Positions 1-45,813 of a DNA stretch of 45,813 bases are shown here, one piece after another (within the stretch, counting starts at the first letter, position 1; each line of letters opens with the position of its first letter). The position numbers and the translations under genes were made by a program. The notes below the pieces were generated by a model. It did no database searches and was not told the origin of the DNA. It saw only the letters and a list, made by a program, of their open reading frames with translations. The DNA comes from Spirochaetales bacterium (GTDB lineage: Bacteria; Spirochaetota; Spirochaetia; Treponematales; UBA12059), in contig JAFGJV010000012.1 in the NCBI GenBank assembly GCA_016928955.1, positions 1 through 45,813 on the forward strand, in the 5' to 3' direction.

Positions 1-51
1 CTTGCCGGCCTTTGGATGAGCGCGCGTCCTGCGCGCCAAGCCACCGAACGG

Positions 52-1479
52 TCACTTGGCGTACCTGTCGGCAAAGGCTATCAAGGCATCACGGAAAGCG
101 TTCTCCGGTGGCTTGACTAGGCCGGCGCCGACCATGCCGATGCCGGGATCCTTGTGCGCTATGCCCGTGTTGATGGCCGGCAGGATGCCCGTGTCCACCA
201 CCTTGCGGACGTCTATGCCCGTGGGCGTGCCGCGGAAGTCCAGGGCCGGTATCTGGTAGGCGTCGTTCTCCGCGGCCGTGATCTCGTACATGCGCAGGGT
301 CACGTTCACGGCGTCCGCCGGGGAGCCGCCCACGAATTTGACGATGGCCGGCGCGGCCGCCATGGCAAAGCCGCCTATGCCTGAGGTTTCCGTTATCACG
401 GAGTCGCCTATGTCCCGCGCCGCGTGCTCGGGACCGTAGCCCGGCAGGTACAGGCCGTCCACCACGCCGGCGGGGCCGGTGAACCAGCGGCCGGGCAGGC
501 CGGACAGTCGGATGCCAAACTCGGTGCCATTGCGGGCCATGGTGGTGATGATGGAGCTTCCCTCTATGCCGGCCGCGGCGTCCACTGTGCACTTGGCGCT
601 GGGCATGGTCAGGTTGAGGAAGAAATGGTCGTTGGCGTTGAGGAAGGACAGGACCTTGGCCAGCTGGTCGCGGGGACGGTCCAGGGCCACGATGAAGGGA
701 GCCAGCTCGCGGATCACGATGGACGTGCCCGCCCGGTTGCGGTTGTGTCCCTCGTCTCCCATCTGGAGGACCTGGGCTATGATGGTCTTCATGTCCAGCT
801 GGCCTCTCGCGGCAAGGGCTTCCGACAGGACGGGCGCCAGCTCGTCGCGCATCCAGCGCAGCCGCTCTATGACCTCGGGTCCGTAGGCGCCGTAACGCAG
901 CACCTTGCCCAGGCCCTCGTTCAGGGTACAGTACGCCGTGTTCCCAAAGGCCTTGTTTTCCACTATCCACACGGGCATGTGCGCCGTCATGACGCCGGCC
1001 ATGGGGCCCACGGCGTCGTGGTGGTGGCAGGAATCAAAGCGGATCGTGCCGGACGACGCCAGGCGCTCGGCCTCCTCGGGCGTGCCAGCAAGGCCTTCGT
1101 ATATGAGTCCGCCCATGATGGCGCCGCGCATGGGGCCGCACATGTCTTTCCAGGCCACCGGAGGCCCGGAGTGCAGGATCAGGTCCGTTGCCATGCCCGG
1201 CACCGTGTCCAGGGCCAGGCCTATGCCGGTCACGGTGGGCTTGGCCGAAAGGATCCGACGCACGGCTTCCGCGTTGGCGGCTTCTATGTCGACGCGGGCT
1301 CCGGCGGCCAGCCTGTCCAGGGCGGCCATGGCCGCTGTATCCCCGCCGGCCGGCGGTTTCCAGTCCACGTGCACGACGGGAGCGCCGGCGGCGGCCAGGT
1401 TGTCGGCAAAGGATTGCAGGCCCAGGTTGAGGGCAGACAGGGGTTTGGAAAAGAGTTCGTTGATCGCGGTGTTGTTCAT
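52..1479 (-). CDS. allG: DUF1116 protein, AllG (YlbE)-like subunit of oxamic transcarbamylase
   Basis: A 475-residue protein of the DUF1116 family. In E. coli the neighbouring FdrA, YlbE and YlbF proteins have been reported to form the oxamic transcarbamylase AllFGH, which splits oxalurate with carbamoyl phosphate at the end of allantoin breakdown; that role is transferred here by family and gene order. The protein is soluble, with no signal peptide. I place the start at 1479 (MNNTAINELF) because this ATG overlaps the allF stop in an ATGA, the usual sign of translational coupling. The reading frame stays open upstream only as arginine- and glycine-rich read-through of allF antisense frames. 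It is the last gene of the xdh-permease-all operon. A GC-rich stem-loop-like sequence follows at about 20-41 but without a T-run. Family assignment is fairly sure; the enzymatic role is inferred. Confidence 0.85.
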   Translation of the reverse strand: MNNTAINELFSKPLSALNLGLQSFADNLAAAGAPVVHVDWKPPAGGDTAAMAALDRLAAGARVDIEAANAEAVRRILSAKPTVTGIGLALDTVPGMATDLILHSGPPVAWKDMCGPMRGAIMGGLIYEGLAGTPEEAERLASSGTIRFDSCHHHDAVGPMAGVMTAHMPVWIVENKAFGNTAYCTLNEGLGKVLRYGAYGPEVIERLRWMRDELAPVLSEALAARGQLDMKTIIAQVLQMGDEGHNRNRAGTSIVIRELAPFIVALDRPRDQLAKVLSFLNANDHFFLNLTMPSAKCTVDAAAGIEGSSIITTMARNGTEFGIRLSGLPGRWFTGPAGVVDGLYLPGYGPEHAARDIGDSVITETSGIGGFAMAAAPAIVKFVGGSPADAVNVTLRMYEITAAENDAYQIPALDFRGTPTGIDVRKVVDTGILPAINTGIAHKDPGIGMVGAGLVKPPENAFRDALIAFADRYAK

Positions 1480-3083
1480 GCCCGCCCTCCTTGGGCCAGC
1501 TTGGCAATGGCTATGGCCAGCCTGGCCGCCCTGACGTTGGACGGCATGACCACCACGCCTTCCGCTTCCAAAACAGCCACCTGGGCGGAGTAGCCCTGGG
1601 GATCGGCCGGGGTGCCCGTGACGGACGCGACCACTGGCAGGTAGCCGCCCCGCGATGTGGCCGCGGCCCGGGCGGCGCGTATGGCCGGGGCGCATGCGCC
1701 CGCCGGGTCAGGATGGGAACCGTAGCCGAGCACAAGGTCCAGGAGTATGACCGCGGTTTCGCCGTCGGCGCCTTCCTGGACTATGCGCTCCGCGCGGGCT
1801 GCCGGGTCTATCATGGGGTGGGGCTTGCCCGAGGTGAACGCGTCGTCGCCAAGATCGACTATGGCATGCCCTTCCGAACGGAACGGGTCGGCCATGAGCC
1901 AAGCGGGGTCTGTCTGGTTGTTGGAGCGCACGCCGCCAAGCTGGGCGTGGGCCAGGAAGAGGGCCTCGTCCGCCAGGGTGCCGCCTGTGTACAGGCCGCG
2001 CAGATAGCGCTGGGCGGGGGACAGGCGGCGGGCCTCGTCCGCGGCCAGTTCGTCTATGCGGGAAGGCCGCGGCTTGTTGTAGTGGTCGTTGCCCGAATCC
2101 TCGAGCATGAGGGCGCGTGCCTGCATGGGGCCGTCGGCCCCTCCTGCCAGGAGGGACGCCAGCAGGGCTGCTTCCTCCAGGTCCGACGCGTACGCTATGC
2201 GCTCCTCGTCCGCCGCCGGCGGCATGCCAAGGAAGAAGGCCACGGCGGGCTTGCCGGCGGACCTGAGGGCGTCTAGCACGGTTTTTGCCACGTCCGGGGC
2301 CGGCGGTTTGCTCACGAGCGCGATCACCGACGTGGCCGGATCCGCGGCCAGGGCCCGGATGGCCAAGAGGCTGGTACGGCCGCCCACGGCCGCGTTTTTG
2401 AGGTCGCGACCGCCCGTGCCTATGGCCTGGCTGACGCCGGAGCCAAAGCGGTCCAGCAGGCAGCTGACCTCCTGGAGCCCCGTGCCGGACGCGGCCACAA
2501 TGCCCACGTTCCCCCGGCGCACCGCGTTGGCAAAGCACAGGGGCTTGCCGTTGATGATGGCCGTGCCGCAGTCAGGCCCCATCATCAAGAGGCCCTTGGA
2601 CGACGCCAGGGTTTTCAGGGCAACCTCGTCGTCCAGTGACACGTTGTCCGAGAACAGCATGACATGCATGCCGGCGTCCAGGGCCTTGCGAGCCTCGCGG
2701 GCGGCGTAGGTTCCGGGCACGGATATGAGGACAAGGTTGGCGTCCGGAGCCAGGGCCAGGCCCGAGGCCAGGCTTGCGGCCGTCCTGTTCCCGGCGGCCG
2801 CCCCGGTTCCGGATTTGCGCTTGAGGGCGTCAAAGGCCGCCGTGGTCGCGTCGTCCAGAACCGCGTCGGTATCCGCGTCTATGGCCACCACCAGGTCGTT
2901 TGGCGACAGGCCGGCCAATTCTTCCTTGGGAAAGCCGAGCCCGGCCAGCAGATCCACGTTCATGGGCGTGGCCATGGCAACCACGGCCTCGGCCACGCCG
3001 GGCAGGGCCTTGATGCCGCGCGTGGCCAGCATCAGGAACACCGAGTCAAAATACGTGTCCTTGCGGACGGTCAGTCGTTTCAT
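1476..3083 (-). CDS. allF: FdrA-family protein, AllF-like subunit of oxamic transcarbamylase
   Basis: A 535-residue protein resembling FdrA, a family built from succinyl-CoA-synthetase-alpha-like Rossmann domains. It starts MKRLTVRKDTYFDSVFLM, typical of FdrA, and carries glycine-rich stretches such as MMGPDCGTAIINGKPL (near residue 170) and ASGTGLQEVSCLLDRFG (near 200), as in nucleotide- or CoA-binding family members. In E. coli FdrA (AllF) is part of the oxamic transcarbamylase complex with AllG and AllH, and the same three families lie together here. The stop overlaps the allG start by four bases. The start has an AGGTGG ribosome site, and a TATACT -10-like box lies just upstream, so the pair may also be transcribed from its own promoter. 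The precise reaction is inferred from the family. Confidence 0.87.
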   Translation of the reverse strand: MKRLTVRKDTYFDSVFLMLATRGIKALPGVAEAVVAMATPMNVDLLAGLGFPKEELAGLSPNDLVVAIDADTDAVLDDATTAAFDALKRKSGTGAAAGNRTAASLASGLALAPDANLVLISVPGTYAAREARKALDAGMHVMLFSDNVSLDDEVALKTLASSKGLLMMGPDCGTAIINGKPLCFANAVRRGNVGIVAASGTGLQEVSCLLDRFGSGVSQAIGTGGRDLKNAAVGGRTSLLAIRALAADPATSVIALVSKPPAPDVAKTVLDALRSAGKPAVAFFLGMPPAADEERIAYASDLEEAALLASLLAGGADGPMQARALMLEDSGNDHYNKPRPSRIDELAADEARRLSPAQRYLRGLYTGGTLADEALFLAHAQLGGVRSNNQTDPAWLMADPFRSEGHAIVDLGDDAFTSGKPHPMIDPAARAERIVQEGADGETAVILLDLVLGYGSHPDPAGACAPAIRAARAAATSRGGYLPVVASVTGTPADPQGYSAQVAVLEAEGVVVMPSNVRAARLAIAIAKLAQGGRA

Positions 3084-3102
3084 GTCACCACCTGGGCTGT
3101 CG

Positions 3103-3108
3103 AGTATA
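3103..3108 (-). promoter_or_regulatory. -10 box upstream of allF
   Basis: Minus-strand TATACT, 20 bases before the allF start, with an AGGTGG ribosome site between. No good -35 box is seen at 17-18 bases. It lies in the 116-base gap between allH and allF, the widest gap in the operon, so an internal promoter for allFG is plausible. Confidence 0.4.
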
Positions 3109-3199
3109 GCACTCCGGGCTTCCCGGAGGAAGCGTTCGGTTTTTTTACGGGCAGTTGGATACGGTGCCGCTTTCCAACAACCCGGCTGGGACGATCGTT

Positions 3200-4018
3200 T
3201 CAGGCGACCACGGCGGCGCGGATGCCTGCCGCAAGGCCCGACAGCGCGTCCCTGCCTGAACTTGCGCCGTGCCCGAGGGCGGCGCGCACGGCGGCTTCAA
3301 GGTCCGCGGCGCCGCCCGTGGCGAGCGCCAGCGCCAGGGCCACGATATACGCCGGCGGAATTCCCGCAAGGGCGCCAAGGAGGAGAGAGCGCCCGGCGGC
3401 GGTGGTCGTTCCCAGACGTTCCGCCACGCGCTCTCTCAGCTCCCCGGCTGCCTGTCCGGGAGTGCCGGCTTCCATGTCCGCCGCGGCCAGATAGCCGGCT
3501 AGCCAGTCGTCGCCGGCCGGTGTGGTACCCGGCCCAAAGCCCACCAGATTGGCCGGAAAGCCGTCGGCGGCTTCCAGGGCAGCAAAGCCGGACGCAAAAG
3601 GGCCGCCTCCGTGAATGCCGTAATCCTCGCCGTCAGGGTCGGCGGCGCGCATGGCTTCTTGGAGCATGGCCTCCATGGACGCGACGCTCCTGGGCGGTCT
3701 GCCTGCCCGCCTGATCAGCGGCCGCGGATCCCAAACAGATGCCTCCGAAAAATCCAGCGTCGCGCGGCCAGCGCAAAGCAGGCGCGAGCCGTCCCACCCT
3801 ACCATGGCGTTCTGGGAATCGAGCAGCGGCTCCAGCTCGTTCCTGAACCGCGCCCATTCGCCATGGCCCATGGCCCGGGCCTCCATGTCGGACTTGCGGG
3901 CCACCACGCTCACCAGGGCTCCGTCGGGATGGAGCAGGGACACGGCCTTGGAGCCTGCCCCGACCAGGCGGGCCGACCACGGTGCTGCCGGCACCAGGAT
4001 GCCTACCAACGCTGTCAT
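3200..4018 (-). CDS. allH: DUF2877 protein, AllH (YlbF)-like
   Basis: A 272-residue DUF2877 protein, the third component reported for oxamic transcarbamylase. The family hallmark GFGPGTTPAGDDWLAGYL is present near residue 170, followed by a conserved C-terminal HGASSGRDALSGLAAGI. No signal peptide or membrane span is obvious. I chose the ATG at 4018 (MTALVGILVP) because GGGGAGGGG sits just upstream; the frame is open for 18 more codons, but that segment reads as non-coding. It stands between the permease and allF in the same orientation. Together with allF and allG it completes the set expected for oxalurate/oxamate metabolism. Family call is strong, role is by homology. Confidence 0.85.
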   Translation of the reverse strand: MTALVGILVPAAPWSARLVGAGSKAVSLLHPDGALVSVVARKSDMEARAMGHGEWARFRNELEPLLDSQNAMVGWDGSRLLCAGRATLDFSEASVWDPRPLIRRAGRPPRSVASMEAMLQEAMRAADPDGEDYGIHGGGPFASGFAALEAADGFPANLVGFGPGTTPAGDDWLAGYLAAADMEAGTPGQAAGELRERVAERLGTTTAAGRSLLLGALAGIPPAYIVALALALATGGAADLEAAVRAALGHGASSGRDALSGLAAGIRAAVVA

Positions 4019-4087
4019 AGCCGCCCCTCCCCGACGACAAGGGGCCGCCATGGGCGACCCCTTGATGCACAACCGGTCGCTGTTCCG

Positions 4088-5350
4088 TCAGCCCTCTGAC
4101 TTGGTGATGTCCTTGGGCCTGAGTATCAGGTTGAGCACGATGCCGACGATGGCCGCCAGGCCCAGGCCGGACAGGTTGATGTTGCCGAACTTGAAGGCCG
4201 CCCCGCCAAGGCCGAGCACCAGCATGGCTGCGGTGATGATCAGCAGTTTTGGATTGGACAGGTTGACCTTGGCGTCCACCATGTTCTTGACGCCTATGGA
4301 CGAAATCATGCCGAAAAGCAGGATCGATATGCCGCCTATGACCGGCCCCGGTATGGTGCCGATGAGCGCGGTGAATTTGGGCACCAGGGACAGCACGATG
4401 GCAAAACAGGCGGCTATGCGCATGACCCAGGGATTGGTCACGCCGGTCAGCGCAACGGCGCCGGTGTTCTCGCTGTAGGTGGTGTTGGCGGGTCCGCCGA
4501 TGAGCGCCGCCAGGGACGTGGCTAGGCCGTCGCCTATCAGGGTGCGGTGGATGCCGGGGTCTTTGATAAAGTCGCGGCCCACCACGTTGCCGATGGCCAG
4601 CACGTCGCCAAAATGCTCCACCATGGTGACAATGGCTATGGGCACCATCACCGTGATGGCCTCAACCGAGAATTTTGGCAGGCTGAATTTTGGCAAGCCT
4701 ATCCAGGCCGCGTCGCCCACCGCCTTGAAGTCCACGATACCCAGAATGAGGGCCAGGATGTAGCCGGCTACCAGCGCGATGAGGACGGGCAGGTTGGACA
4801 TGAACTTCCAGCCGAATTTTGGGAAGGCGATTTTTACGAACACGCCCGCGGCGAAGGTGAACAGGGCCAGTCCCCAGCAGCCGTTTTCCCCTATGGCCTG
4901 GGCCACGGCGGGGGAGTTGGTGCCGTTGGCGCTCTGGATGGCCACCGGCGCCAGGATGAGGCCGATCAGGATGATCATGGGGCCCGTCACGTGGGGCGGC
5001 AGGATCTTGTGCAGGTTCTCGTAGGAGACGAATTTGAAGATGACGGCCACGATCACGTAGAGGATGCCGGCTACGACTATGCCTCCAAGCGCATACGGCA
5101 GGCCCTGGCTGGCTCCCACGGCCGCTATGCCGGGTATGAAGGCAAAGGAACTGCCCAGGAACACGGGCACCTTGAACGCCGTCACCAGGTGGAACAGCCA
5201 GGTCCCAAGTCCCGCGGCGAACAACGTAACTCCCACGTCCAGTCCCGTGAGAATGGGAACCAGCACCGTCGCTCCGAACATCACAAAGGTGTGCTGGAGA
5301 CCGAGCACCACGGTTTTGCCGGTGATCGGTTCGTTCAGGGATTCTGCCAT
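4088..5350 (-). CDS. NCS2-family nucleobase permease (uracil/xanthine type)
   Basis: A 420-residue polytopic membrane protein of the nucleobase:cation symporter-2 family, with about 12-14 hydrophobic segments. The N-terminal motif LQHTFVMFGATVLVPILTG and the substrate-region motifs PIAIVTMVEHFGDVLAIGN and GGPANTTYSENTGAVALTG are those of the UraA/PyrP branch, with the carboxylates (E in MVEHFG, E in YSENTG) that bind the base. By sequence alone I would predict uracil uptake. The position between xanthine dehydrogenase and the all genes argues that it imports a purine such as xanthine or urate. A perfect AGGAGG lies six bases before the ATG. The substrate is therefore uncertain although the family is clear. 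Confidence 0.9.
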   Translation of the reverse strand: MAESLNEPITGKTVVLGLQHTFVMFGATVLVPILTGLDVGVTLFAAGLGTWLFHLVTAFKVPVFLGSSFAFIPGIAAVGASQGLPYALGGIVVAGILYVIVAVIFKFVSYENLHKILPPHVTGPMIILIGLILAPVAIQSANGTNSPAVAQAIGENGCWGLALFTFAAGVFVKIAFPKFGWKFMSNLPVLIALVAGYILALILGIVDFKAVGDAAWIGLPKFSLPKFSVEAITVMVPIAIVTMVEHFGDVLAIGNVVGRDFIKDPGIHRTLIGDGLATSLAALIGGPANTTYSENTGAVALTGVTNPWVMRIAACFAIVLSLVPKFTALIGTIPGPVIGGISILLFGMISSIGVKNMVDAKVNLSNPKLLIITAAMLVLGLGGAAFKFGNINLSGLGLAAIVGIVLNLILRPKDITKSEG

Positions 5351-5433
5351 GTACGCCTCCTAGAACGTAGAGCGTGCGGTCTCCGCCAGGGGAGCCGCCA
5401 GAGCCAGGTTTTAAGCGTCCGGCGTCGGGCCGT

Positions 5434-7869
5434 TCATTCCTTTGGCCGGGCCTCCGGCGCCGAGCGGCATGAGCCGACCGGCGATTTGGTTATCCAGTTG
5501 TCTATGGGCTCACGGTTTTCCAGGGCGCGCCACACGTCCTCAAAGCGCATGGGCATGTGGGTGAGCTCGGCGCCCGTGGCTTTCTGTATGGCGTTGCCCA
5601 AGGCGGGCGCCACTGAAATCATGGAATGCTCGCCCACGCCGCGCGCGCCGTACGGGCCGTCTATCTGCGGGGTTTCCACCACGGCGCATTCAACTTCCAG
5701 CGGGAGGTCCTTGGCCGTGGGTATCTTGTTGTCCGTGAACGACGGGTTGAGCAGGCGCCCATCCTTGTCGTATATGTAGCCCTCGCAGGTGGCCGTGCCC
5801 AGGCCCTGCATCATGCCGCCTATGGCCTGACCGCGCACCATGTCCGGGTTGATGGCCCGGCCCACGTCGTACACGCTGGCCACCTTGAGCACGCGGTACT
5901 CGCCGGATTCCTCGTTCACTTCCACGATCATGCCGTGGGCGCCAAAGGTCCAATCCAGGGCCGGGGTGCCCTCGCCGGTTTCCTTGTTCAGGTTGGACAG
6001 GCCCTGGGCTATGTAGCGGCCCACGCCTATGAGCGGACCGCCTATGCCGTTGCCGTTGGGCAGGGCCAGTCCCACGGCCATGGAGCTGAAGCTCACGCCT
6101 TTGTCCGGATGGTGGCGCAGGAACACGCGCTCGCCGTCGTGCGCCAGGTCGCGCGGATTGGCGTGCAGGGCCTGCGCGGCCACGTCGTAGGCGTTCTTGA
6201 GAAGGTCCTCGGCGGCCAGGATGGCGGCGTTGCCTGAAAGGACCAGGCCCTTGGACGCCACGGTCTGCCAGTCGTAGGGATCGCGGTCCGTGTCGTTCTC
6301 GAAGGCCACGCGGATTTTCTTGGGAGGGAAACCCAGGCGCTCGGCCACGATCTGCCTGATGGACGTGTAGGTGCCCTGGCCGTAATCGGTCAGGGCCAGG
6401 TTGACCAGCACCGAGCCGTCCTCGTTCATCTTGAGGATCACGGCCGTGGCGGTGAAGGGCGGCATGGCCGGGGCTTTGTGCAGGGCGGCCACGCCCTTGC
6501 CTATCTTCCAGCCGGTTTGTTTCTGGCGTTCCTTCTCCTCGGGCGTCAGGTCTCCGTAATGGATGCGCCTGGCCGCGTCTTCTATGCACGCCACCACGTT
6601 GCCCGTGTTTTTCTGGATGGTCTCGCCGGTCAGGGTCTTGGAGCCCGGTCGGAGGGCGTTCTTGAGCCTGAACAGCAGGGGATCCATGCCTATGGCCTGG
6701 GCCACAAGTTCCATGTGGCGCTCAACGGCCCAGTGGAATTCCACGTGCCCAAAGCCGCGGTACGCCGTGCCGTAGGGCTTGTTGGTGTATATGGTGTATG
6801 CGTCCACCCAGGCGTTGGGGATTTCGTAGGGGCCGGAGGCGGAGTAGCCGGACGCGCGCGTCACGTTGACCGCGTAGTCCGCGTAGGCTCCCGAGTCCCA
6901 GTACATGGTCATCTGCTGGGCGACGATCTTGCCCTCGGCCGACACGCCGGTCTTGATGCGGTAGGTCAGCGCCGAGCGGCAGGGCAGGAGGCTGAATTCC
7001 TCCTCGCGCGTGGCCTGGAACTTGACCGGCCGCCCGCCCGCCTTGCGCGACAGGACGGCGCAGAGGGGCTCCACGCCTATGCCTGCCTTGCCGCCAAAGC
7101 CGCCCCCCACGTAGGGTATCTGCACGCGCACCTGGGCGTGGGCCAGGCCAAAGGCGTGGCAGAACAGGTTGCGCACGGTGAAGGGTGACTGGGCGCTGGT
7201 CCAGATGGACACCCGGTCGCCCTTGCCCCACTGCACGATGGCCACATGCGTCTCCATGGGCACGTGCTGGACCGAGGGGCAGTCGTATTCCCGTTCCACG
7301 ATGTAGGCCGCCTCGGCAAAGCCCTTGTCCACGTCGCCCTTGCGCAGCTTGGTGTGGTTGGCGATGTTGGTTCCGGGCATGGGCGTGAACGCGGCGGCCA
7401 CGTAGCCGTAGGATCCCAGGTCGGGGTGTACGAGGGGCGCGTCGGGTTTCAGGGCGTCCATGTGGTGGAGCACGGGCGGGAGGACCTCGTATTCCACCTC
7501 GATGGCGTCCGCGGCGGCGCGGGCTTCTTCCAGGCTGTCGGCGGCCACGGCGGCCACTGCCTCTCCGTAATGCCGCACCTCGCCCTTGGCCAGCACATAC
7601 TTGTCCACAATGTAGAGCCCTATGTGCACGTCCACCTCGTCGCCGGTGATGATGGCGCGGACGCCCGGCATGGCGGCGGCCTTGCCGGTGTCTATGCGGA
7701 CTATGCGCGCGCGCGCGTGGGGGCTCTTCTTTACCTGGGCGTGGAGCATGCCCGGTAGGCGCATGTCGCTGACGTAGGTGGCCTCGCCGGTCAGCTTTTC
7801 CATGGTGTCTGGGCGGTCGGAGGACCTGCCCACGTAGGCCAGCTCCTCAGGGCGCTTGTCGTCAAACAT
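5434..7869 (-). CDS. xdhA: Xanthine dehydrogenase, molybdenum-binding subunit
   Basis: An 811-residue catalytic subunit of the xanthine oxidase family, oxidising purines (hypoxanthine to xanthine to urate, or a related heterocycle) at a molybdopterin centre. Visible signatures are VGGGFGGK near residue 255 (cofactor binding), YGTAYRGFGHVEFHWAVER near 370 with the substrate-binding Arg, and GARGVGEHSM near 755, whose Glu is the catalytic base. The N-terminal a/b hammerhead domain (residues 20-130) is intact. Its first bases overlap the Fe-S subunit gene by 8, so the subunits are translationally coupled. The start has GGGAGGG ahead of it. The three-polypeptide layout is that of bacterial XdhABC. 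Aldehyde or nicotinate dehydrogenases share the fold; purine specificity rests on the neighbours. Confidence 0.93.
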   Translation of the reverse strand: MFDDKRPEELAYVGRSSDRPDTMEKLTGEATYVSDMRLPGMLHAQVKKSPHARARIVRIDTGKAAAMPGVRAIITGDEVDVHIGLYIVDKYVLAKGEVRHYGEAVAAVAADSLEEARAAADAIEVEYEVLPPVLHHMDALKPDAPLVHPDLGSYGYVAAAFTPMPGTNIANHTKLRKGDVDKGFAEAAYIVEREYDCPSVQHVPMETHVAIVQWGKGDRVSIWTSAQSPFTVRNLFCHAFGLAHAQVRVQIPYVGGGFGGKAGIGVEPLCAVLSRKAGGRPVKFQATREEEFSLLPCRSALTYRIKTGVSAEGKIVAQQMTMYWDSGAYADYAVNVTRASGYSASGPYEIPNAWVDAYTIYTNKPYGTAYRGFGHVEFHWAVERHMELVAQAIGMDPLLFRLKNALRPGSKTLTGETIQKNTGNVVACIEDAARRIHYGDLTPEEKERQKQTGWKIGKGVAALHKAPAMPPFTATAVILKMNEDGSVLVNLALTDYGQGTYTSIRQIVAERLGFPPKKIRVAFENDTDRDPYDWQTVASKGLVLSGNAAILAAEDLLKNAYDVAAQALHANPRDLAHDGERVFLRHHPDKGVSFSSMAVGLALPNGNGIGGPLIGVGRYIAQGLSNLNKETGEGTPALDWTFGAHGMIVEVNEESGEYRVLKVASVYDVGRAINPDMVRGQAIGGMMQGLGTATCEGYIYDKDGRLLNPSFTDNKIPTAKDLPLEVECAVVETPQIDGPYGARGVGEHSMISVAPALGNAIQKATGAELTHMPMRFEDVWRALENREPIDNWITKSPVGSCRSAPEARPKE

Positions 7870-8344
7870 GGTCCAGCCCTCCCTTGGCGCCCGTGCCGGT
7901 CAGTTCGGTCACCGCTTCCACAATCTGCGTGTAGCCGGTGCAGCGGCAGAAATTGCCCTCCACCGCCTCCTTGATGGCGTCCACGGACGGATGGGGATCT
8001 GAGGCCAGCAGTTCTTTCACAGACATGACCATGCCCGGCGTGCAGAAGCCGCACTGCACGGCGTGGTTGCGCTCGAACGACGCCTGTATGTCCGACAGGG
8101 TGGGCCCTTTGGCCTCGCCCTCTATGGTCTGGATGACGGCGCCGTCGGCCTCGGCAGCCAGGACCATGCACGAGTTGACAGCGCGCCCGTTCATGATGAC
8201 GGTGCAGGCCCCGCACTCGCCCATGCCGCAGCCTTCCTTGGTGCCGGTAAGGCCCAGGGTCTCGCGGATGAAACGGAGCAGGGTATGGTGCTCGGCGCAC
8301 TCGCGTTCATAGCGGTCGCCGTTGACGGTGAGCGTGATCTTCAT
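7862..8344 (-). CDS. xdhC: Xanthine dehydrogenase, 2Fe-2S subunit
   Basis: A 160-residue electron-transfer subunit with two [2Fe-2S] clusters. The plant-ferredoxin-type cluster is bound by EGCGMGECGACTV plus a later Cys (VNSCMVL). The second, all-helical domain binds with QCGFCTPGM and NFCRCTGY. All eight cysteines are present. It passes electrons from the molybdenum subunit to the FAD subunit. The gene starts immediately after the FAD-subunit stop and overlaps xdhA by 8 bases. The length is normal for the family. (E. coli naming is used: A = Mo, B = FAD, C = Fe-S.). Confidence 0.94.
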   Translation of the reverse strand: MKITLTVNGDRYERECAEHHTLLRFIRETLGLTGTKEGCGMGECGACTVIMNGRAVNSCMVLAAEADGAVIQTIEGEAKGPTLSDIQASFERNHAVQCGFCTPGMVMSVKELLASDPHPSVDAIKEAVEGNFCRCTGYTQIVEAVTELTGTGAKGGLDHV

Positions 8345-9157
8345 TTACTTGACCTCCGCGAGGAGACGCCGGACAAAGACGCCTATCATGTGCTGGCGGT
8401 ACTCCTTGGTGCCGCGCACGTCGCTGATGGGCGACACCGAGCCGAGCACCGTGGCGGCCGCCTGGTCCGGGCCGTCCTTGGCCGTGACCGTATCCACGAG
8501 CACGGGCGTGGGAGCCGCCGAACTGACGCCAAAGCGCAGGGAGCCGCCCAGGCGGACAAAGAGCACGCCTACAATGCCAAGGTCGTGCCCGGCTATGCGC
8601 TTGAGCTTGAGATAGGAGCCGCGGGCTCCGGCGGACGATGCGGGCACCACGATCCTGTCCAGCCACTCGCCCGGCTTGAGCGCCGTTTTTTTGACCCCGG
8701 TGAAAAATTCCCTGAACGGCAGCTCGCGCTGGCCGGTTCCGGAGCCGATTACGGCTACGGCGTCAAGGCAGAGAAGGGCCGGGGCCATGTCGGAGCAGGG
8801 CGACGCGTTGACCACGTTGCCCGCCACGGTGGCCCTGTTGCGGACCTGGTGGCTGGCCAGCTCATGCGCGCAGGCGCAGAGCACCGGGTAGCGTTCCCTG
8901 GCGTCCTTGGAGCGCAGGATGTCGTTCACCGTTACCGCCGGACCGAGCGACAGCCCGTCCGCGCCAAGGCGCAGGCTGGAGGCATCCGGCAGCTTTTTGA
9001 CGTCGATGACCACGGACGGCTTGAACACGCCGTTCCGGATGTTCGGGATGAGGTCCGTGCCGCCCGCCAGGATCTTGCCGTCGGACGCGTGGTCGGCGAG
9101 CATGGCAGCAAGTTCCTGGGCGCTCTGCGGCGCCAGGTATCTGAATGGATGGAGCAT
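8345..9157 (-). CDS. xdhB: Xanthine dehydrogenase, FAD-binding subunit
   Basis: A 270-residue FAD-binding subunit of the CoxM/XdhB family. LAGGTDLIPNIRNG near residue 31 and VRNRATVAGNVVNASPCSDM near 107 are the two flavin-contact motifs. It hands electrons from the Fe-S subunit to NAD or another acceptor. It is the first gene of the operon; the stop TAA abuts the xdhC start. The start is ATG with only a weak AAGGCGG ahead. About 90 bases of probable leader separate it from the best promoter candidate. Confidence 0.92.
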   Translation of the reverse strand: MLHPFRYLAPQSAQELAAMLADHASDGKILAGGTDLIPNIRNGVFKPSVVIDVKKLPDASSLRLGADGLSLGPAVTVNDILRSKDARERYPVLCACAHELASHQVRNRATVAGNVVNASPCSDMAPALLCLDAVAVIGSGTGQRELPFREFFTGVKKTALKPGEWLDRIVVPASSAGARGSYLKLKRIAGHDLGIVGVLFVRLGGSLRFGVSSAAPTPVLVDTVTAKDGPDQAAATVLGSVSPISDVRGTKEYRQHMIGVFVRRLLAEVK

Positions 9158-9255
9158 GGTGACCGCCTTGGGGCGCCTTTGGCGGGCGCCTGGAATGAGC
9201 CAGGACGGCCGTTCCCGTACGGAGGCGGCCGCCAGAGGCTTTGTCGGTCACTACA

Positions 9256-9284
9256 GTTAACGACGATACGGGAAATCAGTCAAG
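9256..9284 (-). promoter_or_regulatory. Candidate promoter of the xdh-all operon
   Basis: On the minus strand TTGACT and TTAACT are spaced by 17 bases. The implied leader of about 92 bases holds a CCGTACGG palindrome between two CGGCCG copies, and a GGCGCC inverted repeat just before the xdhB start, any of which could bind a regulator. No regulator gene is next to the operon. Confidence 0.4.
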
Positions 9285-9324
9285 GAAAACCTGCCCGCGG
9301 CCCGGCTCAACCAGGATGCTGGCC

Positions 9325-10935
9325 TTATTCCCGGCCCCCCGACACCACAGGCGTGTCGTAGCTTTTGGCCGCGGGCAATCCGGCCCACACGGGCACGCCC
9401 GTGCGGTGGCTGATATCAAAGCGCCACAGCCTGCCGCCCGAGGGATTCCAGACCAGGCCCGCGGCCGCCGCGCCACGGTCGGCCGTAACGCCGTTGGGAG
9501 GAACCAGCCAGCCGGGCAGGAGCACGGCCACCGAGTTGCCCCAGTGCCGCTCAAGCCAGCCCGGCGCGTCCGGGCTCCTGGATATAACGACGTCCGCGCC
9601 CGCTTTGGCCAGGGCCTTCATGTCCGCTTCCCAGGCGGCCGCGTCAAAAGCGTCGCCATGGCCATACCTGTTCCCGCATTCGGCCAGCACGATGACCGGA
9701 CGGCGGCCGTCCTTGCGCTCGATCGCCGCGTCCACCAGCAGGCGGTCATAGGCTCCGTCCCAGTCTACCGGCGCCCTGAGCACCGACACCCGCGAGTGCC
9801 CCACGTCCAGGCGCTCGCGCTGCTCGCCCTCGGAACCGAACAGGTACAGGTCTGAACCCATGAAGCGCCTGTCCTCATGGCCGGCTCCGGCCAGCTCGGC
9901 CAGGGCGGGATAGGTCCGCGCGGTGCGGTCAGGGTCGCGCCAGTCCCAGGTCCAGGACCGGAGCGTCTGGAAGGGCGCGTCCTTGTCTCCGGCCACTGAG
10001 GGCAGGGCCAAAATGGTGACGGTTGGCACGGACGCGCTCCGCCCGGAGCCGTAGCTTGCGTACACGTGGCTGGTGTTGTCGCCTATCGCTTCCTCAAAAT
10101 GATCCTGGAGGTCGGTGCGGTGGAACACGTTGGCCCGGTCGACGCCCATGCTTTTCATGAGCAGGGTAAGGAGGTACAGCGATTCGGGAGAGTCGACCTC
10201 GGCTCCCAGGATCCTGGACGCGTCCATGGCCTCCAGGGCAGCCTCGCTCATAGCGTCGTGGAAACGGGAGAACGCCACGGGATTGTAGTGGGAGAAGTCC
10301 ACGGACGCCACCACCAGGGAGTCCCGGGGGAGGGCGTCGCGCAGGTCGACCATCAGCTGGTCCAAGGCCCGCGTGTCCGTTCCGGGTTTTATGAGTATGG
10401 GCAGGAAGCGGGTTCCGGGCAGGTAGTAGGCCACGAAGGGGGCATGGGTGTGGACCCCGTGCTCTTCGGTGTACAGTCCCGACGCCTGGGCGCGCATGCT
10501 GTCTTTCCGGAGCAGGGTGTCTGACAGTTCCCGGTCGGCCGGCAGGTAGCCAAAGGCCGTGTCAAAACCCACGTCGCCTGGCAGGGTTATGGACGCGGGT
10601 CCTGCCAGAAAGTGGTCGGGGGAAAGGAGCACGACCACGGAAGGGCGGGCCGCCCGCGCGACGGCCTTCCAAACGCCGGCCAGCTCGAACTGCTCGGACA
10701 GGTGATGGGGCACGACCAGGCCTTTGAGGCCGCGCGGCAGGCTGAAGGACGCGGCCTTGAGGGTTATCTGACCCCACATGGCAGTGTCCCCGGGATAGTA
10801 GCCGCGCACGAGGAGGGTATCCGGCCCCGGCGTGGCGGGTTCCGGCGGCGGGGCTTCCGGACCGCAAGCGACCAGGATGAGAGCTGTTCCCAGGGCCAGA
10901 ATCCAGGCCGCCGGCCGGCAGCGCGTCGCCCGCAT
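9325..10935 (-). CDS. Lipoprotein fusing a MEMO/AmmeMemoRadiSam-B domain with a CapA-like domain
   Basis: A 536-residue predicted lipoprotein: the N-terminus is a signal peptide ending LILVAC, with lipid Cys at residue 24. Residues about 60-310 match the MEMO (AmmeMemoRadiSam system B) family, with its conserved HH/H pattern in VVPHH, LLSPDHF, EEHGVHTHAPFVAYY and VASVDFSHY. Residues about 320-530 resemble the poly-gamma-glutamate CapA-like phosphoesterase fold, including GADVVISRSPDAPGW where typical CapA has GADVVIGHHPH, so that histidine pair is lost. MEMO proteins are usually cytoplasmic; here one is exported and fused. I chose the ATG at 10935 because it overlaps the upstream stop as TGATG and begins directly with the signal peptide. 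Molecular function is unknown. Confidence 0.75.
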   Translation of the reverse strand: MRATRCRPAAWILALGTALILVACGPEAPPPEPATPGPDTLLVRGYYPGDTAMWGQITLKAASFSLPRGLKGLVVPHHLSEQFELAGVWKAVARAARPSVVVLLSPDHFLAGPASITLPGDVGFDTAFGYLPADRELSDTLLRKDSMRAQASGLYTEEHGVHTHAPFVAYYLPGTRFLPILIKPGTDTRALDQLMVDLRDALPRDSLVVASVDFSHYNPVAFSRFHDAMSEAALEAMDASRILGAEVDSPESLYLLTLLMKSMGVDRANVFHRTDLQDHFEEAIGDNTSHVYASYGSGRSASVPTVTILALPSVAGDKDAPFQTLRSWTWDWRDPDRTARTYPALAELAGAGHEDRRFMGSDLYLFGSEGEQRERLDVGHSRVSVLRAPVDWDGAYDRLLVDAAIERKDGRRPVIVLAECGNRYGHGDAFDAAAWEADMKALAKAGADVVISRSPDAPGWLERHWGNSVAVLLPGWLVPPNGVTADRGAAAAGLVWNPSGGRLWRFDISHRTGVPVWAGLPAAKSYDTPVVSGGRE

Positions 10936-11900
10936 CAGCGGTACTTCCGGCCGCCCCACTCGACCACGGTGAAGCCGCGGCGCTCCGCCGTATCCAGCCG
11001 CTGGGCAGGAACCGAGATGGGACCGTCCAGTCCGCGGTGGTCAAAGTACACCCGGATGACCGTGTCCGGCGCCGGTATGACGGTGAGCGGAGCCTCAGCG
11101 TCCAGTCTGTCCTTGGGCCAGAAAGCCAGATGGTACCACTCGTAGTCGTTGAGCAGCGGGAGCCAGAATTCCAGGAAGTCCGCGATCTCCCGGTCAATCA
11201 GGCCAAGCTTGGCCAGCGCTATACGGAAGAAAGCCTCCAGACCGGCCCGTTCCACCACAAAGCCTTCCTTGAACGAGAACGGGGCCGCGGCGTCGGGGCT
11301 TTCCCAGAACAGGTAGGGATAGGTCTTGCCGTCGGCCACGTTGACGATGCGCCCGTCCGGGTGCGCGTCCACGTTCCAGCCGGTTCCCAGCGGCGGGTCG
11401 CTCACGGACACGCCCTCCCTGGGCTGCACGTTGACGAACACGCGCTCGGCGCGTTCCGGGTAGAGGTAGATCACGGGTTTTGCCCGCTCCCCGACGTGCT
11501 CGCTCGAGTAGATCTGGACGCTACTGATCACGGACAGGCCGCTGGCCGTCTTGCCTATGACCTTGTACAGGTTTGTGCCCAGGCCCAGGTTGCCCAGGCT
11601 TGGGAAAATGCGGTAGAGAAAGGACCCGGAGCCGGGAACGAATTTCTTCAGCGTGTACGAATCCACCAGGCTCAGGTCCTGGTCGCTGGATTTGTCATAA
11701 TCTAGCTCTCTCCAGTAGTACTCCACCGTGACGCTTACGATATCTTTGGAGCAGGTCCCTTCAAGGATGACGGGTTCCCGGGGCGCTTGGACGTGGTCCC
11801 CGTCTGTGGGGCGGGTTATGGCTATGAACGGCCCGGTCTGTGCCGGGGCCGCCGCCACCGCGGCGATGGCCAGGATCAGCGTGGGGTACAAGCGTTTCAT
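10935..11900 (-). CDS. Secreted conserved protein with 'KPVIYLYP' motif
   Basis: A 321-residue exported protein. A signal peptide (MKRLYPTLILAIAAVAAAPAQ) is followed by an Ig-like segment (residues about 25-135, ITRPTDGDHV...VILEGTCS). The remainder begins AKPVIYLYPERAERVFVNVQ and contains GWNVDAHPDGRI and KTYPYLFWES. I recognise this KPVIYLYP...GW.V.A.PDG...YLFWE signature from uncharacterised bacterial proteins, but know of no assigned function. The start codon sits six bases after a -10 box, giving a leaderless mRNA. The stop overlaps the following MEMO lipoprotein gene, so the two are probably made together and act in the same compartment. Confidence 0.72.
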   Translation of the reverse strand: MKRLYPTLILAIAAVAAAPAQTGPFIAITRPTDGDHVQAPREPVILEGTCSKDIVSVTVEYYWRELDYDKSSDQDLSLVDSYTLKKFVPGSGSFLYRIFPSLGNLGLGTNLYKVIGKTASGLSVISSVQIYSSEHVGERAKPVIYLYPERAERVFVNVQPREGVSVSDPPLGTGWNVDAHPDGRIVNVADGKTYPYLFWESPDAAAPFSFKEGFVVERAGLEAFFRIALAKLGLIDREIADFLEFWLPLLNDYEWYHLAFWPKDRLDAEAPLTVIPAPDTVIRVYFDHRGLDGPISVPAQRLDTAERRGFTVVEWGGRKYR

Positions 11901-11906
11901 GGCAGG

Positions 11907-11935
11907 ATTCTGTCCCTCCGGCGCAGTTCTGTCAA
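11907..11935 (-). promoter_or_regulatory. Leaderless promoter of the KPVIYLYP gene
   Basis: Minus-strand TTGACA, 17-base spacer, CAGAAT, then exactly six bases to the ATG at 11900. The predicted +1 coincides with the start codon. Confidence 0.65.
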
Positions 11936-12017
11936 TCTTACGAATGCCGTGCGACCCGCGCCGAGCGGCCGTTGGAGAAAGCCGCTGGTTTGCCTGCTTA
12001 TTTTGCGCGGGCAGTGC

Positions 12018-12023
12018 TATACT
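12018..12023 (+). promoter_or_regulatory. -10 box of the WG-repeat/SH3 gene
   Basis: TATACT, with eight bases to the ATG at 12032 and no Shine-Dalgarno sequence. It is divergent from the promoter at 11907-11935. No convincing -35 hexamer is seen. Confidence 0.55.
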
Positions 12024-12031
12024 CCAGGATC

Positions 12032-13495
12032 ATGAAGCGAGCCATAATGATAGGTCTGAGCCTGATATCCGCCCTGGCTTGGGCGGACGGGCTGTTCTTG
12101 GCAGGTTCCGAGGTCTACTATGATGGTCTGCCCCTATTTCTTGGCGACAAAATGCTGGGAACGTACAACTGGGTAGCCACCACGGACGGAGCCTTTGCCA
12201 CGGCCTTAAATTGGAGCGACGACACGCGGCGCGTACCTTCATACACGTTCTGGGCGGCGGATGGTAGCCGCGTGCTACCGGCTGTTGGCCCGCTCGCGGC
12301 TGCCGGCGCCTTCGGGTCGGGCCGGGCGCCGGTCCTCCTGGCCGACCGGGAAGCCCTGTACGGTTACATGGGCACGAACGGGCGCTGGGCCATCCAGCCG
12401 CGCTTCGTAGAGGCCGAGCCGTTTCTGGACGGTTACGCCCTTGCCCGCGAGCCCGGGGGTACCTGGGGGGTCATAGACGTGTCTGGCGCCTGGGTTGCCA
12501 GGCCGTCCTGGACCTCGGCGACCAACCTGGGCTACGGTTTCATCCTGGCCGAGAGCGGGAGCCGCTCCGTTTTTGACGCCAAGTCGGCCAAGGTGGTGAT
12601 CCAGGCGACCGAAATCCAGGTTACGGTCCATGAAGGCCTTACGCCGGGGAAATCGATCCTTATCTTCCTTGCCCGGGTATCCGGAAAGCCCGACGTGCTT
12701 CTGGGGAGCGACGGCGGCGACCTGTTGCCCCTGGTGTCCAAGGATCAGCTTGCCTTCAAGGGAGTGCCCTTTCCTGTTTCATACCGCATTGGCACTACGC
12801 GGTACGGCGATATCGAGTACGATGAATATGGCCTTCTGACCTATAGCAAGGTTGAGGCGCTCCGGCCGGATGGCACCCAGGCCAGTCCCTTTGTGTTCAA
12901 CAAAATCGGCCAATTCCACGGATCTGTGGCCTTGGTCGGTTTTGGCAATGCCTACCCAAGATCAGGCAGGAACGGGACGGTAGGATACGAATACATGGCT
13001 TCGTCCAGTTCTGAAGGGGTCGTTGGCCTGTACGATTTCGCGGCGAAGCGCTTTCTGGTCGATCCGAACTGCTCCCTGATCCAGAGAATCGGACCAGGCC
13101 GCTACTATGTGCTTCCCATAGAAGGCCCGGCTTTCCTGGCCGACCAGACAGGCGCGAAAATTTCCGAAGCCGTTCCCGGCTTGCGGCCCACATGGATACG
13201 CGGCCCGTTCTATTGCTGCACCCAGAGCTCCGGCGCGGAAATGGAAGCCATGGGCCTGATCAACAATATGGCCGTGAGGGTGCGTTCGGGTCCGGGCACG
13301 GACAGCGCGGTCGTGACCCAGGTGGACAAAGGCACCAGGGTCACGGTGCGCCAAGTCGATCCCCGGGTGGTCAGCGTGGCCCACTGGACCGGCGCGTGGC
13401 TATTGTTGGATATCCTGGACAAGGATGGCCGCACGGCGTACACCGGTTGGGTGCTCAGCGAATTCGTCGAGTTTGCCTATTACGACGGACCGTAA
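12032..13495 (+). CDS. Exported WG-repeat protein with C-terminal bacterial SH3 domain
   Basis: A 487-residue exported protein with signal peptide MKRAIMIGLSLISALAWA. Residues about 100-155 hold two WG-type beta repeats (YMGTNGRWAIQPRF.EAEPF..GYA and TWGVIDVSGAWVARPSW). The middle region is beta-rich and not recognised. The C-terminus (about 410-480) is SH3b-like: MAVRVRSGPGTDSAVVTQVDKGT, then WLLLDI and GWVLSEFVEF. SH3b domains generally bind cell-wall or peptide ligands, so a role at the envelope is likely, but no catalytic domain is seen. The start is supported by the signal peptide and by the -10 box just upstream. It stands alone, divergent from the KPVIYLYP gene and convergent with the histidine kinase gene. 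Confidence 0.75.
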   Translation: MKRAIMIGLSLISALAWADGLFLAGSEVYYDGLPLFLGDKMLGTYNWVATTDGAFATALNWSDDTRRVPSYTFWAADGSRVLPAVGPLAAAGAFGSGRAPVLLADREALYGYMGTNGRWAIQPRFVEAEPFLDGYALAREPGGTWGVIDVSGAWVARPSWTSATNLGYGFILAESGSRSVFDAKSAKVVIQATEIQVTVHEGLTPGKSILIFLARVSGKPDVLLGSDGGDLLPLVSKDQLAFKGVPFPVSYRIGTTRYGDIEYDEYGLLTYSKVEALRPDGTQASPFVFNKIGQFHGSVALVGFGNAYPRSGRNGTVGYEYMASSSSEGVVGLYDFAAKRFLVDPNCSLIQRIGPGRYYVLPIEGPAFLADQTGAKISEAVPGLRPTWIRGPFYCCTQSSGAEMEAMGLINNMAVRVRSGPGTDSAVVTQVDKGTRVTVRQVDPRVVSVAHWTGAWLLLDILDKDGRTAYTGWVLSEFVEFAYYDGP

Positions 13496-13516
13496 GCCCT
13501 GGGTGGCATGCGCGGG

Positions 13517-15277
13517 TCAAACCTTGGCCCGCTCCATGCGAATGGTCACAGTAAAGCCGCCGTCCGACGATGCTTTGACCAAAGCCTGGCCGCCCAGGTC
13601 CTTCTCCACCAGGGTTTTCACGATACCGGCCTCTATGGCCTTGCCCGGGTAGCGTTTGGCAGTGGCCAAGCTGGGCCCATCCGACGGCTGGTTTATGCCA
13701 GGCAGGGGCCGGAGGGATATTTCCACCAGGGCCCTCTCATCCACGCCTGACACAAAAATCTGGAAGAGCTTGGGACCCAGCTGGCTGGGCAGGGCGGCCG
13801 CCCCGGCCACGATTGACGCAACCGTCCGGTTGATGGCGGCGTACGATGTCCGCACGTATACCGGGACGTCACGGGTGAGCACCGGGTGGGCGTCCGCGTC
13901 GCGCAGAGGGCCGGACAGGATATTGACCGCGTCTTCCATGGCCTGGCCCAGCTCCAGCACCACGGGGGACTCGTCCCCGCCGCCCACGGATACGCGCCTG
14001 AAGGAACTGATGACGGCGCTTGCCCTCCGCAGGCTTCCGTCCAGGATGTCGGCCGCCTTGCCTATCTCTGCCAGTGCGCCCGCGGGATCGCCGCCGTCAT
14101 AGGACTGGACGGTGTCGCGCACGAACGACGAGGATGTCAGCGCCACGCCTATGGGCGTGTTCAGCTCGTGGGCCAAGCCGGCCACCGCCGAGCCAAGCAC
14201 GGCCGAACGCTCCGTCTGGATGATCAGGTTCTGGGCGGCGCCCAGCTCGTCCAGGGCGTCGGCCAGCTCCTTGTTCTTGAAATTCAGCTGCCTGGAACTC
14301 AGGATAACCCAACCGGCGCCTATGCCCGTTGCCAGCGCCGCCGCCACCGATATGAACACGGCCGTGAGCGTTGGGCCCGTCACCTGGGCGGCCGGCAGCA
14401 TGGCAAACAGGGTCCATGGCCTGAGCACGGCTGGCTCGGCCACGGCCAGCACCTTCTGTCCACGCGACAGGCGCATGTAGCCGGACGAGCGCTGGCCACC
14501 CAGTATTAGGCCGGTCAGGGTTTCCGCCGAGTCGCTCTGGTCGGGCAAGTAGGTCCATTCGGCAAGGTCGTTGCCGGCCAGTATGAAGCCGTTTTCATCC
14601 ACAACGCCGTAGCTGAACCGGGAACCGGTGCGTTTGGCTATGACCGGCGCCAGGAAGCGGCTGGCGCGGATGATTACCCCGGCCGTGCCCGCGTAACGGT
14701 TGTCCTGGTCGTAGGTGGGGCTGGTGGCCACCACGACAAGGCGCCGTTCGGGGCCTATGGCGTAGGGGCCGCTCAGGTCGACGTTGCCGCGCATGGCCGT
14801 GGTATGGTAGGCGCTGGACGCCGGGGGCACGGACGCAAGGAGCTCTTCGGCGCCAAGCTCGTAGACCACCTGGCCGCTCTTGTTCAGGTAGAAGACGCTC
14901 TCGTAATAGCTGATTTCCCTGATCAGGCGCTGGGCGTAGGTATCCACGGCGTCCAGGACGTCGGCCGGGGACGCGTGGCCCGTGCCCAGGGCCTGGTTGG
15001 ACGCGGCGACCATGCGCACCACGTCCGTGTTGTGGGCTATCTCGTAGGCCGTCCGTTTGGCCGCCTGTATGGACTCGCCCAGGATGGCCCGCCGGTCAAC
15101 AAGAGACTCCCGCGCCGCGCCCGTGGACGTGTCGTGGATGGCGCCCACCAGGGACGTGGACGCCAGCACTATCACCGCTGATACGGGAACCATGACGGCG
15201 AGCCAGGGCAGGAGGAAACCCAGGAAGAAGGTCCGGATATCCGGAAACAGCCGCTGGCGCGGTCGCTCGTGGTCCAT
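13517..15277 (-). CDS. Cache-domain sensor histidine kinase with a degenerate ATPase domain
   Basis: A 586-residue membrane sensor. A first transmembrane helix (about 15-45) is followed by a large extracytoplasmic dCache-like domain (about 50-300, with FYLNKSGQVVYELG and YGVVDENGFILAG), a second helix near 305-330, a short coiled coil, and an H-box AGLAHELNTPIGVALTS near residue 375 carrying the phospho-accepting His. The following 200 residues should be the HATPase domain, but I find no clear N-box (NAxK) or DxGxG loop; the region reads INRTVASIVAGAAALPSQLG. It may be a very divergent or inactive kinase. It lies 17 bases after a BMP-type binding-protein gene in the same orientation. No response regulator is adjacent. 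Confidence 0.8.
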   Translation of the reverse strand: MDHERPRQRLFPDIRTFFLGFLLPWLAVMVPVSAVIVLASTSLVGAIHDTSTGAARESLVDRRAILGESIQAAKRTAYEIAHNTDVVRMVAASNQALGTGHASPADVLDAVDTYAQRLIREISYYESVFYLNKSGQVVYELGAEELLASVPPASSAYHTTAMRGNVDLSGPYAIGPERRLVVVATSPTYDQDNRYAGTAGVIIRASRFLAPVIAKRTGSRFSYGVVDENGFILAGNDLAEWTYLPDQSDSAETLTGLILGGQRSSGYMRLSRGQKVLAVAEPAVLRPWTLFAMLPAAQVTGPTLTAVFISVAAALATGIGAGWVILSSRQLNFKNKELADALDELGAAQNLIIQTERSAVLGSAVAGLAHELNTPIGVALTSSSFVRDTVQSYDGGDPAGALAEIGKAADILDGSLRRASAVISSFRRVSVGGGDESPVVLELGQAMEDAVNILSGPLRDADAHPVLTRDVPVYVRTSYAAINRTVASIVAGAAALPSQLGPKLFQIFVSGVDERALVEISLRPLPGINQPSDGPSLATAKRYPGKAIEAGIVKTLVEKDLGGQALVKASSDGGFTVTIRMERAKV

Positions 15278-15294
15278 GCGCGCTTTCCGTGGCC

Positions 15295-16296
15295 TCAGGG
15301 CAGGAGTTCGAGCCTGAGCGACCCGTCCATAACCTTGGCGGCCACGGCGTCCACGTCCTGCCTGAGCTCGGTGGGCACGGGGCTGGGATCGTCGCCCCAG
15401 TCCAGCCCCACAAAGCTCTGGGCAAGGCCATAGCGCCTGAGGCCGCCTTTGAAGCTGTCTTCCGCTATTTCCTTGAGCACGGTATAGACGGCCTGGCCCG
15501 TGTCCTTGACCATGCTGGCCAGGATGCGCTCGGGATCCAGGGGCCGCTGGTCCTGGTCCACGCCTATGGCGTACACGTCCGCGTCCCTGCAGGCGGCCAG
15601 GGCGCCCAGCCCGGCCCCGCCCGCGGCCACAAAAAGTATGTCCGCGCCGGCGGCGATCTGGGCCCTGGCGGCCGTGGCTGCCGGTTCGGTATCCTCGAAC
15701 GAACCGGCAAAGGACACAAAGGCCTCAACCTCAGGATCGGTATCCTTCACGCCGGCCAGGAAGCCCTCCACAAAGGCGCGTATGACCGGTATGTCCATGC
15801 CGCCGACTATGCCTACCTTTTTCTCCGGGTTGGTTTTGGGCAGGTTCGGGTCCACGGTACCCAGGGCGGCCAGGACTCCGGCCAGGTACGAGCCCTCGGA
15901 CTCGGTAAAGTCTATGACGGCCAGGTTTGGCTGCTCCTGGACATTGGCGTCCACGTATATGAATTTTTTGTCCGGATATGAGCGCGACGTCTGCTGCACC
16001 AGCTCGAAGAACTGGTAACCCATCACGATGATGACGTCATGGTTTTCCGCGGCGGCGGTGATGGCGCCGGCATAGAGGTTGATGTCCTCATGGCACTCGG
16101 TTGTGCTCACCGTGTAGCCGAATTCGGCCTGGGCCCGGTCCAGCCCGCTCTTGGCGGAGTCAAAGAAGGATTTGTCGCCAAAGGCATTGGACACAACCAT
16201 GGCGACCTTGAGCTTGCTTGCCTTCGACGCGGGGGCGCACGACGCGACGAGGGCGACCAGGGCCAAAGCGGCCGCTATCTTCCATGCACGATTCAT
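15295..16296 (-). CDS. BMP-family (PnrA-like) substrate-binding lipoprotein
   Basis: A 333-residue basic-membrane-protein family lipoprotein (lipobox LVASC, Cys 20). The family motifs DKSFFDSAKSGLDRAQ, ESEGSYLAGVLAALG and AGGAGLGALAACRDADVYAIGVDQDQ are clear. Known members bind purine nucleosides or autoinducers for ABC transporters. No permease or ATPase gene is nearby; the next gene in the operon is the Cache histidine kinase, so this protein may feed ligand information to that sensor. The start is placed exactly six bases after a TATACT box, with no ribosome site. Confidence 0.88.
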   Translation of the reverse strand: MNRAWKIAAALALVALVASCAPASKASKLKVAMVVSNAFGDKSFFDSAKSGLDRAQAEFGYTVSTTECHEDINLYAGAITAAAENHDVIIVMGYQFFELVQQTSRSYPDKKFIYVDANVQEQPNLAVIDFTESEGSYLAGVLAALGTVDPNLPKTNPEKKVGIVGGMDIPVIRAFVEGFLAGVKDTDPEVEAFVSFAGSFEDTEPAATAARAQIAAGADILFVAAGGAGLGALAACRDADVYAIGVDQDQRPLDPERILASMVKDTGQAVYTVLKEIAEDSFKGGLRRYGLAQSFVGLDWGDDPSPVPTELRQDVDAVAAKVMDGSLRLELLP

Positions 16297-16302
16297 GCGT
16301 TT

Positions 16303-16308
16303 AGTATA
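16303..16308 (-). promoter_or_regulatory. -10 box of the BMP lipoprotein gene
   Basis: Minus-strand TATACT, six bases before the ATG at 16296; predicted leaderless transcript. A weak CTCGCA stands 18 bases upstream as possible -35. Confidence 0.55.
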
Positions 16309-16337
16309 CGCGGCGGCCGCTTCAAATGCGAGCCGTA

Positions 16338-17330
16338 TCAGGTGGCCAGGCCCAGGGCGCGGGCCGCGTTCAGGGCGCAGCGCGTCTTCAGCTCAGACAG
16401 CGAGCGGGTGGAGCGGTACGCGCAGTGGTCGCTGGCTATCACTTTGGGGTGAGTGGCCAGGACGTGGCCGGGTCCGGGAGGCTCGCGCGAGAATACATCC
16501 AGGCCGGCTCCCGCCAGGTGGCCGGAGTCCAGGGCGGCGAGCAGGGCCGCCTCGTCGATAAGGCCTCCCCGGGACGTGTTGACCAGGAAGGCGCCGCGCT
16601 TCATGCGGGCAAGGACCTTCTGGCCAAAGAGCCCCCTGGTTTCCTCGCTCAGGGCCAAATGGACGCTGAGAAAATCGGAGGACGCCGCCAGCTCGTCGAG
16701 ACCCGCCGCCTGGATAGGCGTGCCCAGGGCTGCGGCGGCCGCGCCCAGCTCACGGTCTACCCGGGCCGGGTCCAGGTGCGGGCTCCATACCAGGACCCGC
16801 TCCGGTGCCAGGGCCAGGGCCATGCGCGCAAAGGCCCTGCCCGTGCCCCCAAAACCGGCCACCCCTATGACCGCGCCCGCGGGGCTGGACTGGGGCCCGT
16901 CCAGGTTCCAGCCGCCGTTTTTGACGGCTCGGTCGCGCCCGGCAAGGCCGCGGGCCAGGGCCATCATAAGGGCAAGCGCGTGGCCGGCCACTTCCTCATC
17001 GCAATAGCCGCGTACGGGCAGCACGCTTATGCCCTTGGCGGCGGCCGCTTCCTGGTCGACATTGTCCATGCCCACGCCGTAGCGGCAGATGGCCTTACAG
17101 CGCGTCATGGCCGCTATGGCCTTGGCGTCCACGGGAGCCAGGTTGACCAGCACGGCGTCCGCGTCCGCGCAGGCGGCGGCCACGTCTTCAGAGCTCGAGC
17201 AGGATGCCACCCTGAGCTCAGCGCCGAGCGGCCCGAACACGGCTTCTTCCTCGGTCACGCGGCCGTGGCGCTCGTCGGTGATGACCACCAAGGGCTTGTG
17301 CGTACGACCCGATGTGTCGGCGTGAACCAT
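16338..17330 (-). CDS. D-isomer-specific 2-hydroxyacid dehydrogenase (phosphoglycerate-dehydrogenase-like)
   Basis: A 330-residue NAD-dependent dehydrogenase of the SerA/CtBP fold, which interconverts a D-2-hydroxyacid and the 2-oxoacid in the cytoplasm. Features are ICRYGVGMDNVD near residue 90, the nucleotide-binding GVAGFGGTGRAFA near 155, NTSRGGLIDEAALLAAL with the catalytic Arg near 250, the Glu in GLDVFSREPP, and His in ASDHCAYRS near 305. There is no C-terminal ACT regulatory domain, so a biosynthetic SerA role is not assured; hydroxypyruvate/glyoxylate reductase-type activity is as likely. It has a GGAGG ribosome site and a TATACT box about 35 bases farther upstream. It is monocistronic and divergent from the broken panE-like gene. 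Confidence 0.85.
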   Translation of the reverse strand: MVHADTSGRTHKPLVVITDERHGRVTEEEAVFGPLGAELRVASCSSSEDVAAACADADAVLVNLAPVDAKAIAAMTRCKAICRYGVGMDNVDQEAAAAKGISVLPVRGYCDEEVAGHALALMMALARGLAGRDRAVKNGGWNLDGPQSSPAGAVIGVAGFGGTGRAFARMALALAPERVLVWSPHLDPARVDRELGAAAAALGTPIQAAGLDELAASSDFLSVHLALSEETRGLFGQKVLARMKRGAFLVNTSRGGLIDEAALLAALDSGHLAGAGLDVFSREPPGPGHVLATHPKVIASDHCAYRSTRSLSELKTRCALNAARALGLAT

Positions 17331-17494
17331 GCTGCCTCCGGCGGCCGCTTTCCGGCGGCCCTGCCCGCCAGTATAGCCGGAAACGAGGGGACGCTCTATT
17401 CGCTCCTAGGTCCATAGGGGTTCAGGCGGAACGCGGCTTTGCGTGGGACGCCCTTCAGGCGCTAGAATTGGCGGCGTGCTCGAGGAGGCCCTGT

Positions 17495-18508
17495 ATGGCG
17501 AGCGTATTGGTATTCGGCGCCGGCGTGATCGGCTCGGTCTACGCGCTCAGGTTGGCGAAGGCCGGCCACGAGGTCCAGTTGGTGGCGAGGGGCGATCGCC
17601 TGGCCGCGCTCCGCGCGGGAGGGCTCGAGATCCGCAACGTCTTAATGTGCGATGCTCCGGAAAAGGCCCCGGTCACCGTGCTCGAGCGCGTGCCGGACGG
17701 CGAGTTTTACGATCTTTCCATCGTCGCGGTACGCTCGGGCCAGGTCGAGCCGGCTTTGCGGGAAGTCGCCCGCGCCAAGAATTCTGGGCCGGTAGCGGTA
17801 ATAGGGAACAATCTTGGCGACCTGGGCGCGCAGGGCGCCATGATCGGTCCCGAGCGCTTTGTTGCGGGATTCGGGGCTTTTGGAGGTTGCCGGGAAGGCG
17901 GCGTGATATCATAGGTGGATGGTCGCACGCCAAAGAAGCCATACCGGCGTTCGCCCACAACATTCGGCCTTGTTTCCGAGGAGGCGCGGCCGTCGCTGGA
18001 TACGGCCCGAGCGCTGTTCGAGTCGGCTGGCTTGCCCACGGTGGAGAGCCCCGATATACGCGCCTGGCTTGTCTGCCACGCCGCGCTCGTCTTCCCCCTC
18101 GCAGGCGCCATCTACGCCGCCGGCGGCGGGCAAGAACGACTGGGCCGCACAAACGACGCGTTGAGGCTCGGCATACGCGCGGCCAAGGAACTCTTTGTCG
18201 CGCTTCGCGCGTTGGGCACGAGGCTCGAGCCACCCCGGGTCGGGAAACTGCTCGCCAGTCCCGAGTGGCTGCTCATGGGAACACTGCGCAGGGCTTTCCG
18301 GGGCGAGGGAGCTCGCGTGGCCATGTTCGGCCACGCTAACGCCCCGGGAGGCCGCGTCGAGCTCGGGGGGCAGGCAGCTATACTGGACCGGATAGTCAGG
18401 GAATCGGGCCGGCCCTTGCCCGCTTGGGACCTGCTTCTGCCCCAGCTCGCGGGCACGGCTGAACCACTGCCCGATGGCTCGCGCGAGCTCAGGCCTCGGC
18501 TATGGTAG
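17495..18508 (+). pseudogene. Ketopantoate-reductase-like gene interrupted by an in-frame TAG
   Basis: Two halves in the same frame together give a normal-length (about 337 codon) protein of the PanE/ApbA family, but a TAG at 17912-17914 separates them. The first half has the Rossmann start VLVFGAGVIGSVYALRLAKAGHEVQLVARG and ends in GAFGGCREGGVIS. The second resumes with the family's expected continuation (SPTTFGLVSEEARPSLDTARALFESAG) and the helical C-terminal domain (AWLVCHAALVFPLAGAIYAA). No bases are lost or gained around the stop, so a single substitution explains it. GAGGAGG precedes the ATG at 17495, and TAGAAT at 17463-17468 may be its -10 box. It is probably a recent pseudogene; an assembly error or read-through cannot be excluded. 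TAG ends other genes here (34230, 41089), which argues against recoding. Confidence 0.8.
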
Positions 18509-18557
18509 CTCCCAATCCCATGGCGCGCGGGGGAAGCTAAAAACCGCGTAGCCGGGC

Positions 18558-18563
18558 TATACT
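18558..18563 (+). promoter_or_regulatory. -10 box of the esterase-GH5-galU-esterase operon
   Basis: TATACT followed by exactly six bases and the ATG at 18570; no ribosome site, so the first mRNA is predicted leaderless. No recognisable -35. Confidence 0.55.
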
Positions 18564-18569
18564 GGGCGC

Positions 18570-19577
18570 ATGATCGGAAGGATATTCTGCGCGCTTTGCT
18601 CCGCCGCCGGCCTGGCGCTTCTTGCCTGGCTGTCCGGGGGACCGGCGGCCCTGGCCTGGGTCGCCGTCGGCGGGCTCGCCCTGCTTGCGGCCGCCGTTTA
18701 CAATCTGGGCTACTGGCCTCGACCCCGGGCGCGGGCGCCTGTGCCTCCGGATCCGTCTCGCGTTCGTTGGCCAGAGGCCCTGCCCCTGGAGTCGTTCAAG
18801 GGCAATAACCGGCTCCTGTTCTGCCTGCACGGCTTTCCGTCCACGCCCGCGGATTTCAGAAAAGTTGAGGCAGCGTCGAACCAGCGCGGCTGGGACCTGT
18901 ACGCGCCCCTTCTGCCCGGGCACGGCACCATGCCGTCCGACCTGTACGGCACAAGCTGGGACCAGTATCTGGCCTATGCCCTGGAACGTTGGCGCGAGCT
19001 CAGACCGCGCTACAGCCAGGCCTGCCTGGTGGGTTCGTCCATGGGCGGCTCCCTGTGCCTGGCTGTGGCCGAGGCATGTAGGGACGAGCCGGGGCTGACG
19101 CCCTCAGCCCTGGCCACCATAGGATCTCCAGTCGTGCTCAACTCGCTGTTCAGGCACGCCCTGGTCAAGAATCCGTTGATATACGCGTCGCGTAGCCTCG
19201 GCTGGATAGTGCCGGCCCTGGGCTCCGGCTACCCGGACCCGGACAGGCAAGGCGTGGACGGCGACGGCTCGTGGAAGGGCTACCTGGGCGTGTATCCCAG
19301 GCAGACCTGGACCCTGCAGGCGGGCCTCCGCACCGTGGAGCGGAACCTGGGCCGCGTGACCTGCCCGGTGCTGATATGCCACGCCACCGGCGACCGCATC
19401 GTGCCCTACCGCAACGCCGAGATCTTGGCCAGGGGCCTGGGGTCCGACACGGTGGAGCTGTACGCGGCCAAGATGGACACGTTTGACCACGCGCGCCACA
19501 ATCTCATCCTGTACGACAGCCAGCGCGACCGGGTATGGGCGCGCATACTGGCCTTCTTTGAGGAGACGCTTACATGA
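18570..19577 (+). CDS. Membrane-anchored alpha/beta-hydrolase (carboxylesterase/lipase-like)
   Basis: A 335-residue protein with two N-terminal hydrophobic helices (about 2-22 and 25-46), then an alpha/beta-hydrolase domain. The oxyanion motif is LLFCLHGFPSTP near residue 82, the nucleophile is Ser157 in GSSMGG, the acid is the Asp in CHATGDRIVP, and the base is a His in TFDHARHN. This is the pattern of monoacylglycerol lipases and carboxylesterases of the Est30 type. The anchor would place it at the membrane. It opens a four-gene operon, with the stop overlapping the GH5 gene (ATGA). The substrate is unknown; the neighbours suggest lipids or glycolipids. Confidence 0.82.
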   Translation: MIGRIFCALCSAAGLALLAWLSGGPAALAWVAVGGLALLAAAVYNLGYWPRPRARAPVPPDPSRVRWPEALPLESFKGNNRLLFCLHGFPSTPADFRKVEAASNQRGWDLYAPLLPGHGTMPSDLYGTSWDQYLAYALERWRELRPRYSQACLVGSSMGGSLCLAVAEACRDEPGLTPSALATIGSPVVLNSLFRHALVKNPLIYASRSLGWIVPALGSGYPDPDRQGVDGDGSWKGYLGVYPRQTWTLQAGLRTVERNLGRVTCPVLICHATGDRIVPYRNAEILARGLGSDTVELYAAKMDTFDHARHNLILYDSQRDRVWARILAFFEETLT

Positions 19578-21553
19578 TAACGACGAACGACGCCTGGCTG
19601 CGCGACGAGCACGGCCGCGCCCTGATCCTGCGGGGCTGCAACCTGGGCGGTGACTGCAAACAGCCGTACTGGCCGGCCAACGAGCTGGCCCAGCGCGAGC
19701 GCTTTTACGACTACAAGGCGGCCAGCTTTGTCGGCAGGCCCTTCCCGGATGCCGAGGCCGACGAGCACCTGGACCGCCTGGCCCGCTGGGGCTTCAACGT
19801 GGTCCGCCTGCTCGTCACCTGGGAGGGGCTAGAGCCCGCGGGTCCCGGTCTCTACGACGAAGCCTATTACGACTACATAGAGCGCGTGGTGGCCAAGGCG
19901 GCCGAACGCGGCATACGCGTGTTCGTTGACCCGCACCAGGACGTATGGAGCCGCTGGACCGGCGGCGACGGGGCCCCCGCCTGGACCCTGGAGCTGGCCG
20001 GCTTTGATATCCGGAACCTGCACGCCTCTGGCGCCGCCTTTGTCCACGAGGAGGCTGGCGATCCCTGTCCCCGCATGATCTGGCCGTCAAACTATAACCG
20101 CCTGGCCACGGCCACCATGTTCACGCTCTTTTTCGCCGGTGACCTGTTTGCCCCCTCGCTCCGCATGGATGGGCGCGACGCGCGCACCTTCCTGCAGGGC
20201 AGCTACCTGGCGGCCGTGGCCCGCCTGGCCAAGCGCCTGGCCCGGCACGACGCGGTCATGGGCTTTGACACCCTGAACGAGCCCGGCGACGGCTGGATAG
20301 GCTGGTCGGACGCGTCGCGGCTGGTACGGGCCATGTCCAAGACCGGACCCATGCCCACGCCCTGGGAATCCATGCGCGCGGCCTCGGGCTATCCGGTGGA
20401 CGTGGACGTGTACGGCGTGCGCTGGGGCGCCCAACGGCCTGTCGGCAGGGCCACGCTGGGCCAGAGCGGCCTGTCGGCCTGGGCAAGCGGCCGGGACTGC
20501 GTATGGAAGCGGGAAGGCGTATGGGACGACCAGGACGGCTCCCCCGTCCTCAAGAAGCCCGGCCACTTTGCGTCCGCCGGCGGAAAAGCCGTCGAGTTCG
20601 AGAGGGATTGCCTCAGGCCCTTCGCTTGCAGGGTTGGCGCCGCCATGGCGGACGCCGCGGGCACCGGCCGCTATCTATTGTTCGTGGAAAGCGTGCCCAA
20701 CGTGGAGCATCCCCGCTGGGAGCCGGACGACGCGGCCGAGGCCCGGGCGGCCGGCATCGTCAACGCCAGCCACTGGTACGACGGACTGACCCTGACCCTG
20801 AAGCGCTGGACGGGCTTTCTGGGCTACGACACCGAGGCCGGGCGCATCGTGGTGGGTCCGGGGCGCCTGCGCCGCTACTTTGCCGAGCATCTGGGCAGGC
20901 TGCGCTCCCGCGGAGCCGCGGACATGGGCGGAGCGCCCACGGTGGTGGGCGAGTTTGGCCTGCCCTTTGACCTCAATAAGGCGCGCGCGTACCGCACGGG
21001 CGACTACCGCCTGCACGAAAAGGCCATGGCCGCGTACTACGACGCCCTGGACGCCAACCTGCTGTCGGGCACGGTATGGAACTACGCGGCCGGCAACACC
21101 CATGCCCGCGGCGACGGCTGGAACGGCGAGGACCTGTCCATATTCTGCCGCGACGAGCGCGACGCGGGTCGCTCGGAAACGGGTGAGAGCGCCGACTCTG
21201 GCGGCAGGGCCCTGCGCGGCTTTGCTCGGCCGTACGCGCGCGCGGTGGCGGGCACGCCCCTGTCCATGCGCTGGAGCGGGAGCTCGTTCTGGCTGGCCTA
21301 CGCGCCGGGTCCGGACCTTTCCGCGGAGACGGAGATATTCCTGCCGGGCTTCCAGTTCCCGAGCGGCTTTTCCGCCGAGGTGGAGAACGGCGCCCAGCGC
21401 GCGGAGGACGTGCCGGGAGGGGTCATCCTCTTAATCAGGGCCGACGCCCAGGACGCTCCGGTGCGCGTGACCGTGCGCCGGAACCGGCCGGCCTGGACCT
21501 GCCCCCTGGCGCGCTTGCGGAGAGCGCGGCGCTCGGGTACCATGCGTCCATGA
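19574..21553 (+). CDS. GH5-family glycosidase, endoglycoceramidase/glucosylceramidase-like
   Basis: A 659-residue glycoside hydrolase family 5 enzyme. The acid/base is Glu236 in GFDTLNEPGDGW and the nucleophile Glu460 in TVVGEFGLPF; DPHQDVWSRWTGGDGAPAW near 119-137 and FVESVPNVEHPRW are typical of the fungal and bacterial EGCrP/glycosylceramide-cleaving subgroup (GH5_12-like). The C-terminal 110 residues form a beta-sandwich-like domain, as in endoglycoceramidases. No signal peptide is seen, so the enzyme is probably cytoplasmic and would act on intracellular glucosylated lipids. It overlaps the esterase upstream and galU downstream by four bases each. Family is secure; the substrate is inferred. 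Confidence 0.84.
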   Translation: MITTNDAWLRDEHGRALILRGCNLGGDCKQPYWPANELAQRERFYDYKAASFVGRPFPDAEADEHLDRLARWGFNVVRLLVTWEGLEPAGPGLYDEAYYDYIERVVAKAAERGIRVFVDPHQDVWSRWTGGDGAPAWTLELAGFDIRNLHASGAAFVHEEAGDPCPRMIWPSNYNRLATATMFTLFFAGDLFAPSLRMDGRDARTFLQGSYLAAVARLAKRLARHDAVMGFDTLNEPGDGWIGWSDASRLVRAMSKTGPMPTPWESMRAASGYPVDVDVYGVRWGAQRPVGRATLGQSGLSAWASGRDCVWKREGVWDDQDGSPVLKKPGHFASAGGKAVEFERDCLRPFACRVGAAMADAAGTGRYLLFVESVPNVEHPRWEPDDAAEARAAGIVNASHWYDGLTLTLKRWTGFLGYDTEAGRIVVGPGRLRRYFAEHLGRLRSRGAADMGGAPTVVGEFGLPFDLNKARAYRTGDYRLHEKAMAAYYDALDANLLSGTVWNYAAGNTHARGDGWNGEDLSIFCRDERDAGRSETGESADSGGRALRGFARPYARAVAGTPLSMRWSGSSFWLAYAPGPDLSAETEIFLPGFQFPSGFSAEVENGAQRAEDVPGGVILLIRADAQDAPVRVTVRRNRPAWTCPLARLRRARRSGTMRP

Positions 21554-22401
21554 AAGGCATCATCGTTGCCGCCGGCTACGGAACGCGTTTCCTTCCGGTG
21601 ACCAAGACCGTTCCCAAGGAAATCCTCCCGCTGATAACCCGGCCGGCCATATCGTTTATCGTGGACGAGTTCCTGGCGTCGGGCATTGAGGACATCGTCG
21701 TCATATCGTCGCGGCGCAAGAAGGCCCTGGACGACTATTTTGACCGGGAGGCAGAGCTGGAGGCCGTGTTCGCCCGCGAGGGCAGGGCCGACCGCCTGGC
21801 CGCCGTGGCCCCGCCCAAGGCGCGCGTCAGCTACGTGCGACAGACCGAAATGCGCGGCACGGGCCACGCCCTTCTGCAGGCGGCTCCCCTCCTGGGCGGC
21901 CAGCCCTGCGTGGTGGCCTACCCGGACGACATACACCTGGGCAACCCTCCCCTTACCCAACAGCTGATAGACGTGTGGAAAAAAACGGACTGTTCCGTGC
22001 TGGCCGCCTGCCACGAGCCCGGGGACGTGTCCCGCTACGGTGTCCTGGACCCCGACCCGGACGGCCTGCACGTGCGCGGCTTTGTGGAAAAGCCCCAGGC
22101 AGGCGCCGAGCCCAGCCACGACATATCCATAGGGCGCTACCTGTACACGGCTGAATTCATGGGCGTGCTGGCCGAGGGCTGGGATGCCCACCAGAAAGCC
22201 GGCGGCGGCGAGTATTACCACCTGTTCGCCCTGGAGCGCATGATGGCCGCCGGCAAGGTGGCGTACAAGCGTGTAGAGGGGCTCAGGCTGGACACCGGCG
22301 AGCCGGCCGGTTACCTGGACGCCATCCTTGAATACGCATGGACCCAGCCTGACTACCGGGCCGTTGTGGAAAATTTCATGAAACGCAAGGTGAACCTGTG
22401 A
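21550..22401 (+). CDS. galU: UTP-glucose-1-phosphate uridylyltransferase
   Basis: A 283-residue nucleotidyltransferase making UDP-glucose from UTP and glucose-1-phosphate. The signature AAGYGTRFLPVTKTVPKEILPL near the N-terminus binds the nucleotide and pyrophosphate, and VDEFLASGIEDIVVISSRRKKALDDYFD and VEKPQAG are also conserved. Length is normal for GalU. It is embedded by four-base overlaps between the GH5 enzyme and an esterase; UDP-glucose would be the donor for making the glucosylated lipids that the GH5 enzyme may turn over. Confidence 0.93.
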   Translation: MKGIIVAAGYGTRFLPVTKTVPKEILPLITRPAISFIVDEFLASGIEDIVVISSRRKKALDDYFDREAELEAVFAREGRADRLAAVAPPKARVSYVRQTEMRGTGHALLQAAPLLGGQPCVVAYPDDIHLGNPPLTQQLIDVWKKTDCSVLAACHEPGDVSRYGVLDPDPDGLHVRGFVEKPQAGAEPSHDISIGRYLYTAEFMGVLAEGWDAHQKAGGGEYYHLFALERMMAAGKVAYKRVEGLRLDTGEPAGYLDAILEYAWTQPDYRAVVENFMKRKVNL

Positions 22402-23318
22402 GCGGCCACGCGGCTGTGGGGCCCTGGCCGAGCTCCGCCATGCGCATGGCCACCCTGTACCTCAGGCTCAAGGGCAAGGCCATGGCCAGGCCCGAGCGCT
22501 TTTCCCGCGAGCTGGCCACGCGCAGCTACCCGGAGCCCGATCCCATATCCAAGAAGATCCACCAGCGCTACGCGATTCGCACCTACCATGTGGGCGGTTG
22601 GCCGGTGCTGGAATTCAGCCCCCGGGCCGGAGCCACTGAAAACCAGGTGGTGTTTGTCCACGGCGGCGGGTACGTGTTCCAGGCGGTCAAGCAGCACTGG
22701 TTCATGGCCGACGAGCTGTCGCGCGCCCTGGACGCCAGCGTGCTCATGCCCGTGTATCCCCTGGCGCCCGAGCACGGCCACGCTGAAGCCTTTGCCTTCC
22801 TGGACACCGTAGCGGACGACGCCCGCGCACGGTGTCCTGGCAGGCTGTACCTGGCCGGCGACTCAGCCGGCGGGGCGCTGGCCCTGGGCATGGCCATGCG
22901 TGGGCGCGACGCCGGGAAGCCGGCGGCGGACGGGCTTGCGCTCTTCTCGCCCTGGGTGGACGCGACCATGGCCAATCCGGAGGCCGCCGCGCTGGAAAAG
23001 GCGGACGTGTTTCTTGCCGTGCCACCGCTCATCGAGTGCGGGCGGCTGTGGGCCGGCGGGCTCGACACGGCGGCGCCGGACATCAGCCCCCTGTACGGCA
23101 GGCTGTCCGGGCTGCCGCCCATGGCAGTGTTCCAGGGTACGGCCGACATCCTCATGCCTGATAGCCGGCTTTTTGCGCGGCGCGTCCGCGAAGCGGGCGG
23201 CAGGATCGACTACCACGAGTACCCGGGGGCCTTCCACGACTTTGTGGGCGCCACCTTTGCCCCCGAGGCGCAAGACGCCTTCGCAAAGCTGGCCGCCTGG
23301 CGGACAAGCTTAGCTTAA
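22398..23318 (+). CDS. HSL-family alpha/beta-hydrolase (esterase)
   Basis: A 306-residue esterase of the hormone-sensitive-lipase family. The HGGGYVF oxyanion motif near residue 90, nucleophile Ser in AGDSAGGALALG near 155, Asp in GTADILMPD near 250, and His in GAFHDFVG near 283 form a complete catalytic set. It starts with GTG, overlapping the galU stop as GTGA. No signal peptide. As the last gene of the operon it probably deacylates a lipid or a related ester. It converges on glmS with a 52-base gap lacking a clear terminator. Confidence 0.87.
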   Translation: MSGHAAVGPWPSSAMRMATLYLRLKGKAMARPERFSRELATRSYPEPDPISKKIHQRYAIRTYHVGGWPVLEFSPRAGATENQVVFVHGGGYVFQAVKQHWFMADELSRALDASVLMPVYPLAPEHGHAEAFAFLDTVADDARARCPGRLYLAGDSAGGALALGMAMRGRDAGKPAADGLALFSPWVDATMANPEAAALEKADVFLAVPPLIECGRLWAGGLDTAAPDISPLYGRLSGLPPMAVFQGTADILMPDSRLFARRVREAGGRIDYHEYPGAFHDFVGATFAPEAQDAFAKLAAWRTSLA

Positions 23319-23370
23319 GAACGGCACGGCGGCCGGGGCCCGAGCGTCGCCAGGAAACCAGCCTGTCTCC

Positions 23371-25851
23371 TCAATCTACGGTGATGGACTTGCTCACGTT
23401 CTTGGGCGCGTCGGGATGCACGCCGTGCTCGTCCACGCCCAGCTGGTCCAGGTACTCCATCTTGAGCACGGACATGCGGTAGGCCAGGTACTGCAAGGCC
23501 ACCGTGGCCGCGAACACGAACAGGAAGCGGTCCTTGGTGGTGGGCAGTTCCACGTAGTCGGAGTGGTAGCCGGGATTGTTGGCCGGCACGCCCCGCACGG
23601 CCAGGTCCAGGTCAGCCTGCTTTTCCGCGAACAGGACTATGGCCGCGCCGCGTATCTTGTGCGTGTGGATCTGGCTCACGGTGATGCGCGTGTCGCGCTC
23701 GTCAGGCGGGCACACGAACACCAGCGGGTAATCGGTAAAGAGGCGTTCCATGAGCTCGGGATGGGCGGCCAGGAAGGCGTGCCCGGCAGCCGCCTGGTCC
23801 CCGCCGGAGGGCAGGGCGGTGCCGGATGCCAGGGCCGCTCCCACGGCAAGTTCCAGGTCCAGGGGTGAGAACACGGTGTTCTTGCCCAGGATGGTATTGG
23901 GACCGTGCTTGAACTCGGCCGCGTCGTAGCCCTCGGCGTGGTTCAGGACCACCTCCCGGATCTTGAGCGCTCCCTCCCTGGCCAGGCCAAAGAGTCCCGT
24001 GCCCAGAAGGTGGACGGAAGGTTCCAGGAACAGGCGCCCGGCCACCCTGTCTATGGCCGGACCGGCCGTCCGCAGCGTGTCCTCCATGAGCCCGGCCATG
24101 GCCCGCACCTTGTCCATAACGGCCTGCTCGGGCAGGCTGAAGGACGCGGCCAGGATGTACAGGATAACCAACTGGTTGACAAAGGACTTGGTGGCCGCCA
24201 CGGCTATTTCCGGGCCGCAGAGTATGGGCAGGTAGAAATCAGACAGCTCCTGGGGTATGCGGGAGTTTTCGTTGTTCACCAGCGACGCGCGTCCGACCAG
24301 GGGTCTGCGTTCGGCTATGTCCGTGAGTATGTCCACCAGGTCCTTGGTCTCGCCGGACTGGGATATGGCCAGCACAAAGTCGGCGTCCGACAGGCAGTCC
24401 ATGTACGAGCCCCTGAACTGTCCCGGGTTGCAGGGATGGACGGGAATGCCGGCCAGGCCGCTGAAAAAGTATGCCGCGGTCAGGGCGGCGTGGTAGGACG
24501 TGCCGGACGCTATCATGTACACCGACCCGCCCGATTTGCGGCTCTCCCGTATCCTGTCCGTAAGCCCGCGGGCGTAGCGCGTCACCGAACGCCGCTTGCG
24601 CCATATCAAGGCCAGGTCCACAAGCGCAAGGTCCTCGGGCGAGCCGGGCGCCAGGCGGGCAAGCTCGGCCAGGAGCGTGGCCTCGTCCGAGCGGAAGCTT
24701 GTCCGTCCGGCCAGAACCTGCCTGGCCTGGGGCTCGGCCGCCGCCTTTGAGGCCAGGGCGCGGAAGTCCGCGGACGCCGACAACTCGGCCCAGGCGGCCG
24801 ACAGGGCCCGGTCGTCAGTGCGGGAGCTGAGGTCTGACGCCGTGTCGCACAGGCCCTTGGCCAGGTCTGCGTGCTTTTCCAGGACGGCCGCCAAGCCGGC
24901 CTCCGCGGCGTCCTGGAAATAGTACCGGATGATTTCCTGGACGTTTCCGGGGGCTGAGCGGATCTCCTGCTCCATGTAGTGCTTCCAGCGCGGATCCAGG
25001 GCCGTGTCCTTGACGTTGAGCCGCGAGCGCTTGGGCTTGGGCACGGAAAAGCGCGCTTCGTTGCCCAGGCTGAACACCAGGTAGCGGTCATGCGTGTACC
25101 ACAGGCCCTCGCCCTCGGACAGGGGTATGAGCAGGCGGGTCTTGGCCAGCACGGAGGTCAGGTCCGACGATACCACCACGAAGGAACCGTCGGCGTCCGA
25201 GCCTATGCCTGCGTACAGCGACGAGCCCGATTTGATGGCAAAGGCGCCCGGCACCCGGGGGTCGGCCACGGCTGCCGCGTACGAGCCCTGGGCCTCTGAC
25301 TCGGCCTTGCGTATGGCGTCGATGAGGATGAGCACATCGTCGTCCACGGGTTCATCCACGCCGCTGGACGCGTATGCGTGGCGCAGGGAGCCAAGGACGG
25401 CGTCCGGCTTGGCCTTGTTGGCCGCGTAGTGGTCCTCCACCAGGTGGACGATGATCTCGCCGTCGTTTTCAGACACCACGCGGTGGCCGCGCGCCGTAAG
25501 GTCTACCCTGAGGGAATCCGTGTTGGATATGTTGCCGTTGTGCGCTCCCACCATCTCCACCTTGCAGCGCACGTGGTGGGGCTGGCTGTTGGCGTCGGTC
25601 ACCGCCCCGTAGGTGGCCCAGCGCACCTGGCCTATGAAACGCTGCCCGGAATACGACGCTATGTTCAGCTCCTTGCATACCTTGCTGGGAGCGCCCACTC
25701 TCTTAACGAGGACGATGTTCCTGTCCTTGTCTATGAACGACGCACCGGTGGAGTCGTAGCCGCGGTACTCAAGCCGTTTGAGGAGCTCGGCGGCCTCCCT
25801 GCCTATGTTCTTGGTTTCATCCTTGTAGACTATGGACACGATGCCGCACAT
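23371..25851 (-). CDS. glmS: Glutamine-fructose-6-phosphate aminotransferase, long form
   Basis: An 826-residue enzyme making glucosamine-6-phosphate for cell-wall synthesis. Cys2 is the glutaminase nucleophile (MCGIVSIVY), with RGYDSTGAS, GQVRWATYG and GAHNGNISN in the N-terminal domain. The two sugar-isomerase (SIS) domains begin near residue 440 (MIASGTSYHAALTAAYF, ISQSGETKDLVD), and the C-terminus ends APKNVSKSITVD as in GlmS. Usual length is about 610 residues; the excess lies mainly in a helical insertion at about 310-430 between the two halves, plus smaller ones near 150-190 and before the C-terminus. GGAGGAG lies six bases before the ATG. Long forms like this occur, to my knowledge, in spirochaetes among others. 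Confidence 0.92.
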   Translation of the reverse strand: MCGIVSIVYKDETKNIGREAAELLKRLEYRGYDSTGASFIDKDRNIVLVKRVGAPSKVCKELNIASYSGQRFIGQVRWATYGAVTDANSQPHHVRCKVEMVGAHNGNISNTDSLRVDLTARGHRVVSENDGEIIVHLVEDHYAANKAKPDAVLGSLRHAYASSGVDEPVDDDVLILIDAIRKAESEAQGSYAAAVADPRVPGAFAIKSGSSLYAGIGSDADGSFVVVSSDLTSVLAKTRLLIPLSEGEGLWYTHDRYLVFSLGNEARFSVPKPKRSRLNVKDTALDPRWKHYMEQEIRSAPGNVQEIIRYYFQDAAEAGLAAVLEKHADLAKGLCDTASDLSSRTDDRALSAAWAELSASADFRALASKAAAEPQARQVLAGRTSFRSDEATLLAELARLAPGSPEDLALVDLALIWRKRRSVTRYARGLTDRIRESRKSGGSVYMIASGTSYHAALTAAYFFSGLAGIPVHPCNPGQFRGSYMDCLSDADFVLAISQSGETKDLVDILTDIAERRPLVGRASLVNNENSRIPQELSDFYLPILCGPEIAVAATKSFVNQLVILYILAASFSLPEQAVMDKVRAMAGLMEDTLRTAGPAIDRVAGRLFLEPSVHLLGTGLFGLAREGALKIREVVLNHAEGYDAAEFKHGPNTILGKNTVFSPLDLELAVGAALASGTALPSGGDQAAAGHAFLAAHPELMERLFTDYPLVFVCPPDERDTRITVSQIHTHKIRGAAIVLFAEKQADLDLAVRGVPANNPGYHSDYVELPTTKDRFLFVFAATVALQYLAYRMSVLKMEYLDQLGVDEHGVHPDAPKNVSKSITVD

Positions 25852-25904
25852 GGGCTCCTCCTGGGTGTACGGAAACCGGCAAGGGTTGTCCGGCGCTTGC
25901 CCGC

Positions 25905-25933
25905 AGTATACAGGCGGCCTTGAGCCATGAAAA
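25905..25933 (-). promoter_or_regulatory. Candidate glmS promoter
   Basis: Minus-strand TTTTCA, 17 bases, TATACT; about 47 bases of leader before the glmS start with its GGAGGAG site. No glmS-ribozyme-sized leader fits in this gap. Confidence 0.5.
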
Positions 25934-25955
25934 GCGGATAGATCGCGGAAATTGG

Positions 25956-25985
25956 CTGACAGGCCGGAACAGCGTGGCGTATACT
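25956..25985 (+). promoter_or_regulatory. Leaderless promoter of the aldo/keto reductase gene
   Basis: CTGACA, 18-base spacer, TATACT, then exactly six bases (gggccc) to the ATG at 25992. This is the best sigma-70-type promoter in the window with +1 on the start codon. Confidence 0.65.
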
Positions 25986-25991
25986 GGGCCC

Positions 25992-27134
25992 ATGCTGTAC
26001 AGGAACTTTCCCGGCATGGAAGAAGCCCCCGTGTCCGCCCTTGGCCTGGGCATGATGAGGCTGCCGACTCTGGGTGGCGACTCCGCGGCCATAGACAGGG
26101 CTGCCGCCATGGATATCGTGCGGGCGGCCCTGGACGCGGGCGTCACCTACATAGACACGGCCTGGCCCTACCACCGCGAACAAAGCGAGACCTTTGTGGG
26201 CGACGCGCTGGCCGAGCTCGGAGCCCGGGAACGGGTCAGGCTGGCGACCAAGTCCCCCGTGTGGCTGGTCGAGTCCGAGGCGGACTGGGACCGCTATCTG
26301 GACACCCAGCTTGAGCGCCTGCGCACGGACCGCGTTGACTTTTACCTCATGCACGCCATGAACGCCGAGCGCTGGATCAAGCTGAAAAAGCTCGGCGGCC
26401 TGGAATTCCTGCGCAGGGCCAAGGCGGACGGCCGCATAGGCCACGCGGGTTTCTCCTTCCACGACTCCAATGCCGTCTTCAACGAAATCCTGGATGGCTG
26501 GGACGGCTGGGAATTCTGCCAGATCCAGTACAACTACATGGACGAGGACTACCAGGCCGGGCTGGCCGGGCTCCAGCGGGCGGCCGCCAAGGGCCTGGGC
26601 GTCATTGTGATGGAACCTTTGCGCGGCGGGACCTTGGCGCGCCTGCCCGATCCGGCGCTGGACATCCTGGCGTCATACGGGGTGCCGCGCACTCCGGCCG
26701 AGTGGGCTCTGCGTTTTGCCCTGGACAGGCCGGAGGTGGTGACCGTGCTGTCCGGCATGGGCAGTCCCGGCCAGGTGTGGGAAAACGCCGCCGTGGCCTC
26801 GTCCGCGCGCCCCCTGTCCGCCGAGGAACGCGCCGTCATTGCCCAGGCCAGGGACTGGCTGCGCTCCCGCCAGGCCGTGCCGTGCACGACCTGCGCTTAC
26901 TGCAAGCCCTGCCCGCACGGCGTGGCCATACCGGAAATTTTCGAGCTGTGGAATTCCGTCCGCATGTACGGCAACAAGGATGGCCCGGCGTCGTGGTACA
27001 AAACCGCGTATCTGTCCCATGGCAACGGGGCCGACGCCTGCGTGTCCTGCGGCATATGCGTGACCCGTTGTCCCCAGGGCATAGCAATACCCGAGCGCCT
27101 GGCGGAGGCCCACCGCGAGCTTGCCGGCGAGTAA
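25992..27134 (+). CDS. Aldo/keto reductase with C-terminal 4Fe-4S domain
   Basis: A 380-residue protein: an aldo/keto reductase TIM barrel (LGLGMMRLPT at the start; YIDTAWPYH with the catalytic Tyr; TKSP; MHAMNAE in the usual His region) followed by a ferredoxin-like tail. The tail has two cysteine sets, CTTCAYCKPCPHGV and CVSCGICVTRCPQGI, suited to two [4Fe-4S] clusters. Such predicted Fe-S oxidoreductases are common in anaerobes; the substrate is unknown. I start at 25992 rather than at the earlier ATG (25920) because the promoter lies between them and the protein begins MLYRNFPG, as is usual for the family. Confidence 0.88.
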   Translation: MLYRNFPGMEEAPVSALGLGMMRLPTLGGDSAAIDRAAAMDIVRAALDAGVTYIDTAWPYHREQSETFVGDALAELGARERVRLATKSPVWLVESEADWDRYLDTQLERLRTDRVDFYLMHAMNAERWIKLKKLGGLEFLRRAKADGRIGHAGFSFHDSNAVFNEILDGWDGWEFCQIQYNYMDEDYQAGLAGLQRAAAKGLGVIVMEPLRGGTLARLPDPALDILASYGVPRTPAEWALRFALDRPEVVTVLSGMGSPGQVWENAAVASSARPLSAEERAVIAQARDWLRSRQAVPCTTCAYCKPCPHGVAIPEIFELWNSVRMYGNKDGPASWYKTAYLSHGNGADACVSCGICVTRCPQGIAIPERLAEAHRELAGE

Positions 27135-27181
27135 GGAAACGGTAAACCCCGTAAACACCATCCCCGCGCGGCCGCGCGGGG
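27135..27181. repeat. GTAAAC-like direct repeats and a 20-base perfect palindrome
   Basis: Between the aldo/keto reductase and the two-component operon lie GGAAAC (27135), GTAAAC (27142) and GTAAAC (27151), then a perfect 20-base palindrome, CCCCGCGCGGCCGCGCGGGG (27162-27181). The palindrome has no following T-run, so it may be a weak terminator or a protein site. The direct repeats sit where an OmpR-type regulator could bind to control its own operon. Confidence 0.45.
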
Positions 27182-27206
27182 GAGGCAGGGACGCTCCCTT
27201 CCGTAG

Positions 27207-27212
27207 TATAGT
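27207..27212 (+). promoter_or_regulatory. -10 box of the two-component operon
   Basis: TATAGT then six bases to the ATG at 27219; predicted leaderless mRNA, no ribosome site. Confidence 0.5.
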
Positions 27213-27218
27213 CGTGGT

Positions 27219-28895
27219 ATGCGCCAAGCCTGGAGGCCGCGAGTCGGCATAGCCCTGATAGCCCTGCTTCTGCCCGTGGTGGCCGGCTTCTGGCTGGTGC
27301 TCCGGGGTACCTTCATGCGCGCGGCCCAGGCGGACACGGAGCGCTCGCTGTCCGCCCTGATGAACCAGGCTGACCGGCTGGTATGGGACCTGGACCTGGA
27401 GCTGTCCCTGCTGGACGGTTACCTGGCCGGCCAGGACGCCGACCAGCCCATCGAGCGCGCGGCGGACAGCGCCCTGCAATCCTACCGGGACGCCACGCGC
27501 TGGCCTGGCCTTGTCAATTCGCTGTATCTGGTGGACAGGAGCGCTGACGGGGCCGTGCGCATCCTGAGGCTTGCCCCGGGCGGAGACGCGCCCGACCTTG
27601 CGGACATAGAATCCCTGCTTACTCAGTTTGGCCTGGCCGGACCCGAGGCCGCCCTGGGTTCGGCGCCGCCGTCCAGGGTCATGGCCGTGCGCGTGCAGGA
27701 CAGCGACTCTGGCGGGCGCTCGGCGCGCTTTATCGTGGCCGTGCTCAACCGCGACGTGCTCTCGGGGGCAGCCATGGCCAGCCTTGCGGCCAGCTACTTT
27801 GGCCAGGACTCGGGCTTCCGGGAATACGACATAGTGGTGCGCGACGCTTCCGGGCGGGTGCGTTTCGGCACGCCACCGGCCGACGGGCGTCCGGCGGATT
27901 TCCAGCGGCCCCTGTTCAGGGAATCCGGCCGCTTTGACGTGTTCCGCTTCTATTTCTCTTTCATCCCGCATGACCCAGCCGAGCGTGGCCTGGCCCAGGG
28001 CGAGCTGGAGCGTCCCATAGACCGCCTGCGTTTTCAGACCGACGAGCTCAAAGGCGCTTGGACCCTGGACGTGTACCGCCGGGGCCTGTCCGTTGAGCTG
28101 GCCGAGTTCTGGGAAGCTCGCTTGTGGACGGCGGGCTCGGCGGGCATCCTGACCTTGCTGTACGGCAGCGTGGTTGCCCTGTACGCGGCGGCACGGCGGG
28201 CACGGGAGCTGGCATCGCGCGAGCGTTCCTTTGTGGCCAGCGTCACCCACGAGCTCAAGACGCCCATAGCCGTGGCGCTGAGCGCCGCCGAGAACCTGGA
28301 AAAAGGCATAGTGCCGGACGGCAAGGTGGCCGCGTACGGCGGGGTGGTGGCCAAGGAGGCCAGACGTCTGTCCAGCTCGGTGGACCGCCTCCTGGCCGTG
28401 GCCGGGCTCGAGTCGGCCCAGTCGCGTCCCGGCGGCGAGCCCTTCCCGCTGGCCGACGCCGTGCGCCAGGCGGCCGACGCCCTGGCCCAGGCCGCGTCGT
28501 CCAAGGGCGCCGTCATAGACATAGAAGAAGACGGTCGGCCGGAGGTGGCCGGTTCGCGCGTGCTGGTGGAAGCGGCTGTTGAGTGCGTGCTCGGCAACGC
28601 CGTGGCATACGCAGGCGGCCGGGTGCGCGTGCGCGTAGGGCGCCTGCCCGGCCGGAAGGCCCTGGCCTACGTGCGTTGCCAGGACTCGGGCCCCGGCATA
28701 CCGGCGGACGAGCGTCGCAGGATCTTCGAACCTTTCTACCGGGGCAGGGCTGCAGCCGAGACGGGAGCGCCGGGCACCGGGGTGGGCCTGTACCTGGCGC
28801 GCAAGGCGGCCCAGCTGCATGGGGGCCACGCCAAACTGGAATTGCCTCCTGAGGGAGGCCTTGTGGTCACCCTGAGCTTCAGGAGCGTGCCATGA
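27219..28895 (+). CDS. Membrane sensor histidine kinase
   Basis: A 558-residue class I sensor kinase. Transmembrane helices at about 10-30 and 305-325 enclose a 270-residue extracytoplasmic sensor domain of unrecognised type. The H-box FVASVTHELKTPIAVAL carries the phospho-acceptor His344; the ATPase domain has DSGPGIP, RIFEPFYRG and GTGVGLYLARKAAQLHGG. The N-box reads CVLGNAVAYAG, slightly shortened but present. It overlaps the response regulator start by four bases. The signal is unknown. Confidence 0.92.
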   Translation: MRQAWRPRVGIALIALLLPVVAGFWLVLRGTFMRAAQADTERSLSALMNQADRLVWDLDLELSLLDGYLAGQDADQPIERAADSALQSYRDATRWPGLVNSLYLVDRSADGAVRILRLAPGGDAPDLADIESLLTQFGLAGPEAALGSAPPSRVMAVRVQDSDSGGRSARFIVAVLNRDVLSGAAMASLAASYFGQDSGFREYDIVVRDASGRVRFGTPPADGRPADFQRPLFRESGRFDVFRFYFSFIPHDPAERGLAQGELERPIDRLRFQTDELKGAWTLDVYRRGLSVELAEFWEARLWTAGSAGILTLLYGSVVALYAAARRARELASRERSFVASVTHELKTPIAVALSAAENLEKGIVPDGKVAAYGGVVAKEARRLSSSVDRLLAVAGLESAQSRPGGEPFPLADAVRQAADALAQAASSKGAVIDIEEDGRPEVAGSRVLVEAAVECVLGNAVAYAGGRVRVRVGRLPGRKALAYVRCQDSGPGIPADERRRIFEPFYRGRAAAETGAPGTGVGLYLARKAAQLHGGHAKLELPPEGGLVVTLSFRSVP

Positions 28896-29599
28896 GCAAG
28901 GCGAGAATCCTCCTGGTCGAGGACGAACCGGGCCTGGTCCTGACCGTTACCGACCTTTTAGAGGCGGACGGTTACGACGTGGCCCACGCTGGCGATTTCC
29001 ATTCCGCGGACGAGGCCCTGAAGGCCGGCTGGTTTGACCTGGTACTTCTGGACCTCATGCTGCCGGGCGGCTCGGGCCTGGACCTGCTCCGGGACATGCG
29101 GGCCAGGAGCGACCGCAAGCCCGTGCTGGTGCTGACAGCCAGGGCGGCCGTGCCCGAGCGCGTGGTCGGGCTCAAGCTTGGCGCGGACGACTATCTGGGC
29201 AAGCCCTTTGATTCCATGGAGCTATTGGCCAGGATAGAGGCCTTGATCCGGCGTTCGGATACGCCGTCCCTGGCGGCCGAGCTTCCGCAGGCCGTGGTGT
29301 CTAGTTTTGGCGACGTGGAGATAGACGAGGCCCGTTCGGAGGTCCGCAAGGCAGGGCAGGCGCTTCAGCTGACCGTGCAGGAATACCGCCTGCTGGTGTT
29401 CATGGCCGCCCATCCCGGCCGGACCCTGTCCAGGAGGCGTCTCTTGGACGAGGTATGGGGCTACGACGCAGACGTGAACAGCCGCACCGTGGACGTGCAC
29501 GTGTCGTCGCTGCGCCAGAAACTGGGAGAGGATCCCAACCGGCCGCGCTGGGTGTTGACCGTGCGCGGCTTTGGCTACCGTTTCGAGCCGGGCGCCTGA
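28892..29599 (+). CDS. OmpR-family response regulator
   Basis: A 235-residue regulator. The receiver domain (1-120) has the acidic pair in LLVEDEPG, phospho-acceptor Asp54 in DLVLLDLMLPGGSG, Thr in VLTARA and Lys in DDYLGKPFD. The winged-helix domain (135-233) has LQLTVQEYRLLVFMAAHPGRTLSRRRLLDEVWGY and ends VRGFGYRFEPGA. It is the partner of the preceding kinase. It ends seven bases from the convergent TraB gene, with no room for a separate terminator. Confidence 0.94.
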   Translation: MSKARILLVEDEPGLVLTVTDLLEADGYDVAHAGDFHSADEALKAGWFDLVLLDLMLPGGSGLDLLRDMRARSDRKPVLVLTARAAVPERVVGLKLGADDYLGKPFDSMELLARIEALIRRSDTPSLAAELPQAVVSSFGDVEIDEARSEVRKAGQALQLTVQEYRLLVFMAAHPGRTLSRRRLLDEVWGYDADVNSRTVDVHVSSLRQKLGEDPNRPRWVLTVRGFGYRFEPGA

Positions 29600-29606
29600 C
29601 AGCCGG

Positions 29607-30782
29607 CTACAGGGCCCCGCTGGCCAGCACGGGAAAGGCTATGAAATTGCCTATGGCTCCCCCAAGGCTGGACAGGAAGAACACCAACAGGATGTGCGTC
29701 ACCTTGTTGGAATAAAACCCCCTGACCGTGCTGATGTCCTTGTTCAGGTTCTGGAAGTCATGGACGCGGGGCTTGCGCAGCCAGGCCTCGGTCAGGCCGG
29801 AGAAGAGGCCCACGGCCACCAGCGGGTTGAGCGTGGCTATGGGCGCCGCCGCAAAGGACACCAGGATGGTCAGCGGGTGGGCCAGGCAGGCCAGGCTGCC
29901 AACGGCCGCCAGGGTGCCGTTCAGGGCTACCCAGCGCAGGAACAGGTTGAGGCTGGCCTCGGCGCCCGAGTTGACAAAGCCCAGGGCGATAAGCCCCACA
30001 ATGACGGCGGGCACCAGCCAGCCTGCCGAGCGCGCCAGAAAGCCCTTGGGCGGGATGCGCTCAAGCTCGGACACGTCGGTGTCTGCCTGGCCGGCGGCCA
30101 GGCGTCCGAGCCAGGCTTCCACGCCGGGCAGGTGGCCGGCGCCGAGCACGGCAAGCACGCGCTGTCCAGGGGCGGACCATATACGGGCGGCCAGGTAGCG
30201 GTCGCGCTCGTCTATCAAGGTTTCCTTGACGCTCGGCAGGTAGTCGGCCAGCTCGCCCATCATCTCGTCCAGCTCCGAGCGTTGCTTGAGGCGCTCTATC
30301 TCTTCCTGACCGGGCTTCTCGGACGAGAAGGCGCCGGCCAGGAGCTGGGCCATCAGCTTGGACTTGTTCCAGAAATTGGACTTGCCCCAGGCGCGCCTGA
30401 GCGTGGTCTGGATGTCGCGGTCACAGAGGCTGTAGGGTATTCCGGCGGCCTCGGCGGCGCGCACGGCCGCGGCCATCTCGGCGCCTGGCTGTACGCCCGC
30501 GTCCAGGCCCATGCGCCGCTGGAACGCGGACAGGGCAAGGTTGGCCAGGAGCAGGAAGGCCTTGCCCTCCTTGATGACCTTGGCTATGTCGGTTTTCTGC
30601 CAGCTGTCCTGGGAATTCATGGAGCGCCAGCGCGTCTCGTCCAGCTCCACGCACACGCGGTCGGGCTGTTCTTCTCGTATCAGGGCCTGGACCTCGTCCA
30701 CGCTGTTCTGGGACACGTGGGCCGTGCCCAGGAGCACGATGCGGCGGTCTTGAAAGCTCAGCGTTCTCACATTGTCGGACAT
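29607..30782 (-). CDS. TraB/PrgY-family membrane protein
   Basis: A 391-residue member of the TraB/PrgY/GumN superfamily. The N-terminal domain has the conserved RIVLLGTAHVSQNSVDEV and, later, VLAVLGAGHLPGVEAWL, the GxxH-type motifs thought to form a metalloprotease-like site. The C-terminal third holds three or four membrane helices (about 250-390). PrgY of Enterococcus limits pheromone activity, and animal Tiki proteins are Wnt proteases; neither role can be assumed here. The ribosome site GGGAG stands five bases before the ATG. A peptide-processing role would be interesting given the precursor locus at 44 kb, but they are far apart. Confidence 0.87.
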   Translation of the reverse strand: MSDNVRTLSFQDRRIVLLGTAHVSQNSVDEVQALIREEQPDRVCVELDETRWRSMNSQDSWQKTDIAKVIKEGKAFLLLANLALSAFQRRMGLDAGVQPGAEMAAAVRAAEAAGIPYSLCDRDIQTTLRRAWGKSNFWNKSKLMAQLLAGAFSSEKPGQEEIERLKQRSELDEMMGELADYLPSVKETLIDERDRYLAARIWSAPGQRVLAVLGAGHLPGVEAWLGRLAAGQADTDVSELERIPPKGFLARSAGWLVPAVIVGLIALGFVNSGAEASLNLFLRWVALNGTLAAVGSLACLAHPLTILVSFAAAPIATLNPLVAVGLFSGLTEAWLRKPRVHDFQNLNKDISTVRGFYSNKVTHILLVFFLSSLGGAIGNFIAFPVLASGAL

Positions 30783-30812
30783 TCAAACTCCCGGTGGATA
30801 CAGCGTCGCCAA

Positions 30813-30848
30813 GGGAACCTCCAAAAAACGGCGTGATCGGAGGTGCCC
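30813..30848. repeat. Dispersed palindromic element, copy 1
   Basis: GGGAACCTCC ... GGAGGTGCCC, arms of 10 bases with one mismatch, 36 bases overall. It lies just past the stop of the TPR lipoprotein gene and before TraB, where on the minus strand it could act as a terminator hairpin. It shares its arms with the copies at 32261-32296 and 43288-43325. Confidence 0.55.
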
Positions 30849-30853
30849 GGCGT

Positions 30854-32230
30854 TTATTTCTCTGCAGGCAGGCGGGCCAGCTCGGCCTGGGCCATGCGGT
30901 GCTCCAGCGTGCCCTGCCGGTCCAGCTCCAAGGACAGGCGTACGTATTTGGCCCCGAGTTCGGGATGGTTCCTGCCCATCCAATAGGCCCCCAGGTAGAA
31001 CAGCATGGCCGCTTTGTTGTCCAGGCTCCGCTCGGCGCTGATCCTCAGTTCCAGCTCGGTGCTCATGTCCGTCTGGTCGTAGGCCAGCCTCAGCATGAGC
31101 CAGTGGGCGGGATAGGTGTCCTTGTTGATCTTGGGCAGGTTCTTGCCCGCGTAGTCTTTGGCGCCCCGGGCGTTACCCGAGCGGAGCAGGGCAAGGGCGG
31201 CGGCTATGTGGTACTCGGGATGGTACTGGGAATGCGTGGACGCCGCCATGAAGGCGTCGGCCGAATCCTGCCAGGCGCCCTGCCTCCAGGACAGGACCCC
31301 GATGGACTCAAGCGCGTACCAGTAGTCAGGGTTGAGCTTGACGATGGCCCGGTAGTCCTCTAGCGCCTCCTGGTCCTTGCCCAGTTCCTCGCGTATGCCG
31401 GCGCGGTACACATAGGGCAGGAAGTAATCAGGATCCAGGTCTATGGCCATGCCCAGGTCCGTTTCGGCCTTGGCGGCGCGTCCGGTGTCCATGTACAGAA
31501 TGCCGCGTTCCAGGTAGGTCCATGCCGACGAGGGAGCCAGCTCCACGGCCTTGTCCAGGTCGGCCTCGCTCTCGGCCAGGCGGCCCAGGTCCCGGTACAC
31601 GCGGCTGCGGTCCAACAGGGCCACGGCGTTGTCCGGCTCGGCGTCCACGGCCCTGGTCAGGTAGGCAAGTGCAGCCTTGCTGTCCTCACGCCGCACCATG
31701 ACGCGGGCCAGGCCCATGAGGGCGTCAACGTGCGTTTCGTCGGCCGCAAGGGCCTTGGCGTATTCAGCCTCCGCGCCGGCGTAGTTCTTGCCGTCGTAGG
31801 CCAGGTCGCCCAGGGCGGCGTGGGCGTCGGCGTTGGCCGGGTCGGCGGCCAGGAGGGCGTCCAGCGCGGCTTTCTGGGCCTTGGTGTCGCCGCCCAGGCG
31901 CTCTATCTCGGACAGCACAAAGAGGGCGTTCAGGTTGTCGGGGGCGGCGGCCACCTCGGCCTGGACCGTGGCCCTGGCCTGGTCGATCTTGCCCATGGAC
32001 AGCTGGACCGAGGCCAGGAGCACCGGCAGGTCCCTGTCCAGGGGCTTGGCCTCCATGAGCTCCATGAGGCGGGCTTCGGCTTCTTCCAGCTTGCCGCCGT
32101 CTATCAGGTTGTACACGGCCTCTACCTTCATGATCTCGCGGTCTGTTGCCGTTGCCGGGGGCGAGCCCGCGCAGGAGGCAAAAGCCAGGACAAACAGAAG
32201 GGCCACGCTGCAGCTGACGGTGGTTTTCAT
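30854..32230 (-). CDS. TPR-repeat lipoprotein
   Basis: A 458-residue protein with a lipoprotein-like signal peptide (lipobox region LAFASC, Cys about residue 20) followed by about ten tetratricopeptide repeats from residue 35 to near 420. Typical units are AHAALGDLAYDGKNYAGAEAEYAKALA and AWTYLERGILYMDTGRAAKAET. TPR lipoproteins scaffold envelope complexes; no specific partner can be named. GGAG precedes the ATG by five bases. Downstream is a palindromic element that may end the transcript. It is transcribed away from the large hypothetical gene at 32428. Confidence 0.87.
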   Translation of the reverse strand: MKTTVSCSVALLFVLAFASCAGSPPATATDREIMKVEAVYNLIDGGKLEEAEARLMELMEAKPLDRDLPVLLASVQLSMGKIDQARATVQAEVAAAPDNLNALFVLSEIERLGGDTKAQKAALDALLAADPANADAHAALGDLAYDGKNYAGAEAEYAKALAADETHVDALMGLARVMVRREDSKAALAYLTRAVDAEPDNAVALLDRSRVYRDLGRLAESEADLDKAVELAPSSAWTYLERGILYMDTGRAAKAETDLGMAIDLDPDYFLPYVYRAGIREELGKDQEALEDYRAIVKLNPDYWYALESIGVLSWRQGAWQDSADAFMAASTHSQYHPEYHIAAALALLRSGNARGAKDYAGKNLPKINKDTYPAHWLMLRLAYDQTDMSTELELRISAERSLDNKAAMLFYLGAYWMGRNHPELGAKYVRLSLELDRQGTLEHRMAQAELARLPAEK

Positions 32231-32260
32231 AATCGCTCCGGGACGCGGTGCGGGGATGAC

Positions 32261-32296
32261 GGGAAGCTCTACTCTCCTGAGTTCCTAGAGGCTCCC
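32261..32296. repeat. Dispersed palindromic element, copy 2
   Basis: GGGAAGCTCTA ... TAGAGGCTCCC, 11-base arms with two mismatches, 36 bases overall, followed by TGCGGTT, as at 43326. It lies in the 197-base divergent region between the TPR lipoprotein gene and the gene at 32428. Confidence 0.5.
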
Positions 32297-32413
32297 TGCG
32301 GTTACGCCTGCGCTTGCGCGCCGGGTACCCATGGTCTGGCCATCCTATACGGTAGGGCGATGTTTTGCAAGTTGCCCGCCGGCTGGCGTCGTTGCCTAAG
32401 CGCACGGAAAGCG

Positions 32414-32419
32414 TATACT
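32414..32419 (+). promoter_or_regulatory. -10 box of the gene at 32428
   Basis: TATACT, eight bases before the ATG at 32428; nearly leaderless, no ribosome site. Confidence 0.5.
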
Positions 32420-32427
32420 ATCGCGGC

Positions 32428-34230
32428 ATGAAGTCAGGCGCCTTTGGCCGCGGAGCCCTGTACGCGCTCCTGTATGTGGCCATATTCATCGTTCTTGTGG
32501 TTGTCCAGTTTCCTTCCTCCGGCCCAGAGGTCCTGGTATCCGGGGGCGTCACCCTCCGCGTTGTCCCCGGCCCGGAGGACGACGACGCTCCCCGCTCGGT
32601 GGAGCTCATAGCGGCGGCCCTGCGGCTCACCTTGGGCGAGCGCATGCCCCTTGAGTACCAGGACTCAGGAGGCCAGACCGTTCGGACGCGGCCGTCATCC
32701 TGGATGGAGGTGAACGGCGGCTTTCGCGTGAGCTTTGACGACGGCGGTTCTCTGACGGTGACCGTGGACGCCTTGGGCCGGGCCACCTGGCTCCTGGTTC
32801 CCAGGCGCGACGTGTCGTCCGTGATCCTGCCGCTTGCCGCGGCCAGGGGAGCCCGCCTGCTCACGCCGGCCGACGACGGATCGCCCAGGCTGCGCGCCGA
32901 CGACACATCCTACACGGTGAGCGGGGCTCAGACCGCGGGCCGCTCGGGCCTGGCCCTGGTCGTGCAGAGGGGCGTTGTCCAGCCCCTGGTGGCCGCCCCG
33001 GAGGAGGATCCGGCCCAGCGCGACGCCGCCATGGTCCTGGCCCAGAAGCCCATGGAACCGGAAGCGTGGAAGGCCGTCATAAGCGGCTGGCAGGACACGG
33101 CCTGGGCATGGCTGTCCGGCGAGCGCCTGGACGTGGCATCAGCGTCCTGGGTGGACGCCCAGGGCGGACGCACCTTTGACGAGGACTCGTTTGTGGCATA
33201 CTCGGCCGAGGCGCTGAAGCGTGGCCGGCCGGAACTGGCCTCCGCCCTGGCGGCGTCCGTCAGGGCCAGGCACCTGGAAAAGGTGACCTGGAGATCGGTG
33301 CCCTTCGCGGGCAGGACGGCCACAGCCATGGCCAGCTACGAGACCGCAGGCCTGGCCGCCGCCAAGGAGGCCGAACGCCTGGTCCTGGCCCGGTCGCCGG
33401 AGCTGTTCGCCACGCCGGATGTCATTCACCTGCTGTTCGACCGCTCGTCCTACGCCGTGGCCCAGGCGGCCATGGCCCTGGCCGCCGAGCTGGATTTTTC
33501 CGGCGCGTCCGCCCGTGACGCCGTGCGCCTTATCCAGGCCTACCTGGATTCCCGCGCCTACCTGGACGAAGGGGCCAATCCCCTGGCCAAGCTGGCGGCC
33601 CTGGCCGACAAGGTTTTGGCCCCGGCCGTGCGCCGGGCTGACACGGGTTTCTACCTGGTGACCGGAGCGGACGGAAGCGCGGACACCCTGCTTGGCCTTG
33701 AGGCGGCGCGTGCCCTCATTGAGCTGGGCAACGCCCTGGACAAGGCCGTGTACGTGGGCCTTGGGCAGAGCATCATGACGTCCATACTCGGCGCCCAGGC
33801 CGCAGACGCGTCGGTGCCGGCCGTCTTTACCGTGCGGGACGGGGCCGTGGTTGCCTCCGGAAACCGCCTGAGCGCCGCCAAGATATACGCCCTGGTGGCC
33901 GATTCGCCGTATCTGCCCAAGGCGGTCAGCTTTTTCCGCGACCTGGGGCCGGGCTCCTGGGCGTGGACCTGCTCGCCGTCGTTCACCCTGAAAACCGAGG
34001 CCGACGGCCTCAGCTACCTGGCCAGCTTCCCCGTGCCCTACGCACATTACGCGGCCGTGTACGGCGTGAAGCCCTTTGAGCGCATCCAGCTGTACGGCAT
34101 CAATTACAACATGGACCCGAGTTTCGAGAACTACAACGCGTCGGGCTACCTGTACCGGCGGGAAGCGTCCGCGCTCTACCTGAAGCTCAAGCACAAGAAG
34201 GAAGCGGAGGACATCCGGCTGTTCAGGTAG
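32428..34230 (+). CDS. Large membrane-anchored hypothetical protein
   Basis: A 600-residue protein with one N-terminal membrane anchor (ALYALLYVAIFIVLVVVQF, about 10-28); the rest appears extracytoplasmic. Residues 30-180 are beta-rich; the remainder is largely helical and alanine-rich (AQAAMALAAELDFSGASARDAV and similar), reminiscent of alpha-solenoid repeats but without a TPR signature. The C-terminus is tyrosine-rich (YGINYNMDPSFENYNASGYLY). I do not recognise a family with a known function. The start is fixed by the membrane anchor and the -10 box just before it. The next gene is purL, 42 bases on. It may be an envelope or periplasmic scaffold, which is only a guess. Confidence 0.7.
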   Translation: MKSGAFGRGALYALLYVAIFIVLVVVQFPSSGPEVLVSGGVTLRVVPGPEDDDAPRSVELIAAALRLTLGERMPLEYQDSGGQTVRTRPSSWMEVNGGFRVSFDDGGSLTVTVDALGRATWLLVPRRDVSSVILPLAAARGARLLTPADDGSPRLRADDTSYTVSGAQTAGRSGLALVVQRGVVQPLVAAPEEDPAQRDAAMVLAQKPMEPEAWKAVISGWQDTAWAWLSGERLDVASASWVDAQGGRTFDEDSFVAYSAEALKRGRPELASALAASVRARHLEKVTWRSVPFAGRTATAMASYETAGLAAAKEAERLVLARSPELFATPDVIHLLFDRSSYAVAQAAMALAAELDFSGASARDAVRLIQAYLDSRAYLDEGANPLAKLAALADKVLAPAVRRADTGFYLVTGADGSADTLLGLEAARALIELGNALDKAVYVGLGQSIMTSILGAQAADASVPAVFTVRDGAVVASGNRLSAAKIYALVADSPYLPKAVSFFRDLGPGSWAWTCSPSFTLKTEADGLSYLASFPVPYAHYAAVYGVKPFERIQLYGINYNMDPSFENYNASGYLYRREASALYLKLKHKKEAEDIRLFR

Positions 34231-34272
34231 GCTTGCCTTGGACCCGGGCCTTCTGCTAGCATGGCGCCAACC

Positions 34273-37266
34273 ATGCGTATCGAAGTTCGTTTCTCCGACC
34301 GCGGATTGGACGGCCGGGCCGCCGGCCTGGCCGATAAACTGAGCCGACGGCTTGCCGTCGACATCGGCGTCGCCGTGGTCGACGTCTTCCTGTCAAGCGC
34401 GCCCGTGTCTGTGGACCGGGCGCGCTTCGTTTTGGCGGACCCGGTGGCGCAGACGGTGGCCGTGGACAGGCCAGCCGCCTCCGAGCCGGACCTGGACGGC
34501 TGGTCATGGCTGGTCGAGGTGGCGTACCGGCCGGGCGTGACCGATACCCTGGCCATCACCGCCCGGGAAGCCCTGGCCCTGGATTCGGGCCAGAGCGCGC
34601 CGAACCTGGCCAGCGCGCGCCAGTACCTGCTGTACGGCCCCTTGGACCGGGACGCGGCAGGCAGCTGCGCGGCGCTCGTGCACAATCCCCTGATCCAGAC
34701 GGCCGTGCTCATATCGGCCGCTGACTGGCGCTCAGGCGCCCGGCCCCCGGCGTCCTATCCCGAGCCAGCCGTCCATGACAAGCCAGAGCCCGAGCTTCTG
34801 CCCGTGGGACGCATGGGCGACGACGAGCTTTTGGCCCTGTCCCGTGACCGGCTCCTGGCCCTGAGCCTGGACGAACTGGGCGCCGTGCGCGCCTGGTACG
34901 CCGATCCGGCCACCGCGACGGCGCGCGCCGAACGCGGCCTTCCGCCTGACGCCACGGACGTGGAAATCGAGATGATAGCCCAGACCTGGAGCGAGCACTG
35001 CAAGCACAAGATATTCAACGCCGACATAACGTACGAAGAGCCCGGCAGCCCGCCCCAGACCATTTCGTCGCTCTTTAAAACCTACATCCGCGCCACCACC
35101 GAGCGTCTGGCTCCGCGCAAGCCTTTCCTGCGCTCAGTGTTCACGGACAACGCCGGCGTGGTCGCCTTCCACCAGGGTTCCCTGCTCTGCGTCAAGGCGG
35201 AGACCCACAACAGCCCGAGCGCCCTAGACCCCTACGGCGGGGCCATCACGGGCATTGTGGGCGTCAACCGCGACGTGTTGGGCACGGGCCTGGGCGCCAA
35301 ACCGATTTTCAACACCAACGTGCTGTGCTTTGCGCCGCCGGACACGCCTGAGCCCGAGGTGCCAGCGGGCCTCCTCAAGCCCCGGGACGTGCTGGAGGGC
35401 GTGCACCGCGGCATCGTTGACGGCGGCAACCAGTCGGGCATACCCACGGCGGCGGGCGCCTTCCTTTTTGATGAAAGCTACCTGGGCAAGCCCCTGGTGT
35501 TCTGCGGTACCGGCGGCATCATGCCGGAGACCGTGGGCGGCAAGCCTTCCTGGGAAAAAGCCGCGCGGCCGGGCCACCTGGCCGTCATGATCGGCGGCCG
35601 CATAGGCAAGGACGGCATCCACGGCGCCACCTTCTCCAGCCTGGCCCTGGACGAAGCCAGCCCCGTGTCCGCGGTGCAGATAGGCGACCCCATCATACAG
35701 CGGCGCATGACGGACTTCCTCCTTGAGGCGCGCGACCTCTACCTGTACCGGTCCATTACGGACAACGGCGCCGGCGGCTTGTCGTCCAGCCTGGGCGAGA
35801 TGGCCGAGTCGTCTGGCGGCGTCCTCATAGACCTGGACGCCTGCCCGCTCAAGTATCCCGGCCTGTCGCCCTGGGAAATCCTGGTGTCGGAGAGCCAGGA
35901 GCGGATGAGCCTTGCCGTGGACCCGGCCGACTGGGACGCGTTCAGGGAGCTGGCCGTGCGGCGCGGCGTAGAGGCCACCGTGGTGGGCCGCTTCACGGAT
36001 TCAGGCTACATAGAGATCCTGGCCAACGGGGCGCTGGCCGGCCTTCTGTCCCTGGACTTCCTGCACCACGGCCTCCCGGTCATGAGCCTGCCGGCGCGCT
36101 GGTCGCCAAGCGGGCGCCCTTCCTCTTTCCCGCAGCCGGCTAACGACTGGACCGAGGCCCTTCTTTCCATCCTGGCCGAGCCCAACGCGGCCAGCAAGGA
36201 GCCCTGGGTCCGCCAGTACGACCACGAGGTCCAGGCGCGTTCCGTGGAAAAACCCATGACCGGCGTCAGGCGCGACGCGCCAAGCGACGGCGCCGTGCTC
36301 AGGCTGGACGCCGACACGTTCCGGGGCATTACCGTTACCCATGGCATCTGCCCGCGCTATGGCGACGACGACACGGCCCTGATGGCGCGCATGGCCGTTG
36401 ACGAGGCCTACCGCGCCCACATAGCCCTGGGCGGCGACCCCGAGCGCGCGGCCTGCCTGGACAACTTCTGCTGGCCCGACCCCGTTGAATCCGACGCCAA
36501 TCCGGACGGCGCCTTCAAGGCGGCCCAGCTGGTCCGCGCGTGCCGCGGCCTCCAGGATGCCTGCCTGGCCTACGGCCTGCCCCTGGTCTCAGGCAAGGAC
36601 TCCATGAAGAACGACGCGCGCGCCGGCGGCCGCGTCATATCCGTTCGCCCGACCCTGCTTGTCACCCTTATGGGCGCCATGGACGATGTGCGCAAGGCCC
36701 CGTCCACGGATTTCCTGGGGCCCGGCGAGCTGGTATACGTCCTGGGTTCCACCGGGGGCGAGCTGGGCTGTACCCTGTTCGAGCGCACGCGGGGCCCGGA
36801 CGCGCGCTACGGCGGGGCGCCGGACGTGGACCTCGGAAAGGCGCTGGGTTTGTACAAGGCCCTGGCCCGGGCCGTTTCCGGACGCATAGCGCGCTCCTGC
36901 CACGACTGTTCGGACGGAGGCTTGGCGGCCGCCCTGGCCGAGTCCTGCCTGGGCGGCAGGGTCGGGCTGGAGGCCGAGCTGGGCGGCTTGCCCGGCACCT
37001 GGCGGACGGCGGGCTGTCCGGATCCGGCACCGGCCGCGCTGTTCTCGGAGAGCGGCGGCCGATTTGTTGTGTCCATCAGGCCGGAGGACCGCGAGCGCTT
37101 TGAGGAAACCCTGAGCGGGCATACCGTCCGCTGGATAGGCCGCACCACGGCCGACCCGGGCTTTACGCTTACCCTGGACGGGCGCGCTGTGGTACGCACG
37201 GACCTGGACGCGCTGGAACGCGCTTTCAAGACGCCGATAGGCGGCCACGGCGGAGGCCGGATATGA
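34273..37266 (+). CDS. purL: Phosphoribosylformylglycinamidine synthase, synthetase subunit (about 1000 residues)
   Basis: Catalyses the fourth step of purine synthesis, FGAR to FGAM, using ATP and ammonia supplied by PurQ. After a PurS-like N-terminal region (about 1-170; VEVAYRPGVTDTLAITAREAL), the PurL core shows TWSEHCKHK, KAETHNSPSALDPYGGA, GIHGATFSSLAL and LVSESQERMSL. Length is intermediate between small PurL (about 740, with separate PurS and PurQ) and the single-chain enzyme (about 1300): the PurS part appears fused but the glutaminase is separate. I prefer the ATG at 34273 (MRIEVRF), because TTGCCT (34233) and TAGCAT (34257) form a promoter ending there; the in-frame ATG at 34261 is the alternative. 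It overlaps purQ by four bases. Confidence 0.93.
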   Translation: MRIEVRFSDRGLDGRAAGLADKLSRRLAVDIGVAVVDVFLSSAPVSVDRARFVLADPVAQTVAVDRPAASEPDLDGWSWLVEVAYRPGVTDTLAITAREALALDSGQSAPNLASARQYLLYGPLDRDAAGSCAALVHNPLIQTAVLISAADWRSGARPPASYPEPAVHDKPEPELLPVGRMGDDELLALSRDRLLALSLDELGAVRAWYADPATATARAERGLPPDATDVEIEMIAQTWSEHCKHKIFNADITYEEPGSPPQTISSLFKTYIRATTERLAPRKPFLRSVFTDNAGVVAFHQGSLLCVKAETHNSPSALDPYGGAITGIVGVNRDVLGTGLGAKPIFNTNVLCFAPPDTPEPEVPAGLLKPRDVLEGVHRGIVDGGNQSGIPTAAGAFLFDESYLGKPLVFCGTGGIMPETVGGKPSWEKAARPGHLAVMIGGRIGKDGIHGATFSSLALDEASPVSAVQIGDPIIQRRMTDFLLEARDLYLYRSITDNGAGGLSSSLGEMAESSGGVLIDLDACPLKYPGLSPWEILVSESQERMSLAVDPADWDAFRELAVRRGVEATVVGRFTDSGYIEILANGALAGLLSLDFLHHGLPVMSLPARWSPSGRPSSFPQPANDWTEALLSILAEPNAASKEPWVRQYDHEVQARSVEKPMTGVRRDAPSDGAVLRLDADTFRGITVTHGICPRYGDDDTALMARMAVDEAYRAHIALGGDPERAACLDNFCWPDPVESDANPDGAFKAAQLVRACRGLQDACLAYGLPLVSGKDSMKNDARAGGRVISVRPTLLVTLMGAMDDVRKAPSTDFLGPGELVYVLGSTGGELGCTLFERTRGPDARYGGAPDVDLGKALGLYKALARAVSGRIARSCHDCSDGGLAAALAESCLGGRVGLEAELGGLPGTWRTAGCPDPAPAALFSESGGRFVVSIRPEDRERFEETLSGHTVRWIGRTTADPGFTLTLDGRAVVRTDLDALERAFKTPIGGHGGGRI

Positions 37267-38015
37267 GCATCAACGCTATCATCGTGACCGGGTACGGCAT
37301 CAACGCGGACGCCGAGCTTGCGGACGCCTTCAAGATGGCCGGGGCCGTTCCCCGCCGCGCGCACGCGGCCGATCTCCTGGCCGATCCCGCGCAACTGGCA
37401 TCGTGCTCCATCCTGGCCTTTCCCGGAGGGTTCTCCTTTGGCGACCACCTGGGCTCGGGCCTGGTGCTGGCCAACCTGTTCCGCTCGCGCATGGCCGCCG
37501 AACTCAAGGCCTTTGTTGCCGGCGGCGGCCTGGTCCTGGGTATATGCAACGGCTTCCAGACCCTGGTCAAGGCCGGTTTCCTGCCGGACCTTGACGGCAA
37601 CGGACAGCCGAGCGTCGCCCTGGTCCACAACGACCACGGCCGCTTTGTTGACGACTGGGTGGGCGTGCGTTTCGAACCGGCGAGCCGCTGCGTTTGGACG
37701 GCCGGCCTTGAGCCCCGGCTCCTGCCCATACGCCACGGCGAGGGCCGCTTTGTGGCCGACGACGCCACGCTCGGCCGCCTGGAGGCTAACGGCCTGGTGG
37801 CCCTGCGCTACGACGGGCGCAACCCCAACGGCTCGGTCCACGACATAGCGGGTATATGCGACCCCACGGGCCGCATCCTGGGCCTGATGCCCCATCCGGA
37901 GGCGTCCATACATCCGGACACCCATCCTGCGCGCAGGCGGCCGGGCAGGCAGCTCTTGGGCCTGGACCTGTTCAGGGCCGCCGTGCGCTGGCTGGAAGCC
38001 AACAATCCGGCATAA
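37263..38015 (+). CDS. purQ: Phosphoribosylformylglycinamidine synthase, glutaminase subunit
   Basis: A 250-residue class I glutamine amidotransferase that releases ammonia for PurL. Catalytic Cys lies in LVLGICNGFQTLVKAG near residue 97, with GGFSFGDHLGSG as the family N-terminal motif and the His/Glu pair in MPHPEASIHP near 211. It is slightly longer than small PurQ and resembles the C-terminal domain of single-chain PurL in HGEGRFVADD. Coupled to purL by an ATGA overlap. The promoter of the next gene follows. Confidence 0.94.
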   Translation: MSINAIIVTGYGINADAELADAFKMAGAVPRRAHAADLLADPAQLASCSILAFPGGFSFGDHLGSGLVLANLFRSRMAAELKAFVAGGGLVLGICNGFQTLVKAGFLPDLDGNGQPSVALVHNDHGRFVDDWVGVRFEPASRCVWTAGLEPRLLPIRHGEGRFVADDATLGRLEANGLVALRYDGRNPNGSVHDIAGICDPTGRILGLMPHPEASIHPDTHPARRRPGRQLLGLDLFRAAVRWLEANNPA

Positions 38016-38062
38016 TGGCGATTGTGCCTGTCCGTGGGCTGGAAAGAGCGGGCGGCAGGCAC

Positions 38063-38068
38063 TATACT
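38063..38068 (+). promoter_or_regulatory. -10 box of the diguanylate cyclase operon
   Basis: TATACT 26 bases before the ATG at 38095, with GGGAGCGGA between as a possible ribosome site; unlike several other genes here this one has a leader. Confidence 0.5.
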
Positions 38069-38094
38069 GCACTCACGGGAGCGGAACGCCGTCA

Positions 38095-39138
38095 ATGAAC
38101 GACCAAAGCGAGCTTGAGCGCCTGAGGGACGACTACGAAAAGCAGGTTTTTGACCTGAAGCAGTTGCTCGAGGTGTCCAAGAGTCTCAATTCCACGCTGG
38201 ACTACAACATACTCATCGATTCCATCCTGTACACCATCATGGGGCAGATGAAGGTGCTCAAGGCCGCCCTCTACGCCAAAAAGGGCATAGACTCCACCTA
38301 CTTCAGCCTGCACCGCAACTACAAGGGCTTTGACGTAGAGCGTACCGTAAGCTACACCCTGCCGGAGGACGCGCCTGCCCTCAAGCTGTTTGCCAGGGAA
38401 TACCATCCCTACACCCTGGACGAGATACGGTCGGCTCTGGGCGACCTTGGCGGTCTGGACAGCATGGCCAGGCTCCAGCCCAGCCTGATTATCCCGCTCA
38501 AGGCCAAGGGCCAGATCAACGGCATCATTATCCTGGGCGACCAGATCATGGGCTCGGGTTTCACGGAAGGCGAGCGGGAGTACGTGCAGAACATAGCCGT
38601 GCTGGCCGCCATAGCCATCAACAACGCCTTCCTGTTCGAGATGACCACCACGGACATGATGACCAAGCTCCGGATGAAGCACTATTTCTACACCGTGCTG
38701 ATGGAGCGGATGGAGCAGTCGTCCCTGAGCGGCAGGCCCTTGTCCGTGGTCATGATGGACATAGACCACTTCAAGAAATTCAACGACACCTACGGCCATT
38801 CCTGCGGCGACGTGGTGCTCAAGCAGGTGGCCCAGCTCATCCAGTCCCACATCCGTGGCAACGACGTGGCCGCCCGTTACGGCGGCGAGGAATTCTGCCT
38901 CTTGTTGCCGGACACCGACCTGAGCGTGGCCGCCAAGATAGCCGAGCGCATACGCCAGAGCGTGGGCGCCACCGTCATAGAGTACGAAGGGCAAAAACTC
39001 AACGTGTTCATATCCCTGGGCGCAGCCCAGTTCGATTCGTCCCGCGACCTGTCCGGCAAGTCCCTGATAGACCGCGCTGACAAGGCCCTGTACCGCTCCA
39101 AGCAGGAGGGCCGCAACCGGGTGTCCGTGTCGGAATGA
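38095..39138 (+). CDS. GAF-GGDEF diguanylate cyclase
   Basis: A 347-residue cytoplasmic protein that should make cyclic di-GMP. A short N-terminal coiled coil (1-30) leads into a GAF domain (about 30-185; LKAKGQINGIIILGDQIMGSGFTEGE). The GGDEF domain (about 190-345) has MMDIDHFKKFNDTYGHSCGDVVL and the active-site loop RYGGEEFCLLLPDT, so it is predicted active. I see no RxxD inhibitory site in the five residues before the loop (NDVAA). It overlaps the ferredoxin gene by four bases. Confidence 0.92.
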   Translation: MNDQSELERLRDDYEKQVFDLKQLLEVSKSLNSTLDYNILIDSILYTIMGQMKVLKAALYAKKGIDSTYFSLHRNYKGFDVERTVSYTLPEDAPALKLFAREYHPYTLDEIRSALGDLGGLDSMARLQPSLIIPLKAKGQINGIIILGDQIMGSGFTEGEREYVQNIAVLAAIAINNAFLFEMTTTDMMTKLRMKHYFYTVLMERMEQSSLSGRPLSVVMMDIDHFKKFNDTYGHSCGDVVLKQVAQLIQSHIRGNDVAARYGGEEFCLLLPDTDLSVAAKIAERIRQSVGATVIEYEGQKLNVFISLGAAQFDSSRDLSGKSLIDRADKALYRSKQEGRNRVSVSE

Positions 39139-39455
39139 GCGCCCTTATCAGGCTGGAAGCCCCCGACCGGCCGCCGTCCAGCTTTGAAGCCGGCGTCCTG
39201 GACAGCCTTCTGGTGGCTGCCCAGCGCTCCGGCGCCCGGCTCCGCCACGATTGCGGCGGCAAGGCCCTATGCGGCACCTGCAGGGTGCGCGTCCTGGACG
39301 GGCGCCTGGGGCCCGTGTCGGCGCGGGAAGCCGCCCGTTTGTCGGAAACCGGCCAGAGCCTGGACGGATCGGTGCGCCTGGCCTGCCAGGCCCGCGCCCT
39401 GTCAGACGCCCGCCTGGTCGCCCTTGAACCCCTGAAACCGGCAGGAAACCCATGA
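39135..39455 (+). CDS. Small 2Fe-2S ferredoxin
   Basis: A 106-residue plant/bacterial-type ferredoxin. Cluster ligands are in HDCGGKALCGTCRVRV (Cys-x5-Cys-x2-Cys) plus the distal Cys in VRLACQARAL. It is an electron carrier of the cytoplasm. Its start overlaps the diguanylate cyclase stop, and its stop overlaps the GH13 gene start, so all three are co-translated. No obvious redox partner is in the operon; the aldo/keto reductase is 12 kb away. Confidence 0.85.
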   Translation: MSALIRLEAPDRPPSSFEAGVLDSLLVAAQRSGARLRHDCGGKALCGTCRVRVLDGRLGPVSAREAARLSETGQSLDGSVRLACQARALSDARLVALEPLKPAGNP

Positions 39456-41089
39456 CCATGACCACGCATCGACACAACGCGCCCTGGTGGCAGACGGCCG
39501 TCTTCTACCAGATATACCCGCGCAGTTTCCAGGATTCCAACGGCGACGGCGTGGGCGACCTCAAGGGCATCACATCCCGCCTGGACTACCTGTCACAGTT
39601 TGGCGTGGACGCCCTGTGGATCAGCCCCTTCTTCAAGAGTCCCATGCGCGACTTTGGCTACGACATATCCGACTACCGCGCCGTGGACAGCCTGTTCGGC
39701 GGCATGGACGACTTCAGGGAGCTTCTGGCCGCCGCCCACGGCCGCGGCATCCGGGTGGTCATAGACCTGGTAGTCAACCATTCGTCGGACGAGCATCCCT
39801 GGTTCGCCGAGGCACGCTCGTCGCGGAGCAACCCCAAGCACGACTGGTATATTTGGCGCCCCATGAACGGGCCCAGGCGGCCGAACAACTGGGTGAGCCT
39901 GTTCGAGCAAAAGTCCGCGTGGCAGCCCAACCCGGCCACCGGCGAGTGGTTTCTGGGCACCTTTACCAGGAACCAGCCCGAGTTCGACTGGCGCAATCCC
40001 GAACTCCGCAAGGCCATCTATGACGTGGCGCGCTTCTGGCTGGACCTGGGAGCGGACGGCTTCCGCATGGACGTTGCCACGGCCTATGTCAAGGACGACC
40101 AGTTCAGGTCCAATCCCTTCAAGTGGAACCTGTCGCCTGACATATTCCAGGAGCATATCTACGACCGCAACCGCCCGGAGGTGCACGGCATCTTCCGCGA
40201 GTTCCGGGCGGTGGCCCAGTCCTATCCCGGCGACCGCGTCCTGATAGGCGAGACGCACGGCCGCGACCCGGCCCTGGCGGCGTCTTGCCACGGCTCGGGC
40301 GACGAGCTCCACATGGCGTTCAACTTTGAGTTCCTGTTCAGCCCCTGGGGGGCGCGCGCCTTCCGCGAGCGGGCGGAGCGCTGGTACAAGTTCCTGCCCC
40401 AGGGCGCCTGGCCTAATTTTACCCTGTCCAACCACGACCAGAGGCGGCACTACGCCCGCTACGGCAAGCGCGACGCGGATGCCCGCGCGCGGGTGGCCGC
40501 CGCCATGCTCCTGTGCCTCCGTGGCACGCCCTTCCTTTATTATGGGGAGGAAATAGGCATGACCTGCAGGCGCCTTGGCCGGGCGGCCCTGCGCGATCCC
40601 CTGGGCATAGCCACCTGGCCGCTGTCTGGCTACGGCCGCGACCCCGAGCGCACGCCCATGCAGTGGGACGACAGCCCGGGCGCGGGGTTCACCTCGGGGA
40701 CGCCGTGGCTACCCGTCAATCCGGATTTCCCGACCAGGAATGTCCGCGCCCAGATGGCCGACCCAGGCTCGCTGTGGTCCTGGTACGCCGGCCTTATACG
40801 CCTGCGCAAGGCCGAGCCGGCCCTGGCCCTTGGTTCCTTGACCTGGCTGGACGCCCCGCCGGACGTCATGGCCTGGACGCGGGAACTGGACGGCCGGAGC
40901 GTGTCCGTGTACCTGAACTTTGGCCCGCGCCGGCGCGAGCTTGCGGTGCGGGGCGGGAGCGCGCTTGCGGCCTGGTCGCCCACACGAGGGTATGGCAAAG
41001 GCGGGCCGAACCGGGGCGACGCTGTGCCGGCCAGCCGGCGCGTCCTGGAAGGCTACGGCATCCTGATCGTCGGTGAAGGCACCCGCTAG
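39452..41089 (+). CDS. GH13 alpha-glucosidase (oligo-1,6-glucosidase type)
   Basis: A 545-residue cytoplasmic enzyme of glycoside hydrolase family 13, hydrolysing short alpha-glucosides. It opens WWQTAVFYQIYPRSFQDSNGDG, typical of oligo-1,6-glucosidase/sucrose-isomerase relatives. Catalytic residues are the nucleophile Asp in GFRMDVATAY, acid/base Glu in LIGETHG, and Asp in LSNHDQRR; DLVVNHSSDEHPWF is the first conserved region. The small C-terminal beta domain is present. It overlaps the ferredoxin gene by four bases. Whether it prefers alpha-1,4, alpha-1,6 or trehalose-type bonds cannot be told from sequence. Confidence 0.92.
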   Translation: MTMTTHRHNAPWWQTAVFYQIYPRSFQDSNGDGVGDLKGITSRLDYLSQFGVDALWISPFFKSPMRDFGYDISDYRAVDSLFGGMDDFRELLAAAHGRGIRVVIDLVVNHSSDEHPWFAEARSSRSNPKHDWYIWRPMNGPRRPNNWVSLFEQKSAWQPNPATGEWFLGTFTRNQPEFDWRNPELRKAIYDVARFWLDLGADGFRMDVATAYVKDDQFRSNPFKWNLSPDIFQEHIYDRNRPEVHGIFREFRAVAQSYPGDRVLIGETHGRDPALAASCHGSGDELHMAFNFEFLFSPWGARAFRERAERWYKFLPQGAWPNFTLSNHDQRRHYARYGKRDADARARVAAAMLLCLRGTPFLYYGEEIGMTCRRLGRAALRDPLGIATWPLSGYGRDPERTPMQWDDSPGAGFTSGTPWLPVNPDFPTRNVRAQMADPGSLWSWYAGLIRLRKAEPALALGSLTWLDAPPDVMAWTRELDGRSVSVYLNFGPRRRELAVRGGSALAAWSPTRGYGKGGPNRGDAVPASRRVLEGYGILIVGEGTR

Positions 41090-41175
41090 CCCGTAGCATC
41101 AAACCCCTTGCGGAGCGTACCTTTGCGTAGTATCGTGCCCTGGCGCCGGTGCGGACGGGCGGCAAGGAGAGCTCC

Positions 41176-42198
41176 ATGGTTGAACGACGACACGCCCTCG
41201 AGTCCATCAAGGAAACCGAGCGGGCCATCAAGACCATCAAGGATTTTTTCCAGGACCAGCTGGCCAGCGAGCTCAGGCTCAGCCGCGTCACCGCGCCCCT
41301 GTTCCTGCCAGCGGGCACGGGCCTCAACGACGACCTGAACGGCGTTGAGCGACCGGTCAGCTTTGCCGTGCCGGCCCTCGGCGGCGCGCAGATAGAGGTG
41401 GTGCAGTCGCTCGCAAAATGGAAGCGCCACGCCCTGGCCATGTACGGCTTTGAGCCCGGCTACGGCCTGTACACGGACATGAACGCCATCCGCCCGGACG
41501 AAAACCTGGATGAGGTGCATTCCCTGTACGTGGACCAGTGGGACTGGGAAAAGGTGATACTCCCGGAACAGCGTACGCTTGCCTATCTCAAGACAACCGT
41601 GCGCGGCATATACGGATCGCTCAGGCGCCTGGAATTCCACCTGCACGAGCGCTACCCGGACCTGCCCCTGGAACTGCCGGACGACATACGCTTTGTCCAC
41701 GCCGAGGAGGCGCGCGCCCTCTATCCCGCCTTGTCGCCAAAACAGCGGGAGGATGAACTGGCCCGCGAGCACGGCGCCGTGTTCGTCATGGGCATAGGCG
41801 GCGAGCTTTCCGACGGCATCCCGCACGACGGCCGCGCCCCCGACTACGACGACTGGAGCACGCCCAACGAGGACGGCTATTCCGGGTTGAACGGGGACAT
41901 CCTGGTGTGGAATTCCACGCTCGGCCGGGCCCTGGAGCTGTCGTCCATGGGCATACGCGTGGACCCAGCCGCCCTGGAGCGCCAGCTGGACCTGCGCGGC
42001 GCGGGGGACCGGAGGAACCTGGACTTCCACAGAAGGCTCCTGGCCGGCCAGCTTCCCCTGACCATGGGCGGAGGCATAGGCCAGTCCCGGCTGTGCCTCC
42101 ATTTCCTCCGCAAGTCGCACATTGGCGAGATCCAGGTGGGCCAGTGGCCGGAGGGCATGCGGAAGTCGTGCATGGAAAGAGGAATACGCTTGCTGTAA
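41176..42198 (+). CDS. asnA: Aspartate-ammonia ligase (asparagine synthetase A)
   Basis: A 340-residue enzyme making asparagine from aspartate, ammonia and ATP; related to class II tRNA synthetases. Family segments include ETERAIKTIKDFFQDQL, VSFAVPALGGAQIEVVQSLAKWKR, GLYTDMNAIRPDE, HSLYVDQWDWEKVI and GGGIGQSRLCLHFLRKSHIGEIQ. Length matches E. coli AsnA (330). I start at the ATG with AAGGAGA six bases ahead; a TAGTAT at 41128-41133 may be the -10 box. Monocistronic, convergent with the next gene. Confidence 0.95.
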   Translation: MVERRHALESIKETERAIKTIKDFFQDQLASELRLSRVTAPLFLPAGTGLNDDLNGVERPVSFAVPALGGAQIEVVQSLAKWKRHALAMYGFEPGYGLYTDMNAIRPDENLDEVHSLYVDQWDWEKVILPEQRTLAYLKTTVRGIYGSLRRLEFHLHERYPDLPLELPDDIRFVHAEEARALYPALSPKQREDELAREHGAVFVMGIGGELSDGIPHDGRAPDYDDWSTPNEDGYSGLNGDILVWNSTLGRALELSSMGIRVDPAALERQLDLRGAGDRRNLDFHRRLLAGQLPLTMGGGIGQSRLCLHFLRKSHIGEIQVGQWPEGMRKSCMERGIRLL

Positions 42199-42225
42199 TG
42201 CGTGAGTCTCCTGAGGCGGCCTACC

Positions 42226-43221
42226 TCAATCGAATACGTCGTCTATTTTCCGGATCATGAAATCCATGATGCCATAGACGCTGTGTACGCTTCCGTCCTC
42301 AGACATGAAACAGCCGAAGCTCCGGAGGAAATATTGGGTCTTGGAGGAAGGGGCGGTTTCTTCACTGTGATAGGCCAGCATGGAGTCGCTGATGACGAAT
42401 ACAATCGTCTCGCCGGAGCCCGTGGTGACGAGGGCTGAATTTGTCATGGTGTTGAGTCTGGGATTCCTGGTGCTCTGGGCCAGGAATCCGATGAATCGTT
42501 TCAGTACGCTGTCCTCTCCAATGGCTTTGAAGCCTGACAGCGTGTCCACCCAAAGACGGTTTGTAAAAGCTAAGTCGTAGTTGAAGCTTGTGCCGCTCGG
42601 CTTGGGTCCCTCGATGGGAAATGCTACCAGGTCATCCACGTCCTCGATCGGAAAAAAGGACAGGTAGTCTAGCGTCCCTGTTTCCATGAGCCACATGCCA
42701 GGGTAGAGGAAAACGTCATCCACCCCCGGCAGCGTGCCGGCGCCGCGACCCCCGGCCAAGGCCAATACGTGAACGTTGAAATCGCCCACCGTGAATACCA
42801 CGATCTTCACATCCTTGCCGGCGTTGAAAGGCAGTTCCTCATTGGCCATAGTGCCGATATCCTGACTCACCGTGACCTTGTCGCCAGCCTCAACATGATC
42901 AGGCACGCGAACATTCGCGTAAAGGACATAAAACACGCTTTCCAGTTCACTGCCGCCAAGGTAGTATGTCGAGGATGATTTCACGACGATACCTCCGCCA
43001 AAAACGCCGTGGAACTGGTCGCCAGAAAATACGGCTTCGACCGTCCCGGAGCGTAGCGGCTTCAAGGTATCGAAGGATATCCCGAAGGATATACCGTCGA
43101 CGCCTTCCTGGTTTTCGACCATGAAGTCGGCTATCCTGCCGAGGCCGTCTGCGGCGCTCGATTGGGCCGCGCAATACGCGGCGGCGAGGATGGCCATGCA
43201 GGCAACAAAGGCTCGTTTTAT
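42226..43221 (-). CDS. Secreted protein, faintly like a degenerate M23 (LytM) domain; possible AUA start
   Basis: An exported protein of about 331 residues. Residues about 45-130 recall the M23 metallopeptidase fold: a GGGIVVKSS turn, then YVLYANVRVPDHVEAGDKVTVSQDIGTM where true M23 enzymes have YAHL...V.VGDKV..GQ.IG. The metal-binding His is Asn here, so an active peptidase is unlikely. The rest is unrecognised. In frame, the only upstream ATG (43263) lies before the predicted transcription start. GGAG stands six bases before an ATA codon at 43221-43219, giving (I/M)KRAFVACMAILAAAYCAAQ, a normal signal peptide; the first internal ATG would cut into it. I therefore place the start at ATA with reserve. 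Confidence 0.6.
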   Translation of the reverse strand: MKRAFVACMAILAAAYCAAQSSAADGLGRIADFMVENQEGVDGISFGISFDTLKPLRSGTVEAVFSGDQFHGVFGGGIVVKSSSTYYLGGSELESVFYVLYANVRVPDHVEAGDKVTVSQDIGTMANEELPFNAGKDVKIVVFTVGDFNVHVLALAGGRGAGTLPGVDDVFLYPGMWLMETGTLDYLSFFPIEDVDDLVAFPIEGPKPSGTSFNYDLAFTNRLWVDTLSGFKAIGEDSVLKRFIGFLAQSTRNPRLNTMTNSALVTTGSGETIVFVISDSMLAYHSEETAPSSKTQYFLRSFGCFMSEDGSVHSVYGIMDFMIRKIDDVFD

Positions 43222-43250
43222 GGGTGTCTCCGTGAGGGGCGAATCCCTTG

Positions 43251-43279
43251 AGTATAATCGCATCTAGTGCTTTTCGGAA
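43251..43279 (-). promoter_or_regulatory. Promoter of the gene ending at 42226
   Basis: Minus-strand TTCCGA, 17 bases, TATACT. The predicted start of transcription near 43244 lies downstream of the ATG at 43263 and about 22 bases before the ATA codon at 43221. Confidence 0.5.
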
Positions 43280-43287
43280 TCCCTATT

Positions 43288-43394
43288 GGGAACCTCTAAA
43301 ACCCCCATGGGTATTAGAGGTTCCCTGCGTTTTCGGCGGAAAACACAGGGTTTCTAAGGTAACCCTCTAAAAACTGAAGTTTTTAGAGGCTCCC
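43288..43394. repeat. 107-base run of four hairpins with imperfect terminal inverted repeats
   Basis: In order: GGGAACCTCTAA/TTAGAGGTTCCC (43288-43299 with 43314-43325, perfect 12-base arms, and a CCCATGGG palindrome in the loop); GTTTTC/GAAAAC around GGCG (43329-43344); AGGGTT/AACCCT (43347-43366); CCTCTAAAAACT/AGTTTTTAGAGG around GA (43364-43389, perfect 12-base arms). The outermost 14 bases (43288-43301 and 43381-43394) are also inverted repeats with one mismatch, so the whole unit looks like a small non-autonomous mobile element or a highly folded RNA. It marks the border between GC-rich chromosome and AT-rich island. Confidence 0.75.
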
Positions 43395-43452
43395 TTTTGT
43401 AAATTTCGAGCAATATGGTAAAACTAATTGCGTATGCTTATATTACTAGGCG

Positions 43453-43539
43453 ATGTTTCTTATCATAGTGTGTATTGTTGCTTGTACTGATCTGGAAAGA
43501 AGCATGGGAAATTATGAGAGCTATGTGAGTGTGCTTTGA
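43453..43539 (+). CDS. Possible 28-residue hydrophobic or lipoprotein-like peptide
   Basis: ATG to TGA, 28 codons: MFLIIVCIVACTDLERSMGN, then YESYVSVL. The N-terminus looks like a very short lipoprotein signal (IVAC followed by a polar tail). TATATT lies eight bases before the ATG, matching the short-leader promoters of this genome; no ribosome site. Short ORFs arise by chance in AT-rich DNA, so this is only a candidate. Confidence 0.25.
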   Translation: MFLIIVCIVACTDLERSMGNYESYVSVL

Positions 43540-43690
43540 ATAGAGTCGTCGATGCAGCAAAGGGTTATACTGTAATTATTAGCAGAAGCCGGGGGCGCAT
43601 TAAGAAATGCCAATCATAATCGCTATTCTAGCATTCGCGGCGCAGTTTTTAGTTAAAGAATAATATGGTTCCTTTATTTCGCTATTCGGA

Positions 43691-44140
43691 ATGGTATTTC
43701 TGTGTGCTGTAATTCATTATGCGAAACCTGATGTTAGATTTAATAAACTTAGTTTTATATTGGCGCCCTTTTTTGTTTTGGCGGTCGACGCGTCAAATTA
43801 CTTGATTTCTGGCAGCTATTTTCCAACGATAGGTCTTTTTGTGGCAGCTTTCATAGAAGAAGTGGTGTATAGATTCTATCTAGATGATGAGTTGTCAAAA
43901 TATCATAGCAGCGGGTGCTCGGGAATGATCTCTCTAGGAGTTTTCTTACTCATTCATGTACCCAAATATTTGGACAGACTTCAGTCTTATCTTATTTTAG
44001 GTTTTGCGACAACCTTTTTTCTTTATTACAAACGTAAGACAAGAGATTTGATGCTGGTCAGCATACTCCATTTTGGTTTCAATTCATTTCTCATGTTATT
44101 TCTATTGCCAATTGTTGAATTCATTCTTTATGGATCATAA
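43691..44140 (+). CDS. CPBP-family intramembrane metalloprotease (short, perhaps N-terminally disrupted)
   Basis: 149 residues with about four membrane helices and the three CPBP (Abi/CAAX protease) motifs: E56-E57-x3-R61 in FIEEVVYRFYL, His89 in VFLLIHVPKY, and His127-x3-Asn131 in LHFGFNSF. Family members include Rce1 and the PlnI/PlnP-type bacteriocin-immunity proteins. In the same frame an 18-codon hydrophobic ORF (MPIIIAILAFAAQFLVKE, 43607-43660) ends in TAA at 43661, after which the frame is open into this gene; together they would give the extra N-terminal helices usual for the family. So either the gene starts at 43691 or a one-base change (CAA to TAA) has broken it. A TATACT box stands at 43566-43571. 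Confidence 0.7.
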   Translation: MVFLCAVIHYAKPDVRFNKLSFILAPFFVLAVDASNYLISGSYFPTIGLFVAAFIEEVVYRFYLDDELSKYHSSGCSGMISLGVFLLIHVPKYLDRLQSYLILGFATTFFLYYKRKTRDLMLVSILHFGFNSFLMLFLLPIVEFILYGS

Positions 44141-44235
44141 GACCAAGATTTGTTCGTTGTTAATATATAGGGCCGGAACCATATTAGAAGCCAAGGAGTA
44201 TCATGATTGGAGCCTCTATGCAAAAGCGAAAAACT

Positions 44236-44264
44236 TTGACAAATTTCCCCAGGTGGCGAATATT
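44236..44264 (+). promoter_or_regulatory. Promoter of the double-glycine precursor gene
   Basis: Perfect TTGACA, 17 bases, AATATT. Predicted +1 near 44271, giving a leader of about 16 bases with AAGGAG before the ATG at 44287. It lies inside the N-terminal extension that an upstream ATG (44203, also with AAGGAG) would add, supporting 44287 as the start. Confidence 0.55.
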
Positions 44265-44286
44265 TTTAATGTCCAAGGAGAAGCGT

Positions 44287-44658
44287 ATGAAAAAGCTGTT
44301 GCTGTTGTTGGTTCTGGCGCTCTGCGCCGGGCTGGGGCTGTGGGCCCAGGAGGCCGCCGTGGATCCCTTTGCTGCCATCGAAGCGGAGGAGCTCTGCGCC
44401 GAAGAGATGAAAATGGTTCAGGGCGGATTGCCGCGTAGGGCTGGAGATGTCACCATGTCTATTGATGGTGTGTCAGGTGGGTACCTGAATCAGTGGCAGG
44501 CGAATTTGCATAGCGGGTATAACACTGGAGATGATTATTACCCGGCATCTACAGCAAAAGAAAGACGAAAAGAAATAAAAAAAGTTATTGGTATTACTAG
44601 GTATGTCCTGAATTTTTGGGACAACTTGCTTGGCGGAATCTCTGAAGAACTCGAATAA
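44287..44658 (+). CDS. Precursor peptide with Sec signal plus double-glycine leader motif
   Basis: 123 residues. Residues 1-20 are a Sec signal (MKKLLLLLVLALCAGLGLWA). After an acidic stretch comes EELCAEEMKMVQGG ending at residue 47. Counting back from the cleavage point, Leu -12, Glu -8, Met -7, Val -4, Gly -2 and Gly -1 match the double-glycine leader consensus of class II bacteriocins and related peptides. The 76-residue 'core' has a Gly/Tyr/Asp-rich part (SGGYLNQWQANLHSGYNTGDDYY), a basic helix (KERRKEIKKVIGITRY) and a hydrophobic end (VLNFWDNLLGGI). No cysteine is in the core. AAGGAG precedes the ATG. It lies between two CPBP protease genes and ends at a strong terminator. The leader codons are GC-rich while the core codons are AT-rich. 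No C39-peptidase transporter or modifying enzyme is in the window. Function (bacteriocin, signal, or surface peptide) is inferred. Confidence 0.7.
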   Translation: MKKLLLLLVLALCAGLGLWAQEAAVDPFAAIEAEELCAEEMKMVQGGLPRRAGDVTMSIDGVSGGYLNQWQANLHSGYNTGDDYYPASTAKERRKEIKKVIGITRYVLNFWDNLLGGISEELE

Positions 44659-44666
44659 TTAGCCTG

Positions 44667-44697
44667 CTACTGGCAAAGCCATTTGCTTTGCCAGTAG
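44667..44697 (+). terminator. Rho-independent terminator of the precursor gene
   Basis: CTACTGGCAAAGC and GCTTTGCCAGTAG form a perfect 13-base stem with a five-base loop (CATTT), followed by TCTTCAATTTT. It begins nine bases after the precursor stop codon. Confidence 0.85.
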
Positions 44698-44794
44698 TCT
44701 TCAATTTTACTCACATCGACAGCGGTATGCTACAAAAATAAAAGCACTGTAGCTGTTGACAACTCGCATTTGCGGTTTTTCAACATCTTGTTGC

Positions 44795-44827
44795 TATAAG
44801 TGAGAGGGGGGCATGAGAAGTGCCCCC
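44795..44827 (+). promoter_or_regulatory. Extended -10 box and leader hairpin before the second CPBP gene
   Basis: TGC-TATAAG (-10 at 44795-44800) is followed by GGGGGCA-TGAGAAG-TGCCCCC (44807-44827), a perfect seven-base stem that would sit at the very 5' end of the transcript, four bases before the GGTGG ribosome site. A stray TTGACA at 44756 is too far for this -10. Confidence 0.5.
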
Positions 44828-44841
44828 GTTGGTGGTGAAAA

Positions 44842-45573
44842 ATGGATGATTTCTTGAAAAAACTATTAGGGAATTCAGTAGGCCGGGCAGGAGTTATTTT
44901 ACTTATTAATACCATTCTACTTTTTTTGCTAGTCCTAGGTGCTAAGCTATCCAAAAAGAAAGCATTCTTTCGCGGTTTGTGCATCGTTTTATATAACATA
45001 GTGCTTTCTGAATTCATCTATACAGCAATAATAGCGTTTGTCAATTATAATTACCAAAAATGGCTGGTTGGGCAGTTTTTAGTCATGATCTTTCTTGGGC
45101 TTTTACAGTCAAGTGTGATTTATATGTCATATTGCTTATTTCAAAAGGCAATAGGTGTTAATGTTGGAAAGAATTTATTGAACTCAATGGTGGTGAAAAA
45201 AGGTGATTTATTTCCTATGGTAAAGAGTTTGATTTTTCCGTTGATTTATCTGGTGGTCTTTATCACTGCGAGAGGCCGGCATCGTATTGTATTAGAACCT
45301 CTACAAATCGTCAACTTGGTCGTCCTAACACCAATAATCGAAGAATTCATATTCAGGTTTTCGATACCGCAAATGCTCAAAAAAGAAAAACTTGCGTTGG
45401 GATACATTTCTATTTTGTCAATTGTCTTCGCGCTTCTCCATCCTGCGGACGCGAAGTTGTTTGCCCTATTTTTTTCAATGTATGTGTATTCTGTTTATAA
45501 TAAAATCGGCAAATTAAGCGCAACAATAATTATCCATAGTATTTCGAATTTTGTGTACGTTTATTGGATGTAG
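44842..45573 (+). CDS. CPBP-family intramembrane metalloprotease
   Basis: 243 residues, six to eight membrane helices. Motif 1 is Glu167-Glu168-x3-Arg172 in TPIIEEFIFRFSI, motif 2 His200 in FALLHPAD, motif 3 His232-x3-Asn236 in IIIHSISNFV: a complete predicted active site. CPBP proteins next to double-glycine bacteriocin genes commonly serve as self-immunity proteins or peptide processors. It has its own promoter after the precursor's terminator, so it can be expressed separately. The next gene starts three bases after its stop. Confidence 0.85.
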   Translation: MDDFLKKLLGNSVGRAGVILLINTILLFLLVLGAKLSKKKAFFRGLCIVLYNIVLSEFIYTAIIAFVNYNYQKWLVGQFLVMIFLGLLQSSVIYMSYCLFQKAIGVNVGKNLLNSMVVKKGDLFPMVKSLIFPLIYLVVFITARGRHRIVLEPLQIVNLVVLTPIIEEFIFRFSIPQMLKKEKLALGYISILSIVFALLHPADAKLFALFFSMYVYSVYNKIGKLSATIIIHSISNFVYVYWM

Positions 45574-45576
45574 ATT

Positions 45577-45813
45577 ATGACTACCAAAACAACAAAACTT
45601 AGCTTTGTAGAAACACGTTATATGCAGGTGAAAAAATGTAATTCACGCGTAAGCGCAAGGCTAATTGGAACTCTTGGGGCGGTCTGTCTCGCGCTCACGC
45701 TCGAAATAGCTCTACAGTGGATTTATGGTGAGATAGTCAATCGTAACGAGACCTGGTTGTACGAGCATTGGTCACCTTTTGTCTGGGATAACTACGATTT
45801 CCTCCGGGAACTC
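45577..45813 (+). CDS. N-terminus of an unknown membrane protein, cut by the window edge
   Basis: 79 codons open to the end of the window. A polar start (MTTKTTKLSFVETRYMQVKK) leads into one membrane helix (about residues 29-50, IGTLGAVCLALTLEIALQWIY), then an aromatic-rich segment (ETWLYEHWSPFVWDNYDFL). I do not recognise the family. It starts three bases after the CPBP stop without a clear ribosome site, so it is probably co-transcribed and part of the same locus. Confidence 0.6.
   Translation, partial: MTTKTTKLSFVETRYMQVKKCNSRVSARLIGTLGAVCLALTLEIALQWIYGEIVNRNETWLYEHWSPFVWDNYDFLREL

What the first reader, a model, noticed from the sequence alone, without database searches (positions are those of the whole stretch)
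43607..45813. Candidate peptide system: Sec-signal/double-glycine precursor flanked by CPBP proteases
The 123-residue product at 44287-44658 combines two export signals that normally exclude each other: a Sec signal peptide and, 27 residues later, a double-glycine leader motif matching the consensus at -12, -8, -7, -4, -2 and -1. CPBP proteases, known as bacteriocin-immunity proteins in lactic acid bacteria, lie on both sides. No C39-type transporter is needed if the peptide is exported by Sec and then trimmed at GG by a membrane protease. A Sec-exported, CPBP-processed peptide system in a presumed spirochaete would be new to me. Cleavage by CPBP is inference.
Basis: partly seen in the sequence, partly recalled or inferred. 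Interest (0 to 1): 0.82.

Follow-up and report, generated by a model that had tools for sequence, protein, structure and literature searches.

The report
Sec-exported double-glycine peptides of spirochaetes
The gene encodes a small secreted precursor with two export tags in a row, one of a family of swappable peptides in Treponema-like spirochaetes that sits beside a periplasmic protease and an outer-membrane pore resembling the amyloid-export machine of Pseudomonas, although in this genome that machine looks broken.

Summary
In detail: 44287-44658 encodes 123 aa with a Sec signal peptide, then LCAEEMKMVQGG. It is not chance. A leader profile built without this protein finds it at E 1.4e-8, and about 25 of 294 same-order genomes carry the same dual leader (signal peptide, short linker, F-A-x-V-E-G-x2-L-x3-E-x3-[VI]-x-G-G/E/A). 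In most of these genomes the precursor lies beside a secreted stand-alone C39 peptidase (nearest NCBIfam model FapD) and an outer-membrane barrel with the FapF fold (Foldseek E 5e-13, Z 23.6). The likely route is therefore Sec export, cleavage at GG by the periplasmic C39, and release through the barrel. Cleavage is inferred, not shown. CPBP genes are kept at only three loci; other loci have unrelated membrane proteins in that place, as immunity genes would. Leaders are conserved but cores are exchanged: one genome has two copies with 94% leader and 18% core identity, and leader GC3 exceeds core GC3 in 21 of 23. In this genome the C39 is cut short before its catalytic Asp and no barrel was found, so this copy may be orphaned. 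It is a new variant of the Fap-type hybrid secretion system, with visible candidate substrates for a periplasmic C39.

The parts
44287..44658 (+). Precursor gene, 123 aa, with two leaders in tandem
   Evidence: leader profile E 5.5e-17 in own genome (in training), E 1.4e-8 when left out
44287..44346 (+). Sec signal peptide MKKLLLLLVLALCAGLGLWA (cleavage site judged by eye)
   Evidence: sequence; the same element opens all aligned relatives
44347..44427 (+). Linker and double-glycine leader QEAAVDPFAAIEAEELCAEEMKMVQGG; whole leader (44287-44427) has GC3 0.79
44428..44658 (+). Core (mature) region, 76 aa, GC3 0.40, no family match
44236..44264 (+). Promoter-like TTGACA-17-AATATT upstream of the precursor
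   Evidence: consensus match only
44275..44280 (+). Shine-Dalgarno AAGGAG
   Evidence: sequence
44666..44698 (+). Terminator-like hairpin, 14-bp stem, just after the precursor stop
43691..44140 (+). CPBP 1, 149 aa; keeps EEVVYR and HFGFN; an in-frame TAA at 43661-43663 cuts off an upstream stretch from 43607
44842..45573 (+). CPBP 2, 243 aa, EEFIFR and HSISN; candidate immunity protein
45577..45813 (+). ORF open at the contig end, no family match
43264..45813 (.). AT-rich island (35-45% GC against 66% for the rest of the window), broken only by the 141-bp leader at 62%

Best explanation
The gene is one member of an order-wide family of exchangeable secreted peptides. The N-terminal signal peptide takes the precursor through Sec. 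In the periplasm a stand-alone, secreted C39 peptidase (FapD-like) recognises the second leader and cuts after GG. The core then leaves through a FapF-like outer-membrane barrel encoded next to the peptidase. Cores are mostly bacteriocin-like or small enzyme-like and are swapped onto a conserved leader together with a downstream gene, often a membrane protein, that is probably immunity; CPBP is one such partner. Shown: the dual leader, its conservation, its linkage to C39 and barrel in relatives, the FapF fold of the barrel (predicted), and leader/core modularity. Inferred: cleavage by C39, passage through the barrel, antagonistic function, immunity role of CPBP. In this genome the C39 gene is truncated and no barrel was found, so this copy is probably orphaned unless the machine lies in unassembled sequence.
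For: The first homologues, found from this precursor alone, lie 7-57 bp from a secreted PF03412 protein. Of 294 order genomes 36 have a C39 match; the ~30 stretches fetched around these matches include 24 with the same barrel family, mostly next to C39. Nineteen precursors share F at -20 (14), L or I at -12 (19), E or D at -8 (16), V/I/L at -4 (19), G at -2 (19). One locus fetched by C39 alone and outside the training set also carries a precursor (L109). All 15 C39 members match the FapD model of NCBIfam and keep Cys, His, Asp and Gln. Barrel model: Foldseek top 20 are FapF or COG4313, Z 23.6; a profile search of PDB sequences returns only FapF. Modularity: leader 94% and core 18% identity between two copies; GC3 leader over core in 21 of 23, Wilcoxon P 3e-6, 99 control ORFs no shift. 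FapD is periplasmic and its catalytic Cys is needed for secretion (PMC5557850).
Against: In this genome the C39 stops at ...HFALVLGMKDGSVGAVG..., before the catalytic Asp, with leuS next, and no barrel was found. Six genomes with a clear leader lack a stand-alone C39; in most of them the precursor sits at a contig end. Training leaders were collected at C39 loci, so the co-occurrence (19 of 25) is partly circular. In 8 of 19 members the residue after the invariant G is E, K, T, A or Q, and apart from A such sites are not typical of C39 substrates (own knowledge). No cleavage or secretion data exist.
Confidence: 0.72

Rival explanations
1. The flanking CPBP proteases cut the precursor at GG after Sec export, perhaps having replaced a lost C39 in this genome.
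For: Two CPBP genes flank the precursor on the same strand, of six in 2.87 Mb; motifs intact; own C39 truncated; SilX precedent for a CAAX protease in peptide maturation (PMC9298176).
Against: CPBP is near the precursor or C39 at only two other loci, one of them a fragment, while C39 recurs; GG is the known signature of C39, not CPBP; CPBP 1 has an in-frame stop upstream.
Confidence: 0.1
2. An ordinary Sec-secreted small protein in which the GG motif is a coincidence.
For: The 76-aa core has no recognisable family and no structure was predicted for it.
Against: Leave-one-out E 1.4e-8; homologues keep GG and join the same leader to unrelated cores.
Confidence: 0.04
3. A decayed relic (compatible with the best explanation for the family, but not for this copy): the island lost its machine and the precursor is no longer matured.
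For: Truncated C39 next to leuS, no barrel, in-frame stop before CPBP 1.
Against: The precursor frame, ribosome site, promoter-like site and terminator-like hairpin are intact; the genome is in 59 contigs, and C23 and C59 end at or near this system.
Confidence: 0.45
4. The GG leader serves a C39 ABC transporter (PCAT) and the signal peptide is spurious.
For: PCATs with GG peptides are proposed in Treponema denticola (PMC4947327).
Against: No PCAT in this genome: the only C39 match is stand-alone; PCAT substrates lack Sec signals.
Confidence: 0.02

Closest known systems
Fap hybrid secretion system of Pseudomonas (FapD C39 peptidase, FapF barrel; PMC5557850)
   Same: Sec-exported substrates, secreted periplasmic C39 peptidase, FapF-fold outer-membrane barrel encoded beside it
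   Different: Candidate substrates here carry a GG-type C39 leader, which Fap proteins lack, and none shows FapC-type repeats; FapA, B, C and E were not seen; cargo is bacteriocin-like or enzyme-like and has a variable partner gene
Double-glycine class II bacteriocins with CAAX-type immunity (pneumococcal blp; PMC4860687)
   Same: GG leader, shared leaders on different cores, CPBP and other membrane proteins as neighbours
   Different: Blp export uses an ABC transporter with C39 in the cytoplasm; here a Sec signal precedes the GG leader
Acinetobacter Fil pilus system (FilB C39 peptidase, NCBIfam NF050078)
   Same: All 15 C39 proteins also match the FilB model, second to FapD for the member shown
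   Different: Scores far below cut-off; Fil components were not looked for here

Membership tests
Fap system | Secreted stand-alone C39 peptidase (FapD) | tested here: met
   In relatives: PF03412 match, FapD model matched by 15 of 15 but far below its cut-off of 330 bits. In this genome the gene is truncated
Fap system | FapF-type barrel beside it | tested here: met
   In relatives only: fold and profile match FapF; none found in this genome
Fap system | Amyloid subunits FapB/FapC with N/Q-rich repeats | tested here: not met
   No repeat and N+Q 0-13% in 19 cores; no NCBIfam Fap match in the precursors scanned
PCAT-exported GG bacteriocin | C39-ABC transporter | tested here: not met
   Single C39 match, stand-alone
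PCAT-exported GG bacteriocin | GG leader with consensus at -12, -8, -4, -2, -1 | tested here: met
PCAT-exported GG bacteriocin | Antimicrobial activity of the core | not testable with these tools
   no assay
CPBP (PF02517) | EExxxR and HxxxN motifs, profile over cut-off | tested here: met

The most novel reading that the evidence does not exclude
Spirochaetes run a general peptide-weapon export route built from Sec, a periplasmic C39 peptidase and a FapF-like pore, with toxin cores swapped onto a conserved dual leader by recombination inside the leader; Fap amyloid export would then be one branch of a wider secretion class whose substrates here are recognisable from sequence.
Probability: 0.5. 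Interest if true: 0.88.

Novelty: new variant of a known kind. Interest (0 to 1): 0.76.

Why it matters
FapD needs its catalytic Cys but its substrate is unknown and Fap proteins lack a canonical C39 site (PMC5557850, PMC6173800). Here the same kind of peptidase-barrel pair stands beside small Sec-exported proteins that carry a GG-type C39 leader, so the reaction of a periplasmic C39 can be tested directly. It also gives a sequence rule for finding secreted peptides that miners may miss because they expect either a Sec signal or a GG leader, and a case of cargo exchange anchored in the leader.

Tried and rejected
Own-genome paralogues of the precursor: none. Viral contigs: none. Contig extension to the right: impossible, the contig ends at 45813; no exact overlap of 10 bases or more with the end of C59 or the start of C24. 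Homology of the 76-aa core: only a weak likeness to the G117a core (4 of 300 shuffles as good, before correction for 18 tests). Fold of the Cys/His cargo of G053: model too poor (pLDDT 37.5, two sequences), not used. Leader outside the order: none in the phylum sample. Weak leader hits (above about E 1e-5) match mainly the signal peptide and were dismissed. The idea that CPBP is a conserved neighbour was rejected.

Full report
Observation. The ORF at 44287-44658 is present as described. Its 123 residues open with a clear Sec signal peptide and continue, 27 residues later, to LCAEEMKMVQGG. A Shine-Dalgarno AAGGAG, a promoter-like site ending at 44264 and a 14-bp-stem terminator-like hairpin at 44666-44698 suggest a single-gene unit (consensus matches only). 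CPBP genes stand on both sides on the same strand (PF02517 above cut-off). The upstream one has an in-frame TAA at 43661-43663 when read from 43607, so only 149 aa are open. The contig ends at 45813.

Relatives. The precursor alone, searched in 59 related genomes, gave best hits in G053 and G033. Both encode a Sec signal peptide plus a GG leader (LTVTEMEDIVGG|LPR, LTETEMEGIVGG|LPR) on a different, larger cargo, and both lie within 60 bp of a secreted stand-alone peptidase C39 (PF03412 E 2e-11 for G053). These two were not chosen for their neighbours.

The machine. A search with the C39 protein over 294 genomes of the order found 36 with a match. Around the stand-alone ones a barrel-like protein family recurs in 24 of the roughly 30 fetched stretches, mostly next to C39, and a ~120-aa lipoprotein family in about 9 of them. 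The C39 set keeps Gln, Cys, His and Asp. All 15 members match the NCBIfam model FapD, which is the best model for the member shown in full, though below its cut-off. The barrel, modelled with nine sequences (pLDDT 77.5), has FapF and its COG4313 cousin as the twenty best Foldseek matches (E 5e-13), Z 23.6 to FapF, and its sequence profile finds only FapF in the PDB set (E 0.004). Pfam places one member above cut-off in PF13557. So this is a FapD-FapF type pair. FapD is periplasmic, its catalytic Cys is needed for secretion, and its substrate is unknown (PMC5557850, PMC6173800).

The leader family. Nineteen precursors align: signal peptide, linker of variable length, then an element with F at -20 (14 of 19), L or I at -12 (19 of 19), E or D at -8 (16), V, I or L at -4 (19) and G at -2 (19); -1 is G in 11, E in 4, and K, T, A or Q in one each. 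The GG position was picked by eye, but -20 was not used in the choice. The profile over 294 genomes separates longer hits (E down from about 1e-5, some 25 genomes) from signal-peptide-only hits. New members outside the training set turned up in G147, G036, G069, G212 and G062 and in L109, a contig fetched by its C39 alone. Leave-out tests recover this protein at E 1.4e-8, and at 2.4e-5 when its nearest homologues are left out too; some small subgroups (G041/G071, G107) are not recovered when left out whole. No other order of the phylum sample has it. Named relatives are Treponema and Spirochaetaceae assemblies.

Cargo exchange. The leader here is a 141-bp island of 62% GC inside an AT-rich stretch of a 66% GC window. 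GC3 is 0.79 in the leader and 0.40 in the core. Across 23 precursors leader GC3 exceeds core GC3 in 21 (P 3e-6), while 99 control ORFs with signal-like starts show no shift. One genome has two inverted copies, 92-93% identical over about 400 bp through flank and leader, with unrelated cores (protein 94% and 18%). Core types include glycine-rich GxxxG peptides, a Cys/His-bearing enzyme-like type and longer types of about 145-177 aa. The gene after the precursor is often a membrane protein of varying family, including CPBP (G000, G039, a fragment in G031), SPase II-like proteins and others. This is the pattern of toxin and immunity cassettes, as in pneumococcal blp loci (PMC4860687); it is inference.

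This genome. The only C39 (C59, at the contig end) breaks off before the catalytic Asp and is followed by leuS (leuS named by eye from its sequence). No barrel was found. Either the machine is lost and the precursor is a relic, or it lies in unassembled sequence: contigs of several relatives also end at these precursors, probably because leaders are repeated. Joining of the C23 and C59 ends is possible but not shown.

Verdict. The Sec plus GG combination is real and general in this order. The protease that fits is a secreted C39, not CPBP. Cleavage, export through the barrel and function of the cores remain untested.

Noticed in passing
L009 (own genome contig C24, 3984-11961): A YcaO / SagB-like nitroreductase / two CPBP / ABC-2 transporter / B12 radical SAM cluster that looks like a thiazole-oxazole modified peptide cluster; precursor peptide not found
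   Followed up: partly
L071 6227-6622 and 8725-9119 (G044): Inverted repeats carrying two precursor leaders with different cores enclose the C39 and barrel genes; recombination between them could invert the machine or swap cores
   Followed up: partly
L084:5419-6378 and L088:9654-10490: Signal peptidase II-like membrane proteins (PF01252) in the precursor/C39 neighbourhood, in a place where other loci have CPBP or other membrane proteins
   Followed up: no
L083:3477-4430: Aspartyl-protease-like protein directly after a precursor, a third protease-type partner
   Followed up: no
window 43364-43389: Perfect 11-bp hairpin CCTCTAAAAACTGAAGTTTTTAGAGG near the left edge of the AT-rich island
   Followed up: no
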